From Achromobacter pestifer (lineage in GTDB: Bacteria > Pseudomonadota > Gammaproteobacteria > Burkholderiales > Burkholderiaceae_B): DNA of 64,000 nt. The stretch spans positions 3,100,001 to 3,164,000 of the forward strand of contig NZ_CP053985.1 of assembly GCF_013267355.1 (NCBI RefSeq), in the 5' to 3' direction. A program made the translations under genes and the position numbers. Position 1 is the first letter of the stretch. Every line of letters starts with the position of its first letter. Below are positions 1-64,000 of this stretch, one piece after another. The notes below the pieces were generated by a model. That model saw only the letters and a list, made by a program, of their open reading frames with translations, was not told where the DNA came from and made no database searches.

Positions 1-214
1 CTTCGGAGAGGAGCTGACCTCGGCCGAAATGGTCCGGATTATTCGCGACGCAGGGAAAAGCCCAATCCGCCGCAGTACCCTGTACCAGCATATCGAGTCA
101 TACGCGGACCATGATCCCCAGGATATCGCGCCGCTCAAACCGCGGCAGCAGGATCCGATCCTGTTCCTGAAGAACATCTCGCGCGGCGCCGCCAGGGAGG
201 CTGCTCATGTCTGA
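1..214 (+). CDS. cofH: FO synthase C-terminus (CofH or CofH half of a fused enzyme), partial at left edge
   Basis: Only the last 70 or so residues are present, read from base 2. They include GKSPIRRSTLYQ, which resembles the conserved arginine and LYR/TYQ segment at the C-terminus of CofH, the radical-SAM subunit that joins a tyrosine-derived radical to 5-amino-6-ribitylaminouracil to make FO, the deazaflavin core of F420. About 40 further residues follow that segment, a longer tail than I expect for the family. The stop codon overlaps the start of cofD by 8 bp, so this is the first visible gene of an F420 operon. Whether the full gene is cofH alone or a cofGH fusion cannot be seen. The call rests as much on context as on the short match. 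Confidence 0.7.
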   Translation, partial: FGEELTSAEMVRIIRDAGKSPIRRSTLYQHIESYADHDPQDIAPLKPRQQDPILFLKNISRGAAREAAHV

Positions 215-1196
215 CCGCAGCGCGCCCTTGCGCATTGTGCTCCTGGCCGGCGGCGTAGGCGGCGCCCGCATGGCGGTTGGCCTGTCCGCAGAGCCTAGAG
301 TGGGCCAACTGACGGTGATCGCCAATGTCGGGGACGACGATTGGTTTCATGGCCTGCGGGTGTGTCCCGACATCGACACGATCACGTATACCTTGGCGGG
401 CCTGGTCAACCGCGAGCAAGGGTGGGGCCTGGCGGGCGATACAGCCGGCGCTCTCGCCACGCTACGGACCCTGGGCTCGGAAGATACGTGGATGTCGCTA
501 GGCGACAGGGATATCGGGCTTCACATCTTTCGCTCGCACCGGCTGCGCCAGGGCCATCCCCTGTCCTCGATCACTCGCGCCGCCGCTCATGCGCTGGGCG
601 TGTCCGCGGCGATTCTGCCAGCCACGGACAGCGAAGTCCCCACCATCGTTTCCACAGCAGAGGGACGGCTGCGTTTCCAGCAATGGTTCGTCGAGCGCCG
701 CGCCAAACCCGCGGTCGCATCGCTGGAGTATGCGGGGGCCGGCCAGGCCATGCCGGCGCCGGGCGTGCGGGAGGCGATTGCATGTGCCGATCTGATCGTG
801 ATCGCGCCCTCCAACCCGCTGCTGTCCATCCATCCGATGCTTGCCATTCCGGGCATGCGCACAGCTTTGGCGGCTGCGTCCGCATCGATCGTCGCCGTTT
901 CCCCCCTGCTGCGCGGGGCCGCGGTCAAAGGGCCTCTTGCGGCGCTTGCGGCCGACCTCCACTTCCCGCCGGGCAACCTGGGTATCGCGCGCATGTACGA
1001 CGGACTGGTCGATGCCATGGTCATCGACCATGGCGATGCCGCCGACCAAGCCGGAATATCAGGCGCCATCGGCGTCCCCGTACTGTGCGCACACACACTG
1101 ATTGCGGATGCGGCCAGTGCGACTCGCTTGGCAAGCACCTTGATCTCCTGGGCCGGCACGCGCCGTGGCGAGCCCTTGGCGAGGGCGCGCTCATGA
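207..1196 (+). CDS. cofD: CofD, 2-phospho-L-lactate (or phosphoenolpyruvate/3-phosphoglycerate) transferase
   Basis: This 329-residue protein transfers the activated phospho-acid from CofC's product to FO, forming F420-0 or a dehydro form. The N-terminus carries the CofD glycine-rich segment LLAGGVGGARMAVGL at about residues 12-26. Near residues 45-85 come NVGDDDWFHGL, CPDIDTITYTLAGL and GWGLAGDT, which match the diphosphate-FO binding region typical of CofD/FbiA. Length is normal for the family. The gene overlaps the upstream FO synthase by 8 bp and shares ATGA with cofC, so the three are translationally coupled. Which phospho-acid is used cannot be told from sequence alone. Confidence 0.93.
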   Translation: MSDRSAPLRIVLLAGGVGGARMAVGLSAEPRVGQLTVIANVGDDDWFHGLRVCPDIDTITYTLAGLVNREQGWGLAGDTAGALATLRTLGSEDTWMSLGDRDIGLHIFRSHRLRQGHPLSSITRAAAHALGVSAAILPATDSEVPTIVSTAEGRLRFQQWFVERRAKPAVASLEYAGAGQAMPAPGVREAIACADLIVIAPSNPLLSIHPMLAIPGMRTALAAASASIVAVSPLLRGAAVKGPLAALAADLHFPPGNLGIARMYDGLVDAMVIDHGDAADQAGISGAIGVPVLCAHTLIADAASATRLASTLISWAGTRRGEPLARARS

Positions 1197-1807
1197 AAAC
1201 CCTGATCGCCATGCCGATGAAGGCATACGCCGACGCGAAGACCAGATTGTCCGGGGAACTCGATTCAGGGGCGCGCCAGCGGCTGGCGAAGGTCCTGTTC
1301 GAATACGGTCAGGCGTTCTTCTCGGAGAACTATCCGCAGCTGGACCGCCTGGTCGTCACGCCTTCATCTGAAGTCGCGAGAGCCGCCAGACGGGCGGGAG
1401 CATCGGCCTTGCGCGAGCCCATCGGTGTGGCCGGGCTGAATGCCGCCGTCGCCATGGCGCTGTCCTATGCGCGGCTCAGGCGCTATGACCGTCTGATCGT
1501 GCTGCCTGCCGATCTGGCCATCCTGAAGACGGTTGAATTCGATGCGCTGTTGGAGCTGGCGGACCGCTACGACCTGGTGACGGCAAGGGCGCACGATGGC
1601 GGAACGAATGCCTTGCTGCTGAAGCTACCCAACGCATTCACGTTTCGCTATGGCGCGGACTCGGCGCGTAAGCATCTACATCAAGCGCTGGAGCTGGGCA
1701 TGCGCGCCGTGACGGTTTCTCTTCCGTTCATTGGGCTCGATGTCGATTCGCCCTGTGACCGTGCTGAGGCGCGCCGGATCGGCGTCGGGGCCGGAGCCTA
1801 CCTATGA
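1193..1807 (+). CDS. cofC: CofC, 2-phospho-L-lactate guanylyltransferase
   Basis: This 204-residue nucleotidyltransferase activates a phospho-acid with GTP for CofD. The start MKTLIAMPMKAYADAKTRL has the nucleotide-binding lysines expected of CofC, and LPADLAILKTVEFDALL near residues 105-120 is the metal-binding aspartate region. Later DGGTNALLL and FRYGADSARKH are also typical. The ATG at 1193 sits in an ATGA overlap with cofD and gives the family length; the frame stays open far upstream but that part is a shadow of cofD. Substrate choice among 2-phospholactate, phosphoenolpyruvate and 3-phosphoglycerate is known to vary between bacteria and is not resolved here. Confidence 0.92.
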   Translation: MKTLIAMPMKAYADAKTRLSGELDSGARQRLAKVLFEYGQAFFSENYPQLDRLVVTPSSEVARAARRAGASALREPIGVAGLNAAVAMALSYARLRRYDRLIVLPADLAILKTVEFDALLELADRYDLVTARAHDGGTNALLLKLPNAFTFRYGADSARKHLHQALELGMRAVTVSLPFIGLDVDSPCDRAEARRIGVGAGAYL

Positions 1808-2598
1808 AGAACCCTCAAGGCTGCGCTTCGATGCAAGCATTCGCGATCTCGGGTATCCCGGCCGTCAAGCAGGGGTGCGATATCGGCCGACTCATACTCG
1901 ATGCGATTGCGCCGATGGACCTGGCGCTGTTGCCATCGGATGTGTTCGTCATCGCCCAGAAGATCGTCTCGAAAGCAGAGGGCCGGACCCGCCAGGCTGG
2001 TGCTATCGAAGCCGGTCCTCAAGCGCGCGATATCGCCGCCCGCAGCGGCAAGAATGCCGCAAAGGTACAGGCCATCCTGGATGAAAGCAGCGAGATTCTC
2101 CGGGTGGTGGACGCTCCGCCAGATGGGATCGTCATCGCGCGCCACAAGGCGGGTTGGGTCTGCGCGAACGCAGGAATCGATGAATCCAACCTGGGAGATG
2201 AGCTGGCCGCGGACACGCTGTTGCTGCTGCCCGAGGATCCGGACGCCAGTGCGCGCGGGATAGCCGAAACCATCGCGGACGCGACTGGCGTCAGGCCGGG
2301 CGTGATCATCAGCGACACCTTTGGCCGGCCCTGGCGGCGCGGGCTGCTCAATGTCGCGATCGGCGTGGACGGCGTTGTCCCCATCGTGGACTGGGTCGGC
2401 AAGAAAGATGCCTACGGCCGCCGGCTCAATGTTTCGCAGCAGGCCCTGGCAGACGAGATCGCCGCGGCCAGCGGCTTGCTCATGGCGAAGGATGCCGCGA
2501 CGCCGGTGATCCTTTTCCGGGGAATCGAATGGGATCGATCGGCGTCGGCGCGCGCGGTCGACTATGTGCGTCATCCAAACGAGGATCTTTTCAAATGA
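1804..2598 (+). CDS. cofE: CofE, coenzyme F420-0:L-glutamate ligase
   Basis: This 264-residue protein is the GTP-dependent ligase that adds the gamma-linked glutamate tail to F420-0. [14 protein letters not shown] near residues 40-55 and [12 protein letters not shown] near residues 170-182 are hallmark CofE segments. It is the stand-alone form; the nitroreductase-like C-terminal domain found in actinobacterial FbiB is absent. It overlaps cofC and the downstream F420:NADPH oxidoreductase by 4 bp at each end (ATGA both times), making a compact cofD-cofC-cofE-npdG unit. Tail length cannot be predicted. Confidence 0.93.
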
Positions 2599-3269
2599 CT
2601 ATTGCAATTCTTGGCGGTACCGGGCCCCAGGGTCAGGGCCTGGCCCTGCGATTCGCCAAAGCCGGCGTGCCGGTGGCGGTCGGTTCGCGCGATGGCGAGC
2701 GTGCAAGCGCCATCGCTGCCGAACTCAATCAGAAGCTTGTTCCATATCCTGCCGCGGCAACGATAGTGGGATGCTCGAACGAAGAGGCAGTCGCGAAGTC
2801 CGTCCGATTCGTCCTTATTGCGGTTCCTTTCGCCGCCCACGCCAGCACCGTCGAATCGGTCGCTTCGCGCGTCCGGGACCGGATCCTCGTCGATCTGGTC
2901 GTGCCGCTGGCGGACAAGAATCCCCGAGCCCTCGCGATGCCGCCGGAGGGCTCGGCCACTGAGCAGGCCCAGCGCATCGTCGGCGACGGGGTCGCCGTGG
3001 TGGGCGCGCTGCATAACGTTTCGGCACACACACTCAACGACCTCGAGGCCGCCATCAATTGCGACATTCTCATTGTCGGCAACGCGCAGGAAGAAAAAGA
3101 GGAAGTGTTGGCGTTGGTCGAGCGCATCGGCGTGCGCGCCTACGACGCAGGGCCGGTGGAGAACGCGCGCGTGGTGGAGGGCATCACGCCCCTGCTCATC
3201 CGTCTGAACATGAGCAAGAAGGTTCCCTTCTCTCATGCGGGCTTGCGCATCTGGGCGCCCGGCACGTAG
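2595..3269 (+). CDS. npdG: F420H2:NADP+ oxidoreductase (NpdG/Fno family)
   Basis: This 224-residue Rossmann protein exchanges hydride between NADPH and F420. The N-terminus [17 protein letters not shown] carries the GxGxxG-like loop, and GSRDGERA just after the second strand is the NADP-phosphate-binding pattern. Later [13 protein letters not shown] is typical of the F420-dependent NADP oxidoreductase group. The ATG at 2595 lies in an ATGA overlap with cofE; the frame extends upstream, but this start gives the right N-terminus. In an aerobe with NADPH supplied by the transhydrogenase encoded nearby, the likely direction is NADPH to F420H2. Confidence is high for family and moderate for direction. 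Confidence 0.9.
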
Positions 3270-3362
3270 GAAAAACAGGTCTGCGCAGGCAGGACAACCG
3301 TGGATGAGAAACGGGCATGCGCCGCGCAGCGCCAGGTCACTGAATGATCCAAGGAGAACGAG

Positions 3363-4613
3363 ATGGAGACAGTAGGAGAGTTGCGGGTGCAGGGCGGGCG
3401 CTTGTGGGATTCGTTGATGACGCTGGCCGAAATCGGGGCGACGCCCAAGGGCGGCGTCAAACGACTGGCGCTCACCGATCTGGATCGCCAGGGGCGGGAT
3501 CTGGTTGTGCAATGGGCTCGGGATGCGGGAATGACGGTCGCCGTGGACCAGATAGGCAATGTTTTCATGCGCCGCGAGGGCAGGAATCCGGAGCTGCCGC
3601 CGGTCGTCACGGGCAGCCATATCGATACGCAGCCCACTGGCGGAAAGTTTGACGGGAACTACGGCGTGCTGGCGGGCCTGGAGGTCGTCAGAACGCTCAA
3701 CGATCACGGGATCCAGACGGAGGCCCCGATCGAAGTCGTGTTCTGGACCAATGAAGAAGGAACGCGATTTGTTCCGGTCATGATGGGATCCGGCGTTTTC
3801 TGCGGAGCGTTCACGCTGGAGCACGCCTACGACGCTACCGACGTGGATGGCCTGAGCGTCCGGGACGAACTGGTGCGCATCGGATATTGCGGCCCGCACA
3901 AGCCGGGCAGCCGTCCGATCGGGTCGTATTTCGAAGCGCACATCGAACAGGGACCGGTGCTCGAGGACGCCGACAAGGTCATAGGCGTAGTTCCCGCAGT
4001 TCTGGGCCTGTCCTGGTACGACTGCGTCGTGACCGGCATGGAGGCGCATGCAGGCCCGACCCCGATGCCGTTGCGCAAGGATGCGCTTCAGGTGTCGACA
4101 CGCATCATGCAGGAGGTCGTTGCCATCGCGGATCGCCATCAGCCCTATGGCCGTGGCACCGTCGGCATGGTGCAGGTCCATCCCAACAGCCGCAACGTCA
4201 TTCCGGGCGAGGTCAGGTTTTCCATCGACCTGCGCAACGTCAATGACGAACTGTTGAACGGGATGCACGCCGAGCTGCTGGCCGTCGTGGAACGTGTCAG
4301 GCGTGAATCGGGCCTGTCCGTCGAGATCGAGCGTGTTTCCTACTACCCGCCATGCGCGTTCGACGAGAGCTGCGTGTCGGCGGTCCGGAATGCGACCGAA
4401 GCGCTGGGCTACTCGTCCATGGATGTGGTGTCCGGTGCCGGGCATGACGCCATCTACGTGTCGCGGCTCGCTCCTGCGGGGATGATCTTCGTGCCATGCA
4501 AGGACGGCATCAGCCACAACGAAGTCGAGGACGCCAAACCGGAGCACCTCGAGGCTGGATGCAATGTCTTGCTGCACGCGATGCTGGCCCACGCCAGGCC
4601 GGTCGAGCGCTGA
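3363..4613 (+). CDS. M20-family N-carbamoyl-amino-acid/ureidopropionate amidohydrolase
   Basis: This 416-residue binuclear-metal hydrolase belongs to the HyuC/allantoate amidohydrolase/bacterial beta-ureidopropionase branch of M20. Metal ligands visible are H86 in GSHIDTQ, D97 in GGKFDGNYG, the E131-E132 pair in WTNEEGTRF and H193 in AHIEQGP. H229 in AHAGPTPM lies in the dimerisation lid and contacts substrate in relatives. An AAGGAG ribosome site lies at about 3351. Members of this group release ammonia and CO2 from carbamoyl amino acids; with a beta-alanine-type transaminase and a nucleobase permease nearby, N-carbamoyl-beta-alanine (or its beta-amino-isobutyrate analogue) is the most likely substrate. 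Allantoate or hydantoin-derived carbamoyl amino acids remain possible. Confidence 0.85.
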   Translation: METVGELRVQGGRLWDSLMTLAEIGATPKGGVKRLALTDLDRQGRDLVVQWARDAGMTVAVDQIGNVFMRREGRNPELPPVVTGSHIDTQPTGGKFDGNYGVLAGLEVVRTLNDHGIQTEAPIEVVFWTNEEGTRFVPVMMGSGVFCGAFTLEHAYDATDVDGLSVRDELVRIGYCGPHKPGSRPIGSYFEAHIEQGPVLEDADKVIGVVPAVLGLSWYDCVVTGMEAHAGPTPMPLRKDALQVSTRIMQEVVAIADRHQPYGRGTVGMVQVHPNSRNVIPGEVRFSIDLRNVNDELLNGMHAELLAVVERVRRESGLSVEIERVSYYPPCAFDESCVSAVRNATEALGYSSMDVVSGAGHDAIYVSRLAPAGMIFVPCKDGISHNEVEDAKPEHLEAGCNVLLHAMLAHARPVER

Positions 4614-4629
4614 CCGGTTCAGATCCATG

Positions 4630-4655
4630 CCGTGGGCCGGAATACGCCGGCACGG
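4630..4655. other. Imperfect hairpin between the amidohydrolase gene and pntAA
   Basis: CCGTG(GG)CCGG pairs with CCGGCACGG across a six-base loop with a two-base bulge. No T-run follows, so it may be an attenuator or processing site and not a full terminator. It sits 16 bp after the hydrolase stop and 33 bp before pntAA. Confidence 0.3.
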
Positions 4656-4688
4656 AATTCGTTGGCAGGAACAAAAAAGGGGGGAGAA

Positions 4689-5807
4689 ATGCAGATAGGT
4701 GTTCCAACAGAGCGATCGCCGGGAGAAGCGCGGGTCGCTGTCACGCCGGAAACCGTCAAGCGCTTGAAATCGCGGGGGTACGACGTCCGGGTGGAGACGG
4801 GAGCCGGCGTACAGGCATGCATCACCGACAACGCTTTCCTGGATGCTGGAGCAAGCATGACGGATGCCCGCGGCGCACTGGCCTGCGATCTGGTGCTCAA
4901 AGTCAGGATTCCGTCGCCCGATGAGTTGAGGTCCATGCGGCCGGGCGCCACCTTGGTCGGGATGCTGGATCCTTTCGAGCCTGAGGGCCTGGACCATCTG
5001 GCGCGCGCGGGTCTCACCAGCTTTGCGCTCGAGGCCGCGCCTCGGACCAGTCGTGCTCAAAGCATGGATGTGCTTTCAAGCCAGGCGAACATCGCTGGAT
5101 ACAAGGCCGTGGTCGTCGCGGCCGCGCGCTATCCGCGCTTCTTTCCCATGCTGATGACCGCCGCGGGTACGGTCAAGGCGGCCAAGGTCGTGGTGTTGGG
5201 CGTGGGGGTGGCCGGCCTGCAGGCCATCGCCACGGCCAAGCGCCTGGGCGCTTCGGTGGAGGCCTGCGACGTGCGGCCTTCGGTCAAGGAACAGGTTGAA
5301 TCCCTAGGCGCGAAGTTCATTGACGTCCCTTGCGAGACGGATGAGGAACGGACGGCAGCCGAAGGCAGCGGCGGCTATGCGCGTCCCATGCCTCAGAGTT
5401 GGCTGGATCGGCAACGGCTGCAGGTGGCGAAACAGATTGCCCGAGCGGACATTGTGATCACGACAGCGCTTATCCCGGGCAGATTGGCGCCTGTCCTGAT
5501 CACGGAAGAGATGGTGAAGACCATGCGTGCGGGTTCCGTGATCGTGGACCTGGCTGCGTCCAATGGGGGCAACTGCCCGTTGACGGTGGCCGGCGAGACG
5601 GTCAAGGCGCACGGCGTCTCGATAGTCGGCGAAACGGACCTGCCGGCGCAGGCCTCCGCGGACGCAAGCTCACTCTATGCGCGCAATGTGCTGTCGTTCC
5701 TGAACCTCATCATCGACGGCGAAGGAAAGCTCCATGTGCCGATGGACGACGACATCGTTGCGGCATGTCTGGTCACTCATCAAGGCAACGTTACGCGAGG
5801 CAAGTAA
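4689..5807 (+). CDS. pntAA: Proton-translocating NAD(P)+ transhydrogenase, alpha subunit part 1
   Basis: This 372-residue soluble NAD(H)-binding component (domain I) of transhydrogenase starts [20 protein letters not shown], the usual PntA/alanine-dehydrogenase-like opening. The dinucleotide-binding loop [21 protein letters not shown] is near residues 170-190, and [14 protein letters not shown] near 265 is also characteristic. GGGGAG just upstream of 4689 fixes the start. The alpha chain is split into PntAA and PntAB here, as is common in Alphaproteobacteria and Betaproteobacteria. The complex uses the proton gradient to make NADPH, which can feed the F420 oxidoreductase encoded upstream. Confidence 0.92.
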
Positions 5808-6109
5808 TGGAATCAGTAGACATCACCTTGATCAACGCCATCATTTTCGTTCTGGCCATCTATGTCGGGTATCACGTGGTGTGGACGGTAACGCCCGCGC
5901 TTCATACCCCTTTGATGGCCGTCACCAACGCCATTTCCGGGATTGTCATCGTCGGCGCGATCCTGGCGGCAGCCATGACATCGACGCCGCTGGGCCGTGG
6001 GGCCGGCCTGGTCGCCGTCGCCTTGGCGGCGGTGAATGTATTTGGCGGATTCCTCGTGACGAAGCGGATGCTCGCCATGTTCAAGAAGAAAACCAGGAAG
6101 CAGGAATAG
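5807..6109 (+). CDS. pntAB: NAD(P)+ transhydrogenase, alpha subunit part 2 (membrane)
   Basis: This 100-residue membrane protein has three hydrophobic helices (about residues 7-28, 38-58 and 66-87). [13 protein letters not shown] between the first two helices is the conserved segment of the PntA membrane part. The stop of pntAA and this start overlap by one base (TAATG). The C-terminus is a basic tail, KKKTRKQE. Confidence 0.92.
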
Positions 6110-6145
6110 GCGACAGCTTGTTCCGGCAGTGCGGAGATTCGAGAA

Positions 6146-7630
6146 ATGAATGCAAACGTTGTAACGGCCCTATACCTGGTCGCGAGCATCTGCTTCATCC
6201 AGGCATTGAAGGGCTTGTCTCATCCTTCCACGGCGATCCGTGGCAACACTTTCGGCATGGCCGGCATGCTGATCGCCATTGTCACCACCGTTGCGCTGAT
6301 ATTCGACGTGTACGGCGAAACGACCGGGTTGATCTATGTGTTGCTGGGCCTTGCCGCCGGCGCGCTCGCGGGGGTACTGATGGCCCAGCGGGTGGAAATG
6401 ACGAAGATGCCGGAGCTGGTCGCGTTCATGCACAGCATGATCGGCCTGGCTGCCGTGCTGATCGCGGTCGCCGCGGTTACCGAACCCTGGGCCTTCGGCA
6501 TTGTGCAGGCGCCGGGCGTCGCCGGCAACGGCTTGACGCCCTCTGGGGGGGCAGCTATCGCCGAGGGTATCGCGCGCTTGCCGATTCCCCACGGTAACCG
6601 GCTGGAGCTGTTTCTCGGCGCGGCCATCGGTGCGATCACCTTCAGTGGCTCGGTCATCGCGTTTGGCAAGCTTTCGGGAAAATACCAGCTCCGTGTTTTC
6701 CAAGGCGCACCCGTCAGATTCGCCGGTCAGCACTGGCTGAATCTTGCGATCGCCGTTGCGATCCTGGCGCTGGGCGGATGGTTCGTCGCGACCGAGAACG
6801 GCTACGCCTTCTATTCGATGGTGGCGCTTTCCTTCCTGATCGGTGTCTTGATCATCGTTCCGATCGGCGGCGCGGACATGCCCGTGGTGGTGTCCATGCT
6901 CAATAGCTATTCGGGATGGGCGGCGGCGGGAATTGGATTCTCGCTGAACAATCCGATGCTCATCATCGCGGGCTCGCTGGTGGGGAGCTCGGGGGCAATC
7001 CTGAGCTACATCATGTGCAAGGCGATGAACCGCTCCTTCTTCAACGTGATTCTGGGGGGCTTCGGCAGCCAGGAAGCCACCGTGGGTGGAGGTTCAGCGA
7101 TCCAGAGAAACGTGAAGAGCGGCAGCCCGGACGACGCAGCCTTCGTATTGGGCAACGCGGAGAGCGTCGTGATCGTTCCGGGTTACGGCCTGGCTGTCGC
7201 GCGCGCGCAGCATGCGGTCAAGGAGCTCGCCCAGAAGCTGACCGAAAAGGGCGTGAATGTGCGATATGCCATCCATCCCGTCGCCGGCCGCATGCCGGGT
7301 CACATGAATGTCCTGCTGGCCGAGGCCGAAGTGCCCTACGACCAGGTCCACGAGATGGAGGACATCAACAGCGAGTTCGGGCAGACGGATGTGGCCATTG
7401 TGCTGGGCGCAAACGATGTGGTGAATCCGGCGGCGCACACCAAGGGCAGTCAGATCTACGGCATGCCCATCCTCGAGGCCTACAAGGCCAAGACCATCAT
7501 CGTCAACAAGCGGTCGATGGCTGCCGGCTATGCGGGCCTGGATAACGAGCTGTTCTACATGGACAAGACCATGATGGTATTTGGCGATGCCAAGAAGGTG
7601 GTCGAGGACATGCTCCGGGCGGTCGAATGA
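6146..7630 (+). CDS. pntB: NAD(P)+ transhydrogenase, beta subunit
   Basis: This 494-residue protein has a membrane domain of about 300 residues (domain II) followed by the NADP(H)-binding domain III. Conserved landmarks are GGADMPVVVSMLNSYSGWAA near residue 250, MCKAMNRSF near 290, VIVPGYGLAVARAQHAV near 345 and HPVAGRMPGHMNVLLAEA near 380. It completes pntAA-pntAB-pntB, so a functional complex is predicted. Its stop overlaps the start of the cyclohydrolase gene by 4 bp (ATGA), linking NADPH supply and flavin/deazaflavin precursor synthesis in one transcript. Confidence 0.95.
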   Translation: MNANVVTALYLVASICFIQALKGLSHPSTAIRGNTFGMAGMLIAIVTTVALIFDVYGETTGLIYVLLGLAAGALAGVLMAQRVEMTKMPELVAFMHSMIGLAAVLIAVAAVTEPWAFGIVQAPGVAGNGLTPSGGAAIAEGIARLPIPHGNRLELFLGAAIGAITFSGSVIAFGKLSGKYQLRVFQGAPVRFAGQHWLNLAIAVAILALGGWFVATENGYAFYSMVALSFLIGVLIIVPIGGADMPVVVSMLNSYSGWAAAGIGFSLNNPMLIIAGSLVGSSGAILSYIMCKAMNRSFFNVILGGFGSQEATVGGGSAIQRNVKSGSPDDAAFVLGNAESVVIVPGYGLAVARAQHAVKELAQKLTEKGVNVRYAIHPVAGRMPGHMNVLLAEAEVPYDQVHEMEDINSEFGQTDVAIVLGANDVVNPAAHTKGSQIYGMPILEAYKAKTIIVNKRSMAAGYAGLDNELFYMDKTMMVFGDAKKVVEDMLRAVE

Positions 7631-8244
7631 TGAGCGCGCGCGCCCATCGGGTCGAAACGGCGGCAGTCCGCGCACAGGTCGATCTGCCGGTGTCTTCGGC
7701 CAGCGGTCCATGCCGACTGGTCACCTTTTCCGGTCTTTCGCATGCGGATCATTTCGCACTTGTTTTCGGCGAGCTATCAGCGTGCCCGCTGGTGCGCGTG
7801 CATTCGGAGTGCGTGACTGGCGACGTATTCGGATCGTTGCGCTGCGACTGCGGCACGCAGTTGGACGCTGCCATCTCCCGCATCGAGGAGGCGGGCGGCG
7901 CGATTCTCTATCTACGGCAGGAAGGACGGGGCATCGGGCTGGCGGCGAAGATCGACGCCTATCTGCTGCAGCAGGAGGGGGTCGGTACGTTCGAGGCCAA
8001 CCGCCGCCTCGGTTTCCCGGAAGACCCCAGGGACTATCGGGATGCGGCAGAGATGCTCAGGCTCCTCGGCATCGGCCGAATTGAACTGTTGACCAACAAC
8101 CGGCACAAGTCCGCGGCGCTCGAAGCGGCGGGGATCACGGTGGCACGTGTCGTGCCATGTCCGGGAAAGTTGACTGCGCACAACGCGGCCTACCTGCGGG
8201 AGAAAAGGGAGCGGGACGGAATCACGAAGCACACAGGGCGATGA
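7627..8244 (+). CDS. ribA: GTP cyclohydrolase II (RibA type)
   Basis: This 205-residue protein opens the imidazole ring of GTP, the first step to riboflavin and to 5-amino-6-ribitylaminouracil, which is also the FO precursor. The zinc ligands are in HSECVTGDVFGSLRCDCGTQ near residues 59-78, and RQEGRGIGLA near 97-106 is the catalytic/GTP-binding segment; LTNNRHK near 156 is also conserved. It is a single-domain RibA, not fused to RibB. Its start overlaps pntB by 4 bp. Placement inside an F420 cluster suggests a dedicated paralogue that supplies deazaflavin synthesis; a housekeeping copy elsewhere is presumed but not seen. Confidence 0.9.
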   Translation: MMSARAHRVETAAVRAQVDLPVSSASGPCRLVTFSGLSHADHFALVFGELSACPLVRVHSECVTGDVFGSLRCDCGTQLDAAISRIEEAGGAILYLRQEGRGIGLAAKIDAYLLQQEGVGTFEANRRLGFPEDPRDYRDAAEMLRLLGIGRIELLTNNRHKSAALEAAGITVARVVPCPGKLTAHNAAYLREKRERDGITKHTGR

Positions 8245-8268
8245 CCCGCCCATATTGGAGGACGAACG

Positions 8269-9645
8269 ATGAATGCAGTACTCGAGACCAGCGGCCAGAT
8301 CGCGAACAGTGCGGACCCGGAGTTTCCGGTGAACACCGAGCGGACATGGTTGCAGGCCCACTGGATGCCTTTCACCGGAAACCGCAATTTCCTGCGGGAT
8401 CCGCGCATGATAGTGGGCGCCAAGGGCAGCTATTACTTCGATGCGGATGGGCGCAAGATCTTTGATGGACTTTCGGGGCTTTGGTGCACGGGGCTGGGGC
8501 ATTGCCGCGAGGAAATCACGCAGGCGGTGAGCCGCCAGGTCGCGCGCCTGGACTATTCTCCGGCGTTCCAGTATGCGCACCCGCTGTCATTCGAATTGGC
8601 CAACAGGATCAAGCAATTGATGCCGAAGGGCTTGGAGCATGTGTTCTTCACAGGTTCGGGCTCGGAGGCGGCCGACACTTCCTTGAAGATGGCGCGGGCC
8701 TATTGGCGGGCGCGGGGCAAGGCGTCCAAGACCAGGCTGATCGGCCGCGAGAAGGGCTACCATGGGGTGAACTTCGGCGGCATTTCGGTTGGCGGCATAG
8801 GCGGCAACCGCAAGGTGTTTGGCCAGGCGGTCGATGCGGATCATCTTCCCCACACGCAACCGGCAAGCGGATCGTTCGTTCGGGGCATGCCGACGGAAGG
8901 CGCTGAACTGGCCGACAAACTGCTCGATCTCATCGCTTTACACGATGCGTCCAACATTGCGGCCGTGATCGTCGAACCGTTCGCCGGTTCGGCCGGCGTC
9001 ATCATTCCGCCGCAAGGCTACTTGCGTCGTCTGCGGGAGATATGCACGGCGCACGACATTCTGCTGATCTTCGACGAAGTCATCACGGGCTTCGGACGCT
9101 CCGGCGCCATGACCGGCGCGGAGCGGTTCGGGGTGGTTCCCGACATCATCAATATTGCCAAGCAGGTGACCAATGGCGTTCAGCCCTTGGGCGCAGTGGT
9201 CGCCACGCCTGAGATCTATGGCGCATTCATGGCGGCGGGCGGCCCGGACTACATGCTTGAGTTTCCGCACGGCTACACCTATTCGGCGCATCCGGTGGCC
9301 TGCGCGGCAGGCATTGCTGCATTGGACCTGCTGGTCAAGGATGACGCCGTGGCTCGCGTTGCGCAGCTCGCCCCTTACTTCGAGGAGCGGGTGCATGAAT
9401 TGCGTGGCGCCAGGCACGTCGCGGATATCCGGAACATCGGCCTGGCGGCTGGATTGACGATCGAGGCGGTTCCGGGAGAGCCCGCGCGCCGCCCCTACGA
9501 GATCGCTCAACATTGCTGGAGCAAGGGATTCTATGTCCGGTACGGCGGGGACACCATCCAGCTGGCGCCGCCGTTCATCTCCACGCAAGCCGAGATCGAC
9601 GATTTGATCAATGTCCTCGGGGACGCGATCAAGACGACCGCTTGA
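8269..9645 (+). CDS. Class III omega-aminotransferase, beta-alanine:pyruvate type
   Basis: This 458-residue PLP enzyme has HWMPFTGNRNF at residues 31-41, a segment characteristic of bacterial beta-alanine:pyruvate transaminases. FTGSGSEAAD near 127 binds the cofactor phosphate, D269 in FDEVITGFGR contacts the pyridine nitrogen, and K298 in INIAKQVTNG is the Schiff-base lysine. Length fits. GGAGG is well placed before 8269. The predicted reaction is beta-alanine plus pyruvate to malonic semialdehyde plus alanine, or the 3-aminoisobutyrate analogue. It lies between the carbamoyl hydrolase and the semialdehyde dehydrogenase, in pathway order. Confidence 0.88.
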   Translation: MNAVLETSGQIANSADPEFPVNTERTWLQAHWMPFTGNRNFLRDPRMIVGAKGSYYFDADGRKIFDGLSGLWCTGLGHCREEITQAVSRQVARLDYSPAFQYAHPLSFELANRIKQLMPKGLEHVFFTGSGSEAADTSLKMARAYWRARGKASKTRLIGREKGYHGVNFGGISVGGIGGNRKVFGQAVDADHLPHTQPASGSFVRGMPTEGAELADKLLDLIALHDASNIAAVIVEPFAGSAGVIIPPQGYLRRLREICTAHDILLIFDEVITGFGRSGAMTGAERFGVVPDIINIAKQVTNGVQPLGAVVATPEIYGAFMAAGGPDYMLEFPHGYTYSAHPVACAAGIAALDLLVKDDAVARVAQLAPYFEERVHELRGARHVADIRNIGLAAGLTIEAVPGEPARRPYEIAQHCWSKGFYVRYGGDTIQLAPPFISTQAEIDDLINVLGDAIKTTA

Positions 9646-9670
9646 GAAACCATCAATTCCAAACTGGACC

Positions 9671-11191
9671 ATGAATATGAAGAATGAATACACGGTAACG
9701 AACACGATCGGACACTTTATCAATGGACGGCATGTTTGCCGGGCGGAATCGGTACAGCCCGTTTTTGATCCGGCGACCGGCGCGACGACCAAGAATGTGG
9801 CGCTAGCCAGCAAGGCCACGGTGGAGGAGGCCATCGCGGCGGCGCAGGCCGCGTTTCCGGCTTGGCGCAACACGCCGCCGCTCAAGCGCGCGCGCGTGAT
9901 GAGCCGCTTCAAGACCATCCTGGAAGACAACGCCGACCGTCTGGCCCGGTTGCTGGCGGAAGAGCACGGCAAGGTGCTGTCCGATGCGCATGGAGAGTTG
10001 CAGCGGGGGATCGAGAACGTCGAGTTCGCCACCTACGTGCCGCAATTGCTCAAAGGCGAGCACAGCAAGAACGTGGGGCCGAGCATAGATTCCTGGAGCG
10101 AGTTCCAGCCGCTGGGCGTGGTCGCGGGTATCACTCCCTTCAATTTCCCCGTCATGGTTCCCCTGTGGATGTGGCCCATGGCGGTGGCATGCGGCAACAC
10201 GTTCATCCTGAAGCCGTCGGAAAAGACGCCGTCATCGACACTGCTGCTCGCCTCGCTCGCGATCGAGGCCGGTCTGCCGCCGGGCGTGTTGAACATTGTC
10301 AATGGCAACAAGGAGGCGGTGGATACGCTGCTGACCGATACCCGGGTCAAAGCTGTTAGCTTCGTGGGGTCCACGCCTATCGCCGAATACATTTACACGA
10401 CGGGTTGCGCCCACGGCAAGCGCGTCCAGGCGCTGGGCGGCGCCAAGAACTTTGCCATCGTCATGCCAGACGCAGACATCGACAACGCCGTGAGTTCACT
10501 GCTGGGCGCGGCCTATGGGTCCTGCGGGGAGCGCTGCATGGCGATTCCGCTGGTGGCGGTCATCGGCGACCAGACGGCAGATGCGCTGGTGGAAAAGCTG
10601 GCGCTCGAGATTCGCAAGATGAAGGTCGGTCCAGGCCTGGAAGCGGGCAACGACATGGGACCCTTGGTATCGAAGCCTCATTTCGAGAAGGTGAGCGCAT
10701 ATGTTGCGCAAGGCGTGGCGGCCGGCGCCCGTCTCGTGGTCGATGGGCGTGGCGCAGTGGCGCACGCGCGGGACGGCTATTTCCTGGGCCCCTGCCTGTT
10801 CGACCATGTCAAACCCGGAATGTCGATCTACCAGGAAGAGATCTTTGGACCGGTGCTCGGCGTGGTGAGATTGAACTCCTTGCAGGAAGCGATGGAAATG
10901 ATCGACGCCCACGAGTATGGCAACGGTACCTGCATCTTCACCCGGGACGGCGAAGCCGCCAGGTACTTCAGCGACAACATCCAGGTCGGCATGGTCGGCG
11001 TCAACGTGCCGTTGCCCGTGCCTGTCGCCTACCATTCGTTCGGCGGCTGGAAGCGGTCCCTCTTTGGCGACCTGCACGCCTATGGTCCCGACGCGGTTCG
11101 CTTCTACACGAAGCGCAAGACCATCACGCAACGTTGGCCTTCGGCCGGCGTGCGTGAAGGCGTGGTCTTTGCGTTCCCGTCGAATCGCTAA
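9671..11191 (+). CDS. mmsA: CoA-acylating malonate/methylmalonate-semialdehyde dehydrogenase
   Basis: This 506-residue aldehyde dehydrogenase carries the MmsA signature GERCMA with catalytic C289, preceded by NFPVMVPLWMWPMA near residue 160 and FVGSTPIAEYIY near 232, all typical of the CoA-dependent class. It would convert malonic semialdehyde to acetyl-CoA or methylmalonic semialdehyde to propionyl-CoA. I chose the ATG at 9671 because it gives the family length; ATG 9677 is equally possible and the ribosome site is weak. It follows the transaminase by 25 bp and is followed by a strong hairpin. Confidence 0.9.
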   Translation: MNMKNEYTVTNTIGHFINGRHVCRAESVQPVFDPATGATTKNVALASKATVEEAIAAAQAAFPAWRNTPPLKRARVMSRFKTILEDNADRLARLLAEEHGKVLSDAHGELQRGIENVEFATYVPQLLKGEHSKNVGPSIDSWSEFQPLGVVAGITPFNFPVMVPLWMWPMAVACGNTFILKPSEKTPSSTLLLASLAIEAGLPPGVLNIVNGNKEAVDTLLTDTRVKAVSFVGSTPIAEYIYTTGCAHGKRVQALGGAKNFAIVMPDADIDNAVSSLLGAAYGSCGERCMAIPLVAVIGDQTADALVEKLALEIRKMKVGPGLEAGNDMGPLVSKPHFEKVSAYVAQGVAAGARLVVDGRGAVAHARDGYFLGPCLFDHVKPGMSIYQEEIFGPVLGVVRLNSLQEAMEMIDAHEYGNGTCIFTRDGEAARYFSDNIQVGMVGVNVPLPVPVAYHSFGGWKRSLFGDLHAYGPDAVRFYTKRKTITQRWPSAGVREGVVFAFPSNR

Positions 11192-11195
11192 GACT

Positions 11196-11220
11196 TGAGC
11201 CCGGTACAATACCGGGCTCA
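11196..11220 (+). terminator. Strong hairpin after mmsA
   Basis: TGAGCCCGGTA and TACCGGGCTCA form a perfect 11-bp stem with a CAA loop, starting 5 bp after the mmsA stop. The T-tract after it is poor (CTGTTCTTT follows about 13 bases later). It marks the end of the cof-pnt-ribA-transaminase-mmsA transcript. Confidence 0.75.
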
Positions 11221-11298
11221 GGCCTTGAGTCCCTGTTCTTTGTCTGTCCAGCCAGATGGGGCAGCGCGAGCGCGGGGCAGGCGAAAGCAGGATTTGCC

Positions 11299-11955
11299 AT
11301 GAGTCAATTTGCATCTGTACTGAGCCGGCCCGCGCGTGCGGGGCGCCGCGAATCGCTTCGGGATAATCTTGAGACCGTGGTATTGGCGGCCGCGGAGGAA
11401 TCCTTTTCCACCTACGGATTCGAAGGCAGCTCGCTGGCCACCATCGCGGAAGCGGCAGGCCTGTCCAAGCAGAATCTGCTCTATTACTTCCCCACCAAGC
11501 TGGCGCTCTATCAGCGGGTTCTAGGCGATGTGCTGGAAGATTGGCTGAGCCGCTTGAGGGAGATCGGCCGGTCCGAGCTGAGCCCCATGGATGCGATGTC
11601 CGCATACATCCATGCGAAGCTGGAGTTTTCCCGCAGGCGTCCCCATGGATCCAGAGTCTTTGCCCTGGAGATCATCGGCGGCGCCAAGACTTATGGGAAA
11701 GAAATCCGCAAGCAATTGATCCCGGTCTTGATGGAAGACATCCAGATGGTCGAACGCTGGATCGAGCAGGGCAAGGTGCGGCCCGTCAACGCGCATCATC
11801 TTTTCTTTGTGATCTGGGCCTCGACGCAGGCCTACGCGGATTTTGCTCCACAGATGCTTCTGGTCCTGGACAAGAGAGCATTGGGGCGCCGCGATTTCGA
11901 CGAGGCGTTCAAGACCATCAGCGAGATGGTGTTCCGGATGCTCATGCCGGAATAG
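11299..11955 (+). CDS. TetR-family regulator, RutR-like
   Basis: This 218-residue repressor has an N-terminal helix-turn-helix at about residues 25-70, with STYGFEGSSLATIAEAAGL and NLLYYFPTKLALY. The C-terminal part, with HLFFVIWASTQAYADFA near residue 170, resembles RutR, the uracil/thymine-responsive regulator of pyrimidine use. Ligand and targets here are inferred from that resemblance and from the surrounding permease and beta-alanine genes. It stands alone between the mmsA terminator and the promoter region of the LLM gene, on the same strand. I saw no copy of the RutR-type TTGACCA/TGGTCAA dyad. Confidence 0.82.
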   Translation: MSQFASVLSRPARAGRRESLRDNLETVVLAAAEESFSTYGFEGSSLATIAEAAGLSKQNLLYYFPTKLALYQRVLGDVLEDWLSRLREIGRSELSPMDAMSAYIHAKLEFSRRRPHGSRVFALEIIGGAKTYGKEIRKQLIPVLMEDIQMVERWIEQGKVRPVNAHHLFFVIWASTQAYADFAPQMLLVLDKRALGRRDFDEAFKTISEMVFRMLMPE

Positions 11956-12322
11956 CCTCGTCGCATTCCCCTGCTTCAGGCATCGCGTACCGGAGCCCGG
12001 CGCGCGTGCCAGCGGCTGCGCGTGTTCCAGCGCGCCATGCTCCTCCTTGCCTAAAGCGCGACGCAAGCGCCGGTTCATATCGTTGATGTGTCCGGGGCTC
12101 GGCCCTGCGCGTACCTCGTCGAACTGTTCAGGTCGTTCTGCCGACATGGTTGGCTGCCATGGCGCCGAACTGTACATGTCGTGTCTCAAATGCGGTTAGT
12201 AGACTCGCTGGAAATTTGACGAATGGAAAAAAATTTTCCAATCGAAAAATTCATTGAGTTCTATTGAAGAACCGTTATCGAGACATTCAGACCGATCCTC
12301 AGGTCATGTAAGGAGAAACAGC
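11956..12322. other. 367-bp intergenic region before the LLM oxidoreductase gene
   Basis: The first 220 bp is GC-rich like neighbouring genes. It contains an open minus-strand frame (about 11970-12190) with no recognisable protein and no ribosome site. From about 12200 the sequence turns sharply A/T-rich and holds the dyad at 12224-12240, so the promoter of the LLM-permease unit is probably here. Nothing else is recognised. Confidence 0.5.
12224..12240. promoter_or_regulatory. A/T-rich palindrome, candidate operator of the LLM-permease unit
   Basis: TGGAAAA and TTTTCCA flank three A residues, giving a perfect 7-3-7 dyad 83 bp upstream of the LLM start. A second, weaker repeat (ATTTTCC / CGAAAAAT) overlaps its right side. 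The neighbouring TetR regulator is the obvious candidate binder, but this is inference. Confidence 0.4.
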
Positions 12323-13360
12323 ATGGAATTCGGCATTTGCTTCAAGGGCTTCGTCGAAGCCGATCGCGCGCGCTACCTGGTCCGCATGGCCGAGGTGGCG
12401 GGCTTCAAGTACTGCTGGTTCTACGATTCCCACATCCTCTGGCGCGAACCTTATCCGGCCATCGCGATGTGCATGGAGCATACGAAGGAGATGCGCTTTG
12501 GCCCCTTGGTGACCAACCCAGACGTGCGCGACTGGTCGCTGGCCGCGTCGTTGTTCGGTTCGCTTGCCAAGCAAAGCGGGGGGCGTTTCGACGTGGCGGT
12601 CGGGCGCGGCGACAGTTCGCGCCGAGTGATGGGCGGCAAGCCCGCGTCACTGGAGCGGGTTGCCGAATTCGTCTCGAAAGTGAAGGGCATGGTGCGCGGC
12701 GACGAGGTCAGCTATGACGGCAACCCCAATCCGGTCAAGTTCCCGTGGGCGGTGGGCTACGAGATGCCATCCTGGATCGGCGCATATGGCCCGATGGCGC
12801 TGAAGTGCGCCGGCGAGCACGCGGATGGCGTAGTCCTGCAGATCGCCGAGCCCGGACTGTGCAAATGGTTCGCGGACCAGTGCAAGGAGGCCGCGGCGGC
12901 CGTGGGCAAGGATCCGGAAAAGTTCCGCGTGATGGCCGCGGCGCCTGCGTACTTGGGGTCGGCCGAGGCTTGCTTCGAAGCGACGAAGTGGTTCCCGGCC
13001 ATGGTCGGGAACCACGTTGCGGACATTGTTGAAAAATACGGCAAGGATACGGACCTGGTGCCGCACAGCCTGACCAGCTATGTGGAGAACCGGCGCGGCT
13101 ATGACTATTCCAAGCATGGCCAAAGCGACAACCCTTACCTGGATTTCATCACGCCTGAAGTCGTTTCGTCCTTCTGCGTGCTGGGCCAGGCGAGCGATCA
13201 CATCCAGAAGATCCATGCGCTGGAGGACGCCGGCGTGACGCAGTTCAACATCTACCTGGATAGCGGCGACGAAGAGAACATCATTGCCACCTATGGCCGT
13301 GAAATCATTCCGGAGTTTCAAGCCGAGCGTTCGACATCCTCCGAAGCGATAGCCGCGTGA
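12323..13360 (+). CDS. Luciferase-like (LLM) oxidoreductase of the F420-dependent type
   Basis: This 345-residue TIM-barrel protein starts MEFGICFKGFVEADRARYL and has GGRFDVAVGRGDSSRRVMG near residues 88-106, the pattern of Mer-like F420-binding LLM proteins, as opposed to FMN-binding monooxygenases such as RutA, which it does not resemble. WIGAYGPMALKCAGEHADGV near 150 is a second conserved barrel segment. AAGGAG precedes the 12323 ATG. From memory it matches the putative F420-dependent family modelled as TIGR03842, of unknown function, whose proteobacterial members are often the only F420-type LLM protein in the genome. Its place between F420 synthesis and nucleobase uptake suggests an F420H2-dependent reductase acting on the imported compound. 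Confidence 0.82.
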   Translation: MEFGICFKGFVEADRARYLVRMAEVAGFKYCWFYDSHILWREPYPAIAMCMEHTKEMRFGPLVTNPDVRDWSLAASLFGSLAKQSGGRFDVAVGRGDSSRRVMGGKPASLERVAEFVSKVKGMVRGDEVSYDGNPNPVKFPWAVGYEMPSWIGAYGPMALKCAGEHADGVVLQIAEPGLCKWFADQCKEAAAAVGKDPEKFRVMAAAPAYLGSAEACFEATKWFPAMVGNHVADIVEKYGKDTDLVPHSLTSYVENRRGYDYSKHGQSDNPYLDFITPEVVSSFCVLGQASDHIQKIHALEDAGVTQFNIYLDSGDEENIIATYGREIIPEFQAERSTSSEAIAA

Positions 13361-13379
13361 CGTGGCAAGGGGAAATTCC

Positions 13380-14723
13380 ATGAACAAAGGCTATTTTCCA
13401 AGGTGGCGCCTGCGCGAGACGCGCGATACGGACCAACCTATAGGCCCCGACGAACGTCTGCCTTGGCCGGAGACCGTCGTCATAGGCATGCAGCACGTTG
13501 TGTCCATGTTCGGGGCCAACTTCATTGCTCCGCTGATCGTGGGATTTGATCCGAGCGTCTCGATCTTCATGTCCGGGGTAGGGACGCTGATCTTCTTCGT
13601 GGTCGTGGGCGGACGGGTGCCCAGCTACCTCGGGTCCAGTTTTGCCTTCGCCGCGGCGGTCATCGCCGTGACCGGATACTCGGGCCAGGGGCCGAATCCG
13701 CAGATTCCTGTGGCCTTGGGCGGAATCATTGCGTGCGGGGTCGCCTATGCCGGCTTGGGTCTCGTCGTGATGAAGTTCGGCGTGGGCTGGATCGAAAAAA
13801 TCATGCCGCCGGTCGTGACCGGCGGCGTGGTCGCGGTCCTGGGCCTGAATCTGGCCGGGGTTGCCGTCAAGGAAGCCAGCAGCAGCACGTTCGATTCGGC
13901 GATGGCATTCGTCACGATCATCTCGGTTCTCGCGTTGGCCGTCGGCGCGCGCGGAATGTGGCAACGCCTCATGCTGCTGCTCGGAGTACTGATGTCCTAC
14001 GCCATCTACGCGCTGCTCGCCAATGTGGCCGGTTTGGGCAGGCCCATCGATTTCGCGCCCATCATCGCAGCCCCGTGGTTTGGTTTACCTGCCTTTACCG
14101 CGCCGTCTTTCACACTGCAGGCCAGCATCATGATGGTCCCGGTCGCCATCATTCTTGCCGCCGAGAATCTCGGCCACCTCAAGGCGGTGGAGGTCATAAC
14201 GGGTAAGAATCTGGATGGCTACATGGGGCGCGCCTTCTTTGGCGATGGGATAGCGACCGTGGTTTCGGGAGGCATCGGCGGTGTCGGAGCGACGACCTAT
14301 GCCGAGAACATCGGCGTCATGGCGATGACCAAGATCTACTCTACGTTGACCTTCGTGATCGCGGCGTTCACGGCCATCGCACTTGGATTCTGCCCGAAGT
14401 TCGGTGTGGCCATCACGACGATTCCCCCTGCGGTGATGTCTGGAGTGAGCATCGTCGCGTTCGGTCTGATCACCGTTGCGGGTGTAAGAATCTGGGTGAG
14501 CCATCGGGTGAACCTCACTCAGAACAAAAACACGATCGTCGCGGCAGCGATCATCATCATGGGTACGGGAGACTTCACGGTCGAGATTTTTGGATTTCCG
14601 CTTGGAGGGATAGGAACGGCAACCTTCGGTGGGATGGCGCTTTACGCGCTGGCATCGTTTTTTGAGAGCGCCAAGCGCGGCGACGCTGTCGCCGCCAACC
14701 CAGCCGATGCCACGGCACATTGA
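13380..14723 (+). CDS. NCS2-family nucleobase:proton symporter (uracil/xanthine permease)
   Basis: This 447-residue integral membrane protein has about 14 hydrophobic segments. Family landmarks are QHVVSMFGANFIAPLIVG near residue 36, SSFAFAAAVIAV near 90, VVTGGVVAVLGLNL near 145, the substrate-site region AENLGHLKAVEVITG near 263 and GGVGATTYAENIGVMAMT near 300. The last matches the UraA/RutG group. ATG 13380 follows AAGGGG; a GTG at 13362 is less likely. The gene starts 19 bp after the LLM gene, so the two are co-transcribed. Uracil, thymine or another oxopyrimidine is the likely cargo; xanthine cannot be excluded. Confidence 0.9.
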   Translation: MNKGYFPRWRLRETRDTDQPIGPDERLPWPETVVIGMQHVVSMFGANFIAPLIVGFDPSVSIFMSGVGTLIFFVVVGGRVPSYLGSSFAFAAAVIAVTGYSGQGPNPQIPVALGGIIACGVAYAGLGLVVMKFGVGWIEKIMPPVVTGGVVAVLGLNLAGVAVKEASSSTFDSAMAFVTIISVLALAVGARGMWQRLMLLLGVLMSYAIYALLANVAGLGRPIDFAPIIAAPWFGLPAFTAPSFTLQASIMMVPVAIILAAENLGHLKAVEVITGKNLDGYMGRAFFGDGIATVVSGGIGGVGATTYAENIGVMAMTKIYSTLTFVIAAFTAIALGFCPKFGVAITTIPPAVMSGVSIVAFGLITVAGVRIWVSHRVNLTQNKNTIVAAAIIIMGTGDFTVEIFGFPLGGIGTATFGGMALYALASFFESAKRGDAVAANPADATAH

Positions 14724-14769
14724 GAGCGGGACAACAGGGGGGCCGGCTGGGCGGCAGCGTCACCCTGAA

Positions 14770-15744
14770 TCATCTCGACGCTGATGCGGCCGCCGCGTCA
14801 GCCGCCTCGGCCCGCAGGCACTCGATCAAATCCCGCATCCGCGGCGACAAATCCAGGCTGTGGTGCCGCACGATGCCCAGCGGGCCGAACACGGGCGGCA
14901 GTTCGATATCCAGGATGGCGATGTCGCGGCCGCCGGCGGCGTGGCGTGCGACGCAGCGGGGCAGCAGCGACAGCAGGTCGCTATTGGCCATCAGCATCAT
15001 ATTGTTCAGGGCCGAAGCCGACTCGATGCGCGAGGGCGGGTACAGGCCGTGGCGCTGCAGCAGCATGTCCAGGCCGATGCGCGCCGGGCTGCCGCGCGGC
15101 GGCATGATCCACGGGTAGGCCGCCAGTTGCGCCCAGGAGACCTGGGCCACCCCCGCCAATGGATGCCCGCTGCGCGCGCATATGCACATAGGTTCTTCGT
15201 ACAGCACTTGCGTCAGGGTGTCGGGCGTGCGGACGGCAGCCCCCATGCGCGCGACCAGCAGGTCCAGCTTGCGGGTGTGCAGGTCTGGCATCAACGCTTC
15301 CAGTGAACCCTCGCGCACCAGCACATTGACGTTGGCCGCCTGCTGCTCGAAACGCAGCAGCGCGCGCGGCACCAGAGAGGCCGCCGCCGCCGAGTTGACG
15401 CCGACATGGATGGTTTCCACGTCGAGATCGGGCGCGCCGGACCATTCGCCGCTCATGCGTTCCAGGTCGCCCAGCACCCAGCGGGCATGGCGGATCAGGG
15501 AGTCGCCGTGGGGCGTGGGGAAGGTGCCCTTGGGCGTCCGGTCGAACAGCCGCGCGCCGAGCATGTCCTCCAGTTCCGCGATCATGCGCGACACGGCGGG
15601 CTGGGTGGTGGCCATGCGTTGCGCCGCCACGCCGACGTTGTGGACTTCGTCCAGCAACAGCATGAGCTGCAGGTGGCGCAGGCGCAGCCGGCCGCGCAGA
15701 TACCAGCCGGGCGGCAAGGGGGGGACAGAGCCGGGAGGGTTCAT
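14770..15744 (-). CDS. LysR-family transcriptional regulator
   Basis: This 324-residue protein has an N-terminal winged helix-turn-helix (about residues 20-80: LRHLQLMLLLDEVHNVGVAA, TQPAVSRMIAELEDMLGARLF) and a periplasmic-binding-like effector domain from about residue 105. It is transcribed away from the Bug-receptor and sulfatase genes, the usual layout for a LysR regulator and its target. A dyad lies just upstream of its start. Its effector is unknown, perhaps the sulfonated or sulfated compound handled by the divergent operon. Confidence 0.9.
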   Translation of the reverse strand: MNPPGSVPPLPPGWYLRGRLRLRHLQLMLLLDEVHNVGVAAQRMATTQPAVSRMIAELEDMLGARLFDRTPKGTFPTPHGDSLIRHARWVLGDLERMSGEWSGAPDLDVETIHVGVNSAAAASLVPRALLRFEQQAANVNVLVREGSLEALMPDLHTRKLDLLVARMGAAVRTPDTLTQVLYEEPMCICARSGHPLAGVAQVSWAQLAAYPWIMPPRGSPARIGLDMLLQRHGLYPPSRIESASALNNMMLMANSDLLSLLPRCVARHAAGGRDIAILDIELPPVFGPLGIVRHHSLDLSPRMRDLIECLRAEAADAAAASASR

Positions 15745-15750
15745 CTCTAC

Positions 15751-15786
15751 ATATCAACTCTGATATGGAAAGTGAAAAATATATCA
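15751..15786. promoter_or_regulatory. LysR-type operator candidate
   Basis: ATATCA-N4-TGATAT is a perfect dyad at 15751-15766, and a third half-site ATATCA lies 14 bp further on at 15781-15786. It begins 6 bp upstream of the LysR start and about 100 bp before the divergent receptor gene, so it could serve both promoters. The spacing is not a strict T-N11-A box. Confidence 0.5.
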
Positions 15787-15868
15787 TTGGACTGGAATGA
15801 TGAGCAGGCCGATGATGATTGCCAGCGAGCCGCCCGCCAATGAGGCGCGCCGCGGGATGGAGACAATC

Positions 15869-16837
15869 ATGCTGAAACGTGTGTGCGGCGCCCTGGCCGC
15901 CTTGAGTCTGGCCTTACCCCTGGCGGCGGTTGCGGCTTATCCGGACCGGCCCGTCACGCTGGTGGTGCCCTCGGTGCCTGGCGGCGCGGCCGACGTGGTC
16001 GGACGCCTGGTCGCCGCGGAAATGTCCAAACAATGGAGCGTTCCCGTCATTGTGGAAAACCGTGCGGGCGGCGCCGGCGTCATCGGCTCCCAGGCGGTGG
16101 CGCGCGCCAAGCCCGATGGCTACACGCTGCTGCTGGGGCCGGACGCCTCGTTCACGGCCGTGCCGTACCTGATGCAGGATGTGCCGTATCGCACCGAGGA
16201 TTTTGCGCCCGTCGCGACGCTGGCGACCCTGCAATACGTGTTGGTGGCATCGCCCACGGCGCCATTCAAATCCTTGCGTGAACTGTTGGAGCAGGCGCGC
16301 GCTCGGCCCGACGCCATTACCTACGCCAGTGGCGGCCCGGGTTCGACCCATCATCTGGCGATGGCGCTGTTCGAGCACGCGGCCGGCATCTCGCTCAAGC
16401 ATGTGCCGTACAAGGCTGCGCCCCAGGGCTTTGTCGGCGTGATGGGCAGCCAGGTTGATCTGATGTTCATCGTCGCCAGCACGGCCGTGCCGCAGATCAA
16501 GGCCGGCAAGGTGCAGGGCCTGGCCAACGCGGGCGCCGCGTCGATCGCGGGCGCGCCCGACCTGCCGATGGTGAAGGACGAAGTGAAGGACTTCACGTTC
16601 TACAGCTGGTTCGGCCTGTTCGCGCCGGCGCGCACGCCGGCCCCGGTGCTGGCCGATTTGCAGCGCGCCGTGGCCGCCGTCCTGAAGAGCCCGGAGGTCC
16701 GGGACAAGATGCAGGCCCAGGGCATGATCGTGGGCGACCAGGACGGGCTGGGCTTGAGCGACCGTATCGCCCATGACACCCGGGTTCTCGCGCCCGTGCT
16801 TTCCGACATCAAGACCGCCACCAGCAAGCAGCAATGA
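15869..16837 (+). CDS. Bug/TctC-family periplasmic solute receptor
   Basis: This 322-residue secreted receptor has a signal peptide MLKRVCGALAALSLALPLAAVAA followed by YPDRPVTLVVPSVPGGAADV, the usual Bug opening, and later ENRAGGAGVIGSQAVA and ARAKPDGYTLLL. I chose ATG 15869 because GGAG lies 6 bp upstream and it starts directly with the signal peptide; an upstream extension to 15797 would lack one. Such receptors bind small carboxylates for TctAB transporters, but no tctA or tctB is nearby. The sulfatase start overlaps its stop (ATGA), suggesting the ligand is the sulfatase substrate or product. Confidence 0.88.
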   Translation: MLKRVCGALAALSLALPLAAVAAYPDRPVTLVVPSVPGGAADVVGRLVAAEMSKQWSVPVIVENRAGGAGVIGSQAVARAKPDGYTLLLGPDASFTAVPYLMQDVPYRTEDFAPVATLATLQYVLVASPTAPFKSLRELLEQARARPDAITYASGGPGSTHHLAMALFEHAAGISLKHVPYKAAPQGFVGVMGSQVDLMFIVASTAVPQIKAGKVQGLANAGAASIAGAPDLPMVKDEVKDFTFYSWFGLFAPARTPAPVLADLQRAVAAVLKSPEVRDKMQAQGMIVGDQDGLGLSDRIAHDTRVLAPVLSDIKTATSKQQ

Positions 16838-18360
16838 AACGCCCCAATATTCTCCTCATTACGACCGACCAGCATCGCGGCGACTGCCTGGGCTTTGCGG
16901 GACGGCGGGTCAAGACGCCGCACATCGACCTCCTGGCGCGCACCGGCACGCATTTCGCGGCCTGCATCACGCCCAACGTCGTCTGCCAGCCTTCGCGTGC
17001 TTCCATGCTGACCGGCTTGTTGCCCCTGACGCATGGCGTCTGCGACAACGGCATAGACCTGGACCTGCGCACCGGCGAGGCGGGCTTTGCCGGCAGCCTT
17101 GCTGCCGCAGGCTATGACACAGGCTTCATCGGCAAGGCGCACTTTTCCACGCACCACACCTTTCAGGCCACCGGGCGGCCCGAGTGCCAGTACAGCGAGG
17201 CCGGCATGGGGCCGGGCTGGGCGGGCCCGTACATGGGTTTCAAGCATGTGGAGCTGGTGGTTGAGGGCCACAATTACTGGTTGCCCACGCCCTTGCCCGG
17301 AGGGTTGAATCATTCGCGCTGGCACTATGGCGACGGGTTGGGAGAGCTGCGCAACCAGCTGTACCAGACCGATCTGGGCCCGGCCAGCGGCGCGCCGCAA
17401 ACCTTCCATTCCGCATTGCCGGTAGCCTGGCACAACTCGACCTGGATCGGCGACCGCGCCCTCGATTACCTGCGGGAGCATCGCGACCAGCCGTTTTGCC
17501 TGTGGGCCTCGTTTCCCGACCCGCATCACCCCTTCGATTGCTCGGAGCCCTGGTCGCGCTTGCATCACCCCGACGAGGTCGATCTGCCGCGCCATCGCGT
17601 CACCGACTACGACCGCAGGCCGTGGTGGCACCGGGCGAGCATGGAAAGCAAGCCCATGGGCAATGCCGAGGTGCAGGCGGTGCGCCAGAATTTCTCGCGC
17701 ATGCCGACCCAGTCCGACGAGGCGCTGCGCCGTATCATCGCCAACTATTACGGCATGATCTCGCTGGTGGACCATCAGGTGGGGCGCATCATGAAGGCGC
17801 TGAGCGAATACGGTCTGGACCAGGACACCATCGTGATCTTCACGTCCGACCATGGGGAGTGGCTGGGCGATCATGGGCTGATGCTGAAAGGCCCCATGCC
17901 TTACGAAGGCCTGCTGCGCGTGGCCATGGTGGCCAGCGGTCCCGGCATCGCGGCCGGAAAAAAGGTGGAAGATCCGGTTTCCACGCTGGACCTGGCCGCG
18001 ACCTTCTGCGACTACGGCGGCGCGTCGGCCCTGGGGCCGCAGCATGGCCGCAGCCTGCGTCCGCTACTGGAAGGCCGGGAAGCCACGCGCGAGTTCGCGC
18101 TGAGCGAATGGGACGTGGCGGCATCGCGTTGCGGCGTGGAGCTGAAGCTGCGCACCGTGCGCACGCGCGACTGGAAGCTGACCGTGGAATTGGGCAGCGG
18201 CGCGGGCGAGATGTACTGCCTGTCCGAGGACCCGGACGAGATGGACAATCTCTTTGACGATCCAGGCCATGCCGCGAAGCGGCGGGAACTTGCCGCCATG
18301 CTAGAAACCCGGCCCGCCGACCAGTTGCCCGCGCGAGTGCCTGCATCGGGCATCGCCTGA
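16834..18360 (+). CDS. Type I sulfatase
   Basis: This 508-residue alkaline-phosphatase-superfamily enzyme has the formylglycine motif CQPSR at residues 51-55 and early metal ligands in TTDQHRGD near residue 11. SDHGEWLGDHGL near 335 supplies the second metal pair. No signal peptide is seen, so a cytoplasmic location is likely, and C51 would need formylglycine conversion by a maturase not present in the window. It could be a sulfatase, or a phosphonate or choline-sulfate type hydrolase of the same fold; the substrate is not predicted. It overlaps the Bug receptor gene by 4 bp. Confidence 0.85.
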   Translation: MKRPNILLITTDQHRGDCLGFAGRRVKTPHIDLLARTGTHFAACITPNVVCQPSRASMLTGLLPLTHGVCDNGIDLDLRTGEAGFAGSLAAAGYDTGFIGKAHFSTHHTFQATGRPECQYSEAGMGPGWAGPYMGFKHVELVVEGHNYWLPTPLPGGLNHSRWHYGDGLGELRNQLYQTDLGPASGAPQTFHSALPVAWHNSTWIGDRALDYLREHRDQPFCLWASFPDPHHPFDCSEPWSRLHHPDEVDLPRHRVTDYDRRPWWHRASMESKPMGNAEVQAVRQNFSRMPTQSDEALRRIIANYYGMISLVDHQVGRIMKALSEYGLDQDTIVIFTSDHGEWLGDHGLMLKGPMPYEGLLRVAMVASGPGIAAGKKVEDPVSTLDLAATFCDYGGASALGPQHGRSLRPLLEGREATREFALSEWDVAASRCGVELKLRTVRTRDWKLTVELGSGAGEMYCLSEDPDEMDNLFDDPGHAAKRRELAAMLETRPADQLPARVPASGIA

Positions 18361-18423
18361 CCGCGCGGCGCGGGCAGGGCGGTTGCGCCTGCTCCGTGGC
18401 CGGGAGGACGCTGGACATGAAAC

Positions 18424-18452
18424 AGGCCCGCCAGCGCGAAGCTGGCGGGCCT
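18424..18452. terminator. Bidirectional hairpin between sulfatase and etfA
   Basis: AGGCCCGCCAGC and GCTGGCGGGCCT form a perfect 12-bp stem with a five-base loop between two converging genes. On the minus strand GTTTC follows; on the plus strand TTCG follows. It likely ends both transcripts. Confidence 0.8.
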
Positions 18453-18475
18453 TCGATACTGCTGCGCGTTGCGGC

Positions 18476-19405
18476 TTACAGCGCGCTGGTCAGTTCGGGT
18501 ACGACCTGGAACAGATCGCCCACCAAACCATAATCGGCCACGCCGAAGATCGGCGCTTCCGGGTCCTTGTTGATGGCCACGATGACCTTCGAATCCTTCA
18601 TGCCGGCCAGATGCTGGATGGCACCCGAGATACCAACCGCCACGTACAACTGCGGGGCGACGATCTTGCCGGTCTGACCGACTTGCCAGTCGTTAGGCGC
18701 GTAGCCCGCGTCAACCGCGGCGCGCGAGGCGCCGAGCGCCGCGCCCAGCTTGTCGGCCAGCGGATCCAGGATCTTGAAGTTCTCGGCGCTGCCCAGGCCG
18801 CGGCCGCCGGAGACGACGACGCGCGCGCCGGCCAGTTCCGGACGGTCGCTCTTGGCGACTTCGCGGCCCACGAAGGTGGACAGGCCCGAATCGGCCACGG
18901 CGGCAATTTCTTCCACCGCGCCCGAACCGCCCTGCGCGGCCACGGCGTCAAAGCCGGTGGTGCGCACGGTGATGACCTTGACGGCGTCGGCCGACTGCAC
19001 CGTGGCAATCGCGTTGCCGGCGTAGATCGGGCGCTGGAAGGTGTCGGCCGATTCCACGCCGATGATGTCGGAAATCTGCGCCACGTCCAGCTTGGCGGCC
19101 ACGCGCGGGGCCACGTTCTTGCCCGAGGCGGTCGCCGGGAACAGGATGTGGCTGTAGCCCGAGGCCACGGCCAGCACCTGGGCGGCGACGTTTTCGGCCA
19201 GGCCGTCGGCCAGCTGCGGCGCGTCGGCCAGCAGGACCTTGGCGACGCCTGCGGCGGCGGCGGCCTGGTCGGCCACGGCGCGCGCGTTGGCGCCAGCGAC
19301 CAGCACGTGCACGTCGCCTCCGATCTTGGCGGCGGCGGCGACGGCGTTCAGGGTTGCGCCCTTGAGCTGGGCGTTATCGTGTTCGGCAATAACCAGCGTC
19401 GTCAT
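18476..19405 (-). CDS. etfA: Electron transfer flavoprotein, alpha subunit
   Basis: This 309-residue protein begins [20 protein letters not shown]. It ends with the FAD-binding ETF-alpha signature ([39 protein letters not shown]). With EtfB it carries electrons from acyl-CoA dehydrogenases to the membrane ETF:quinone oxidoreductase. The start at 19405 is 2 bp after the etfB stop. The acyl-CoA dehydrogenase at 27053 is a natural donor. It may also serve as the general ETF of the cell, since no other copy is visible here. Confidence 0.95.
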
Positions 19406-19407
19406 GT

Positions 19408-20157
19408 TCAGACCACCTTCGCTTCGTTCTTGAGTTTGTCCACCAGGGCCGCGACATCGGCCACCTTGATGCCGGCCTTGCGGGCGGGCGGCTCGCTGAC
19501 CTTCAGCGTCTTCAGGCGCGGCGCGGCGTCCACGCCCAGTTCTTCTGGCGTGACGGTGTCCAGCTGCTTCTTCTTGGCCTTCATGATGTTCGGCAGCGTG
19601 ACGTAGCGCGGCTCGTTCAGGCGCAGGTCGGTGGTGACGATGGCCGGCAGCTTGAGCGTCAGCGTTTCCAGGCCGCCATCCACTTCGCGCGTGACCGTGA
19701 CCTTGCCGTCGGCCAGCTCGACCTTGCTGGCGTACGTGGCTTGCGGCCAGTCCAGCAGCGCAGCCAGCATCTGGCCGGTCTGGTTGGCGTCGTCGTCGAT
19801 GGCTTGCTTGCCCAGGATCACCAGCTGCGGCTGCTCCTTGTCGACCAGCGCCTTCAACAGCTTGGCCACGGCCAGCGGCTGCAGCTCGGCGTCGGTCTGC
19901 ACCAGCACGCCGCGGTCGGCGCCAATGGCCATGGCCGTGCGCAGCGTTTCCTGGCATTGCGCAACGCCGCAAGAAACCGCCACGACTTCAGCGACAGCAC
20001 CCTTTTCCTTCAGGCGGGTCGCTTCTTCGACGGCGATTTCGTCAAAGGGGTTCATGGACATCTTCACATTGGCGATATCCACGCCGGTTTGATCAGACTT
20101 GACGCGCACCTTGACGTTGTAGTCAACGACGCGTTTGACAGGTACCAGTATTTTCAT
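19408..20157 (-). CDS. etfB: Electron transfer flavoprotein, beta subunit
   Basis: This 249-residue protein opens with [20 protein letters not shown], the usual ETF-beta start. It has [21 protein letters not shown] near residue 34 and the beta-subunit signature near 120 ([22 protein letters not shown]). It binds AMP and forms the heterodimer with EtfA, encoded directly downstream. It follows the MarR gene by 25 bp on the same strand, which is an unusual partner for etfBA. Confidence 0.95.
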
Positions 20158-20182
20158 GGGTTTCCTATACGATGGGCAGGCG

Positions 20183-20632
20183 TCAAAGCTCTACCTCGGC
20201 AATATCGTGCTGCAGCCGATTAAGGAAATGCAGAAAGGTCACGCTATCGTCGAATTGAAAGCTCTTCATCGCTTGCCGGTAGAACTCGTAGATGTTGGGC
20301 TGGATCTCGTCCCAGAAGCGCTGGCCGGCCGGCAGCAGAATGACGACGCGCGCGCGCCGGTCATTCTTGTCTGGAACGCGGCGCACATGGCCTTCGCGTT
20401 CCAGACGCTTGAGCACGCCGTCCAGGCTTTGCCGGCTGACCACGAGATAGTCGGCCAGTTCGCCGAAGGTCATGCCGTCTGCCGCCTGCGGCCGCGTCAG
20501 CGCGCCCAGCACGGCCCACTGCACCGTACTGATGCCGAGTTCGTTGCTTGCTTGGCGCTGCAGGGAGTTGCCCAGTTGGAACAGACGGAAGAACAACCGA
20601 TTGTGGATCTCGGCGCCTGATTTGTTTGCCAC
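20183..20632 (-). CDS. MarR-family transcriptional regulator
   Basis: This 149-residue winged-helix protein has [13 protein letters not shown] near residue 35, [20 protein letters not shown] near 57 and the wing with KNDRRARVV near 93. Members usually repress aromatic-acid or CoA-thioester catabolic genes and respond to the acid or its CoA ester. It is sandwiched between a crotonase-fold gene and etfBA on the same strand, so it probably controls this operon, possibly as a second layer beside the IclR regulator at 31797. Confidence 0.9.
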
Positions 20633-20699
20633 GGTGTTGTCGCCCTTGCAACAGATGAATGGAAGCGAGATTACCTCATGGCGTTGCCGGACACGCCTC

Positions 20700-21509
20700 C
20701 TAGAAGGGGGTTTCGACCGGGAACCGGGCCGGCCGCTTCTGCAGGAAGGCGTCCATGCCTTCCTTGCCTTCCGGGCTGGCCATGCCGATGAATTCCATTG
20801 CTAGCGAGGCATCGAAGATCGGGCCGGCTTGCCGCAGCCAGTTGTTCAGCGCGTGCTTGGTCCAGCGGATGGCGCCGGGCGCGCCATCGGCCAGCCGGGA
20901 CGCGAGCTCGACGGCTTTGGCCTCGACCTCCGAGTCGTCCAGCGCAAGAGAGATGAGATTCATGCGTTCGGCTTCCTCGCCCGTGAAGCTGTCCGCGGTG
21001 AGCAGATAGTATTTTGCCTTGGCCATGCCGCACAGCAGCGGCCAGATGATGGTGGCGTGGTCGCCGGCGGCCACGCCGATTTTCATGTGTCCGTCGGAGA
21101 AGCGGGCGTCCTTGGATGCGATGGAAATGTCGGCGAGGACCACGCATGCGAGGCCGGCGCCGACGGCCCAGCCGCGCGCTGCGCTCACGATGGGCTTGGA
21201 GCAATTGATCATGCCGTAGACGATGTCGCGCGCTTCCTTCATCGTCTGCATGCGGGTGTCGTAGTCGTCGGCGCCATGGCGTTCATGATGGAGATCGCCG
21301 CCGGCGGAGAAGGTCCGGCCTTCTCCGGTCAGCAGAATGGCCGAGACCGTGGGGTCGGCGTCCACGTCCCGCCAGATCTGGGAAACTTCGCGGTGCATGG
21401 CTGCGTCCATGGCGCCCATCTTGAGCGGTGAGGCCAGGGTAATGCGCAAGACGCGGGGGTGCGGCCGGTCGAACTTGAGCCGGGTGTAGGAGGCATAGCG
21501 GTCGTTCAT
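20700..21509 (-). CDS. Crotonase-fold (enoyl-CoA hydratase/isomerase) protein lacking both usual catalytic glutamates
   Basis: This 269-residue protein has a standard crotonase layout: oxyanion-hole strands near TFSAGGDL (residue 66) and [14 protein letters not shown] (about 109). Where hydratases have Glu after GGG and Glu in the following PE segment, this protein has GAGLAC and SDGHMKIG, so neither Glu is present. A simple syn-hydration is therefore doubtful; it could be an isomerase, dehalogenase, decarboxylase or C-C hydrolase of the superfamily. It lies in the six-gene minus-strand run from 24444 to 18476. Confidence 0.82.
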
Positions 21510-21605
21510 GGTCAGCGATTCCTGTGATGAGGAGATAAGAAGCCGCGGCGATAGCCGGCGGCGGAGTCGTGGCGGGAGTGGTTCCCGCGAACAGCGAGAT
21601 CTCGG

Positions 21606-23624
21606 TCAGAAGGCATGTCCCAGTCGCAGCGCTTCCTCGATGGCGCGCGCGGCATCGAGTTCAACCGCGCGCCGCGCGCCTCCTATGGTTTCCACGCGCA
21701 TGCCGGAGCCAGCCAGGGACCGGCTCAGTTCGTCCTGCACCATCTGGCCCGCGCATACGATGACGTCGTCCACCGGAAGCACTTCCGTGACGCCATGGCA
21801 GGAGTAGGTCAGGCCCGCGTCGTCGATGCGGTGATAGGTGGCGCCGGAAATCATCTGAACGCCGGCGCGCTTCAGGCGGGTCTTGAGGATCCAGCCGGTG
21901 CTTTTGCCCAGGCGCGCGCCCGGCTTTTCCGGGCTGCGCTGCAGCATGTGGATGACGCGCCGCGGGGCGCGCGGCGGGATGTCTTTCACGCCGCCGGGGT
22001 TCCGCAAGGACGCGTCGATGCCCCAGTGCTGCCGGAACTGTTCTGGCGACAGCGATTCCTCCGTGTCGCCCAGGAGGAACTCCGCGGTATCGAAAGCAAT
22101 GCCTCCGGCGCCGATGAGGGCCACGCGGGCGCCGACGCGGCGGCGCCCCGACAGGACATCATCGTAGAGGGCGACTTTCGGATGGTCGATGCCGTCTATG
22201 TCGGGCAGACGCGGGGTCACGCCCGTGGCCACGACGACGGCGTCATAGCCTCCCGCACGTAAATCCGCGGCGGTGACTCGGCGGCCCAGCGCGACGGTCA
22301 CGCCAAGTTCCGCGAGCCTCGCCTGGAAGTACCGCAGCGTTTCGTTGAATTCGCTTTTTCCCGGTATACGGCGGGCCAGGTTCAGCAAGCCGCCCAGGTC
22401 CGGTCCCGCCTCGTACAACGCAACTTCGTGGCCACGTTCGGCCGCATAGACGGCGAAGGCCATGCCGGCGGCGCCGCCGCCTGCCACCGCGATGCGGCGC
22501 GGCGTCGCGGCCCGGCCCGTCGGGTAGTCCAGTTCGCGCCCGGCGCGGGGATTGACCAGGCACGATGCCGCGCGCTCGGTGAATATGTGGTCCAAACAAG
22601 CCTGGTTGCAGGCGATACAGCTATTGATGAGGTCGGCACGGCCCTTGCGCGTCTTGGCGGCGAATTCGGGGTCGGCAAGCAGAGGCCTTGCCATTGACAC
22701 GAAGTCGGCGGCGCCGCCAGCCAGCAGGCGTTCGCCGACTTCGGGCGTGCTGATGCGGTTGGAGGCGATGACGGGAATGGAAACAGCGCGCTTGATGTTG
22801 TGGACGGCGAACTCCCAGGCGGCTCGCGGGACGGACGCTGCAATTGTGGGGATGGCCGATTCGTGCCAACCGACGCCAGTATTTAGCATGTCGACGCCGG
22901 CTTGCTGCAGGCGCTGCGCAAGTTGCGCGGTCTCGGCGCCTGTAAGCCCGTCTTGCACCAGATCTATGGCCGAGATCCGGTAGATGAGCAGGAAGCGGGC
23001 GCCGACGGCGGCGCGCACGGCCGCTACGGTCTCAATGGGAAAGCGGATGCGGTTCTCGAAGCTGCCGCCATAGGTGTCGCTGCGGAGATTGGTGCATGGG
23101 CTCGTGAACTCGTTGAGCAGATAGCCCTCGGAGCCCATGATTTCCACGCCGTCGTAGCCCGCCTCTTGGGCGAGTCGGGCGGTATGGGCTATCGCCTGCA
23201 CCGTCTGAGCAATGCCTTCCGGCGTCAACGCGCGAGGCGTATGACGATTGATGGGGGCGCGCAGCTCCGTGGGGCCGACGCACAAAGGGTGCTTGGCATA
23301 GCGTCCTGCATGCAGGATCTGCAATACGATTCTGCCGCCTTCCTCGTGCACGGCGCGCGTGACGGCCAGATGTGGCGCCAGCTGTTCCAGGCGCTCCAGA
23401 ACAGGTGCGTCTTCCTCCATTCGGCCCGCCAGGTTCGGCGCGTATCCCCCAGTGAGGATGAGGCCGACTTCGCCGCGCGCGCGTTCGCGGAAGAACTGCA
23501 CCTGTCGCGCCAATGGCTGATCCAGAGTCTCGATGCGGGTGTGCATGGCCCCCATGACCATGCGGTTGCGCAACGTGAGAAAGCCGAAGTCATAGGGCTC
23601 AAGCAGGCAGGGGTATGTGTGCAT
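21606..23624 (-). CDS. 2,4-dienoyl-CoA reductase-like FMN/FAD/4Fe-4S oxidoreductase (old-yellow-enzyme family)
   Basis: This 672-residue three-domain enzyme has an N-terminal OYE-type barrel (about 1-330, with MVMGAMHTRIE, FFRERARGEVGLILTGG and GSEGYLLNEFTSP). Then come iron-sulfur cysteines in CIACNQACLDHIF and SCLVNPRAG near residues 334-356, and a C-terminal FAD/NAD(P) domain with IAVAGGGAAGMAFAVYAAERG near 378. The order matches FadH, trimethylamine dehydrogenase and related enzymes. In this operon a role in reducing an unsaturated CoA ester is likely. The gene lies 96 bp upstream of the crotonase-fold gene and 49 bp downstream of the next one. Confidence 0.87.
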   Translation of the reverse strand: MHTYPCLLEPYDFGFLTLRNRMVMGAMHTRIETLDQPLARQVQFFRERARGEVGLILTGGYAPNLAGRMEEDAPVLERLEQLAPHLAVTRAVHEEGGRIVLQILHAGRYAKHPLCVGPTELRAPINRHTPRALTPEGIAQTVQAIAHTARLAQEAGYDGVEIMGSEGYLLNEFTSPCTNLRSDTYGGSFENRIRFPIETVAAVRAAVGARFLLIYRISAIDLVQDGLTGAETAQLAQRLQQAGVDMLNTGVGWHESAIPTIAASVPRAAWEFAVHNIKRAVSIPVIASNRISTPEVGERLLAGGAADFVSMARPLLADPEFAAKTRKGRADLINSCIACNQACLDHIFTERAASCLVNPRAGRELDYPTGRAATPRRIAVAGGGAAGMAFAVYAAERGHEVALYEAGPDLGGLLNLARRIPGKSEFNETLRYFQARLAELGVTVALGRRVTAADLRAGGYDAVVVATGVTPRLPDIDGIDHPKVALYDDVLSGRRRVGARVALIGAGGIAFDTAEFLLGDTEESLSPEQFRQHWGIDASLRNPGGVKDIPPRAPRRVIHMLQRSPEKPGARLGKSTGWILKTRLKRAGVQMISGATYHRIDDAGLTYSCHGVTEVLPVDDVIVCAGQMVQDELSRSLAGSGMRVETIGGARRAVELDAARAIEEALRLGHAF

Positions 23625-23673
23625 GATTTACCCGGATTTGCGGAAGGCTGGGGATGGGCGGGGCTGACGCGTC

Positions 23674-24444
23674 TCAGTTGTCGGTGAACGCGGCAGGCCG
23701 TTTGGCCAGGAAGGCGGCCATGCCTTCGGCCGCGTCGTGCGACTGCACGCAAAGCGCGAACATATCGGCTTCCATGGCCAGCCCAGGCGCCAGCGCGCCG
23801 TCCAGGCCGCGGCGCATGGCTTCGCGTGCCATGGAGGTCGCGACCTTGCTGTGTCTGATCATGGGCTCCAGGAAGGCGCGTCCCAGGTCCGCCGGGTCGC
23901 CGCCGTCCACGATGCGGTTGACCAGGCCGATAAGCAGGGCCTCCTCGGCGTCGATGGCCCGGCCGGAGAGAACCAGTTCCGCCGCACGGGCCTCGCCTAT
24001 CAGACGCGGCAGGCGTTGGGTGCCGCCATAGCCGGGAATGAGGCCCAGCTTGACCTCGGGCAATGCCATCCTGGCCTTGGCCGTGGCGATGCGGAAGGTG
24101 CAGGCGAGCGCCAGTTCCAGGCCGCCGCCGAACGCGAATCCATGTATGACCGCCACGCTGGGCAGGGCTGATTGCTGGATGCGATTGAAGAGGGCCTGAG
24201 CCTGGCCGATGTTCGCGCGATGCGTAGCGGGTGCGCGGGCCTGGAGTTGCGCAATGTCCGCGCCAGCGCACAGCGCCTTGTCGCCCGCGCCGGTAAACAC
24301 CATGGCGCGGCAGCCGGAAGCCTCCGCGTCGTCCACCGCCGTGCGCAGGTCGGCGAGCATCTGCTCGTTCAGCGCATTGAGGGCCTGCGGGCGGTTCAGC
24401 TCGATCACGGCCACCTGATCGCGAAACTCCGTCACAACGGTCAT
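23674..24444 (-). CDS. Enoyl-CoA hydratase
   Basis: This 256-residue crotonase has both catalytic glutamates in place: HGFAFGGGLELALACTF near residue 102 and MALPEVKLGLIPGYGGTQRL near 130. The oxyanion-hole region is CAGADIAQL near 65. Hydration of a 2-enoyl-CoA is the likely reaction. The ATG at 24444 gives the family length; the frame stays open upstream without a better start. It is the first gene of the minus-strand operon and diverges from the Bug receptor at 24639, with an IclR-type dyad between them. Confidence 0.9.
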   Translation of the reverse strand: MTVVTEFRDQVAVIELNRPQALNALNEQMLADLRTAVDDAEASGCRAMVFTGAGDKALCAGADIAQLQARAPATHRANIGQAQALFNRIQQSALPSVAVIHGFAFGGGLELALACTFRIATAKARMALPEVKLGLIPGYGGTQRLPRLIGEARAAELVLSGRAIDAEEALLIGLVNRIVDGGDPADLGRAFLEPMIRHSKVATSMAREAMRRGLDGALAPGLAMEADMFALCVQSHDAAEGMAAFLAKRPAAFTDN

Positions 24445-24542
24445 GCTTGTCTCCGGTTTTGAATTTATATCAACATCATGATTCAAGTACAGAATGCTTG
24501 TAAAGGAAAAATTTGCCTTTGGCACAATCGCAAACATATAAT

Positions 24543-24559
24543 TATGAACATCGTTCATA
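24543..24559. promoter_or_regulatory. IclR-type operator candidate, site 1
   Basis: TATGAAC-ATC-GTTCATA is a perfect 7-3-7 dyad in the A/T-rich divergent region between the enoyl-CoA hydratase operon and the Bug receptor. A further half-site TGAAC follows 4 bp on. Related dyads occur before 25815, 31797 and 34189. Confidence 0.65.
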
Positions 24560-24638
24560 TAAGTGAACGAAAGAAAAGCCGCATGGCAGCGGACGGGGAT
24601 GCGCCCCATCCCGGAGCTGGCATGCAGAGGAGACATCC

Positions 24639-25613
24639 ATGAAACTGTTGCGCACACTGGCGGCCGCGCTCGCCAGCAGTCTGGTTCTTGGTGCCGGTGC
24701 GGCCGGCGCCCAGCCGGCCTTTCCGGCCAAGCCCATCCGGGTAATCGTGCCGTTCGCGCCGGGTGGCGCCACCGACCAGGTCGCACGCCTGCTGGCCGCC
24801 CAGGTGTCCAGCGAGCTGGGCGTGCCCGTGGTGGTGGAGAATCGTCCGGGCGCCAATGGCAATATCGGCGCTGAAGCCGTGGCCCAGGCCGCGCCCGACG
24901 GCTACACGCTCCTGCACAGCACATCCGCGCTGGGCTTCACGGCGGCATTCGGCCAAAAAGTCTCATACAAGCTGGACAAGAATCTGGCCCCGGTTTCCCT
25001 GCTGATCGACCAGCCTTTGCTGATCATGGCAAGCAATCCCCTGGGCGTGGCGAACGTGCAGGAACTGAAGGCCTATGCGCAGAAGCACCCTGGCAAGCTG
25101 AACTACGGCTCGTCAGGCACCGGCAACCTGACGCATCTGGCCATGTTCGTGCTGCTGCAGGCGGCCGGAATCGAGGCTACGCACATTCCGTACAAGGGCG
25201 GTGCGGGGGCATTCCCTGATTTCATTGCGGGACGTCTCGACTTGTTTGCGGACCCCATCAATTCGGCCTATCCCTATGTCCGGGACGGACGGGTCAAGGC
25301 GCTGGTGGTGACCGGCAAGGACAGGTCGCACCTGCTGCCCGATGTGCCCACGGCCTCGGAGGCGATCCTGCCCGGTTTCCAGATGGGCGCATGGCAAGCC
25401 TTGATGGCGCCTGCGGGAACGCCGCCGGAAGTCATAGGCCGCTTGAACCAGGCCTACGTGAGAGCGTTGAGCGACCCGAAGGTGACCGCCCAATTGGCGG
25501 CGCAGGGGGCTGTGCCCAAGGCGACCTCGCCGCAAGAGTTCCAGAGCTTCCTGCAAACCGAAATCGAGCGTTGGAAAAACGTGGTGCAAACCTCGGGCAT
25601 CAAGCTGGACTAA
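24639..25613 (+). CDS. Bug/TctC-family periplasmic solute receptor
   Basis: This 324-residue receptor has a signal peptide ending GAGAAGAQPA at about residue 25. FPAKPIRVIVPFAPGGATDQ, ENRPGANGNIGAEAVA and AAPDGYTLLHS follow, all typical Bug segments. IPYKGGAGAFPDFIAGRLD near 185 lies in the ligand cleft. No transport permease is encoded nearby, so it may work with a distant TctAB or act in signalling, as some Bug proteins do. Divergence from the catabolic operon and the shared dyad suggest it captures the acid degraded by this island. Confidence 0.9.
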   Translation: MKLLRTLAAALASSLVLGAGAAGAQPAFPAKPIRVIVPFAPGGATDQVARLLAAQVSSELGVPVVVENRPGANGNIGAEAVAQAAPDGYTLLHSTSALGFTAAFGQKVSYKLDKNLAPVSLLIDQPLLIMASNPLGVANVQELKAYAQKHPGKLNYGSSGTGNLTHLAMFVLLQAAGIEATHIPYKGGAGAFPDFIAGRLDLFADPINSAYPYVRDGRVKALVVTGKDRSHLLPDVPTASEAILPGFQMGAWQALMAPAGTPPEVIGRLNQAYVRALSDPKVTAQLAAQGAVPKATSPQEFQSFLQTEIERWKNVVQTSGIKLD

Positions 25614-25764
25614 TGCCGGGCGCCCGTTGGCTGGGCTGAAGGGAATCATTCCCAGTCCTTGCCGTCTCAACGCCGCAATGCGCCCATATGCATCATGATG
25701 TTGATGTATATGGGCAAAAAAGAACCAAAATTTCATTGTCCATCAGCATGGTCGAATATAAAAT

Positions 25765-25790
25765 AATAAACGACATTCATAAATATGAAC
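25765..25790. promoter_or_regulatory. IclR-type operator candidate, site 2
   Basis: AATAAAC-GAC-ATTCATA (25765-25781) matches the shared dyad with two left-arm mismatches. An extra TATGAAC half-site follows at 25784-25790, forming TTCATA-AA-TATGAA. It lies 25 bp before the CoA-transferase start, placed to block the promoter. Confidence 0.55.
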
Positions 25791-25814
25791 GATTTTATAC
25801 CTGAGGCTAGACAT

Positions 25815-27077
25815 ATGGCTGGATCTCTTTCCCACTTGCGCGTGCTGGACCTGACCCGTGTGCTGGCCGGGCCCTGGTGCACTCAGATGCTGGCCGACCT
25901 GGGGGCTGACGTCATCAAGGTGGAGCGCCCCGTGCTGGGCGACGATACCCGGCATTGGGGGCCGCCCTGGATCGAGAACGGCGACGGCGAGCGTGTGGGT
26001 GATTCGGCCTACTTCACGTCCGCCAACCGCAACAAACGCTCCGTCGCCATCGACATCTCGACCCCGCAGGGGCAGGAACTGGTGCGCGAACTCGCGCGCC
26101 AGTGCGACGTGCTGGTGGAAAACTACAAGGTCGGCGATCTGGCCCGGTACGGTCTGTCGTACACCCACTTGCGCGAAGTGAATCCGCGCCTGGTCTATTG
26201 CTCCATCACAGGCTATGGACAGGACGGGCCGTGCGCGCACTTGCCGGGTTACGACTTCATTTTTCAGGGCGAAGGCGGACTGATGAGCATCACCGGCGAG
26301 CGCGACGACAAGCCGGGTGGCGGTCCGATGAAATCGGCCATTGCCGTCGCCGACGTGCTGACCGGCTTGAACGCCACCATAGGCATACTATCGGCCATCG
26401 AGAGTCGGCACGCGACCGGCGCCGGCCAGCATATCGACGTCGCCCTGCTGGATACGGTCGTCAATTTTGGCGCTAACCAGATCGCCAGCTATTTCGCCAG
26501 CGGCGTGATTCCGCGCCGCTGGGGCAACGAGCATCCCAACCTCGCGCCCTACCAGACCTTTCCCACCGCAGACGGGCACATCATCATCGGCTGCGGCAAC
26601 GACGGTCAGTTCCGCAGATTGTGCGAGCTGATCGGCGTGCCTGACATGCTCAGCGATCCGCGCTTCGCGGACATGCCCGGCCGCAACGTCAACCGCGCCG
26701 CCCTGGTGGGCGCGTTGGAGCAGGTGTTCCGGGCGCAGCCGTCCAGGCATTGGTTGGGCCTGCTCGCTAACTCCGAAGTCCCGAACGGCTCCATCAACAA
26801 CTATGCGCAGGTATTCGAGCATCCACAGGTGATGCATCGCGGCCTGCGCGTGGATATGCCCCACCCGGGGGGGGCGACGGTGGGCATGGTTGCCAATCCG
26901 ATCCGCCTGTCCGCCACGCCGGTGGAGTACCGGTATCCCCCGCCAATGCGCGGACAACATACCGCCGAGGTGCTTGCATCGCTGCTCAATAAGTCGGGCG
27001 CCGACATCGAGGCGCTGGAAGCAACACGAATCATCGAGACCAGGAACATCCCATGCACGACTGCCAATACGCTTTGA
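25815..27077 (+). CDS. Family III (CaiB/BaiF) CoA-transferase
   Basis: This 420-residue enzyme opens MAGSLSHLRVLDLTRVLAGPWCTQMLADLGADVIKVE, the classic family III start (given here in two parts: LRVLDLTRVLAGPWCTQML then ADLGADVIKVE). SAIAVADVLTGLNATIGI near residue 178 carries the catalytic aspartate in VAD. It transfers CoA from a donor such as succinyl-CoA to a carboxylic acid, so it probably activates the substrate of the pathway. ATG 25815 has GAGG upstream; ATG 25785 overlaps the operator and lacks a ribosome site. It overlaps the acyl-CoA dehydrogenase gene by 25 bp. Confidence 0.9.
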   Translation: MAGSLSHLRVLDLTRVLAGPWCTQMLADLGADVIKVERPVLGDDTRHWGPPWIENGDGERVGDSAYFTSANRNKRSVAIDISTPQGQELVRELARQCDVLVENYKVGDLARYGLSYTHLREVNPRLVYCSITGYGQDGPCAHLPGYDFIFQGEGGLMSITGERDDKPGGGPMKSAIAVADVLTGLNATIGILSAIESRHATGAGQHIDVALLDTVVNFGANQIASYFASGVIPRRWGNEHPNLAPYQTFPTADGHIIIGCGNDGQFRRLCELIGVPDMLSDPRFADMPGRNVNRAALVGALEQVFRAQPSRHWLGLLANSEVPNGSINNYAQVFEHPQVMHRGLRVDMPHPGGATVGMVANPIRLSATPVEYRYPPPMRGQHTAEVLASLLNKSGADIEALEATRIIETRNIPCTTANTL

Positions 27078-28207
27078 ACGACGATCAGCTGCAGATACAG
27101 GATCTCATCAGGCGCGTGGCGCGAGAAAAGGTCGCGCCGCGAGCCAACGAGATCGATAGCAGCGCCGAGTATCCCCATGACATGTATGCCCTGCTCAAAG
27201 AGCTGGGACTGTTCACTCTCCCATTCCCCGAGCAGTATGGCGGGGCGGGCAGCATGTTGTCGGCATGCCTGGCGATCGAGGAGTTCGGCCGCGTTTGCTA
27301 CAACACGGCGTACCTGCTGCTGGTGCAGTGGGTGCCATTCGGCGCGATCCTGCACGGCGGCACCGAGGAGCAGAAGGCGCGGCTGCTGCCCGGCCTGGCC
27401 AGCGGCGACCTGCGCGGCGCATTCTCCACCACCGAGGCCCAGAGCGGTTCGGACGTCAGCGGCATCAAGACCCGCGCCGAGAAGGTCGACGGCGGCTTCC
27501 TGCTGAACGGCGCCAAGATTTGGTGCACCAATTCGGATATCGCGGATTTCATCCTGGTGGCGGCAAAGTACCGCGAAGAGGGCAAAGACGGAATCAGCCT
27601 CTTCATCGTCGAGAAAGGTACGCCTGGCCTGCAGGTTGGACGCAAGGAAGAAAAGATGGGGGCGCGCGGTGTGCCGTCCTGCCCGCTGTTTCTCGACAAC
27701 GTGCTTGTGCCCGACGCGAACATGCTGGGCGGCGGGTTCAGGGCGGTAATGGAGGCCTTCAACGCCAGCCGTCCGCTGATCGGGGCGCGCGGCGTCGGCC
27801 TGGCCCAGGGCGCGCTGGACCACGCAATCGAATTTGTCACCAATCGCACCGCATTCGGCCAACAAGTCAGTGAATTCCAGGGTGTGCGCTGGATGCTGGC
27901 CGACATGGCGATGCAGACCGAGGCCGCGCGCCAGTTGGTTTATCGCGCGGCCTCGCTGGTGGATGGCGGCGCGCCGGCGTCGGCCCTGGCCCCGGTGGCG
28001 GCGATGGCGAAATGCTTTGCCAGCGACACCGCCATGAAGGTCGCGACCGATGCCGTGCAGCTGTTCGGTGCGGCGGGAATCTCGTCGGAGTATCCGATCA
28101 ACCGCTATTTCAGGGATGCCAAGGTGCTGCAGATCATCGAGGGCACCAACCAGATCCAACGCAACATCATTTCGAACAGCCTGTTGGGCCGTCCGGCCCG
28201 CAAGTAA
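27053..28207 (+). CDS. Acyl-CoA dehydrogenase
   Basis: This 384-residue FAD enzyme has the usual three domains: helical N-terminus, beta domain with AFSTTEAQSGSDVSGIKT near residue 123 and WCTNSDIADFILVAA near 157, and helical C-terminus. The catalytic glutamate is in LQIIEGTNQIQRN near residue 364, the position used in short/medium-chain and glutaryl-type members. It introduces a 2,3-double bond into an acyl-CoA and passes electrons to ETF, encoded at 18476-20157. It is the second gene of the 25815-30589 operon. Confidence 0.92.
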   Translation: MHDCQYALNDDQLQIQDLIRRVAREKVAPRANEIDSSAEYPHDMYALLKELGLFTLPFPEQYGGAGSMLSACLAIEEFGRVCYNTAYLLLVQWVPFGAILHGGTEEQKARLLPGLASGDLRGAFSTTEAQSGSDVSGIKTRAEKVDGGFLLNGAKIWCTNSDIADFILVAAKYREEGKDGISLFIVEKGTPGLQVGRKEEKMGARGVPSCPLFLDNVLVPDANMLGGGFRAVMEAFNASRPLIGARGVGLAQGALDHAIEFVTNRTAFGQQVSEFQGVRWMLADMAMQTEAARQLVYRAASLVDGGAPASALAPVAAMAKCFASDTAMKVATDAVQLFGAAGISSEYPINRYFRDAKVLQIIEGTNQIQRNIISNSLLGRPARK

Positions 28208-28230
28208 AAAACACACACAAGGAGACCGCG

Positions 28231-28704
28231 ATGAACCGCGAAGAAATCGAAACCGTAGGCCTGGGCATGTACTTCGAAGACCTGCCGGTCGGACGCAAGT
28301 TCAAGACGCTGGGACGCACTATCCAGGATGCGGATGTATGCGCCTTCATCAATTGCATACATATGACCGAGGTCCTGTTCACCGACATGGAATTCGTCAA
28401 GAACGAATCCGACATCAAGGGCCGCTTCGCGCCGGGGTCGTTCGTGTATGGCATCTCGGAAGGGTTGCTGACTCAATCGACCATGCAGAAGACGGGCTAC
28501 GCCTTTCTGAATATGGAACTGGACATCAAAGGTCCGGCTTTCGTCGGCGACACCATCCATGTCGAGTGCGAAGTGATAGAGGCGCGCCTGTCCAACAGCC
28601 GCCCGGGGCGGGGCCTGGTGCGTACCTTCAACAAAGTGGTCAAGCAGGACGGCACGGTCGTGATGACGTACACCCCGCTGCGCATGATCAAGTGCCGTAA
28701 CTAA
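28231..28704 (+). CDS. MaoC-like hot-dog protein without the canonical hydratase Asp
   Basis: This 157-residue single hot-dog protein has the entry MYFEDLPVGRKFKTLGRTI and the later GDTIHVECEV segment typical of MaoC-type proteins. In the hydratase-2 motif region it reads FINCIHMTEVLF, keeping the histidine but not the aspartate five residues before it. Classical (R)-enoyl-CoA hydration is therefore uncertain; a thioesterase or a different lyase role is possible. GGAG before 28231 fixes the start. It sits between acyl-CoA dehydrogenase and a hydroxyacyl-CoA dehydrogenase-like SDR, where a hydratase would be expected. Confidence 0.78.
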   Translation: MNREEIETVGLGMYFEDLPVGRKFKTLGRTIQDADVCAFINCIHMTEVLFTDMEFVKNESDIKGRFAPGSFVYGISEGLLTQSTMQKTGYAFLNMELDIKGPAFVGDTIHVECEVIEARLSNSRPGRGLVRTFNKVVKQDGTVVMTYTPLRMIKCRN

Positions 28705-28724
28705 GACCAGCCAGGAGAGAAACC

Positions 28725-29492
28725 ATGAAGGGTCTGCAAGACAAGGTTGTGATCGTCACGGGCGGCAGCGGCGGCATCGGTGCCGCGCTGTGCGAACGCT
28801 TCGCCGAGGAAGGCGCCAAGGTCGCCATATTCGACCTGAACGCCGAAGGGGCGGGGCAGGTCGCCGCGCGCATCCGGGAACAGGGCGGCCAGGCATCCGC
28901 GTATCGCGTGGACATTACCGACTATGCCGGGATCGCCGCCGCCGTCGCCCGAGTCGAGGGGGAGCAGGGGCCGGTCGACGTGCTGGTCAACAATGCGGGC
29001 TGGGACCATGCCGCGCGGTTCCTCGACACCGAGCCGGAGCTGTGGGACAAGATCATCAACATCAATCTGAAAGGTCCCATCAACCTGCACCACGCGGTGC
29101 TCAAGGGCATGGTCGCCCGCGGCAAGGGCCGTGTCGTCAACATCGCGTCCGATGCAGGCCGCGTTGGTTCTTCCGGGGAATCGGTGTATTCGGCCTGCAA
29201 GGGGGGGATCATTGCGTTCACCAAGACCATGGCGCGCGAGGTCGCGCGCAAGCAGATCAACGTCAACGTGGTCTGCCCCGGTCCGACTGATACTCCGCTC
29301 TTCCGCGATTTCGCCGGCGAAGGCGAAAGCGGCGCCAAGCTGCGTAACGCACTGGAGAAGGCCATCCCGTTCGGCCGGCTGGGTCAGCCCGGCGATGTGG
29401 TCGGTGCGGTGTGCTTCCTGGCGTCGGACGACGCGGCATTCATCACCGGCCAGGTTGTCTCGGTATCGGGTGGATTGACCATGGCGGGCTAG
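28725..29492 (+). CDS. SDR-family hydroxyacyl-CoA dehydrogenase, BadH-like
   Basis: This 255-residue short-chain dehydrogenase has TGGSGGIGAAL at the N-terminus, NNAGWD near residue 90 and the catalytic set around NIASDAGRVGSSGESVYSACK (Ser, then Tyr-x-x-x-Lys). The stretches VNNAGWD, SDAGRVGSSGE and CPGPTDT closely resemble BadH, the 2-hydroxycyclohexanecarboxyl-CoA dehydrogenase of Rhodopseudomonas. This supports oxidation of a 3-hydroxyacyl-CoA on an alicyclic or branched substrate, with NAD+. The gene follows the MaoC-like gene by 20 bp. Confidence 0.85.
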   Translation: MKGLQDKVVIVTGGSGGIGAALCERFAEEGAKVAIFDLNAEGAGQVAARIREQGGQASAYRVDITDYAGIAAAVARVEGEQGPVDVLVNNAGWDHAARFLDTEPELWDKIININLKGPINLHHAVLKGMVARGKGRVVNIASDAGRVGSSGESVYSACKGGIIAFTKTMAREVARKQINVNVVCPGPTDTPLFRDFAGEGESGAKLRNALEKAIPFGRLGQPGDVVGAVCFLASDDAAFITGQVVSVSGGLTMAG

Positions 29493-29554
29493 ATTCCGCC
29501 AGCAAAACAGGGCGCGCAGCGCCCGTGGCCGAAAGGCAGGAACAGGAGACAAGC

Positions 29555-30589
29555 ATGATTCACTGCAAGCAATCCCGCAGGGCGTCCAGCGGCGGCCGTC
29601 GCGGATACGCATGGCTGGCCAGCATCACGGGCTCGGCTGTCATGGCGATCGTGGCGGGCATGGCGGCGCCCGACGCCATGGCCCAGGAAAACTATCCTTC
29701 CAAACCCATCAAGGTCGTCCTGGGTTTTTCCGCCGGCGGGGGGACCGATGCGATCGCGCGCGCACTGGCGAAACACATGGCTGGCACGCTGGGTGCGAAC
29801 GTGTTGATCGACAACAAACCCGGCGCCAACGGCAACATTGCCGCCGAGGAAGTCAGCCGGGCAGCGGGCGACGGCTATACCCTGCTGTACAACACGTCAT
29901 CCATTGCCTCGAGTCCCGCGCTTTACAGCAAACGGCTGTCCTACGACGTGAGCAAGGACCTCGCGCCAATCGCGCTCACGGCCAGCCTGCCGATCGTGCT
30001 GGTTGTGCCGGCAAAGTCGCCATTCAAGACCGTGCAGGAACTGGTGGCCTACGCCAAGGCGAATCCCGGCAAGCTCAACTACGCGTCGGCGGGCAACGGC
30101 AACGTGACTCATCTGGCCGCGTTGTCGTTCGAGGATGCCGTTGGCATCAAGGGCATGCACATTCCCTACAAGGGCGAGGCGCCCGCGCTGGTAGACCTGA
30201 TGGCCGGCATGGTCGACTACTACTTCGCGACTTCGGCCGGCGCCATTCCCGCGGTCAAGTCGGGACGCCTGAAGGCGCTGGCGGTTGCGACGAAGGCACC
30301 GCTGGATACGCTGCCGGATGTGCCCACGCTGGATGCAACGGTGGCCAAAGGCCTGGAGATGTCGGCATGGTCCGGAATGATGGCGCCAGCAGGAACGCCG
30401 CCGGCTATCGTCGCCAAACTCAATGGCGCAGTTGAAAAGGCCTTGGCGGACAAGGAAGTGCAAGCGTATTTTGCCAACCAGAGCGCGCAGGCTTCGTCGT
30501 CCACGCCTCAGGAATATGGCGCGTTCCTCGACAAGGAGATTGACGCCTTGGCCAAGGTCATCAAGAAGGCCGGCGTAACGTTGGATTGA
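29555..30589 (+). CDS. Bug/TctC-family periplasmic solute receptor
   Basis: This 344-residue receptor has a long, arginine-rich N-region before the hydrophobic core (WLASITGSAVMAIVAGMAAP) and a cleavage site near AMAQEN at about residue 45. NYPSKPIKVVLGFSAGGGTD, DNKPGANGNIAAEEVS and GDGYTLLYN follow. ATG 29555 is preceded by AGGAG. It is the last gene of the CoA-transferase operon, so its ligand is probably the acid that operon degrades. It is distinct from, but clearly related to, the receptor at 24639. Confidence 0.9.
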   Translation: MIHCKQSRRASSGGRRGYAWLASITGSAVMAIVAGMAAPDAMAQENYPSKPIKVVLGFSAGGGTDAIARALAKHMAGTLGANVLIDNKPGANGNIAAEEVSRAAGDGYTLLYNTSSIASSPALYSKRLSYDVSKDLAPIALTASLPIVLVVPAKSPFKTVQELVAYAKANPGKLNYASAGNGNVTHLAALSFEDAVGIKGMHIPYKGEAPALVDLMAGMVDYYFATSAGAIPAVKSGRLKALAVATKAPLDTLPDVPTLDATVAKGLEMSAWSGMMAPAGTPPAIVAKLNGAVEKALADKEVQAYFANQSAQASSSTPQEYGAFLDKEIDALAKVIKKAGVTLD

Positions 30590-30605
30590 CGCTAGGCCAG
30601 TTGCA

Positions 30606-30638
30606 GCGGGCGGCAACGCAAAGGCTGTTGCCGCCCGC
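30606..30638. terminator. Hairpin between the Bug receptor and the YhdH-type reductase
   Basis: GCGGGCGGCAAC and GTTGCCGCCCGC form a perfect 12-bp stem with a nine-base loop. It lies 16 bp after one gene and 14 bp after the converging one, so it can serve both directions. There is no clear T-run. Confidence 0.75.
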
Positions 30639-30652
30639 CGTCCGTACCGAAA

Positions 30653-31669
30653 TCAGGCCGGAAATGCCACGATGGTCCTACCCCAGGACCGACCTTCCAG
30701 CATGCATTGAAGTTGTTGAGCAAGCTCGTCGAGCGTGATGGTCTTCACCAGTTCCAGCGTGTGCTGGGGCCTGAGGTCGCCAGCGAGGCGAGCCCAAAGC
30801 TCGGCTTCCAGATCCAGGTAGTAGGTCAGGTTGACGCCGATGAGGCGCACACCGCGCAGGATGAAGGGCAGTACGCTGGTGGACAATTCGTTGCCGGCCA
30901 CGTTGCCGAAACTGGCCACGCATCCCCGCGGCATGGTGGACCGGAGCATCAGGTCCAGCGGCTTGCCTCCCAACGCGTCCAGCCCGCCAGCCCAGCGGGC
31001 CGGCTCCAGCGGCCTGCCTTGGTCGACCAGATCCGTGGCGCCTAGAACGGTCTGGGCTCCCAGGGCTTGCAGATAGGCCGCCTGGCCAGCCTTGGAGCTT
31101 ACCGCCGCGACCCGGTATTGCAGCCGCGCCAGCATCTCGATAGCCATGCTCGAGACAGCGCCGGTCGCTCCGTTGACGAGGATTTCGCCCTGTTCGGGCT
31201 GGCAGCGCGCCTCCTGCAGCAGATGGACGGCGAGCGCGGCCGTATAGCCGGCGATACCGAGCGTGGCGGCATCGCGCAGCGCGAACCCTCCGGGCAGCTT
31301 GATGACCCAGTCTGCGGGCACGCGCAAGTACTCCGAGAATCCACCGTCGTGGTCCACGCCGAAGCCCCGTCCAAGCACGGCAACTTCGTCGCCTTCCCGG
31401 AACCTGGGGTCGCCGGATGCCACGATCCATCCCGAGGCGTCACTGCCTGCGACGCGGGGGAACTTCCGGATGACGTTGCCATGCTCGGTCGTGGCCAGTG
31501 CATCCTTGTAATTGACGCCGGCGTACGCCGTGCGTATGACCACATCCCCTGGCGATAGATCGGCCAGGGTCAGGCGCGCGAGGCCAGAGGTCATTGGGCC
31601 GTCGCGCCGGATCTGGTAAGCGCGGAATGCGCCGTGGCCCGGCGTGCCGTCCTTGGGTGCTGATTGCAT
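30653..31669 (-). CDS. YhdH/AcuI-type acrylyl-CoA (quinone) reductase, MDR superfamily
   Basis: This 338-residue NADPH-dependent medium-chain reductase has AGVNYKDALATTEHG near residue 51, the hallmark of the YhdH/AcuI family. It continues with PRVAGSDASGWIVASGDPRF and the nucleotide-binding region ILVNGATGAVSSMAIEML near 160. AcuI members reduce acryloyl-CoA to propionyl-CoA. ATG 31669 has AAGGAG upstream on this strand. It diverges from the IclR gene, with an IclR-type dyad between them. Confidence 0.87.
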   Translation of the reverse strand: MQSAPKDGTPGHGAFRAYQIRRDGPMTSGLARLTLADLSPGDVVIRTAYAGVNYKDALATTEHGNVIRKFPRVAGSDASGWIVASGDPRFREGDEVAVLGRGFGVDHDGGFSEYLRVPADWVIKLPGGFALRDAATLGIAGYTAALAVHLLQEARCQPEQGEILVNGATGAVSSMAIEMLARLQYRVAAVSSKAGQAAYLQALGAQTVLGATDLVDQGRPLEPARWAGGLDALGGKPLDLMLRSTMPRGCVASFGNVAGNELSTSVLPFILRGVRLIGVNLTYYLDLEAELWARLAGDLRPQHTLELVKTITLDELAQQLQCMLEGRSWGRTIVAFPA

Positions 31670-31749
31670 TGAGGTCTCCTTGTTCTTGCGGCTTTTTTCA
31701 TCGTTGCGCCGGTTCAAGCGGCGCTGTGTTTACAGGTATCATTCGAGAA

Positions 31750-31766
31750 TATGAACGCAGTGCATA
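31750..31766. promoter_or_regulatory. IclR-type operator candidate, site 3 (autoregulation)
   Basis: TATGAAC-GCA-GTGCATA matches the shared dyad with one mismatch in the right arm. It lies 30 bp before the IclR start and 80 bp before the divergent YhdH-type gene. Confidence 0.6.
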
Positions 31767-31796
31767 TACATTGCTCCAGGCTGATCTGACCCATTC

Positions 31797-32588
31797 ATGA
31801 AAACCCGATCCGAAACGAGTCCCGCTACTTCCGAGCCCCGCTCCCTGCTGCGGATTCTCGGCATCTTTGAGGTGCTGGCGCGCGGGACCGGCGGCGCCAC
31901 GCTCGCGGAACTGAGCAGCGAGCTCGAGGCCCCCAAGAGCAGCCTGCTCTTGTTGTTGCGGCCCTTGGTGGCCCATAAGTACCTGATGCACGCGGCCGGG
32001 CGCTATGAGCTGGGGCCATCCATCTTCCAGTTGTCGGCCGAGGTACTGGCCAGCGCGGGCGTCACCAAGATCCTGCGGCCCTATATCGAGGAGCTGGCGG
32101 CGCGTTGCGAGGAAAGCGTGTTCCTGGCGTTGATCGACAAGGAAGCGAAGACGGTTACCTATATCGATGGCATCGACAGCAAGCAACCGGTCCGGTACTC
32201 GGTGCCGATCGGCACGAAGCGGCCGCTGCACGTGTCGGCCGCGGGTAAGCTGCTGTTCGCGTTTCAGGACCAGGCTTGGCAAAAGAAATACCTCAAGGCC
32301 GCAAAACTCAAGCCCATGACTGGCAAGCCTCTGCCGGACAAGGAGGCTTTCGAGTTACAGCTGCAGGAAATACGCGCGTCCGGAATTGCGGTGAGCATGG
32401 GTGAGGCAGTTGCAGGCGCATCCGGCATCGCCGCGCCGATCATCAAGGCTGACGGCACCGCCAGCTACGCCCTGATGATTGCGGCGCCCAGCGACCGTTT
32501 CGTGCAGTCGCTGCCCGCCTTGCGGCAGCTGCTGCAGGAAGTGGCCGCGGATGCTTCCGCAACCTTACGGCATATGCCCGGCAACTGA
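31797..32588 (+). CDS. IclR-family transcriptional regulator
   Basis: This 263-residue protein has an N-terminal winged helix (about residues 15-75, with [14 protein letters not shown] and [20 protein letters not shown]) and an IclR effector domain. [20 protein letters not shown] near 140 and [22 protein letters not shown] near 197 are typical ligand-pocket segments. Four related dyads at promoters in this island make it the probable common regulator. Its 3' end overlaps that of the converging CoA-transferase gene by 24 bp. Confidence 0.92.
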
Positions 32589-33731
32589 GGCCTGCGCCAG
32601 CTCGCTGCGCCATTGTGTCTGTTCGTCGGGCGATAACCATCCCGTCAGCGCCGCTTCCATCGTGCTGGCGCTGGCGGCCTCGGGCGGCGTTGGTTTTCGG
32701 GGGGCCGTGCGCGAGAAGCGCGGGGCAGGCGCCGGCTGCATGACGCCGGCGACCTCGATCAGGACTTCCCGCTCCCGCATATGAGGGTGCTCGGCGGCCT
32801 GGTCCAGCGATAGCACCGGCGCCACGCATACGTCCGTCGTACCGAGCAGTTCACACCATTGCGCCTGCGTCTTCTTCCTGAAAGCGTCGGCGAGGATGGA
32901 CCTGGCCAGCGGCCATCCGTCGCGGTCGGCCTGGCGGCCGAGTGATTCACGGTCCAGGCCCATGAGTTCGAGCAGCTTGTCGTGGAACTTGCGTTCCAGC
33001 GGCGCGACGGATATCCACTTGCCATCGGCGCACTCGTAGACATCATAGAAATAAGCGCCAGAATCCAGCATGTTGTGGCCACGCTTGTCGTTCCAAAGCC
33101 CGGCCGCATGCAGGCCGAACAGGGAGGTCGCGAGCGAAGCGGTGCCGTCCACGATGGCGGCATCGACGACCTGGCCCTGTCCTGACCGAGCCGCTTCGAT
33201 GATGGCGGCGAGTACGCCCAGGGCCAGGTACAACGCGCCGCCGCCGAAGTCTCCCACCAGATTCAGGGGCGGGGTGGGCGGCTGGCCTTCGCGGCCCATG
33301 GCGTGCAACACGCCGGTCAGGCCGATGTAATTGAGATCATGGCCGGCTACCTGGGCCAGCGGCCCGGTCTGGCCCCAGCCTGTCATCCGGCCGTAGACCA
33401 GCCGTGGATTGCGCGCCAGACAGGAGTCGGGTCCCAGTCCCAGGCGTTCCATCACACCGGGCCGGAAGCCCTCGAGCAGGGCGTCGGCGCCTTCGATGAG
33501 GCGCAGCACCAGACCCCGCGCCGCGGCGCTCTTGAGGTCCAGGGCGATGGCCTTGCGGTTGCGCAACAGCAAGTTGAACCTGAGCGGACGCTCGATGCCC
33601 AGCGACGGGGGTTCGGGCCGGTCTATGCGCAGCACGGTAGCGCCCAGATCCGCGAGCAGCATTGCGGCCATCGGGCAGGGGCCTATGCCTGCGAACTCGA
33701 TGATCTTGATTCCCTTGAGCGGACCCATCAT
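32565..33731 (-). CDS. Family III CoA-transferase, alpha-methylacyl-CoA racemase-like
   Basis: This 388-residue protein has [19 protein letters not shown] at residues 13-31, the start typical of alpha-methylacyl-CoA racemases in the CaiB/BaiF fold. [17 protein letters not shown] near 156 holds the catalytic Asp and [13 protein letters not shown] near 112 is also conserved. Racemisation of a 2-methyl-branched acyl-CoA is the likely reaction, which hints that the pathway handles a branched intermediate. The start overlaps the stop of the thioesterase gene (ATGA); ATG 33728 is an alternative. Confidence 0.87.
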
Positions 33732-34189
33732 GCGTCTCCCTGGCCGGCCAGGGGCGTCTGGGCGCCAGGCGCCGGGCTGGCGGGCGTCGGCACGAGGTAG
33801 AGCGCGCGGCCGCTGGCGATGAGATTGCCCTCCGTGTCCAACACGCGGGCATGGGCGGTCGCGAAACGCCTGCCCAGGTGTATGACCTGGCCTTCGGCCC
33901 GCAAGTCGCCGGGTTTGGCCATGCGGTGGAAGTCTACATGCATGTCGATCGTTGGGACGGGAACGCCCACTTTCAGGGCGACCGCATAGTCGCCGGCGGC
34001 GTCGATCAGCGTGGCAAGTATGCCGCCATGCGTGGAGCGGACATCCGGGTTCGAAATGAGTTCCTCACGCCATCGGATGCCGAGCGCGATGCCGTTGTCA
34101 TCGGCTCGCAGTACGGACATGCCCAACCATCGGTTCAAGGGACTGCGGTTGACGATGCGGCTTGCCTCTGTGAATGCGGTGGAACTCAT
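33728..34189 (-). CDS. PaaI-family hot-dog thioesterase
   Basis: This 153-residue protein has [19 protein letters not shown] near residue 52, the HGG-(V/I)-LATLxDxA motif of PaaI thioesterases, and [18 protein letters not shown] near 84. Such enzymes hydrolyse dead-end or excess CoA thioesters in aromatic and fatty-acid catabolism. It is the first gene of a two-gene minus-strand unit with the racemase-like gene and has an IclR-type operator about 65 bp upstream. Confidence 0.9.
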
Positions 34190-34250
34190 AAGGCCTCATG
34201 TGGCTAGGTTTGCCCAACGGCCTTCGGCCGGGTGCGTCAGTGTTTTATTG

Positions 34251-34276
34251 GTTCATAATTATGAACGTCATTCATA
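34251..34276. promoter_or_regulatory. IclR-type operator candidate, site 4
   Basis: Two overlapping dyads are present: GTTCATA-AT-TATGAAC (34251-34266) and TATGAAC-GTC-ATTCATA (34260-34276). The second matches the shared 7-3-7 pattern with one mismatch. It lies upstream of the thioesterase gene. Confidence 0.6.
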
Positions 34277-34344
34277 AATATAACGATGGAGAAAAAGAAG
34301 TGTCAAGGTCGGAAATCCCGAGCCTCGCTTGTCGGCAGACGCTG

Positions 34345-37300
34345 TCAGACGGCCTGTTCCGTGGCCGGTTGGCGTGCGGGCGTTCCGATGGCGCTTCTCA
34401 CAGCGGCAAGCACGTCATCGCAGGTGCGCGACACCGCATCCGCCGATCCGCTGACGCCCAGCTGGTTCAGACGTGCATCGAGCTGGGCAAGCTGTTCGGC
34501 CAGAGCGGGCAGGCGGAAGATGGCCAGCATGCCGCGCAGTGCATGCAGTTCGCCGCGCAGGCGGCCGCCGTCTTCGTCCTTGGCGGCCTGCTTGATGGCT
34601 GTCAGGGACTGCGTACAGGATTGCTCGAGCGTGCGCAGCAGCGCTGGCGGAAAGGCGCGTCCCCCCAATAGGGTCTGCAGGCCGGTTGTATCCGGGGGCG
34701 GCGATTGCGGGTGCCGTCCGGCAGAGGGCTCCAGTCCGCACACCTCCTGCAAGGCGCGTTCGAGTTCGGCCAGCGGCAGGGGCTTGGTCAGTACCCGCGT
34801 GATGCCGGCTTCGGTACAACGTTGCCGCTCGCGTTCCGTCACGCAAGCGGTGGCGGCAATCACAGGCATGTCCGGCCAGGTGGAGCCGGCCAGGCGCGCC
34901 AGCGTATAGCCATCCATGCCGGGCATCGCCAAATCGCTCACCAATACGTCATAGCGCCGCGATTCCAGTAGCGTACAAGCCTGGAAGCCGCTCTCCGCCA
35001 GATCGACCTCGCAACCCAGCAGCTTGAATTGTTCCTCGAAGAGGTTGCGGTTGGCGGCGTTGTCCTCGGCCACCAGCACGCGCAGAGCACGCCGCGGATG
35101 ATCCAGCGGCGGCGTCGGAGCGGAGGAAGGCGTGGGCAGAGGCGTGCCCTGCAATGTATGACGCAACGCCGAGGCCAGCCCTTGCATCCCGTACATCGAC
35201 ACGCTGAGCTTGTGTCCCGCGTCCTGCGGCATGACGGGCCCCAGCATGCCGCAGTCGATCACCCACGAGGACTGGTCCAGCAAGCGGCTTTCATCGTGTG
35301 GCTGCCAGCCCTGCTTGTCGCCCCAGATGATGAGCGTCGTCGCTTCTTCCAGGATGTCTTCGTTCAGTTCGGACGGGTGGCGGCTTGCGGCGACCCGCAG
35401 GCCCCAGGAGCGCAAGGCCACTTCGAGGCGATGGCGGCAGCTGTCGCGCGCCGCCAGCAGTATGACCTGTTCGCCGGCGAACCATGGCCTGGCGGCCTGG
35501 CCGGCTTGCGCGCCCAGAGGCAGGGTGAATGCGAACAGGCTGCCGCGTCCGGGCTCGCTGTGCACGGACAGGGCGCCACCCATCGCGTCCACCAGCCGGC
35601 AACACAAGGTCAGACCCAGGCCAGTGCCGCCGTAGCGCCGGCCTATGGTGGCGTCGGCTTGGCTGAAGGCGCGGAAGACGCTCTGCGTCTGTTCCTCGGT
35701 CAGGCCGATACCACTGTCCTCGATCTCGATCATGATGCGGGCTGCGGCGGCGTCGGGTCGCAAGCGCAGCACCACCTCGCCGTGATCCGTGAACTTGATC
35801 GCATTGGACAGCAGGTTGTGGATCACCTGGCCCAGCCGGGTGGGGTCTCCCTGCATGGGTTGTGTCAGCGTTGTACCCAGTTCGCCAAGCAAGGCCAATC
35901 CCTTGGCCTGGGCTTGGGGCGCGAACATGGACAAGGCGCGGGCCGCGATCTCGGTCAGATCGAATTCGGTTTTTTCCAGGCTGAGTTCGCCGGCCTCGAT
36001 CTTGGAGAAATCCAGCACGTCGCTGATCGTGCCCAGCAGCAGGCCGGACGAGGCCCGTATGGTCTCGAGCCGGTTGCGCTGAGCCGGCGTCAGGTGCGAT
36101 CGTGAAAATAGTTCCAGATGTCCCAGGATGGCGTGCAGCGGCGTGCGGATTTCGTGGCTCATCGCCGCAAGAAAGCCCGACTTGGCGGCATTGCCGCGGT
36201 CAGCTGCGGCCTTGGCCTCGCGCAGGCGCTGCGCGAGCAGGTATTTTTCGGTGACATCGATAAACGCGGCCACGACCACGTTCGAGCCCCGGTAGCGGGC
36301 GCCCGCCATGCTGACGGACAAGGTGATGGGGTTACCGTCGCGCGCCACGAACGAGAGGTCTTCCTCGATCACATCCGTGTCGCGCTTGCCGCCGGCTTCG
36401 CCCGAGCGGCGCCGGTAGCGATTGGCCAACTCCGCGGACAGGCTGAATTTCCCCGCGCCGACGCGCGCGGTCATTTTCTCCATGGTCGGGCTGTGCAGCA
36501 GCGGACTGCCGCTGGCCGCATCGATCAACCCAAGTCCGACGGGGGCGGTTTCGATGAGGGTGCGGTTGAGATGTTCGCTTTCCAGCGCCAGCCTGGAGCG
36601 ATTCATCAAAGGCCGGACCACGCGCAGCTCGAAGTAAAGCAGCAGGGCCCATATGAGCGCCAGCGTTGCCGCCGTCATGGTCGCGGGCGTGGTCAGCTGC
36701 GCGCCGATCGCGCGCACGATGCTGCTCCAGTCCTGCGTGAAGACCAGCACCCAGTCCGTGGGACCCAGGCCCTCCGAAATGGAGACCTGGCCTGAGCGCG
36801 TCCTTTCCTGGCGTGTGCCGGCGGGAATGTCGGCAAGTTCGGCCGCGGGCGCCGTGTCCTGCGCGGCGTCGGCAACCGCGCCGGGCGACGAGGCTATCAG
36901 TTGGCCGCTGGCAGACATGATGGCGAAGTCGCCGGCCTGCTGGTGTGCGGCTTGCGAAACGCCGGGCTGCAAGGGCGCATACTCCGTCACCAGCACGGCG
37001 ACAGGCATGCCCTTGTCCAGTATGGTTCCGCCAATGCGGAATACCTGCTTGCCGGTGATTGGATTGGCGACGGGAGGAATCCAGCGCAGGGGGCGCCAGG
37101 TATCCGTGCCTGCGTCCGTGGCGATCAGCATGCGCCGGCTGACCTCGCCCGTCAGCAGGGCCAGATATCGGTCGCGGTCCGCCAGGATCCTGTGGCGGAT
37201 GGTCTCGGCGGGGGCGGGGACCAAGCCGGCGATGCTGCCGTTGACGCCGAAAAAAAACGATGCCAGCGAGTTGTCGTGGGCGGCAGCGCCGCCGGACGGA

Positions 37301-37749
37301 ATGCGGCCGATCTGCTCGGCCAGATTGAGGAACTTACCCAGCGCCGCATTCGTGACCCGGCCGCTGCCCGATCCCAGTATCCATTGCGAGCGGGAATCCT
37401 CGTCGGATTCCAGCAGCAGCTCTTCGCCCTGGCTGCGGTACTTCTCGATCTGCGCGGCGTCGAAGGCTGCGGCTTCCCGCCACATCAGCTCAGCGCTGGC
37501 CAGGTTGATGCGGAATGCGTTCTCGCGGGTATAGATTTCCTTCATGAGCACGGCGTGTTCAGCTATGAAGGACTGGCGCACGTACTCCAGGTACTTTTCG
37601 GCGGTGGTCTTGGCTTCCAGGACAAAGGTCAGCAGCACCGCGACCGTGATCAGCACGCCGCCGCCCAGGCTCTGCCAGCGCTGGAAGCGGCGAAAGCGCG
37701 TCACGGTGTCGAGCCGCGAGGGGCTCAGGCGGTGGCGTAGTCGAATCAA
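34345..37749 (-). CDS. Hybrid histidine kinase (HisKA-HATPase-pseudoREC-REC-HPt), Rcs/Bvg-like
   Basis: This 1134-residue membrane kinase has TM1 at about 27-45, a periplasmic sensor region of about 300 residues (46-350), TM2 at about 356-373 and a PAS-like region to 500. HisKA follows with H532 in MSHEIRTPLH, then HATPase with LLSNAIKFT near 645 and YGGTGLGL near 706. A receiver-like segment at about 760-865 lacks the aspartate. A full receiver has D939 in VLVSDLAMPGMDG and K989 in LTKPLPL, and an HPt domain has H1069 in ELHALRGM. The order is that of unorthodox kinases such as BvgS, EvgS and RcsC, but the sensor domain is not a Venus-flytrap pair. The probable partner is the RcsB-like regulator encoded 224 bp upstream at 37974. 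Confidence 0.92.
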   Translation of the reverse strand: MIRLRHRLSPSRLDTVTRFRRFQRWQSLGGGVLITVAVLLTFVLEAKTTAEKYLEYVRQSFIAEHAVLMKEIYTRENAFRINLASAELMWREAAAFDAAQIEKYRSQGEELLLESDEDSRSQWILGSGSGRVTNAALGKFLNLAEQIGRIPSGGAAAHDNSLASFFFGVNGSIAGLVPAPAETIRHRILADRDRYLALLTGEVSRRMLIATDAGTDTWRPLRWIPPVANPITGKQVFRIGGTILDKGMPVAVLVTEYAPLQPGVSQAAHQQAGDFAIMSASGQLIASSPGAVADAAQDTAPAAELADIPAGTRQERTRSGQVSISEGLGPTDWVLVFTQDWSSIVRAIGAQLTTPATMTAATLALIWALLLYFELRVVRPLMNRSRLALESEHLNRTLIETAPVGLGLIDAASGSPLLHSPTMEKMTARVGAGKFSLSAELANRYRRRSGEAGGKRDTDVIEEDLSFVARDGNPITLSVSMAGARYRGSNVVVAAFIDVTEKYLLAQRLREAKAAADRGNAAKSGFLAAMSHEIRTPLHAILGHLELFSRSHLTPAQRNRLETIRASSGLLLGTISDVLDFSKIEAGELSLEKTEFDLTEIAARALSMFAPQAQAKGLALLGELGTTLTQPMQGDPTRLGQVIHNLLSNAIKFTDHGEVVLRLRPDAAAARIMIEIEDSGIGLTEEQTQSVFRAFSQADATIGRRYGGTGLGLTLCCRLVDAMGGALSVHSEPGRGSLFAFTLPLGAQAGQAARPWFAGEQVILLAARDSCRHRLEVALRSWGLRVAASRHPSELNEDILEEATTLIIWGDKQGWQPHDESRLLDQSSWVIDCGMLGPVMPQDAGHKLSVSMYGMQGLASALRHTLQGTPLPTPSSAPTPPLDHPRRALRVLVAEDNAANRNLFEEQFKLLGCEVDLAESGFQACTLLESRRYDVLVSDLAMPGMDGYTLARLAGSTWPDMPVIAATACVTERERQRCTEAGITRVLTKPLPLAELERALQEVCGLEPSAGRHPQSPPPDTTGLQTLLGGRAFPPALLRTLEQSCTQSLTAIKQAAKDEDGGRLRGELHALRGMLAIFRLPALAEQLAQLDARLNQLGVSGSADAVSRTCDDVLAAVRSAIGTPARQPATEQAV

Positions 37750-37973
37750 GATGCGAGAGGGTGCGAGTGGAGCAACGCCGGCATGTCGTCGCGGATGGGC
37801 GGGCGCAGCGGGTCGCGGGCGAGGATGCCGTCACTTGAACATTCTTTCGATGTGCCCGGCGCAAAGCAATGCAGGCAGTTTTGATCCAAATCAAACAGCG
37901 GGCATATCAGGCCTTGACGTGCATGGCATGTCGACATTGCACAAGGGACAGGAATGGCGGGATTCGGGGGGGT

Positions 37974-38672
37974 TCAAGCGATCTCTTCGCTCTGCGCTTC
38001 GGGCAGCACCGTGTCGGCCATCGGCGCAGCGGTCAGATCCGGCAAGGTGGCGCAGCCGTACCGGATCAGATCTGCATCGCGTTCGATGCCCAGCTTTCTC
38101 ATTGCGCTGCGCTTCTGCGAACTGACCGTCTGCACGCTGCGGCTGGATATCCGGGAGATCTCGGTGATGGTGGCGCCCGCGCAGAACAGACGGACGATCT
38201 CGGCTTCCCGGCGCGTCAACCGCGGTTGATCCACGGAAAGGGACTCACGGATGATCATGTCCTTGACCGTCGGCGAATAGTAGGTCCGGCCGCGGTTCAT
38301 CGCATGTATCGCCTCGGCGATGTGGCGCGTGGAATCGGCCTTGCTGAGGATGCATAGGTCTCGTTCCGCGAGTAGTGCCCGCAGCAGCGTGGGGTGCTCG
38401 ACCATGGTGAGCACGGCGACGCGCAGCGCGGGGAAGCGCCGCCGCAGAAAACCGATGAGTACCAGGCCATCGCCGTGCTTGCCGCCGGGCATCGCGTAGT
38501 CCGATACCACCGCGTCGCAGGGCTGCGCTTCCAGCAGGGTGATCAGGTCCGTGGAGTTCCGGGCGCAGCCGATCACTTCAATGGTCGGGTCGCGGGCGAG
38601 CTCATGGCTCACGCCCAGGGACACGATGGGATGATCGTCGGCGACGATGACGCGGATGCGGCCATATGACAT
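37974..38672 (-). CDS. RcsB-like NarL/LuxR response regulator
   Basis: This 232-residue regulator has a receiver with D58 in VVSDYAMPGGKHGDG. The G-K-H-G-D-G stretch after MPG is typical of RcsB-type receivers. The C-terminal LuxR-type helix-turn-helix begins near residue 155 with LTRREAEIVRLFCAGATIT and SVQTVSSQKRSAMRKLG. It lies upstream of the hybrid kinase on the same strand and diverges from the TPS adhesin genes, which are likely targets. The C-terminal tail is about 20 residues longer than usual. Confidence 0.9.
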   Translation of the reverse strand: MSYGRIRVIVADDHPIVSLGVSHELARDPTIEVIGCARNSTDLITLLEAQPCDAVVSDYAMPGGKHGDGLVLIGFLRRRFPALRVAVLTMVEHPTLLRALLAERDLCILSKADSTRHIAEAIHAMNRGRTYYSPTVKDMIIRESLSVDQPRLTRREAEIVRLFCAGATITEISRISSRSVQTVSSQKRSAMRKLGIERDADLIRYGCATLPDLTAAPMADTVLPEAQSEEIA

Positions 38673-39070
38673 GTTTTCTTCCCCGTTTAACCAGAGACTG
38701 CTCCGGGAACTTCCCGCGCCCGTGGCCGGTTTCCGTCTGGAGTCGCCGGATGGCGTTTTGAACGCCGTATGCGTGTAGCAGCGTGGATGATGCCGCTGCT
38801 GGACATATTACCGGTGGTGGGTAGGCGGAAGAATAGGAGGATTACGAAAGGGCCGAATCCCTGGCAGCCCCTATCGCAGTCGCGCCTCTCGCGAGCTCCA
38901 GTGGAATCATAGGAATACGACTTCAGTTTCGTAGTTTTCCCAAAGCCCCACGCCCACGCGCTCCGTATTCTGCCCGCAAGACTAGCGTCGCCCGGCATGG
39001 CCTGGAGCGGCGACCAGACGGGGTGGCTAACGCCTCCCGTGCGAGCCGGAAGATGGCAAGGGGAGAAGGG
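38673..39070. other. 398-bp divergent region between the RcsB-like gene and tpsB
   Basis: This stretch carries the promoters of both directions. TAGGAAT at 38910-38916 and TTTCGTA at 38927-38933 face each other across 10 bp and overlap a TACGA-N8-TCGTA dyad. They resemble NarL/BvgA/RcsB-type half-sites and are a candidate response-regulator target. AGGAGG at about 38836 has no following gene. Nothing else is recognised. Confidence 0.4.
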
Positions 39071-40810
39071 ATGAAAGGCGGACGATCCGGCACACCGGGG
39101 CAGGCGGGGGCGCGCTTGCGGCGCAAGCATTCAAACGCTGGCCGTAAGGTGGCCGTGATGCGCGCCGGGCTGGCCATGGCGCTATGCGCGGGTACTTCGT
39201 GGGCGCAGATCCCGGACGCGGGACGCGCCTTCCGGGATCTGGAATCGGCTTTGCCCGCAATGCCTTCGACCACGAGGGCTCCCGACGTGGAGCTGCCCGA
39301 GCCGCAGCCGCCCGCGCGCGCGTCGGGCGACGAGACGGCGGGGCCATCCGTCCTGGTGCGCGAGTTCCGCTTCGAAGGCAACCATGCCGTCGACGGAGCC
39401 ACGCTGCAGGCGCTGCTGGCCGATCTGGCGGGCTCGGAGCTGATGTTGCCGGGCCTGCGAGCGGCCGCCGACCGCATCACCGCCTACTACCACGATCAGG
39501 GTTATGTGCTGGCGCGCGCCTACCTGCCGCCGCAGGATATCGATGCGGGCGTCCTCCGCATCACCGTGTTGGAGGGCAGCTATGGCGAGATTGACCTGAA
39601 GAACCGTTCAAGAGTCCGTGACGCGGTGCTGGAGCAGCCGCTCTCCACCTTGCGGTCCGGCGACGCGGTGCAAGCCCGTGAACTGGAACAGGCTTTGCTG
39701 CTGTTGAGCGACTTGCCCGGCGTGGTAGTGAAGGGTACGTTGCGGCCCGGCGCGGAAACCGGCACGACCAGTCTGCTGGTGGACGCGCAACCCGGGCCGC
39801 TCATCTTCGGCAGTGTCGATGCGGACAATTTCGGCGGCTACTACACCGGCGAATACCGGCTGAGCGGCAGCATCGGCATCAACAGCCCTTTGGGTCTGGG
39901 CGACCAGCTCCACCTGCGGCTGCTGAGCAGCGACCGCGACCAGCGCTACTACAACCTTGCCTATCAATTGCCGCTCGGCCCCTGGTCCACGCGTGTGGGC
40001 GTGGGCGCGTCCCGCATGCGCTACGGGCTGGGAAAGCGCTTCGAACCCTTGGGCGCGCATGGCCGCGCCGACGTCTCGACGGTGTTCATCCAGCAGCCGC
40101 TGGTGCGCAGCCGTAGCGCCAGCCTGCGGCTGCAGCTGCAGCATGAGCGCAAGCGTTTGGCCGACAGCATGGATCTATTCGACCTGACCAGCCGCAAGCG
40201 CGTCGGACTGTGGACGGTAGCCTTGACTGGCAGCAATGCGGACGGATGGTTTGGCGGCGGACAGAGCGCCTTGCATCTTTCGCACAGCCGCGGCCGGCTG
40301 CGCCTGGGCGACGCACAGGCCGAGCGCGAGGACCGCCAGACCGTGCGCGCTGGCGGCTGGTTCGCCAGGACCAATCTCTCGGCCAGCCGACTGCAGAACC
40401 TGGCGGGCCGCCTGCAGCTGTTCGCCCGGCTCGACGCGCAATGGGCCTCGAGGAACCTGGACAGCTCGGAGAAATTCAGCCTCGGCGGCCCGTACGGCGT
40501 GCGCGCCTATCCCTTGGGCGCGGCCAGCGGCGATGAGGGTTGGCTGGCCAGCGCCGAATTGCGCTATCAGCTGGCGCCTGGCTGGCAACTGAGCGCCTTC
40601 GCGGACCGCGGCGGCGTGCGCATCAACAAGCGCCGCTGGACGCGGGAGGACAACGGTGTCGACCTGGGCGCGGCGGGCATCGGCATTACGCAGTTCGGCT
40701 CGAATCATCAGGTGAGTCTGAGCGTGGCCTGGCCTATGGGGCGGCAGTTGCTTGCGACGCAAGCCGACCAGGAGCCGCGCTTCTGGCTTCAGGCCTCCCG
40801 GTACTTCTGA
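39071..40810 (+). CDS. Two-partner secretion outer-membrane transporter (TpsB, FhaC/ShlB family)
   Basis: This 579-residue Omp85-superfamily transporter has a signal sequence ending in GTSWAQ about residue 46 and a POTRA-type region with VLVREFRFEGNHAVDG near 95 and YLPPQDIDAGVLRITVLEG near 153. A 16-strand barrel ends in WLQASRYF with a C-terminal Phe. The motif-3 region reads GGPYGVRAYPLG, the VRAY variant of VRGY. I chose ATG 39071 for its GGAGAAGG site; ATG 39158, directly before the hydrophobic core, is an alternative. It secretes the exoprotein encoded 81 bp downstream. Confidence 0.93.
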   Translation: MKGGRSGTPGQAGARLRRKHSNAGRKVAVMRAGLAMALCAGTSWAQIPDAGRAFRDLESALPAMPSTTRAPDVELPEPQPPARASGDETAGPSVLVREFRFEGNHAVDGATLQALLADLAGSELMLPGLRAAADRITAYYHDQGYVLARAYLPPQDIDAGVLRITVLEGSYGEIDLKNRSRVRDAVLEQPLSTLRSGDAVQARELEQALLLLSDLPGVVVKGTLRPGAETGTTSLLVDAQPGPLIFGSVDADNFGGYYTGEYRLSGSIGINSPLGLGDQLHLRLLSSDRDQRYYNLAYQLPLGPWSTRVGVGASRMRYGLGKRFEPLGAHGRADVSTVFIQQPLVRSRSASLRLQLQHERKRLADSMDLFDLTSRKRVGLWTVALTGSNADGWFGGGQSALHLSHSRGRLRLGDAQAEREDRQTVRAGGWFARTNLSASRLQNLAGRLQLFARLDAQWASRNLDSSEKFSLGGPYGVRAYPLGAASGDEGWLASAELRYQLAPGWQLSAFADRGGVRINKRRWTREDNGVDLGAAGIGITQFGSNHQVSLSVAWPMGRQLLATQADQEPRFWLQASRYF

Positions 40811-40891
40811 CGCCGGCGTGTCGCGGGCGCACTTTTTCTTAACCGGCGCAACCTGCCATTCGGGCGGATCCGCCATTTTTGCGAGGCAATC

Positions 40892-43800
40892 ATGAACAAG
40901 ATTTATGCACTGGTATGGAACGAGGCCAGACAGTGCTGGAACGTGGCGCGCGAATCCGCGCGCTGCCGCGGGAAGAGGGGAGGCGGGAGGCGTGGCAGCG
41001 TCATGGCGCTGGCGCTGATCGGTCTGGCGGGCCTGTCTTGCGCCCATGCGGCACCCATGGGCGGCACGATCGGCGCCGGCAATGGCATCGGCGATATCCA
41101 CACCACGCTGGACCAGAAGCAGGTGTCGATCAACCAGCACACGAACAAGCTGATCATCGACTGGAACAGTTTCAATATCGGCGCCGATGAGCGCGTCACC
41201 TTCAACCAGCCTGGCAGCGGCGCCATCGCGCTGAACAAGGTGAACGGCCTGTCCCCGAGTTCCATCCTGGGGCGCCTGGACGCCAATGGCCAGGTCTTCC
41301 TGGTCAACCCCAACGGCATCGTCTTCGGCAAGGGCGCCGAGGTCAATGTGGGCGGTCTGGTGGCATCGACCAAACTGCTCTCCGACGCCGATTTCCACGC
41401 GGGCAACCATCGCTTCGCGGGTTCGTCCGAGGCCTCTGTGCTGAACCAGGGCGTCATTACCGCGCGCGACCGGGGCAGCGTCGCGCTGCTGGGCGCCAAG
41501 GTCAGCAACCAGGGTGTGATCCAGGCGCGGCTGGGGCGGATCGCGCTGGCGGCGGGCAGCGAGTTCACCGTGAACTTCGACGGTAGTGGATTGCTGGACC
41601 TGCAGGTGAACGGCGCCGCGCTTTCCGCATTGGTCGAGAACGGCGGCATGTTGAGGGCCGACGGCGGACAGGTGCTGATGAGTGCCAGGGCGGCCGGCGC
41701 CGCCTTGCGCACAGTGGTCAACAGCCAGGGCATCATCGAAGCCAGAACGCTGCAAGGACAGGGCGGCAAGATCACGCTGGACGGCGGCAACGACGGCCTC
41801 GTGGTGGCAGCCGGAAAAATGAACGCCAGCGCGCTTTCCTCGCACGGCAACGGCGGCACGGTGGAGATGCGCGGGCAGCAGGTCAAGGTGCGGCTGGGGA
41901 CCGAAATAGATGCACGGGCCTCCAATGGTGACGCGGGAACCTGGCGCATCGCGTCAGGAGATATCGGCGTGGGAGCCTCCGCAGCCGAGGCAAGCGCCAG
42001 CATCCATGCGGACACCATTGCCCGCAATCTTGCGGCATCGAACATCGTCTTGGAAAGCACAGTCGGCGATGTCGCGCTCAATGGCCCGATAGCGTGGAGC
42101 AGCGGCAATGCGCTCAGCCTGGTTTCGGCGGGTGGCATCTTGGCCAATGGCAGCTTGACCGCCTCAGGCCAGAACGGCGGGATCAGCATGTCCGCCGCCG
42201 GTCAGATTGCACTTAACGGCAAGACGGCTATCAGTGGCGTCAACGGCTCGTTGTCTTTGCAGGCACCGCAGGACCATGTGCTGGGTGACGGCGCGGCCGT
42301 GACGCTGTCCGGCGCGGGTGCGTCGTTCCGCGCCAATGGCCAGCGCTACGCGGTGATCCAGAACCTCGCCCAGTTGCAGGAGATCAACCGCAATCTGGGT
42401 GGGTTGTATGTGTTGGGCAATAACCTGAGCGGGCGCGGCAAGATCGACCCCATCGGGGGCGCGTACGGCACGTTCTCGGGCGTCTTCGACGGCCTGGGCA
42501 ACAAGCTGAGCGGTTTCTCGGTCAGCGGAGCTGGCCCCAATGTGGGCCTGTTTGCCGCGTCGTCCGGCAGTATCCGCAATACCCACCTGGTATCGATGGA
42601 AGTTACTGCGCTGTCTAGCGGACCGGGGACCATTTCGATGGGCGGGCTGGTGGGGCGAAACTCGGGCCAGATCGTCAACGTAACGACGGAAAAGATGTAC
42701 GTGAGGGGCAATTCTTACCACCGCAATGTGGCGGGTGGACTGGTGGGCACCAACGTGGGCGGCAGCATCGACCGCGCCACCGCCGGGGGCACCATGTACG
42801 CGAGTTCCCACACGGTTGCCATGGGAGGACTGGTGGGCGAAAACCTGAACTCCGCGCTGAGCCGCGGCAGCATCACCCGCAGCATCGCGAAAAATGCCAT
42901 ATCGGGATCGATGCAGCGCGATGACCTTGGCGGCATGGGCGGTCTGGTCGGTGTGAACCGTGGCTTGATTGCGGATTCGTCCAGCCATGCAAACACCCAG
43001 GCCGGCGGCGCTGGCCACAATGTCGGCGGGTTGGTCGGCAACAATCTGGGCGGCGACATCGAACGCTCGTTCTCGGCCGGCCGCGTCCAGAATGGCGGCA
43101 GCGGCAACACCGGCGGCTTGGTGGGCTTGAATGGCGGGAATATTTCCGAGGCGATCGCCTATGGCAACGTCAGCGCTTCGAGCGGCGACGCGACCGGAGG
43201 CCTGGTGGGCCGGAGTCATAGCAACGGCGTGCTGCGGGACGTGAAGGCTGCCGGCGACGTGTCGGATTACTACGGCATCAATGTGGGCGGCTTGGTCGGC
43301 GCCAATCATGGGCGTATCGATACGGGCGAAGCGGGCGGCGCGGTGAACGCCAGCTACAACCGCGGCGGCGGCAGGGTGGGGGGGCTGGCGGGCTACAACA
43401 GCGGCACGATTGAAGCCTCGGTCGCCCGCGGCAAGGCCACGGGAGGCAGTTATGGGTACGTCGGCGGACTGGTCGGCTACAACTCCGGCATGCTGGCGAC
43501 GGTCGCCGCCAGCGGCAATGTGACGGCAGGGCAGAACAGTGCGGTCGGAGGGCTGGTCGGCGCCAACGAGGGCATGATTGTTTCCGCCATGGCCGATGGC
43601 AACGCTTACGGTGGCTACTACAGCCATGTGGGCGGCGTGGTGGGAGAGAACGGCGGCATGGGAGAAGTCCTACAGTCGTCCTCCGCGGGCATGGTGAGTG
43701 GTGCCCGCTATGCTTTCCTGGGTGGCCTCGCGGGTTTCAATCAGGGTGAGATTTCCTACTCCAGCGCCAGCGGCCAGGTGAAGTCCGACAACTACCTCTA

Positions 43801-43918
43801 TCAGCGCCATGGCGGCCTGGCTGGCGTGAACCACGGGGTTCTGCGCGCCAATAGCACCTTCGGGCTGGCATCCCTGGTGCAACCGGTGGGCTTGAACCAA
43901 GGTGTCATCGAACCCTGA
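40892..43918 (+). CDS. TpsA exoprotein, filamentous-haemagglutinin-like adhesin with GLUG repeats
   Basis: This 1008-residue secreted protein starts with an extended signal peptide region (MNKIYALVWNEARQCWNVAR) and a hydrophobic core ending CAHAAP near residue 54. The TPS secretion domain follows, with FLVNPNGIVFGKGAEVNVGG near 130, the NPNGI motif recognised by TpsB. From about 585 to 985 there are 14 copies of a GGLVGxNxGxI-type (GLUG) repeat spaced roughly 25-32 residues, predicted to extend a beta-helix. It is short for an FHA-type protein and lacks a C-terminal toxin or prodomain, so an adhesin role is more likely than contact-dependent inhibition. Confidence 0.92.
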   Translation: MNKIYALVWNEARQCWNVARESARCRGKRGGGRRGSVMALALIGLAGLSCAHAAPMGGTIGAGNGIGDIHTTLDQKQVSINQHTNKLIIDWNSFNIGADERVTFNQPGSGAIALNKVNGLSPSSILGRLDANGQVFLVNPNGIVFGKGAEVNVGGLVASTKLLSDADFHAGNHRFAGSSEASVLNQGVITARDRGSVALLGAKVSNQGVIQARLGRIALAAGSEFTVNFDGSGLLDLQVNGAALSALVENGGMLRADGGQVLMSARAAGAALRTVVNSQGIIEARTLQGQGGKITLDGGNDGLVVAAGKMNASALSSHGNGGTVEMRGQQVKVRLGTEIDARASNGDAGTWRIASGDIGVGASAAEASASIHADTIARNLAASNIVLESTVGDVALNGPIAWSSGNALSLVSAGGILANGSLTASGQNGGISMSAAGQIALNGKTAISGVNGSLSLQAPQDHVLGDGAAVTLSGAGASFRANGQRYAVIQNLAQLQEINRNLGGLYVLGNNLSGRGKIDPIGGAYGTFSGVFDGLGNKLSGFSVSGAGPNVGLFAASSGSIRNTHLVSMEVTALSSGPGTISMGGLVGRNSGQIVNVTTEKMYVRGNSYHRNVAGGLVGTNVGGSIDRATAGGTMYASSHTVAMGGLVGENLNSALSRGSITRSIAKNAISGSMQRDDLGGMGGLVGVNRGLIADSSSHANTQAGGAGHNVGGLVGNNLGGDIERSFSAGRVQNGGSGNTGGLVGLNGGNISEAIAYGNVSASSGDATGGLVGRSHSNGVLRDVKAAGDVSDYYGINVGGLVGANHGRIDTGEAGGAVNASYNRGGGRVGGLAGYNSGTIEASVARGKATGGSYGYVGGLVGYNSGMLATVAASGNVTAGQNSAVGGLVGANEGMIVSAMADGNAYGGYYSHVGGVVGENGGMGEVLQSSSAGMVSGARYAFLGGLAGFNQGEISYSSASGQVKSDNYLYQRHGGLAGVNHGVLRANSTFGLASLVQPVGLNQGVIEP
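42637..43840 (+). repeat. Fourteen GLUG peptide repeats inside tpsA
   Basis: The repeats read, in order, GGLVGRN, GGLVGTN, GGLVGEN, GGLVGVN, GGLVGNN, GGLVGLN, GGLVGRS, GGLVGAN, GGLAGYN, GGLVGYN, GGLVGAN, GGVVGEN, GGLAGFN and GGLAGVN. DNA identity between copies is limited to the core, so slippage looks less likely than unequal recombination. Confidence 0.85.
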
Positions 43919-43933
43919 CGCTCAGCGCATGGG

Positions 43934-43967
43934 CAAGGCCATGGACGCTTGCGCGGCCATGGCCTTG
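43934..43967. terminator. Hairpin between tpsA and the fimbrial operon
   Basis: CAAGGCCATGG and CCATGGCCTTG form a perfect 11-bp stem with a 12-base loop, between converging genes and 15-20 bp from each stop. No T-run is seen. Confidence 0.7.
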
Positions 43968-43986
43968 TATCAGGATCGCCCCAATC

Positions 43987-45174
43987 TCAAGGAAATTCGA
44001 AGGTGAACTCGGCGCTGCCGTCGGCGGTGCCGGCCTTTACCGCGCCGTCGGCCGGCGCCGTGCGGACGTAATGGGCCCGCAGCGCCAGCACGGCCTGATC
44101 GCCCACGCGCTGCATGTCATACGCGGCGCCGTAGCGGACGGGCGTATTGGCGGTGTCGTTGAACATGGCGATGCCTATACCCTGGGCCGTTTCCGATCCT
44201 GGCTTCAGGCTAAGCACATGAGGATCCGCGTTCTGGCCGTACTTGTCGGCAAAGGTGATGGTGGGTTTGGCTGCGGCGCTGCATTGGCTAAGCGTGATGG
44301 AGAAATCCTTGGAGGGCGAGGCGGCCCCAGGTGCGTCGAAGGTGGAGACAGGCCAGTCTCCCAGCGATACCGGTATGGTCCGGTAGGTGCCGACTTCGCA
44401 TTTGTTGGGCACGATAACGCCCGTGCCGCCGCCGATCCCGATGACACCCGTACCCTGGTAGGAAAAGGGTTGATTGCCGCAGGCGCCAGGAATGCCGGGC
44501 GTCCACACGGGAAAACTCTGGATGCTGTCGCCATAGCCCACCCTGCCCTGCTGATAGTTGATGGCGTACAGCGTCAAGATGATGTTGGGGTCCACGCCCG
44601 TCACTTTCAATTCCCCGCTGGGCAGATTGGCGGGTGAGTCGAGCAATACCAGGCGCTGTATGTATTCGGTGACGGTGGAACTCTTTTGCGACCATGACCC
44701 GGAGGTGTCGTAGTACACGGGGCGCTTGTCCATGACCACGGGTAACGCGCCGGGCTTGATCCTTCTTTCGACGCCGTCAGCGCCCATGACGGATACCTGC
44801 AATCCGATGCCTGGCACATTGGTCCGCGCCGTGCCGTCGGCGGCTACGCCGACGTTGGGGCCCCATTGCGCCGCCGCCACCATTTCGTGGAGCACGCCTG
44901 GCGACACTCCCGAGCCGAACTGGAAGTTATTGAATAGCCCGGCGCCCCGCTCGAATAGGACGTCGCCGATCCGCGATGAGCTGGTCAATGGAGCGACTTC
45001 GCGCCAGGGGCCGCCGGCCTGATTCGATTGGGTGCAGTTGATGGCGGGCCGCGTCATGATCAGTTCGCCATGGGCCGGGGCGCATTGCAACGTTACCGCG
45101 GCGGCCAGCAAGGCGTAGGCGGGCCGGGCCGGCTTGCCCCGCCGGGCGCGCGCGGGGGTAGGATGTTGGGTCAT
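43987..45174 (-). CDS. Fimbrial tip adhesin (operon 1)
   Basis: This 395-residue secreted protein has a signal peptide ending APAHGE near residue 35, a long N-terminal domain with several cysteines and a C-terminal pilin domain ending AEFTFEFP. The last part matches the pattern of donor-strand-accepting fimbrial subunits. Two-domain length and last place in a chaperone-usher operon indicate the tip adhesin, like FimD of Bordetella or FimH of enterics. ATG 45174 has GGAG upstream. The receptor is unknown. Confidence 0.82.
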   Translation of the reverse strand: MTQHPTPARARRGKPARPAYALLAAAVTLQCAPAHGELIMTRPAINCTQSNQAGGPWREVAPLTSSSRIGDVLFERGAGLFNNFQFGSGVSPGVLHEMVAAAQWGPNVGVAADGTARTNVPGIGLQVSVMGADGVERRIKPGALPVVMDKRPVYYDTSGSWSQKSSTVTEYIQRLVLLDSPANLPSGELKVTGVDPNIILTLYAINYQQGRVGYGDSIQSFPVWTPGIPGACGNQPFSYQGTGVIGIGGGTGVIVPNKCEVGTYRTIPVSLGDWPVSTFDAPGAASPSKDFSITLSQCSAAAKPTITFADKYGQNADPHVLSLKPGSETAQGIGIAMFNDTANTPVRYGAAYDMQRVGDQAVLALRAHYVRTAPADGAVKAGTADGSAEFTFEFP

Positions 45175-45209
45175 CTGGTTTTCTCCTGGATACCGGGACC
45201 AGCCCGGAC

Positions 45210-45974
45210 TCAATCTGCGGGCACGAGCGCCGCCTCGCCGAAGATCAGGTCGCCGGCGTCGCCGGCGGCCTCATATCGCAGCGTGGCCGCGCCTGCGCGC
45301 GGCGGCGGGGCGGCGGGCAGCGCGTAGCGGGTGGTGGCATAGGGCGCCAGCGTCAAGCCATCCATGCGCTGGGTGCCGCTTGCGGCTGGAACCTCGAGCC
45401 GCGCCAGCGATACGTGAAAGGGCGTTGGGTTATGCGCCTCCAGTTGCCATGGCGCGGCGGCGTCGCTTGCGCGTCGGTATTTCCATGTGACCTGCGCCGG
45501 CGCCTCCCGCGGACTGCCTTGCAGTCCTGCTGGGCGGAACAGCACTTTCATCCGCAGCCGGAATGTCAGTTGAAGCTGGTTGCGGCGCGCAGGCGGAAGC
45601 GAGGGAATTTCAAGGAAATTGATCCAGAACACCGATTCGCGGTCAGGCGGCAAGGGCTCGCCGGTGTAGCGCAGCCGCAGCGCCTTGCGCTCGCCGGCGT
45701 CCAACCGGTAGACCGGCGGCGTCAGCATGAAGGGCGCGGGCAGCTCGCTGGGGTCGGTGCGCGTTTGCGCATGTTCCTGATCCAGCCAGGTTTGCACCAG
45801 GATGGGAACCTCCCCCGAGTTGCCGGTGTGCAGGGTCAGAGACCGGGCGTTCGCCGGGTAGACGAAGCGCGTGCCGATCACGGTCAGGCCGGCTTGCGCT
45901 CCGGCCGCCGTGGCGGTCAGCAGCAGGCTGGCGGCCAGGCGCAGGATCGAGGCTCCGTCTCGCAGGCGCTTCAT
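45210..45974 (-). CDS. Periplasmic fimbrial chaperone (operon 1, second copy)
   Basis: This 254-residue PapD-family chaperone has a signal peptide ending GAQAG near 29, then GTRFVYPANARSLTL and ESVFWINFLEIP near 113, the usual G1-strand-proximal region of FimC/PapD proteins. NPTPFHVSLARLEV near 182 is the second-domain signature. It is the second chaperone gene in this operon; the other (48683) follows the major subunit. One may serve the adhesin and the other the pilin. It overlaps the usher by 4 bp (ATGA). Confidence 0.9.
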   Translation of the reverse strand: MKRLRDGASILRLAASLLLTATAAGAQAGLTVIGTRFVYPANARSLTLHTGNSGEVPILVQTWLDQEHAQTRTDPSELPAPFMLTPPVYRLDAGERKALRLRYTGEPLPPDRESVFWINFLEIPSLPPARRNQLQLTFRLRMKVLFRPAGLQGSPREAPAQVTWKYRRASDAAAPWQLEAHNPTPFHVSLARLEVPAASGTQRMDGLTLAPYATTRYALPAAPPPRAGAATLRYEAAGDAGDLIFGEAALVPAD

Positions 45975-48634
45975 CGCCGTGCCAGCGGGCCGGGGCTTGC
46001 GGGCCAGGGGCCATCCGCCGGGATTGGCGTGCAGGTGCGGGAGAGTTCGGCGTAGCCTTGGTCGCGCTGTCGCGCGCGCTCGGGCAGGGCGTATTCGATG
46101 CTACAACGCTGCTGCGCTCCGGGTCCCCATTGCACGACGATACGCCCCTGATCCTGCTCCACCCGCATGACGATGCGGCTGCCCTGGCCTACCGCGCCCA
46201 CGGACTTGCCGCTGTTGGCGTCCAGCACTTCCGCGCCGAACGGCAGCGCGGCGCCGTCGGCTTGACGGCCGTTGATCAACACCGGGCGCGCCACGCGGGT
46301 GGGGTAGGTCAGCAGCACGACCGCGCCGGCGCGGGGCGCCACGTTGCGCGAGCTGGCCTGCAGTTCCACGTCGTCGGGGATATCGCGGGGGTCGATGTCG
46401 ACGGTGTTGAGCTGGTATGGGCTCAGGCTGGCGACGACGCCATAGCCCCGGCCGTCCAGCCTGTCGCCGCCATATCCGATCAGCGCGCCTTCGGCGTCGT
46501 CGGCGCGCACCAGCGCCACCGTTTCACCCAGTGTCTGCGAGAAGGTCACGCCGCCAGCATGGGCGAGCACGCCGCCGGATGCGTTAAACGATGCCTGCCG
46601 GTAGCCGGAGCCTTGCGAGACGCCGGCGCCTACCCAGGCTTGCGGCAGCCGGTAGCCGATGTTCGCGCTTGCCGAGTTGGCGTTCTCGCGGCTGGCATGA
46701 GTTGCGGATACCGAGTATGTGCCGCGATTGGATTCGCCCACCGTGCCCGCGACCGAGGTGGTGAAGTTGGCGCCGGCGCGGGAATCTGCACTGTAGTAAG
46801 TATTTAGCGTGGGGGCGCCGCGTACGGCCTGGCCCAGGGGAATGGAGAGGTTCACGGTGACCAGGGTGGAGTTGTCGCGGCCGCCGCCCCGGTAGGCATT
46901 CCGGGTGGCGAGGTTCTGCATGCGCTGCACGCCAAGGGAATAGGAAATGTCGCGCCAGCGGTTGCTGTAGCCCAGCGCGAAGTTGATGGTGTTGCCATGG
47001 CCTTGCCAGTACTGGATGGCCGAGCCGGACAGATAGACGTTGCCGCCATTCGCGCCCAGTTGTTGGCTGATGTTCGCGTCGAGCCGGCCACGCGTGCGGC
47101 CCACGTCGCCGAACCAGCGGTAACGCCGGGGCGTGCCTTGCAGCGCGATGCTCTCGCGCAGGCCGACGAATCCGCTGGTGGAATAGCGGTAGGCCAGGAG
47201 CGAGAAGTTGGTGCCGCTATTGGGCAGGTTCTTGCTGTACGACAGGCGGTAGCTGGCGCCCGTCCGTGAGCCTTCCTCGGGTAGCCTGGCGCGCGACAGC
47301 GTGACGTCCGCGGCGAACGCGCCCATCGCGGTGTTCACCGCGGCTCCGGCCAGCGCGGAGCCATAGTGCCGGGTGAACGCAAGACCGCCGTATCCTGTGT
47401 ACATATCGCCCAATCCGCGCTTCAGCGTGCCTTGGAACAGGTATTGCGAGCTGCTGCCCATCCCCAGGTCTATCGCCCGTCCGGCGGTGAGGTTGTACCG
47501 GCTGGCGCCGGGCCGCAGCAGCTGGACCGTCGTGGCGAACGGCACGACGAAGCTGCGCGTACTGCCGTCCGCCTCCACGATGCGTACGTCCAGGTCGCCG
47601 CCATATCCCGCTGCCTGCAGGTCCTCGATCGCGAAGGGGCCTGGCGCCACCGTGGTTTCGTATACGAGATAGCCGCGCTGGTACACCGTTACCTGGGCAT
47701 TGCTGTTGGCCGTGCCGCGCACCACCGGGGTATAGGAGCGCAGCGCGCTGGGCAGCATGCGCTCGTCGCTGGCGAGCTGCACGCCGCGGAACGACACGGA
47801 GTCGAACAGATCGCCCTCGGTGGAGCTTTCGCCCATCAGCAGCTGCGACTTCCAGGCCGGCACATCGGTCTTCAGATAGGTATAGCCGCGTTGATAGCGG
47901 GCGCCATGGCCCGGAGACCAGGTGGCGCTGCCGTAGTGGCGCAGTCGGAACGCGCCCACGTTGAGGCCGACGTTCAGGCCGGCGTAGCCGCGCGTGGTTC
48001 GGCTGCCTCGGCTTTCCGAGGTGAAGAGGTTGCTGTTGTAGTTCAAGCGCGCCGCGGTCACGCCGCTTTCCCAGTTCGACGGGTCCACATAGGCGCCAGG
48101 AGCGGAAAGGCGCAGATAGTATTTGGGCACGGCCAGGTAGAGCTTCTGTTCGGCCACTTCCACTTTGACCTGCGCGCCAGGAACGTAGCGCGCCAGCTCG
48201 CCGCAGGCTCCGTCTGCGGACAGGGCGAGCATGCCGTCACCGCGCGCGGCCTTGTCCACGTCCAGGCCCAGGCGTCCCAGCAACGCGCTGTCGTAGCAGG
48301 GCCTGGCGCCGTCGCCGCCGGCCTGTTGGCGAAACAGCAGTTCTTCGACGCCGCGCCACTGACCGTTGACATAGACATCCAATCGGTGCGTGCCTGGCTC
48401 CATGAAGTTGCCGCGTTCGAAACGGGCGGTGTCGATGGCGGTTCCGCCCGCGCCCTGGAACATCATTTGCGGGTCAAAGAACGCTTGCTTGCCGTGCGCC
48501 GGCGCGGCCCAGACCGTCACCGCCAGCAGGGCCGCCGAGATGCCTGGCGCGGACCTGGACGCGGCCGAGCGCCGTTTCGCGGGACGAACGGGGTCAGGCA
48601 AGCGGGGGCAAGCCCTTGCGTATGGTTGTTCCAT
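45971..48634 (-). CDS. Outer-membrane fimbrial usher (operon 1)
   Basis: This 887-residue PapC/FimD-family usher has an N-terminal targeting domain beginning FFDPQMMFQGAGG near residue 52. ERGNFMEPGTHRLDVYVNG follows, then the barrel with plug, the middle segment GFVGLRESIALQ, and C-terminal domains with SLSPYQLNTVDIDPRDIPDD near 745 and LINGRQADGAALPFGAEVLD near 800. Length is normal. The encoded signal region is long (MEQPYARACPRLPDPV and more before a hydrophobic stretch), and a later start is possible. Confidence 0.92.
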   Translation of the reverse strand: MEQPYARACPRLPDPVRPAKRRSAASRSAPGISAALLAVTVWAAPAHGKQAFFDPQMMFQGAGGTAIDTARFERGNFMEPGTHRLDVYVNGQWRGVEELLFRQQAGGDGARPCYDSALLGRLGLDVDKAARGDGMLALSADGACGELARYVPGAQVKVEVAEQKLYLAVPKYYLRLSAPGAYVDPSNWESGVTAARLNYNSNLFTSESRGSRTTRGYAGLNVGLNVGAFRLRHYGSATWSPGHGARYQRGYTYLKTDVPAWKSQLLMGESSTEGDLFDSVSFRGVQLASDERMLPSALRSYTPVVRGTANSNAQVTVYQRGYLVYETTVAPGPFAIEDLQAAGYGGDLDVRIVEADGSTRSFVVPFATTVQLLRPGASRYNLTAGRAIDLGMGSSSQYLFQGTLKRGLGDMYTGYGGLAFTRHYGSALAGAAVNTAMGAFAADVTLSRARLPEEGSRTGASYRLSYSKNLPNSGTNFSLLAYRYSTSGFVGLRESIALQGTPRRYRWFGDVGRTRGRLDANISQQLGANGGNVYLSGSAIQYWQGHGNTINFALGYSNRWRDISYSLGVQRMQNLATRNAYRGGGRDNSTLVTVNLSIPLGQAVRGAPTLNTYYSADSRAGANFTTSVAGTVGESNRGTYSVSATHASRENANSASANIGYRLPQAWVGAGVSQGSGYRQASFNASGGVLAHAGGVTFSQTLGETVALVRADDAEGALIGYGGDRLDGRGYGVVASLSPYQLNTVDIDPRDIPDDVELQASSRNVAPRAGAVVLLTYPTRVARPVLINGRQADGAALPFGAEVLDANSGKSVGAVGQGSRIVMRVEQDQGRIVVQWGPGAQQRCSIEYALPERARQRDQGYAELSRTCTPIPADGPWPASPGPLARR

Positions 48635-48682
48635 CGGGAAGTGTCAGCTCTTTGATGCACTGGCGCTGGCCGCGCCACGCTT

Positions 48683-49411
48683 TTATTCGGAAACGGCCTT
48701 TTCAGTCTTGCTTGTGCCGCCGTAATCGGTGATGACTTCGTATTGGACCGAGAACTTGCCTGCTGGCCTGGCTGCGCGTGGAATCTCGAAGCGCGCCTTT
48801 TCGAACGGCGCTACCATGCCGCCGGCTAGCGCGGTGCGTTTACTGTCTGCGATGAGATCGACGCTGGCGAAGGACACGTAGTAGGGAGTGGGGTTCGTGA
48901 CTTCCAGCGTCTGCCCGTGCAACTTCCAGCGCAATAACGCCGGGGCGGCCTGCACGTTGGGACGCAGCGATGTTGGCCTGAAGAACACCTTGATGCGCGA
49001 CCGGAACTGGAAGACCAGCACATTGGCCTCGTTCGGATCGCGTGGCGGCGTTTCCAGCACGTTCAGATAGAACAGGCTCTCGCGGTCGGCCGGCAGTGGC
49101 TCGCGGGTATAGGAAATCCGCAGCACTGCGCCGCTGTCCGGATCCACCCGCACGACCGCGGGCGCCAGCACGAAAGGCACGCGCATGTCCGCGGGCGAGG
49201 TGTCGGCGCTGCCGTCGTCCAGCCAGCTCTGCGCCAGGACGGGGCCGGCGCCCGCGTTGCGGATGGCCAGCGTCACGTCCCGGGCGTCCGGCGAAATGAT
49301 CAGGCGGGTACTTTGCAACACGAGCCCGGCCTGGGCCGGAGCGGCCCAGGCGCACAGGGTCATGGCGCAAGCGGCTGCCAGGGATGAAACGATGCGTGCT
49401 ACCGGCGCCAT
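48683..49411 (-). CDS. Periplasmic fimbrial chaperone (operon 1, first copy)
   Basis: This 242-residue PapD-family protein has a signal peptide ending APAQAG at about 28, then LVLQSTRLIISPDARDVTL, ESLFYLNVLETPPRD near 112 and NPTPYYVSFASVDLIAD near 175. ATG 49411 begins directly before the signal peptide; earlier in-frame starts would add 24 basic residues. It follows the pilin gene by 13 bp, so pilin and chaperone are closely coupled. Confidence 0.92.
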   Translation of the reverse strand: MAPVARIVSSLAAACAMTLCAWAAPAQAGLVLQSTRLIISPDARDVTLAIRNAGAGPVLAQSWLDDGSADTSPADMRVPFVLAPAVVRVDPDSGAVLRISYTREPLPADRESLFYLNVLETPPRDPNEANVLVFQFRSRIKVFFRPTSLRPNVQAAPALLRWKLHGQTLEVTNPTPYYVSFASVDLIADSKRTALAGGMVAPFEKARFEIPRAARPAGKFSVQYEVITDYGGTSKTEKAVSE

Positions 49412-49424
49412 GACGGGTCCGCGC

Positions 49425-49985
49425 CTAGTTGTAGGAGAGCAGGTACTTGATGCTCGACGCGCCCGAACCGGCGCCCGCCGCACCGCCGACCTGGACGTAC
49501 TTGGCGGCGTACTTCAGTTCCGCGGTGCCAGGGGTGCCGGTGATCGTGGCGACCTGCGGCGTGATTTCCGATCCGCCGATGGGGATGGTCGAGGTGTTGC
49601 CGGTGGCGTTGTTGCGGATCTGGATCTCCACGTTGGCGGCGCGATCGGCGTCCAGCAGCGCCAGATTGCCCGCCGGCGTGCCGTTGCTTGGATCGAACAT
49701 GATGCGGACCTTCCTGCCGTCGGAGCAGCCTGCGCCGCCTGCGAGATTCAGCTGAAACTCGGCTTCGACGGCATTGCCCAGGCCCACTTCTTCCGGTGTG
49801 GGCGTGCCCAGCTGCACCGTTTGCGTGTTGCCCAGGCCAGGCGTGTTGCCGTTGATGTCGCAACCGGGAGCGCGGATCACGCCCATGAAATTGATGACGC
49901 CGTCCACCGCGTGGGCGGGAACCGGCGCAAGCACCGAGATCAAGGCTCCGGATGCCAGAAGAGAGGCGAGGAGACTGCGTTTCAT
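49425..49985 (-). CDS. Major fimbrial subunit (operon 1)
   Basis: This 186-residue type 1-like pilin has a signal peptide ending PAHAVDG. IRAPGCDIN and GGAGCSDGRK supply the two cysteines of the conserved disulfide, and the protein ends SIKYLLSYN with the penultimate tyrosine. It is the first gene of operon 1 (pilin, chaperone, usher, chaperone, adhesin). No C- or G-tract suited to slipped-strand phase variation is seen upstream. Confidence 0.9.
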   Translation of the reverse strand: MKRSLLASLLASGALISVLAPVPAHAVDGVINFMGVIRAPGCDINGNTPGLGNTQTVQLGTPTPEEVGLGNAVEAEFQLNLAGGAGCSDGRKVRIMFDPSNGTPAGNLALLDADRAANVEIQIRNNATGNTSTIPIGGSEITPQVATITGTPGTAELKYAAKYVQVGGAAGAGSGASSIKYLLSYN

Positions 49986-50310
49986 TTTGTATTTCCTTCG
50001 AAGCTAGGCTTGCCCGCGGCGATCGACACCGGGCCCGGACGCGGGCCGGATCTGGGTCCTTGCGCAGCCGGAACGGGGCGATCTCTGGGGAGTTCATGTA
50101 AGGCCGGACACCGCGTATGCGGCGATGTCCAGGCGGCTCGTACCCGCCGGCCGCATGCGCGAATCTGCGCATGCCGGCGAGTACGGACACTGTATGGGGC
50201 AGGGCCGGGAAATTAAGTCGGAAGACAACGATTTCCGCGTCTGAGAAATACGAAATTGCGCCGGGCGGGAACTTGCCGCCGCAGGTAAGGCGTTCCGCGG
50301 GGCTTGGTTG
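49986..50310. other. 325-bp region upstream of fimbrial operon 1
   Basis: This is the promoter region of the pilin gene at 49985 and the space after the winged-helix regulator gene. A moderately A/T-rich patch around 50210-50260 is the likeliest promoter area. No homopolymer tract, terminator hairpin or coding frame of note was found. Confidence 0.4.
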
Positions 50311-51150
50311 CTAGTCTGCGCTGCTCAGCGGATGAACAAAGGTGTAGCCCTGGCCGTAGCTCGTGCGCAGCGGCAGTTCGATTCCTGCCATCCGCGCCCG
50401 GCGGCGCAGACGCCCGACCACGCTGGAGACGATGGCGCGCTGTAAATGCTCCGGGCGGCTTGCCGCGTCCGGCCAGACCTGCCTGTGGAGGTCCGAAATG
50501 CTGCAGTACTGGAAGTCATGGCCGCTCAGGCACGACAGCAGCGCATATTCCTTGTTGCTCAACGCGATATTGCCGGCGCTGTCAGGCGCGCGCAGCGTCT
50601 TCTCCGCCTCGATCAGCGCCCACTCGCGGACCGGCGTGACGCGGACGGTCGCGACAGTTCCGGTCAGGGCGCGCTGCTGCCGCGCCCGCGCTGCCGGGGC
50701 CGGGACGACTTCGCTCCGCAGGCGCGCGCGCAGTACCGAGGACAGGCGTTCCAGGCTATTCAGCGCCGCCAGCAGTTCGCCGGTGCCCGCATCCGAGGAC
50801 AGGCAGGCGTCCGCGCCGGCGCAGATCAGTTCTGCCCGGGTATTGGAGGAATCGTGGGCTGTGATCATGACCACCAGTCCGGCGACGTAAGGGCTGCGCC
50901 GTGCGTATAGCGTGGCGGTCAGCCATTGCGCGCTGCCATGCATGACGACATAGTGCAGGCCGGGTTCGGCAAGCTGTTCCTGCAATCTGGCGGCGGATTG
51001 GGTCAGGCATACTACCTGAGCGCTATCGCTTAGTCCCTGCACCAGCGCCGCGGCGGGTTCTATCGCTTCGACGCAGGCGTGGACGGTGTGGTTGAACGCG
51101 GTTTTTTTCATGATAGATGGCCTGTGGTTCGTGGATGCCAGGGGGCTCAT
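50311..51150 (-). CDS. OmpR-type winged-helix regulator with degenerate receiver
   Basis: The 279-residue product has an N-terminal receiver-like fold and a C-terminal OmpR/PhoB winged helix (NIALSNKEYALLSCLSG near 200, RAIVSSVVGRLRRRARMAG near 240, SYGQGYTFV near 266). In the receiver, HYVVMHGS puts H71 where the phosphorylatable Asp should be, and CLSSDAGTGEL has Ser where the conserved Lys should be, so it cannot work as a normal phosphorelay target. The ATG at 51150 forms ATGA with the adhesin stop; ATG 51111 (MKKTAFNH) is an alternative. It is the last gene of fimbrial operon 2 and lies just upstream of operon 1, so a fimbrial cross-regulator is likely. Confidence 0.82.
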   Translation of the reverse strand: MSPLASTNHRPSIMKKTAFNHTVHACVEAIEPAAALVQGLSDSAQVVCLTQSAARLQEQLAEPGLHYVVMHGSAQWLTATLYARRSPYVAGLVVMITAHDSSNTRAELICAGADACLSSDAGTGELLAALNSLERLSSVLRARLRSEVVPAPAARARQQRALTGTVATVRVTPVREWALIEAEKTLRAPDSAGNIALSNKEYALLSCLSGHDFQYCSISDLHRQVWPDAASRPEHLQRAIVSSVVGRLRRRARMAGIELPLRTSYGQGYTFVHPLSSAD

Positions 51151-52166
51151 TTGTATTCAAGCGTGAAGGTGGCAGAGCCATTCGCCAGACCGGCGGTCAC
51201 CTGGTTTGCGGTCTGGTAGTAGCGGGCATAGAACGGCAGGTTGTAGGTGGCATTTTTGGACATGCCCACCAAGTTGCTTTGGCCGTAGGTCACCGGCTGA
51301 CGGTTCTTGTCCAGGATCTGGATGCCGACGCCGGTCGCGGCATTGGCGTCGGGGCTCAAGGCGATCACGCCGGGCGCGCCCGAGGCGTCGGGTTTGGCGT
51401 CCATCCGCAGGTACACCGCATTCAGTTCCGGCTTGGCTTCAAGGCAGTTCAGCGTGATGTTGAAGCGCTGTTCGGCCGCCGTGCTGCCTACCGAGCTGAA
51501 CAGGTTTTTCCAGACCTTGCCGAGTTGAACGGGAGGCGTGGGAGCGGCGGTGCAGGAAGGGGTGACGATGGAGGTAGAGCGTCCGCTGATCCTCACTTGC
51601 AGGGCTTTTCCCGGCTCGTGGGACGAATACATCGTCGCGTACAGTCCTTCTTCAAGAGATCCGTTCCCGGTGGTTGGGGCGATCTTGAACAGCTGGGCAT
51701 GAATTACCCAATTGGCGCTGGTACTTGTTCCGTAGCTGCCCTTGCCCATCTTTGAGATATGCGGGAAATACTGGGTCCCGTCAGATTCCCACATCCGAAA
51801 GCCGATTCGAATGCCGATGCCGGGAATGTTTGTCCGGAAGATGGAGTCGGTGGCTAGCTGTGTTCCCATGTGGATGGAGCCATTCCTGGACCCGTCAATG
51901 TTGCTCTTTCTGCAATCAATCAATATTGTTCCCTTGTGACTGACGGGGAATCTCTTGTCGGCGATTGGGCTTGTCCGACTCACTGGCGCATTCGGCGGCA
52001 CGACCACGGGACCGAAATTGAGCGTGATCACATTCTTGTCGATCCCCTCTCCAAGCACGCATTGCGCGCGACTTTGCGACGCATACCCGCACAACATCAG
52101 CGCCAGGGACGCCAATGCCAGAATGCTGCCCGCACGATTCTTCTTGATGGCATGTTGGTCTTTCAT
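51147..52166 (-). CDS. Fimbrial tip adhesin (operon 2)
   Basis: The 339-residue protein has a signal peptide with KKNR and a hydrophobic stretch ending QSRAQC near residue 35. The N-terminal domain holds TNIPGIGIRIGFRMWESDG near 105, and the C-terminal pilin domain ends ATFTLEYK. NIPGIG also occurs as NVPGIG in the operon 1 adhesin, showing common ancestry. ATG 52166 places the start at the signal peptide; ATG 52181 or GTG 52217 are alternatives. It follows the usher gene in the operon. Confidence 0.8.
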   Translation of the reverse strand: MKDQHAIKKNRAGSILALASLALMLCGYASQSRAQCVLGEGIDKNVITLNFGPVVVPPNAPVSRTSPIADKRFPVSHKGTILIDCRKSNIDGSRNGSIHMGTQLATDSIFRTNIPGIGIRIGFRMWESDGTQYFPHISKMGKGSYGTSTSANWVIHAQLFKIAPTTGNGSLEEGLYATMYSSHEPGKALQVRISGRSTSIVTPSCTAAPTPPVQLGKVWKNLFSSVGSTAAEQRFNITLNCLEAKPELNAVYLRMDAKPDASGAPGVIALSPDANAATGVGIQILDKNRQPVTYGQSNLVGMSKNATYNLPFYARYYQTANQVTAGLANGSATFTLEYK

Positions 52167-52207
52167 TTCATGTCCGTTCATATGTCTTGCGATGTTCAAT
52201 GTAGGCA

Positions 52208-54712
52208 CTACTGGCACGTGTAGCTGACTTCACGTATGGGCGCGGGGCGGTCTTCTTCAGGCAAGCTGTAGGACACGGCGCAGCTGTCACTGGCGTTCCG
52301 GCCCCAGGTGATGCGCATCGCTCCCGACTGCTGTGCCCCAGTCACGAAGGCCTGGCCGTCCGCTCCAACGATGCCGATCTCCTGGCCCGTCTCGTCGTCG
52401 ATGCGCGCGCCGAACGGCACCACGCTGTTGTCCTGGCGAGTCAGCGTCATCATCAGGCGAAAGCCCACGACCGTATCGAACCCCGCCTGTATCACCGCGC
52501 CGCGGGTGGGCACCAGGTTCACCGCCGCGTTCTTGACTTCGACGGTGTCGCCCAGATCGGCGGTGCGCATGGCCAGGCGGTTGGAACGGTACGGGCTCAG
52601 GCTCGGCACGATGGCGTAGCCGCTGGCGTTGGTGCTGACGCCGGGATGCGATTCGAAGCGCACATCCTCGGCCGACGGCGCGCGCACCAGCGCCACGGTT
52701 TCGCCCAGAGGCTGGCCGAGCGTCACGCCGCCGGCATGCGCCACGATGCCGCCTGACAGGCCCGCGCTGATCTGGTTGTAGTTGCGTCCTTGCGACGCGC
52801 CCAGGTCGAAGCGGCCGATCCTGGACAGGTAGCTGGCGTTGCCGGTGCTGCTGACGCCGTTCTGATTTGAGGTAGCGGCGGTCAGGTTGTAGGTAAGCTG
52901 ATCGTCTTCCAGCGCGGATCCGAACACGCTGGCCTGGTGGCTGGTCTGGCCGTTGTTGCCCGTGACCACGGAATACTGGGCGCTGCTGCGCGACGCGCCC
53001 AGCGGGATCGACAGCGACAGCATGACCTGGCGGTCATTCGAGCCATTGCGGCCGGTGTTCATGTTGACGAAGACGTTGTAGCTGACCTGCCTGTAGAAGC
53101 CGGAGTACCCGACCTGTATCAGCCGCTCTTTCTCTTTCGTCTGCCAATAGGTCTGTTGGCGCGCCGACGCGTAGACCGAACCCCAGGAGCCGAGCGACTG
53201 GGCTACATCGAGCCGCAACTCGTTGCGGCGGTTGGGCATCCTGGAACCCTGCTCGAAATCGTCGACGCCGGTCGCTTCCTGGAAGGTCCGATAGCCGCTG
53301 GTGGAGTAGCGATATCCCGCGATGCGGAAGTTGGTACCGGCCTCGTCGAAGGATTTTGCATAAAGAAAGCGCACGGATTGTCCTTGGCTTTTCAGTCGCT
53401 CGGTGGAGGTGCGCGCATGCGACAGGTCCAAGGAAATCGCGCCAAAACTACGCAAGTTCTTGCCGACGCCCACCAGGCCCGATTGGTATATGTCCGCAGC
53501 GGTGACGCCGCCGTACAGCGAGAACTCGCTGCCCAGGCCGCGCGCCACGGTGCCTTGCACGAAGGTGGGTTCGCGCTCGTTCGACCCGTAGGCGTTGCGA
53601 TAGCGTCCGGCGGTGGCGCTGTAGCGCCAGGTGCCTTCGCGCAACAGCGTGGGCACGGAGGCATAGGCCTGCACGTAGCGGTTCTGCCGGCCGTCCGATT
53701 CCGTAATCGTGACTTCCAGATCGCCGCCCGAGGACGTCGGGTACATATCGTCCAGCACGAAGGCGCCGGGCGCGACATAGGTGCTGTAGACGATGTAGCC
53801 GTTTTGCCTGACGGTGACGAGCGCGTTGGTCCGGGCGATGCCGCGTATGGTCGGCGCGTATCCCTGCATGCTGTCCGGCAGCATGGAGTCGTCCGACGAG
53901 ACCTGCACGCCGCGAAACGGCACGCTGTCGAAGAAGTTGCCGGGCGTGTTGCCGTCACCGATCAGCAGCTGGCCATTGATCGAGCGCAAGTCCCGCTGCA
54001 GATTGGTTTCCATCGCTTGCCATTTGCCGCGGCCGTCGGAGCCGCGGTTGTAGTTGGAACTGTGGCGCAAGCGCCAGTCGCCGAAGTTGAAGCCGCCGCG
54101 CAAGCCGGCGAACCCCATGTAGGGCGATTCGGCGCCGCGGTTGGACGAGCCGCCGCCGCCTTGGCGGGACATGTTGAGCTGATAGTCCAGCAGGGCAGCG
54201 GTGATGCCTTTGTCCCAGCGTGCGGGATCGACGGCATCGCGGGCCGTGCGCTTGACCGCGGCCTGCGGAATGCTCAGATGCAGGCGCTGCTTGCCGCCAT
54301 CGAAGTTCACGGTCGCATCCTGCACCAAGACGGCCAGGTCCACGCAGGCGCCGTCCGCGCCCGCTGATTCCGGCAGCGCGGCCATGTTGACGCCCCAGCT
54401 TTCCAGCTGATTGCGCGTCAGGCAGACCGAGGGCTGCTTCTGGCCGTCCTGCACCTCCACGATGATCTTGCTCTTGCCCACGGACTGCTCGTTGACGACC
54501 ACGTCGGCCAGATACTCGCCCGGCAGGACGCTATTGCCGAAGCTGAAGATGGACAGATCCGCCTGCGGCTGGTCACCGCCCGTGCCCAGGAAATCCTGAT
54601 TGAAGACAGCGCCCGCCGGCTCGGCGGCCTGGCCTGAAAAAGAGGCCAAGCCCAGCAACAGCGACGCCAATGCCGTGGATGTCGGCATGCGAACCTGCGA
54701 TACGCCTTTCAT
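52208..54712 (-). CDS. Outer-membrane fimbrial usher (operon 2)
   Basis: This 834-residue usher has a signal peptide ending SGQAAEP, the N-terminal domain with FNQDFLGTGGDQPQADLSIF near residue 38 and VCLTRNQLESWGVN near 97. The barrel/plug region includes FRGVQVSSDDSMLPDSMQGY, and the C-terminal domains include SLSPYRSNRLAMRTADLGD. It overlaps nothing and follows the chaperone gene by 17 bp. It differs clearly from the operon 1 usher, so the two operons are not a recent duplication. Confidence 0.93.
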   Translation of the reverse strand: MKGVSQVRMPTSTALASLLLGLASFSGQAAEPAGAVFNQDFLGTGGDQPQADLSIFSFGNSVLPGEYLADVVVNEQSVGKSKIIVEVQDGQKQPSVCLTRNQLESWGVNMAALPESAGADGACVDLAVLVQDATVNFDGGKQRLHLSIPQAAVKRTARDAVDPARWDKGITAALLDYQLNMSRQGGGGSSNRGAESPYMGFAGLRGGFNFGDWRLRHSSNYNRGSDGRGKWQAMETNLQRDLRSINGQLLIGDGNTPGNFFDSVPFRGVQVSSDDSMLPDSMQGYAPTIRGIARTNALVTVRQNGYIVYSTYVAPGAFVLDDMYPTSSGGDLEVTITESDGRQNRYVQAYASVPTLLREGTWRYSATAGRYRNAYGSNEREPTFVQGTVARGLGSEFSLYGGVTAADIYQSGLVGVGKNLRSFGAISLDLSHARTSTERLKSQGQSVRFLYAKSFDEAGTNFRIAGYRYSTSGYRTFQEATGVDDFEQGSRMPNRRNELRLDVAQSLGSWGSVYASARQQTYWQTKEKERLIQVGYSGFYRQVSYNVFVNMNTGRNGSNDRQVMLSLSIPLGASRSSAQYSVVTGNNGQTSHQASVFGSALEDDQLTYNLTAATSNQNGVSSTGNASYLSRIGRFDLGASQGRNYNQISAGLSGGIVAHAGGVTLGQPLGETVALVRAPSAEDVRFESHPGVSTNASGYAIVPSLSPYRSNRLAMRTADLGDTVEVKNAAVNLVPTRGAVIQAGFDTVVGFRLMMTLTRQDNSVVPFGARIDDETGQEIGIVGADGQAFVTGAQQSGAMRITWGRNASDSCAVSYSLPEEDRPAPIREVSYTCQ

Positions 54713-54729
54713 TCGATCAACTCCGGGCG

Positions 54730-55512
54730 TTAGCGGCCTGCGGCAGGCGCGACGGGCTCGGCCTTGACGTGGACGGGGGCTTGCGCGCTGGGCACACGGA
54801 CTTTTTCCTCGGGGGTCTCGGCGCCGTAGTCATTGATGGTGGTGAACACCACGTCCACGTCCCTGGGCGCGGACAATCCCGACAGCGGGTACTCCAGCAC
54901 GCCGCCGGGCGGCACCATTCCGCCGTTGATCTCCTGCTGGCCGCCGTTGACGTTCAGCGTGGCGAAGGTGACGTGATAGGCGGACGGATTGGCGATCTTC
55001 AGCACCGCGCCCTTGCCGCCGGAGGAGACGGCCCATTGCAATTGCTGGCGCTGTTCACCAGGCTTGCCCGCCAGGCCGGCGGGCCGGTAGAACAGTTTGA
55101 TGCGGGTGCGCACCGCGATCTGCAGCACGTTTTCGTCCTGGCTCTTTTCCGGGATTTCCTTGACGTTGAGCCAGAACACCGATTCGCGGTCTTGCGGCAG
55201 GCTGCCGGACAGGCGCAATATGCGCAGCACGTTTTCCTGGCCAGAATCCAGCCGCGACAGCGGCGGGCTGGCCACGAACGGCGTCTTGGTGTTGCCTTCG
55301 CCGGCATCGATCCAGGCTTGCACGACGTAGGGGGCCGTACCCGTGTTCTTGACGGGGATGGAGGACTCGCGTTCCTTCTCGTTGAAAATGACGCGGGTGC
55401 CGCCGACCATTACGCCGGCGCCGGCCGTGGCGTGCGCCAGCGTGGCCGCAAGGGCGAAGATCATGAAGGGGCGCGCCTTGAGCACGAACCGTTGCGCGAT
55501 GTCTTTCAGCAT
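54730..55512 (-). CDS. Periplasmic fimbrial chaperone (operon 2)
   Basis: This 260-residue PapD-family chaperone has a signal peptide ending ATAGAG near 33, then GGTRVIFNEKERESSIPV, ESVFWLNVKEIPEKS near 108 and NPSAYHVTFATLNVNG near 175. The C-terminus carries an extra tail of about 25 residues rich in Pro, Val and Ala. ATG 55512 is preceded by GAG and begins before the signal peptide. It is the only chaperone gene in operon 2. Confidence 0.92.
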   Translation of the reverse strand: MLKDIAQRFVLKARPFMIFALAATLAHATAGAGVMVGGTRVIFNEKERESSIPVKNTGTAPYVVQAWIDAGEGNTKTPFVASPPLSRLDSGQENVLRILRLSGSLPQDRESVFWLNVKEIPEKSQDENVLQIAVRTRIKLFYRPAGLAGKPGEQRQQLQWAVSSGGKGAVLKIANPSAYHVTFATLNVNGGQQEINGGMVPPGGVLEYPLSGLSAPRDVDVVFTTINDYGAETPEEKVRVPSAQAPVHVKAEPVAPAAGR

Positions 55513-55569
55513 GGGGATCTCGATGTTTTGCTCGCAAGCCATCCGGGGGCGATGGCGGCGATTCAGGTT

Positions 55570-55634
55570 GCGGTTCCGTGGGAACCGCCCGCTGCGTGGA
55601 GGCTTGCGGCCAGCCCCGCTTGCGTGGGGCTGGC
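55570..55634 (-). terminator. Two hairpins between pilin and chaperone genes of operon 2 (attenuator candidate)
   Basis: In transcript direction the first hairpin is GCCAGCCCC/GGGGCTGGC (9-bp stem, eight-base loop, 55609-55634). The second is GCGGTTCC/GGAACCGC (8-bp stem, three-base loop, 55570-55588). They start 18 bp after the pilin stop. Such structures in fimbrial operons can raise pilin output relative to the assembly genes. Confidence 0.6.
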
Positions 55635-55651
55635 GGTCTGGCAAAGCGGCG

Positions 55652-56188
55652 TCAGTTGTAGTTCACCGTGAACTGCGCGGTGGCGTTGGCCGGGCCGGGG
55701 GTGACGGAGGCGCCGGTCGAAACGTAGGCGGCTTCGAACTTCAGGTTGTTGGTGCCGAGGCCGAGAAAGTATTTCGGCGAAGCCGAGCCCAGGGCGATCT
55801 TCGAGTGCAAGACATCGCGAATTTCGACTGCTACGCCGGTGGCGTTGGCGGTCAGTCCGCCCGAATTCGCGATGGCCAGCACGTCGGTGCTGACGCTGTC
55901 CGGCGTGCCGCTGAACGTCACGCTCGCGCCCTTGGCCGATGCGCTGCAATCGGTCAGTTGGATTTCGAACTGCGCGGGAGTCGAATGCTTGCCCGCGGCG
56001 CCGTCCATGCTGGCGCGCGACACTTTGCCGAGCGGCACGACCAGATTGGTCGCACTGGGGGAGACGGAGCACGGCGCATCAACGATTTCGCCGTTGAATT
56101 GAATACGCCCGTCTTCGGCCAGGGCGGCTTGGGAAACCGCGGCGGCCGTGGCGAGCAGGGCAAACTTGGCAAGGGTGTTCTTGTTCAT
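55652..56188 (-). CDS. Major fimbrial subunit (operon 2)
   Basis: This 178-residue pilin has a signal peptide ending QAALAEDG. IQFNGEIVDAPCSVSP opens the mature domain and QLTDCSASAKG holds the partner cysteine. It ends AQFTVNYN with the penultimate tyrosine. It heads operon 2 (pilin, chaperone, usher, adhesin, winged-helix regulator). Its layout is closer to enteric type 1 pilins than that of the operon 1 pilin. Confidence 0.92.
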   Translation of the reverse strand: MNKNTLAKFALLATAAAVSQAALAEDGRIQFNGEIVDAPCSVSPSATNLVVPLGKVSRASMDGAAGKHSTPAQFEIQLTDCSASAKGASVTFSGTPDSVSTDVLAIANSGGLTANATGVAVEIRDVLHSKIALGSASPKYFLGLGTNNLKFEAAYVSTGASVTPGPANATAQFTVNYN

Positions 56189-56711
56189 GGAAGTAAATAT
56201 CCTGATAGTCGATTAATAATCAAAACGCCGCCTGTGGATTATTTAAAACAGATGGCGGCCGACTTTCGAAATGCTATCGATGGATTTTTAGGAATTAACT
56301 TCCGCTTGGTCCGGTTATTATCAAAATTCAATTCGAATATTGATAAAAAGGTGCAGAAAAATAATCAATTCTTCTGCTCATCCGAACTCCGAATCCTGCA
56401 TTTCGTCGGCAGTTGAAAGTTAAAAGAATCAGGGTTTCTGAAATGTAGGAATCCTCTCTTCTTGTTGTATGAAATTTCATATGAAAACGATGATTGGCGA
56501 TTCTTGCCAATGATTGCCAAATTTGTCGCAATAAGGCGACTTAATTGGTATTTTTTGGGCCTTTTTTTCCGTGATTTGAAAGCAACGTTTCGTGGATTTT
56601 GTTGGGCTGCTAGGCCGCGCAATAGGTCGGCGGTATGTCTTCTGCGATAAAATCGCCGCTGCGCAGCGCGTATCGAATCCAGCCACATGCACGACCACCG
56701 ACACTCCTAGA
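56189..56711. other. 523-bp A/T-rich divergent region between fimbrial operon 2 and the sensor-kinase cluster
   Basis: This is by far the most A/T-rich stretch of the window, especially 56195-56600. It must hold the pilin promoter (minus strand) and the kinase-cluster promoter (plus strand). TTTCATATGAAA at 56475-56486 is a perfect 12-bp palindrome of the form expected for a dimeric regulator, and several TTT(C/T)-type half-sites surround it. No phase-variation tract and no convincing gene is present. It may be a silenced or regulator-rich promoter region. Confidence 0.55.
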
Positions 56712-58571
56712 ATGAAGCCGGAAGTTCATGCGAGCGCTATGCAGCGCAGCGGCGTCGTCCGCATCTGGATGGCGGTTGGGGCGGCCGCGATTCTGATAAT
56801 CCTGTGCGCGTTGGGCGCGCCGATGGCCGCCACGTTCCTGCGACAACAGCTTGCGTCCGCAGCGATGCTGTCTTGGGTCTTGAACGGCGTCTTGTTTCTG
56901 GCCGTGCTATGGGCCGGGTTGGTACTGAAACGCGCCGCGAAAAAAAACCAGGATCCGCTATCGCACTTGAGGCAGGCCGCTCGCCTGATCGCTGCGGCGC
57001 CCGTGGACATGACCATTCGGGAAAAATCACTGCGGCTGGTCGGGTCTAGTGCCGGCATGAAGCGCTTTGCCGACATCCTCATCAGGAATGGATGGGCCAG
57101 GCCCGAGCACATCGACCTGGGGTTTCTGTCCGGCGCCAAGAAGGATCAGATCCCGTTGCCGCCCGAATTTGCCGCCATCGTGCAGGAATTCCAGGCCGCG
57201 GTGGCCAGCGGCGAACCGCGCGCTTATGACTTCGGCCATGAGCTGGTGGGGCTCGCCGGCGTCATGGTGGCAATCCAGGCAAGGGTTTTTCCGTTGCGGG
57301 GCGCAGAAGATCAGGTCATAGGCCTGTTGAACGTGGGCATGTACTTCCTGGGCCATAGCCAGTCGCTGGACGATTCGGCAAGCGCGCGTCACAGGGCAGA
57401 GCGCATCAATGACATGAAGACCCGGTTCCTGGCGGCGGTCAGCCGCGATGTGCGCAATCCCCTGAACGCTACGGCAGGCCTGCTGGAGATGGCATCGGTC
57501 GATGCCGCGATGTCCCGGCAGTCGAAAGAGATGTTGGCGACCGTGCGTTCGTCCACCCAATCCCTGCTCCAGCTGATTCCGTCCATCGTCGATACCCGCA
57601 GAATGGAAACGGGCGATCTGGCATGCGTACGCATGTCCGTTTCGTTGCGCAGGGTTGCGGCCGACGTGGTCGCGCTGTTCGCGCCTAGCGCCTACGAAAA
57701 GGGCATAAGCCTGACGCTGGAGGTGGCTCCCGAGGTCGCCGCCAGCCACTTTACGAACGCTCAGGGATTGAATCAGTTGCTCAACAATTTCCTGTCCAAT
57801 GCCATCCGGTTCACGGAACGCGGCGGGGTCCGGATACATCTGGACGGCGCTCCGGTGGAGGATGGCCGGCAATGGCTCACGCTGTCGGTCATCGATACCG
57901 GCAGCGGCATTGAGCCGCACATACAGCAGAAGCTGTCGGCGTCCCGCTACGAAGCGGGACTGAGCGCCTCGCCCGAAGGCGCCGGGCTGGGCCTGCACTA
58001 TTGTCAGCAGATAGTGCACCGCATAGGCGGAACCATCCACATCTCCAGCGTTGTGGGCGAGGGCACGCATGTCCATGTCCGCGTGCCGCTGGCGCTTGGA
58101 TCCGGCGAGCTGCGCGACTCGCCGCAAGAGGTCGTGTTCGGATTGACGCAGCGGCCCGCCACTGGACTGCGGACGCTCGTTGTCGAAAGCCAGGCCGACA
58201 ACCGCCTGCTGTTGAAAAGCCAATTGGAATTCCTCGGTCATGCTGTGCAGACGGCGGTTGATGGCGCGCAGGGCTTGGCGCTTGCCAAGGGAAGCAGGTT
58301 CGATCTGGTTGTCTGCGATGGCGAGATGACGGACATGGACGGGGCCGGGTTCGCACGGGCGTTGCGTGCGGGTACGGGAGAAAACGCTGCCGTTCCCGTG
58401 CTGGGATACACGGCCGGTGCGCATCCGGAAGATCGCGAGGCGGGCCTGCAGGCCGGCATGAACGAGGTGTTGGTCAAGCCTGCCGGTCTGAAGGCGCTGG
58501 AAGACGCCGTTGCTTCCTGCCTGTCGGCGGCATGCGCCGTAAGCGGACACGCTCGGGACGGGGCGGCATAG
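56712..58571 (+). CDS. Hybrid histidine kinase homologue with Arg in place of the phospho-accepting His
   Basis: This 619-residue protein has two TM helices (about 18-37 and 55-73), a PAS-like region (about 105-215), a HisKA-like domain, an HATPase domain (N363 in LSNAIRFT, D395 in DTGSGI, GAGLGL near 423) and a receiver. The H-box reads AVSRDVRNPLN, with R245 (codon CGC, one transition from CAC) where His is normally found. The receiver keeps D536 in VVCDGEMTDMDG and K589 in VLVKPAG. It cannot autophosphorylate in the usual way; ATP binding and receiver function look intact. ATG 56712 was chosen; ATG 56739 is possible. It overlaps the next kinase gene. Confidence 0.88.
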   Translation: MKPEVHASAMQRSGVVRIWMAVGAAAILIILCALGAPMAATFLRQQLASAAMLSWVLNGVLFLAVLWAGLVLKRAAKKNQDPLSHLRQAARLIAAAPVDMTIREKSLRLVGSSAGMKRFADILIRNGWARPEHIDLGFLSGAKKDQIPLPPEFAAIVQEFQAAVASGEPRAYDFGHELVGLAGVMVAIQARVFPLRGAEDQVIGLLNVGMYFLGHSQSLDDSASARHRAERINDMKTRFLAAVSRDVRNPLNATAGLLEMASVDAAMSRQSKEMLATVRSSTQSLLQLIPSIVDTRRMETGDLACVRMSVSLRRVAADVVALFAPSAYEKGISLTLEVAPEVAASHFTNAQGLNQLLNNFLSNAIRFTERGGVRIHLDGAPVEDGRQWLTLSVIDTGSGIEPHIQQKLSASRYEAGLSASPEGAGLGLHYCQQIVHRIGGTIHISSVVGEGTHVHVRVPLALGSGELRDSPQEVVFGLTQRPATGLRTLVVESQADNRLLLKSQLEFLGHAVQTAVDGAQGLALAKGSRFDLVVCDGEMTDMDGAGFARALRAGTGENAAVPVLGYTAGAHPEDREAGLQAGMNEVLVKPAGLKALEDAVASCLSAACAVSGHARDGAA

Positions 58572-60274
58572 TGGTCCATCGCGAGGCAGACGCCATACTC
58601 ACGCTTTCCGTATTCTTGAACATGGCGCTGGCGGCCGCGCTGGTCGCCATGTTGGTCTGGATCGGGCTGCGCATCCGTGGCGCCAGGTCACCGCGCCGCG
58701 AGATGGCCGGGCTGGCGCGCTTGGCGGATACGTTGCCGGCCGGGATATTCCTCCGGGATCTCGATCTCAATCTGGTGACGCGCAATGATGGACTCAAGGA
58801 GTACGCCGCTGCCTGCCGCAGCGAAGGCTGGAGCCGCCCTCTGCATGTTCCGCTGGAGTCCTTGTCCGCGCCGGACCCCGGCGGCGAACTGCCGCCCAAT
58901 CTGAACGAGGTCATCCGCGACTATCGCCAGGTGCTGGCCAGCGGTGAAACCCTGGTCCGTGAGCATCCCTTCGAGCATGATCCCACGTGCGGGGTGGCCG
59001 CGTGGGCCGCGCCTTTGCGCGGGACGGACGGCGCCGTCATCGGTTTGGTTGGGGGCAGCGCGCGTTTTCGCGGATTCCCCGACATGCTGCGGGACGTGTC
59101 CGAAACCCGGTTGAACATGGAAAGGGCCAACCTGATGAAATCGACGTATCTTGCGTTCATCAGCCATGAGCTCCGAACGCCCTTGAACGCGATCATCGGC
59201 ATGCTCGAACTGATGTTGTCGCGCGGTGGACTCTCCGACGAGACCCACGAGAGGCTGGCCGTGTCGCGCCAGTCAGCCCAATCGCTGCTGTCCCTGATCA
59301 GCGGCCTGATCGACATCTCCAAGCTGGAGACCGGCCACTTCCAGCTGCGGCGGCAAAACGTCGACCTGCGCGCGCTGGCGGCCGACACGCTTGCGCCGTT
59401 CCAGGCTGCCGCCCAGGCAAAAGGGCTGCAGCTGTCGTTGGACATCGCCAGCGACCTGGCGGAGCGCCATTTTTCGGATCCAATCCGCCTCAAGCAATTG
59501 CTGGACAAATTGCTGTCCAACGCGGTCCGCTTTACTGACCATGGCCGCATCGATGTCACGCTAAGCGCCGGGCGCGCCACGGAAGAGGTGCAGTGGATCA
59601 CGCTGTGCGTCGCGGACACCGGCCCCGGGATCGCCGAGGAGGTTCAGGCCAGGCTGGCTGCGCCTCACTTTGAACCCACGCTGCGGGAACCAGGTGCCGG
59701 CATCGGGTTGGGGCTGTCCATATGTAGCGAACTTGCGCGGCTGATGGGAGGTTCCATGGAAATAGCCAGCGCCGCCGGCCAAGGCGCCAGGATATCGCTG
59801 CAGTTGCCCCTGGCGCTGCCGCCGTCGGAACATGCCGCGGTGGCGGCGGCTCCAGCGCCAACGGCGGCCGACGCTGGCGGCCTGCGCATCCTCGTCATCG
59901 ACGACCATGAGGCCAACCGGCTATTGCTGAAACATCAACTGCGGATGTTGAAACATTCCGCGCAATTCGCGCAGAACGGCGCGGCTGGCCTGGCGTTGGC
60001 GGAACGGCTCGAGTTCGATCTGATCATTTGCGACTGCGTCATGCCCGTCATGGACGGCGCCGCATTCACGGCGGCCTTGAGATCCGGCGGCGGCCTCAAT
60101 GCAACAACGCCGGTGCTGGGCTATACCGCGAGCGAACTTGAACTCGATCTGGCTTCCGGCGCGCGCGCCAGCATGAACGCCGTGCTGATCAAGCCTGTGG
60201 ATCTGCAGACGCTGCAATCCTTTATTCTCGCGCACGGCAGGCGGCCGCCGGCTGGCGGGGCTACGATCCACTGA
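58532..60274 (+). CDS. Hybrid histidine kinase (HisKA-HATPase-REC)
   Basis: This 580-residue kinase has one clear TM helix (about 22-47), a PAS-like region (60-180), a canonical H-box FISHELRTPLNAI with H212, HATPase with LLSNAVRFT near 335, DTGPGI and GIGLGL, and a receiver with D-D near the start of ILVIDDHEAN, the Asp in IICDCVMPVMDG and Lys in VLIKPVD. There is no HPt domain. It is a relative of the preceding protein and overlaps it by 40 bp with this ATG, or by 1 bp with GTG 58571, which is an alternative start. The two may form heterodimers; the downstream free HPt could relay the phosphate. Confidence 0.9.
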   Translation: MRRKRTRSGRGGIVVHREADAILTLSVFLNMALAAALVAMLVWIGLRIRGARSPRREMAGLARLADTLPAGIFLRDLDLNLVTRNDGLKEYAAACRSEGWSRPLHVPLESLSAPDPGGELPPNLNEVIRDYRQVLASGETLVREHPFEHDPTCGVAAWAAPLRGTDGAVIGLVGGSARFRGFPDMLRDVSETRLNMERANLMKSTYLAFISHELRTPLNAIIGMLELMLSRGGLSDETHERLAVSRQSAQSLLSLISGLIDISKLETGHFQLRRQNVDLRALAADTLAPFQAAAQAKGLQLSLDIASDLAERHFSDPIRLKQLLDKLLSNAVRFTDHGRIDVTLSAGRATEEVQWITLCVADTGPGIAEEVQARLAAPHFEPTLREPGAGIGLGLSICSELARLMGGSMEIASAAGQGARISLQLPLALPPSEHAAVAAAPAPTAADAGGLRILVIDDHEANRLLLKHQLRMLKHSAQFAQNGAAGLALAERLEFDLIICDCVMPVMDGAAFTAALRSGGGLNATTPVLGYTASELELDLASGARASMNAVLIKPVDLQTLQSFILAHGRRPPAGGATIH

Positions 60275-60287
60275 AGGGGGGACGACC

Positions 60288-60917
60288 ATGTCAACGGTCT
60301 TGATTGTTGATGATCATCCAGCGTTTCGTCTGGTCTTGCGAACGCAGATTGCACTATTGCCCAGCGCCAGCCGGATCCTCGAGGCGGATAATGGGGTCGA
60401 CACGCTGGCGCTGGCCAAGAGCGAGCGTCCGGATTTGATCGTGCTTGATCTGGATATGCCCAAAATGGGCGGCCTCGAGGCCATTTCCAGAATCCTCGCC
60501 GTCAATCCGGACTTACGGATACTGGTGGTGTCGGCGCATGACCCTTCGGTCTTTGCGCCGCGGGTGGCCGAACTCGGCGCCTGCGGCTACGCCAGCAAGC
60601 GTCTGGAAATCAAGGAACTGGTCCGCTGCATCGAATCCGTGCTGGCGGGCTATAGCGTGTTCCCGAATTCTGCCAAGACGGCCAGCCTCGCGGATGTGGT
60701 GGACGCCTATCAGAAGAAGCTCGACCTGCTTTCGAACAAGGAAATGGTCGTTACCCAGATGCTGGCCCAAGGGTTGAGCAACAAGGAAATCGGCGACGCG
60801 TTGTTCATCAGCAATAAAACTGTCAGTACGCACAAGACCAGGATAATGAACAAATTGCAGATCGGCTCGCTGGTTGAATTGGTCGATTTCGCCAGAAAAT
60901 CGAAAATAGCGATGTGA
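60288..60917 (+). CDS. BvgA-like NarL/LuxR response regulator
   Basis: This 209-residue regulator has a receiver with D54 in IVLDLDMPKMGG and a LuxR-type helix-turn-helix with LLSNKEMVVTQMLAQGLSNKE and ALFISNKTVSTHKTRIMNKL. The segments NGVDTL, FAPRVAELGACGYASK, LAGYSVFPNS, LSNKTVST-like HTH and SLVELVDFA follow BvgA of Bordetella closely in order and spacing, and D54 is the same position. GGGGGGAC lies before the start. It sits 13 bp after the kinase gene and probably controls the fimbrial operons across the A/T-rich region. Confidence 0.9.
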   Translation: MSTVLIVDDHPAFRLVLRTQIALLPSASRILEADNGVDTLALAKSERPDLIVLDLDMPKMGGLEAISRILAVNPDLRILVVSAHDPSVFAPRVAELGACGYASKRLEIKELVRCIESVLAGYSVFPNSAKTASLADVVDAYQKKLDLLSNKEMVVTQMLAQGLSNKEIGDALFISNKTVSTHKTRIMNKLQIGSLVELVDFARKSKIAM

Positions 60918-60942
60918 AAAACTTGATACGGCGTATCCCCGC

Positions 60943-61341
60943 GTGAAGAACCCAGCGGCTCCGGCCCTTTATCCCGTGCAGGAAGCCTCGCAGGCGCAGG
61001 CAGTGGCGGCGTTGCGTGGCGAGTTGCTTGCCAAGGTCGGCAACGACCTGGATATCGCCGCGGAGCTTGCTCTCAGCCTGCACCTCAACCACAGGGAGGA
61101 CGTTAGCGCGTTGTTGCTGGCGATCAAGCAGGAGCGGTGGACGGAGGTCAGGCGATATGCGCACAGAATCCTGAATACCGCGCAATTGCTGGGCTGTGGC
61201 GCTTTGGTCGGACTTTGCGTGCAGGTTGAAGAGATGCTTGCCAGAGAGGCCGGCCAGACGCGAGCGGAGCTGTTGGCCGATTATGTGCAGGTAGTCGAAA
61301 ACTTGAGCGTAGTCCTGGAGCGCGTGAACCGCACATTCTGA
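60943..61341 (+). CDS. Stand-alone HPt (histidine phosphotransfer) domain protein
   Basis: This 132-residue, mostly helical protein has RRYAHRILNTAQLLGC with H74 in the HPt H-box arrangement (AH-K/R-x-x-G/N-x-x). Flanking helices and length fit a four-helix HPt bundle. The start is a GTG at 60943 without a good ribosome site; GTG 60976 is an alternative. It lies 25 bp after the BvgA-like gene. In BvgS the HPt is the C-terminal domain of the kinase, so this looks like the missing module of the two hybrid kinases, encoded separately. Confidence 0.75.
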   Translation: MKNPAAPALYPVQEASQAQAVAALRGELLAKVGNDLDIAAELALSLHLNHREDVSALLLAIKQERWTEVRRYAHRILNTAQLLGCGALVGLCVQVEEMLAREAGQTRAELLADYVQVVENLSVVLERVNRTF

Positions 61342-61421
61342 ATCGTCCTACATTTTTCGTTCCCAAAGCGCCTTAGAGTGATGGAATCCGAATTTCGTCC
61401 CCAGCCAACCAGGAATGAAGT

Positions 61422-62222
61422 ATGAAACGCGCAGCAGCGCAAAGCCAGCAACTTGGCGACCAGGAAGTCATGTTGATGGCACAGCGCGGAAACGGCTTGA
61501 GCGTCGTGCTGCAGCCGCAGTTCAATCTGCTGAACGGCGAAATGGTCGCGGCGGAATGCCTGGCCCGTTGGAAGCATCCGACCAGGGGCGATATCGGGCC
61601 GGCTGAATTCGTGCCTGCCGTTCATCGTCTCGGCGTGGATCTGTTATTTTTCGAACAGATCTGCCGCCTGGCCGTCGCTGCCTCGCAGGCGCTGCGCCAA
61701 CAGGGGATCGACGTGCCGCTGGCGATCAACGCCTCGGCCTCGACCTTGTCCAGCCATGAGGCGGTGGATGTCCTGGCTCGTCATGCTGGCGCGGCGAACA
61801 TCCCCTTGACGCGGTTTCGGATCGAGTTGACCGAAGACCAGCCCGTCACCTGTCTCACGCCGCTGCGCAAGTCACTGAAGAAATTCGCGAGTGCCGGCTG
61901 CCAGGTCAGCATGGACGACTTTGGAACCGGCTACGCCTCCTTGCAGCTCTTGAACGCGCTACCCATCTCCGAGCTGAAGATCGACGGGCGTTTCGTGCGC
62001 CGCATCCGCCGCGACAGGAAAGCCAGGGAAATCACGCGCCTGTCGGTGCTGCTGGGGGAGCGGCTCGGCCTGCGGGTGATTGCCGAAGGCATCGAAAGCG
62101 CGCCGGACATCGCTTTGCTTCAATCCATGGGGTGTAGCCATGGGCAGGGCTATGTGCTGTCCCCGCCCATCGTGCTTTCCGAGTTTCTCGAAAATGAGCA
62201 TGGCAGGCGCGCCAAGACCTGA
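61422..62222 (+). CDS. EAL-domain c-di-GMP phosphodiesterase, BvgR-like by context
   Basis: This 266-residue protein is an EAL domain with no GGDEF or sensor region. VVLQPQFNLLNGE and AAECLARW give the ExL motif as ECL (E45 kept). Further motifs are NASASTL near 104, RIELTED near 143, SMDDFGTGYASLQLL near 164 and RVIAEGIES near 218, so the main metal and catalytic residues are kept and activity is expected. In Bordetella, bvgR next to bvgAS encodes an EAL-only protein; this position is the same, though I cannot confirm orthology. It probably links the phosphorelay to c-di-GMP and adhesion. Confidence 0.88.
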   Translation: MKRAAAQSQQLGDQEVMLMAQRGNGLSVVLQPQFNLLNGEMVAAECLARWKHPTRGDIGPAEFVPAVHRLGVDLLFFEQICRLAVAASQALRQQGIDVPLAINASASTLSSHEAVDVLARHAGAANIPLTRFRIELTEDQPVTCLTPLRKSLKKFASAGCQVSMDDFGTGYASLQLLNALPISELKIDGRFVRRIRRDRKAREITRLSVLLGERLGLRVIAEGIESAPDIALLQSMGCSHGQGYVLSPPIVLSEFLENEHGRRAKT

Positions 62223-62311
62223 TTCCTGTGAAAATACCAACTTCCAGGGATATGCGGTTACGCCCGGCTGAGACATAGTTCAGGCTGGGCAATTCCGCCC
62301 GCTCTCATCCG

Positions 62312-63022
62312 ATGACCACCTACATGCTTGCTTCCGAGTCGACCCTGCCTGCCCCGGTGCTGCTGGTGGAGGACGAACCCCTGATCTGCCGCAGGCTGGA
62401 GGGCCTGCTGCTGCAACTCGGGTATGCGCCAGAGGCGCTGGTGTTCGCCGCCACGCTGGCGCAGGCGCGCGAGCGGCTTGCCAACCAGCCGTTCGCGCTG
62501 GCGCTGGTCGATCTGGGCTTGCCCGATGGCAACGGCACGGATCTGATCGCCGAGATGCATGCGGAAGATCCCAGCCTGGCGATCCTGGTGATTTCGGCCT
62601 GGAGCACCGAGGACGCGATTCTCGCCGCCTTGCGCGCGGGCGCCACGGGCTATGTGCTCAAGGAGCGTGACGACCTGGAGGTGTCCTTGTCCATACGCAG
62701 CGTGCTGCGGGGCGGGGCGCCAATCGATCCCTTCGTGGCCCGTCGCATCATCGAGGAGCTGCGTCCCAGGCGAGTCGAGCCGTCTGGCGCGGCGGCAGAC
62801 GATCCGGGCGAGTCCGCTGAACCGGGCGAAACCCTGAGCCCGCGCGAAAGCCAGATCCTGCGCCTGGTCTCCGAGGGGCTGGGCAACCGCGAGATCGCCG
62901 AGGAACTGCACCTGTCGCGCTACACCGTCGAATGCCACGTCAAGCACATCTACCGCAAGCTCGCCGTTTCTTCGCGGACCCGGGCTATACACGCGGCGCG
63001 CACGCGCGGCTTGCTCGATTGA
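62312..63022 (+). CDS. NarL/LuxR-family response regulator
   Basis: This 236-residue regulator has a receiver with E20-D21-E22, D67 in LALVDLGLPDGNG and Lys in YVLKERD near 117, then an acidic linker (residues 150-172) and a LuxR-type helix-turn-helix with LSPRESQILRLVSEGLGNRE and LSRYTVECHVKHIYRKL. Its stop overlaps the TTG start of the downstream sensor gene, so the two form a two-component pair separate from the BvgA-like system. Confidence 0.92.
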   Translation: MTTYMLASESTLPAPVLLVEDEPLICRRLEGLLLQLGYAPEALVFAATLAQARERLANQPFALALVDLGLPDGNGTDLIAEMHAEDPSLAILVISAWSTEDAILAALRAGATGYVLKERDDLEVSLSIRSVLRGGAPIDPFVARRIIEELRPRRVEPSGAAADDPGESAEPGETLSPRESQILRLVSEGLGNREIAEELHLSRYTVECHVKHIYRKLAVSSRTRAIHAARTRGLLD

Positions 63023-64000
63023 AGTGGCTGGCCGTCCTGTGGCTGGCGCTGTGGCTGGCGCCGGCATGGGCCCAGGAGCCCGCTGCCGCCTGTACCGCGC
63101 AGGTGCTTTCCATCCAGGCCGCCCGGGGCGGCGACGACGGCGCGCGGCCCGAGTCGGCGCAATGGCAGACGGTCAAGCTGCCCGATGACTGGAGCGCCCG
63201 CTGGCCGGAATACAGCGGCACCGCCTGGTACCGGATCGGCTGGCGGCGCGATTGCGCCGCCGGGGGTTCCGGGCAGGTGGCGTTGGCGCTGGAATCCATC
63301 ATCATGGCGGGCGAGGTCTACATCAATGACGAACGCATCTGGAGCGATCTGCAACTGACCGAGCCGCTTTCGCGCAGCTGGAACATGCCGCGCTACTGGC
63401 TGATTCCCGACGCGCTGGTGCGTCCGGGCGAAAACACGCTGTGGATCCGGGTGGTCGGCGTGGCGGGGCAGTCGCCGGGCCTGGGGCCGGTCCATCTGGG
63501 CGGGCAATCGCCGGTATTGCAACAGTACGAAGACCTGTGGTGGCGCAATCGCACCCTGTTCACGCTCAACCTGATCGTTTCGGCCGTCATGGGCGGGCTG
63601 TGCTTCTGCATCTGGCTCATGCGCCGCGAGCAACGCACCTATGGCTGGTACGCGCTCATGGCCTTGTTCTGGGTGCTGTTCATCGCCAATGTGCTGATGA
63701 CCAGTCCCTGGCCGTTCCCGAACAGCGTGATGCTGGCCCGGGCCAACATCATGGTCCTGGTGTTGTACGTGGCGTGCTTTTGCATCTTTACGTGGCGCTT
63801 CGGCGGGCAGTCATTGCCGCGCATCGAAAAGGCGCTGTGGACGCTGGCCGCCGTATTGCTGGGGATCGAAGCCTTCACGCCGCAGGCGTATCTGGCCGAG
63901 GTGCAATTGACGGTCGTGCTGATTGTGTCGGCGATTTTCTTCGCCAATTGCCTGCAGTTCCAGGTGCATGCGTGGCGGACCCGCCGGCCGGAGCACGGCA
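63019..64000 (+). CDS. 7TM-type (7TMR-DISM-like) membrane sensor, probably histidine kinase, partial at right edge
   Basis: The frame is open from a TTG at 63019, which overlaps the regulator stop as TTGA, to the window end. It starts KWLAVLWLALWLAPAWAQEP, a clear signal peptide. An extracellular jelly-roll-like domain with GTAWYRIGWRRDC and SIIMAGEVYINDERIWSD follows, then hydrophobic helices from about residue 178 on (TLFTLNLIVSAVMGGLCF, WYALMALFWVLFIANVLM, IMVLVLYVACFCIFTW, ALWTLAAVLLGIEAF). This is the layout of 7TMR-DISM sensors. The kinase domain would lie beyond the window. No in-frame ATG exists near the start. Confidence 0.72.
   Translation, partial: MKWLAVLWLALWLAPAWAQEPAAACTAQVLSIQAARGGDDGARPESAQWQTVKLPDDWSARWPEYSGTAWYRIGWRRDCAAGGSGQVALALESIIMAGEVYINDERIWSDLQLTEPLSRSWNMPRYWLIPDALVRPGENTLWIRVVGVAGQSPGLGPVHLGGQSPVLQQYEDLWWRNRTLFTLNLIVSAVMGGLCFCIWLMRREQRTYGWYALMALFWVLFIANVLMTSPWPFPNSVMLARANIMVLVLYVACFCIFTWRFGGQSLPRIEKALWTLAAVLLGIEAFTPQAYLAEVQLTVVLIVSAIFFANCLQFQVHAWRTRRPEHG

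Follow-up and report, generated by a model that had tools for sequence, protein, structure and literature searches.

A probable pyrimidine-degradation gene cluster of Achromobacter pestifer with a candidate F420H2-dependent uracil/thymine reductase

Why does Achromobacter pestifer keep genes for making coenzyme F420 among genes for breaking down nucleobases? According to a 2021 review of F420 (PMC8498797), bacteria other than actinobacteria had yet to yield an experimentally investigated F420H2-dependent reductase, and the role of the coenzyme in them needs work. The original prediction for this locus was that F420H2 reduces the ring of uracil, thymine or a related base. We analyzed a window of 64,000 nucleotides (GCF_013267355.1, contig NZ_CP053985.1, 3,100,001-3,164,000 of the forward strand), its left flank (locus L002) and the whole genome (G000; two contigs, 100% complete). 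Positions are those of the window unless prefixed, and every gene placed below lies on the + strand or, in the flank, on the strand of cofH.

The window opens inside cofH (FO synthase subunit 2; TIGR03551, 456 bits), which starts at L002:18928 and ends at 214. A ring-opening hydrolase had been expected to the left of base 1 and was found there: a dihydropyrimidinase gene (L002:16277-17716; TIGR02033, 581 bits, cut-off 393) is followed by cofG (ending at L002:18918; TIGR03550, 453 bits) and then cofH. Downstream are cofD, for a 2-phospholactate-type transferase (207-1196; TIGR01819, 279.7 bits, cut-off 257), cofC, for a guanylyltransferase (1193-1807), cofE, for F420-0:glutamate ligase (1804-2598; TIGR01916, 240.9 bits, cut-off 181), and npdG, for an NADPH-dependent F420 reductase (2595-3269; TIGR01915, 204 bits, cut-off 150). 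The set for F420 biosynthesis and reduction is thus complete (cofG, cofH, cofD, cofC, cofE and the reductase), with cofC assigned by its position between cofD and cofE and by tblastn matches in 31 of 80 related loci. Because the intergenic spacings from cofH to npdG are -8, -4, -4 and -4 bases, this block looks like an operon.

The genes that follow match the later steps of reductive pyrimidine breakdown. An M20-family carbamoylase (3363-4613; NF006769, 655 bits, cut-off 452) is a candidate beta-ureidopropionase, for decarbamoylation; it scores 432 bits against 8c46, a solved N-carbamoyl-beta-alanine amidohydrolase, although sequence does not decide its substrate and its best PDB match among those listed is named merely 'deacylase'. 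An AptA-type omega-amino acid transaminase (8269-9645; NF052567, 702 bits, cut-off 500) and a (methyl)malonate-semialdehyde dehydrogenase, MMSDH (9671-11191; TIGR01722, 631.5 bits, cut-off 448), are assigned at the family level. The dihydropyrimidinase scores 710 bits against the solved D-hydantoinase/dihydropyrimidinase structures 5ykd and 5e5c, the nearest among the PDB matches listed. Between carbamoylase and transaminase lie four genes absent from the original prediction's list: the transhydrogenase genes pntAA (alpha subunit part 1, 4689-5807; NF006942, 422.6 bits, cut-off 383), pntAB (alpha subunit part 2, 5810-6109 with an approximate start; a small membrane ORF placed by its position between pntAA and pntB) and pntB (beta subunit, 6146-7630; by position and sequence, with tblastn matches in 4 of the 80 related loci), and ribA, for GTP cyclohydrolase II (7627-8244; NF001591, 226.5 bits, cut-off 148).

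Three further genes complete the cluster. A TetR-family regulator (11299-11955) matches PF08362 at 144 bits and TIGR03613 at 180 bits, below the cut-off of 368; an NCS2 nucleobase:cation symporter (13380-14723) passes TIGR00801 (305.9 bits, cut-off 292) and falls short of the RutG model TIGR03616 (578 against 759). Since both score under the equivalog cut-offs, the names 'RutR' and 'RutG' are too strong, and 'RutR-like' and 'nucleobase permease' are right. Between them lies the gene for a predicted LLM-class F420-dependent oxidoreductase of family TIGR03842 (12323-13360), our candidate for the F420H2-dependent uracil/thymine reductase; it stands 19 bases from the permease gene, and the pair begins 367 bases past the regulator gene. 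All the genes that had been named for this stretch are present where they had been placed or very near, with NCBIfam scores as given above. An A+T-rich promoter region on the + strand (12224-12249) holds the 11-mer CAATCGAAAAA at 12239, with one further copy in 104 kb, 134 bases ahead of the dihydropyrimidinase ATG. In 17 related loci, however, it was not a conserved element ahead of pyrimidine genes, which makes a common operator for the dihydropyrimidinase and LLM promoters a weak proposal.

The usual first enzymes of uracil breakdown were then sought across the genome. PreA was not found in G000 (no match to NF006183), bearing out the PreAT absence noted for the window; the one protein matching PF01180 is the quinone-type PyrD. 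RutA, of the rutA-F pathway that the original prediction named among its possible refutations, was likewise not found in G000 (TIGR03612, E <= 1e-60); neither PreTA nor RutA turned up elsewhere in the genome. With PreA and PreT proteins as queries there was no match in the window, in L002, in L003, in 80 LLM loci or in 20 dihydropyrimidinase loci; matches were confined to five PreA loci (L092-L096).

What, then, is the LLM protein? It matches TIGR03842 (F420_CPS_4043) over the full length of the model (1-329 of 329) at 492.4 bits against a cut-off of 295.45. NCBI lists this family as a 'hypothetical equivalog', with no function given. The protein is nearest to Mer, the F420-dependent methylenetetrahydromethanopterin reductase, although it is far under the cut-offs for Mer itself (119.1 of 348.7 bits for TIGR03555, 122.9 of 276 for PRK02271), scores on which we reject Mer as its identity. 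Residue 6 also differs: it is Glu in Mer, where it was mutated in 8qq8, whereas the 24 members aligned have either Cys or Thr there. The nearest folds to the predicted structure are F420 enzymes; the lowest Fgd row scores 28.7 against 28.1 for the best FMN row, a gap within the tie margin. Indirectly, these folds and the F420 source found in all 51 genomes searched (below) point to a protein that would bind F420 and not FMN.

To place the family, we compared 80 LLM loci, 49 of them picked by hand, using gene positions from tblastn maps, and searched 51 TIGR03842-bearing genomes, which are not independent (13 are Devosia or Pelagibacterium). Dihydropyrimidinase is present in 51 of 51, PreA in 5 and RutA in 1. 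Every one has an F420 source, either CofD (35 genomes) or an F420-0 importer and cofE adjoining the LLM gene (16). The base rate came from 369 genomes of one class only: dihydropyrimidinase in at least 16, PreA in at least 10 and TIGR03842 in at least 2, counts that may be slightly low because at most 4 or 5 candidates per genome were scored there (up to 25 in chosen genomes). In that class the PreA and TIGR03842 genomes all fall within the 16 with dihydropyrimidinase, and PreA and TIGR03842 never co-occur. Four class genomes had dihydropyrimidinase without TIGR03842, PreA or RutA among the candidates scored; dihydropyrimidinase alone is therefore no proof of pyrimidine reduction. The co-occurrence leads us to reject chance co-location of F420 and pyrimidine genes and, with PreA so rare among the carriers, supports the predicted F420-linked reduction of a pyrimidine ring.

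The loci vary in layout. No dihydropyrimidinase, carbamoylase or RutR gene was found within 10 kb in 7 of 31 cof-linked loci. A gene tree of 46 rows drawn from the 80 loci (the importer type reduced to 12; four loci on short contigs or otherwise doubtful, and seven whose match spans a stop codon, omitted) places the window protein beside that of Paraburkholderia BCC1884 (97/85), Devosia within the TIGR03842 family and the Streptomyces row on a long branch. In Paraburkholderia BCC1884 the match to the cluster dihydropyrimidinase is limited to residues 3-178, and the genome has PreA. A Rhodococcus plasmid carries a weaker match, at 34%. Devosia riboflavina (L059/G417) lacks CofD and carries the importer next to its LLM gene. 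Homologs occur in Herbaspirillum autotrophicum, Halopseudomonas and Alteromonas, and the searches for PreA and RutA gave neither in Herbaspirillum autotrophicum or an Alteromonas.

Comparative genomics thus strongly suggests that an F420-using enzyme stands in for the usual first enzyme of the pathway. We consider it highly probable that the cluster serves reductive pyrimidine degradation and that the TIGR03842 protein, with F420H2, makes the 5,6-dihydro base from uracil, and probably from thymine, in place of PreTA. We infer the substrate, the direction of the reaction and the regulation of the cluster as follows. The base would be imported by the NCS2 permease. PntAB would hold the NADPH pool reduced, NpdG would pass hydride from NADPH to F420, and the LLM enzyme would pass it from F420H2 to the ring. 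Dihydropyrimidinase would then open the ring, the M20 enzyme would take off the carbamoyl group, AptA would transaminate the resulting beta-alanine or 3-aminoisobutyrate, and MMSDH would yield acetyl- or propionyl-CoA. The RutR-like regulator may control the cluster, and the cof operon and ribA would supply the coenzyme, ribA presumably by feeding the deazaflavin precursor.

An enzyme of the same type at the same point in the pathway might instead act on another, related ring of the dihydropyrimidinase type (substituted uracils, modified bases and rings that form hydantoins are examples) and run parallel to PreTA where both are present. Because both occur in 5 of the 51 genomes, TIGR03842 is not always a simple replacement for PreA, and their substrates could differ; Trinickia (G384) carries PreA on one contig and the LLM cluster on another, each accompanied by a dihydropyrimidinase of its own. 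The dihydropyrimidinase model TIGR02033 also carries the name D-hydantoinase, and reduction of 'yanthine' has been proposed for a putative F420-linked luciferase-family enzyme of Chloroflexota, in urate breakdown (PMC12507026). Set against this are the RutR-like regulator and, in 14 of the 80 loci, ribonucleoside hydrolase genes close to the LLM gene. AptA and MMSDH, moreover, suit beta-alanine and 3-aminoisobutyrate, the products from uracil and thymine. We regard another ring as unlikely.

Still less probable is that the LLM protein has an unrelated job, lying here only for its F420, with the pyrimidine genes beside it for some other reason and uracil reduced by an unrecognized enzyme. Its family has no NCBI-assigned function, and in Rhizobiaceae and Devosia the gene sits beside F420 genes, away from dihydropyrimidinase; yet every TIGR03842 genome searched has dihydropyrimidinase, four genomes (L064, L068, L069, L075) keep the LLM gene with pyrimidine genes and the cof genes elsewhere, and in the one Streptomyces neighborhood the homolog (40% identity) lies 11 bases downstream of dihydropyrimidinase. 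We give hardly any credence to an FMN-dependent RutA-like oxygenase that opens the ring oxidatively: TIGR03612 is absent among the 14 families that the protein matches (E <= 0.001), F420 enzymes are nearer by both sequence and fold, dihydropyrimidinase would be needless after oxidative opening, and an F420 source accompanies the gene in all 51 genomes.

Reduction of uracil or thymine by F420H2 thus remains the preferred reading, and its reach appears wider than the single lineage to which the original prediction assigned this F420 job, with carriers among the alpha-, beta- and gammaproteobacteria, among Devosia that salvage F420 and in one Streptomyces. It is likely, if less so than the reading of this cluster, that TIGR03842 is a family of F420H2-dependent uracil/thymine reductases unrelated to NAD(P)H-linked PreTA and to ferredoxin-linked PydA, that most pseudomonadote carriers, the salvaging Devosia included, have F420 mainly or solely for pyrimidine breakdown, and that members in actinobacteria serve in the same way. 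Among the open-licence PMC papers listed, no report of F420-dependent uracil or thymine reduction was found, and TIGR03842 was named in no open-licence PMC paper. Such a reductase would explain the presence of F420 in many of these bacteria, give pseudomonadotes with TIGR03842 a specific and quickly testable role for it and attach a proposed reaction to a hypothetical equivalog. Biocatalysis, too, would profit from an enzyme that reduces uracil-type rings and lacks iron-sulfur clusters.

The cluster resembles known pyrimidine pathways in distinct ways. RutA, an FMN oxygenase, is likewise a Bac_luciferase-superfamily enzyme for uracil with RutR- and RutG-like neighbors, but its model does not match the LLM protein and it is missing from this genome. 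There is also the reductive pathway (PreTA/PydA, the dihydropyrimidinase PydB, the beta-ureidopropionase PydC, transaminase, semialdehyde dehydrogenase), with which the cluster shares dihydropyrimidinase, an M20 carbamoylase as candidate beta-ureidopropionase, AptA, MMSDH and a nucleobase permease, with the same order of reactions; here PreT and PreA are absent, and their place is taken by the LLM protein, putatively F420-dependent, by npdG (or Fgd), and by genes that make or import F420. For this catabolic step, which human dihydropyrimidine dehydrogenase also performs, the proposed enzyme would be an additional, non-homologous solution. The ferredoxin-dependent PydA of Clostridium (PMC7332683) is also a first-step variant with another electron donor, although it is a PydA homolog and the reductase proposed here comes from another superfamily; the putative 'yanthine' reductase of Chloroflexota (PMC12507026) is alike in putting an F420-linked luciferase-family reductase in place of a flavoenzyme of base breakdown, but belongs to a purine pathway in another phylum and was proposed from gene neighborhoods.

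The LLM protein of family TIGR03842 (window 12323-13360, + strand) sits near one end of a long run of forward-strand genes, which we read in the window (G000:C2:3100001-3164000, in a two-contig genome of 7.18 Mb) and in the 20 kb to its left (L002). The original prediction had placed a ring-opening hydrolase directly left of base 1, and this was correct, because a dihydropyrimidinase (L002:16277-17716, +; TIGR02033, 581 bits against a cut-off of 393) stands there, followed on the same strand by cofG and then cofH. Within the window come cofD, cofC, cofE, and npdG, with overlapping ends, then an M20 carbamoylase, pntAA/AB/B, ribA, an AptA-type transaminase, a (methyl)malonate-semialdehyde dehydrogenase (MMSDH), a RutR-like TetR regulator, the LLM protein, and an NCS2 permease, all on the + strand. 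The cluster is thus confirmed, in order, from dihydropyrimidinase to permease. The ribA gene (GTP cyclohydrolase II, 7627-8244) probably supplies the FO precursor. Further left lies a divergent MocR/PdxR-like regulator (L002:14528-16072), which may control part of the pathway; relatives with 40-44% identity are close to the LLM gene in three other loci (L010, L063, and L066). We also noticed an 11-mer, CAATCGAAAAA, with just two copies in 104 kb, one upstream of the LLM gene (window 12239) and the other upstream of the dihydropyrimidinase (L002 position 16143, window -3857). It is a possible operator common to the two genes, and showed no conservation in relatives.

We then asked what else in this genome might reduce pyrimidines. 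The PreA model NF006183 had zero matches, and the single PF01180 protein (C2:1476446) is a dihydroorotate dehydrogenase of the quinone type (PyrD). Neither RutA (TIGR03612) nor FDOR-A (PF04075), another F420 enzyme class, was found in the genome. It encodes five PF00296 proteins; only the window's is TIGR03842, the remaining four being NtaA/DmoA, MsnO8, and two TIGR03571 proteins. Therefore, within these family searches, the LLM protein alone is a clear consumer of F420, and it is also the only candidate for the reductase.

To see how the gene is embedded elsewhere, we scanned named genomes, finding 403 relatives, and mapped the best 80 of the 403 loci by tblastn with the window's genes. At least three of cofG, cofH, cofD, and cofC lie near the LLM gene in 31 of the 80 loci, with a dihydropyrimidinase, carbamoylase, or RutR present as well in 24 of the 31. 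In an annotated Paracoccus alcaliphilus plasmid, cofGHDCE-npdG-TIGR03842 are consecutive. Another 40 loci, mainly from Devosia and its relatives, carry an F420-0 importer permease (TIGR03869) instead, together with cofE (39 of 40) and Fgd (38 of 40). In the genomes without CofD at L013-L060 (for example, L037 and L043), the LLM gene stands next to TIGR03869, cofE, and in most cases Fgd, and these genomes seem to live on salvaged F420-0. Also near the LLM gene across the 80 loci are npdG (26), an NCS1 nucleobase symporter (17), and a ribonucleoside hydrolase (14). An alanine dehydrogenase gene in a Caballeronia plasmid cluster (L149:11935-13050, plasmid annotation) and an alanine racemase gene in a Halopseudomonas cluster (L080:13691-14758) could recycle transaminase-derived alanine.

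Nine loci have neither this set of cof genes nor the importer. One, a 6 kb contig (L061), contains cofE, npdG, and carbamoylase. In four others (L064, L068, L069, and L075) the cof genes are apart, with CofD elsewhere, and the LLM gene is still with pyrimidine genes, the evidence at L069, a 7.6 kb contig with the LLM gene first, being only a RutR match of 38% and a weak MMSDH match. These four genomes (G381, G385, G386, and G392) each encode two or three FDOR-A proteins, a class found in 11 of 51 TIGR03842-bearing genomes overall, and their F420 probably serves several enzymes. At L069 the LLM gene (16-1014) opens its contig, and the same genome's dihydropyrimidinase (G386:C51, L143) stops some 200 bases short of the end of a contig; by comparison with L064, which has the order dihydropyrimidinase then LLM, the two may be neighbors separated by assembly. 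The dihydropyrimidinase frame at L068 (G385:C175:230-1588) contains one TGA, either an assembly error or real.

The 51 genomes comprise G295, the window's own, and 49 hand-chosen ones behind the 80 loci (36 non-Devosia, with loci L015, L021, L023, L025, L036, L042, L061, and L078 excluded, and 13 Devosia or Pelagibacterium). All 51 have TIGR02033 over cut-off. CofD is present in 35 (34 over cut-off), and in the 16 without it the importer and cofE adjoin the LLM gene. RutA occurs in one, Devosia indica, as four RutA-like genes in tandem (G413:C34:29794-34320), all of which score above the RutA cut-off; this genome has TIGR03842 and dihydropyrimidinase as well. Among 369 genomes of the window's class, with no more than 4 or 5 candidates scored in each, at least 16 have TIGR02033 over cut-off, at least 10 PreA, and at least two TIGR03842; the ten with PreA and the two with TIGR03842 all belong to the 16. 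In the other four (G093, G107, G214, and G265), PreA and TIGR03842 were both not found among the matches listed, nor was RutA found, and their dihydropyrimidinases are possibly hydantoinases or work with yet another reductase. With the class of the named genomes read from record titles (that of L069 says only 'Proteobacteria bacterium'), dihydropyrimidinase occurs in 26/26 beta/gamma TIGR03842 genomes versus 14/367 others (Fisher test, p = 8e-31), and PreA in 2/26 versus 10/14 (p = 6e-5), p values that are rough guides only because the genomes are related.

We also fetched 20 dihydropyrimidinase loci from TIGR03842-bearing genomes, and none contained PreA or PreT. In all 14 alphaproteobacterial loci, dihydropyrimidinase, carbamoylase, and AptA are clustered, often with RutR (13/14) and MMSDH (10/14); two of these genomes (G407 and G403) have PreA elsewhere. 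Judging by gene content, a distant LLM gene would fill the absent first step. In a single record from Streptomyces sp. BHT-5-2 (L147), a dihydropyrimidinase frame (554 bits) ends at 11989 and is followed, after a gap of 11 bases, by a TIGR03842 protein (590 bits, 39.5% identity to the window's) that starts at 12001. The genes upstream encode a class III aminotransferase and a carbon-nitrogen hydrolase whose best model, N-carbamoylputrescine amidase, scores below cut-off.

The LLM substrate could instead be another ring of the uracil/thymine kind. Five of the 51 genomes have both PreA and TIGR03842, as might be expected if the two enzymes acted on different rings, and in Trinickia PreA and the LLM cluster are on separate contigs, each with its own dihydropyrimidinase. 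The gene content and co-occurrence across genomes support the predicted F420-linked pyrimidine reductase. A pyrimidine role cannot explain every F420-making betaproteobacterium, since, according to a passage of PMC11104420, a putative F420-dependent oxidoreductase gene could not be found in Mycetohabitans rhizoxinica. Some copies of the cluster are apparently in decay: the LLM-side dihydropyrimidinase of Paraburkholderia BCC1884 is truncated (L010:3733-4260), and on the Caballeronia plasmid an LLM fragment (L149:10001-10384) adjoins a carbamoylase gene and lies a few kb from IS66 elements.

In the pathway we consider most probable, PntAB would provide NADPH, and NpdG would use it to make F420H2, with Fgd and glucose 6-phosphate doing so in many alphaproteobacteria. 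The LLM enzyme would pass a hydride from F420H2 to uracil or thymine, dihydropyrimidinase would open the ring, the M20 enzyme would remove the carbamoyl group, and AptA and MMSDH would complete the last steps. A passage of PMC12750041 gives -340 mV for F420/F420H2 versus -320 mV for NAD(P)H; reduction would therefore be slightly more favorable with F420H2 than with NADPH. One conceivable reason for using F420 is lower oxygen sensitivity, as a deazaflavin enzyme would have no iron-sulfur clusters. Against the open-licence literature searched, this F420-dependent form of reductive pyrimidine catabolism appears to be new, and it gives F420 a role in pseudomonadotes that can be put to the test.
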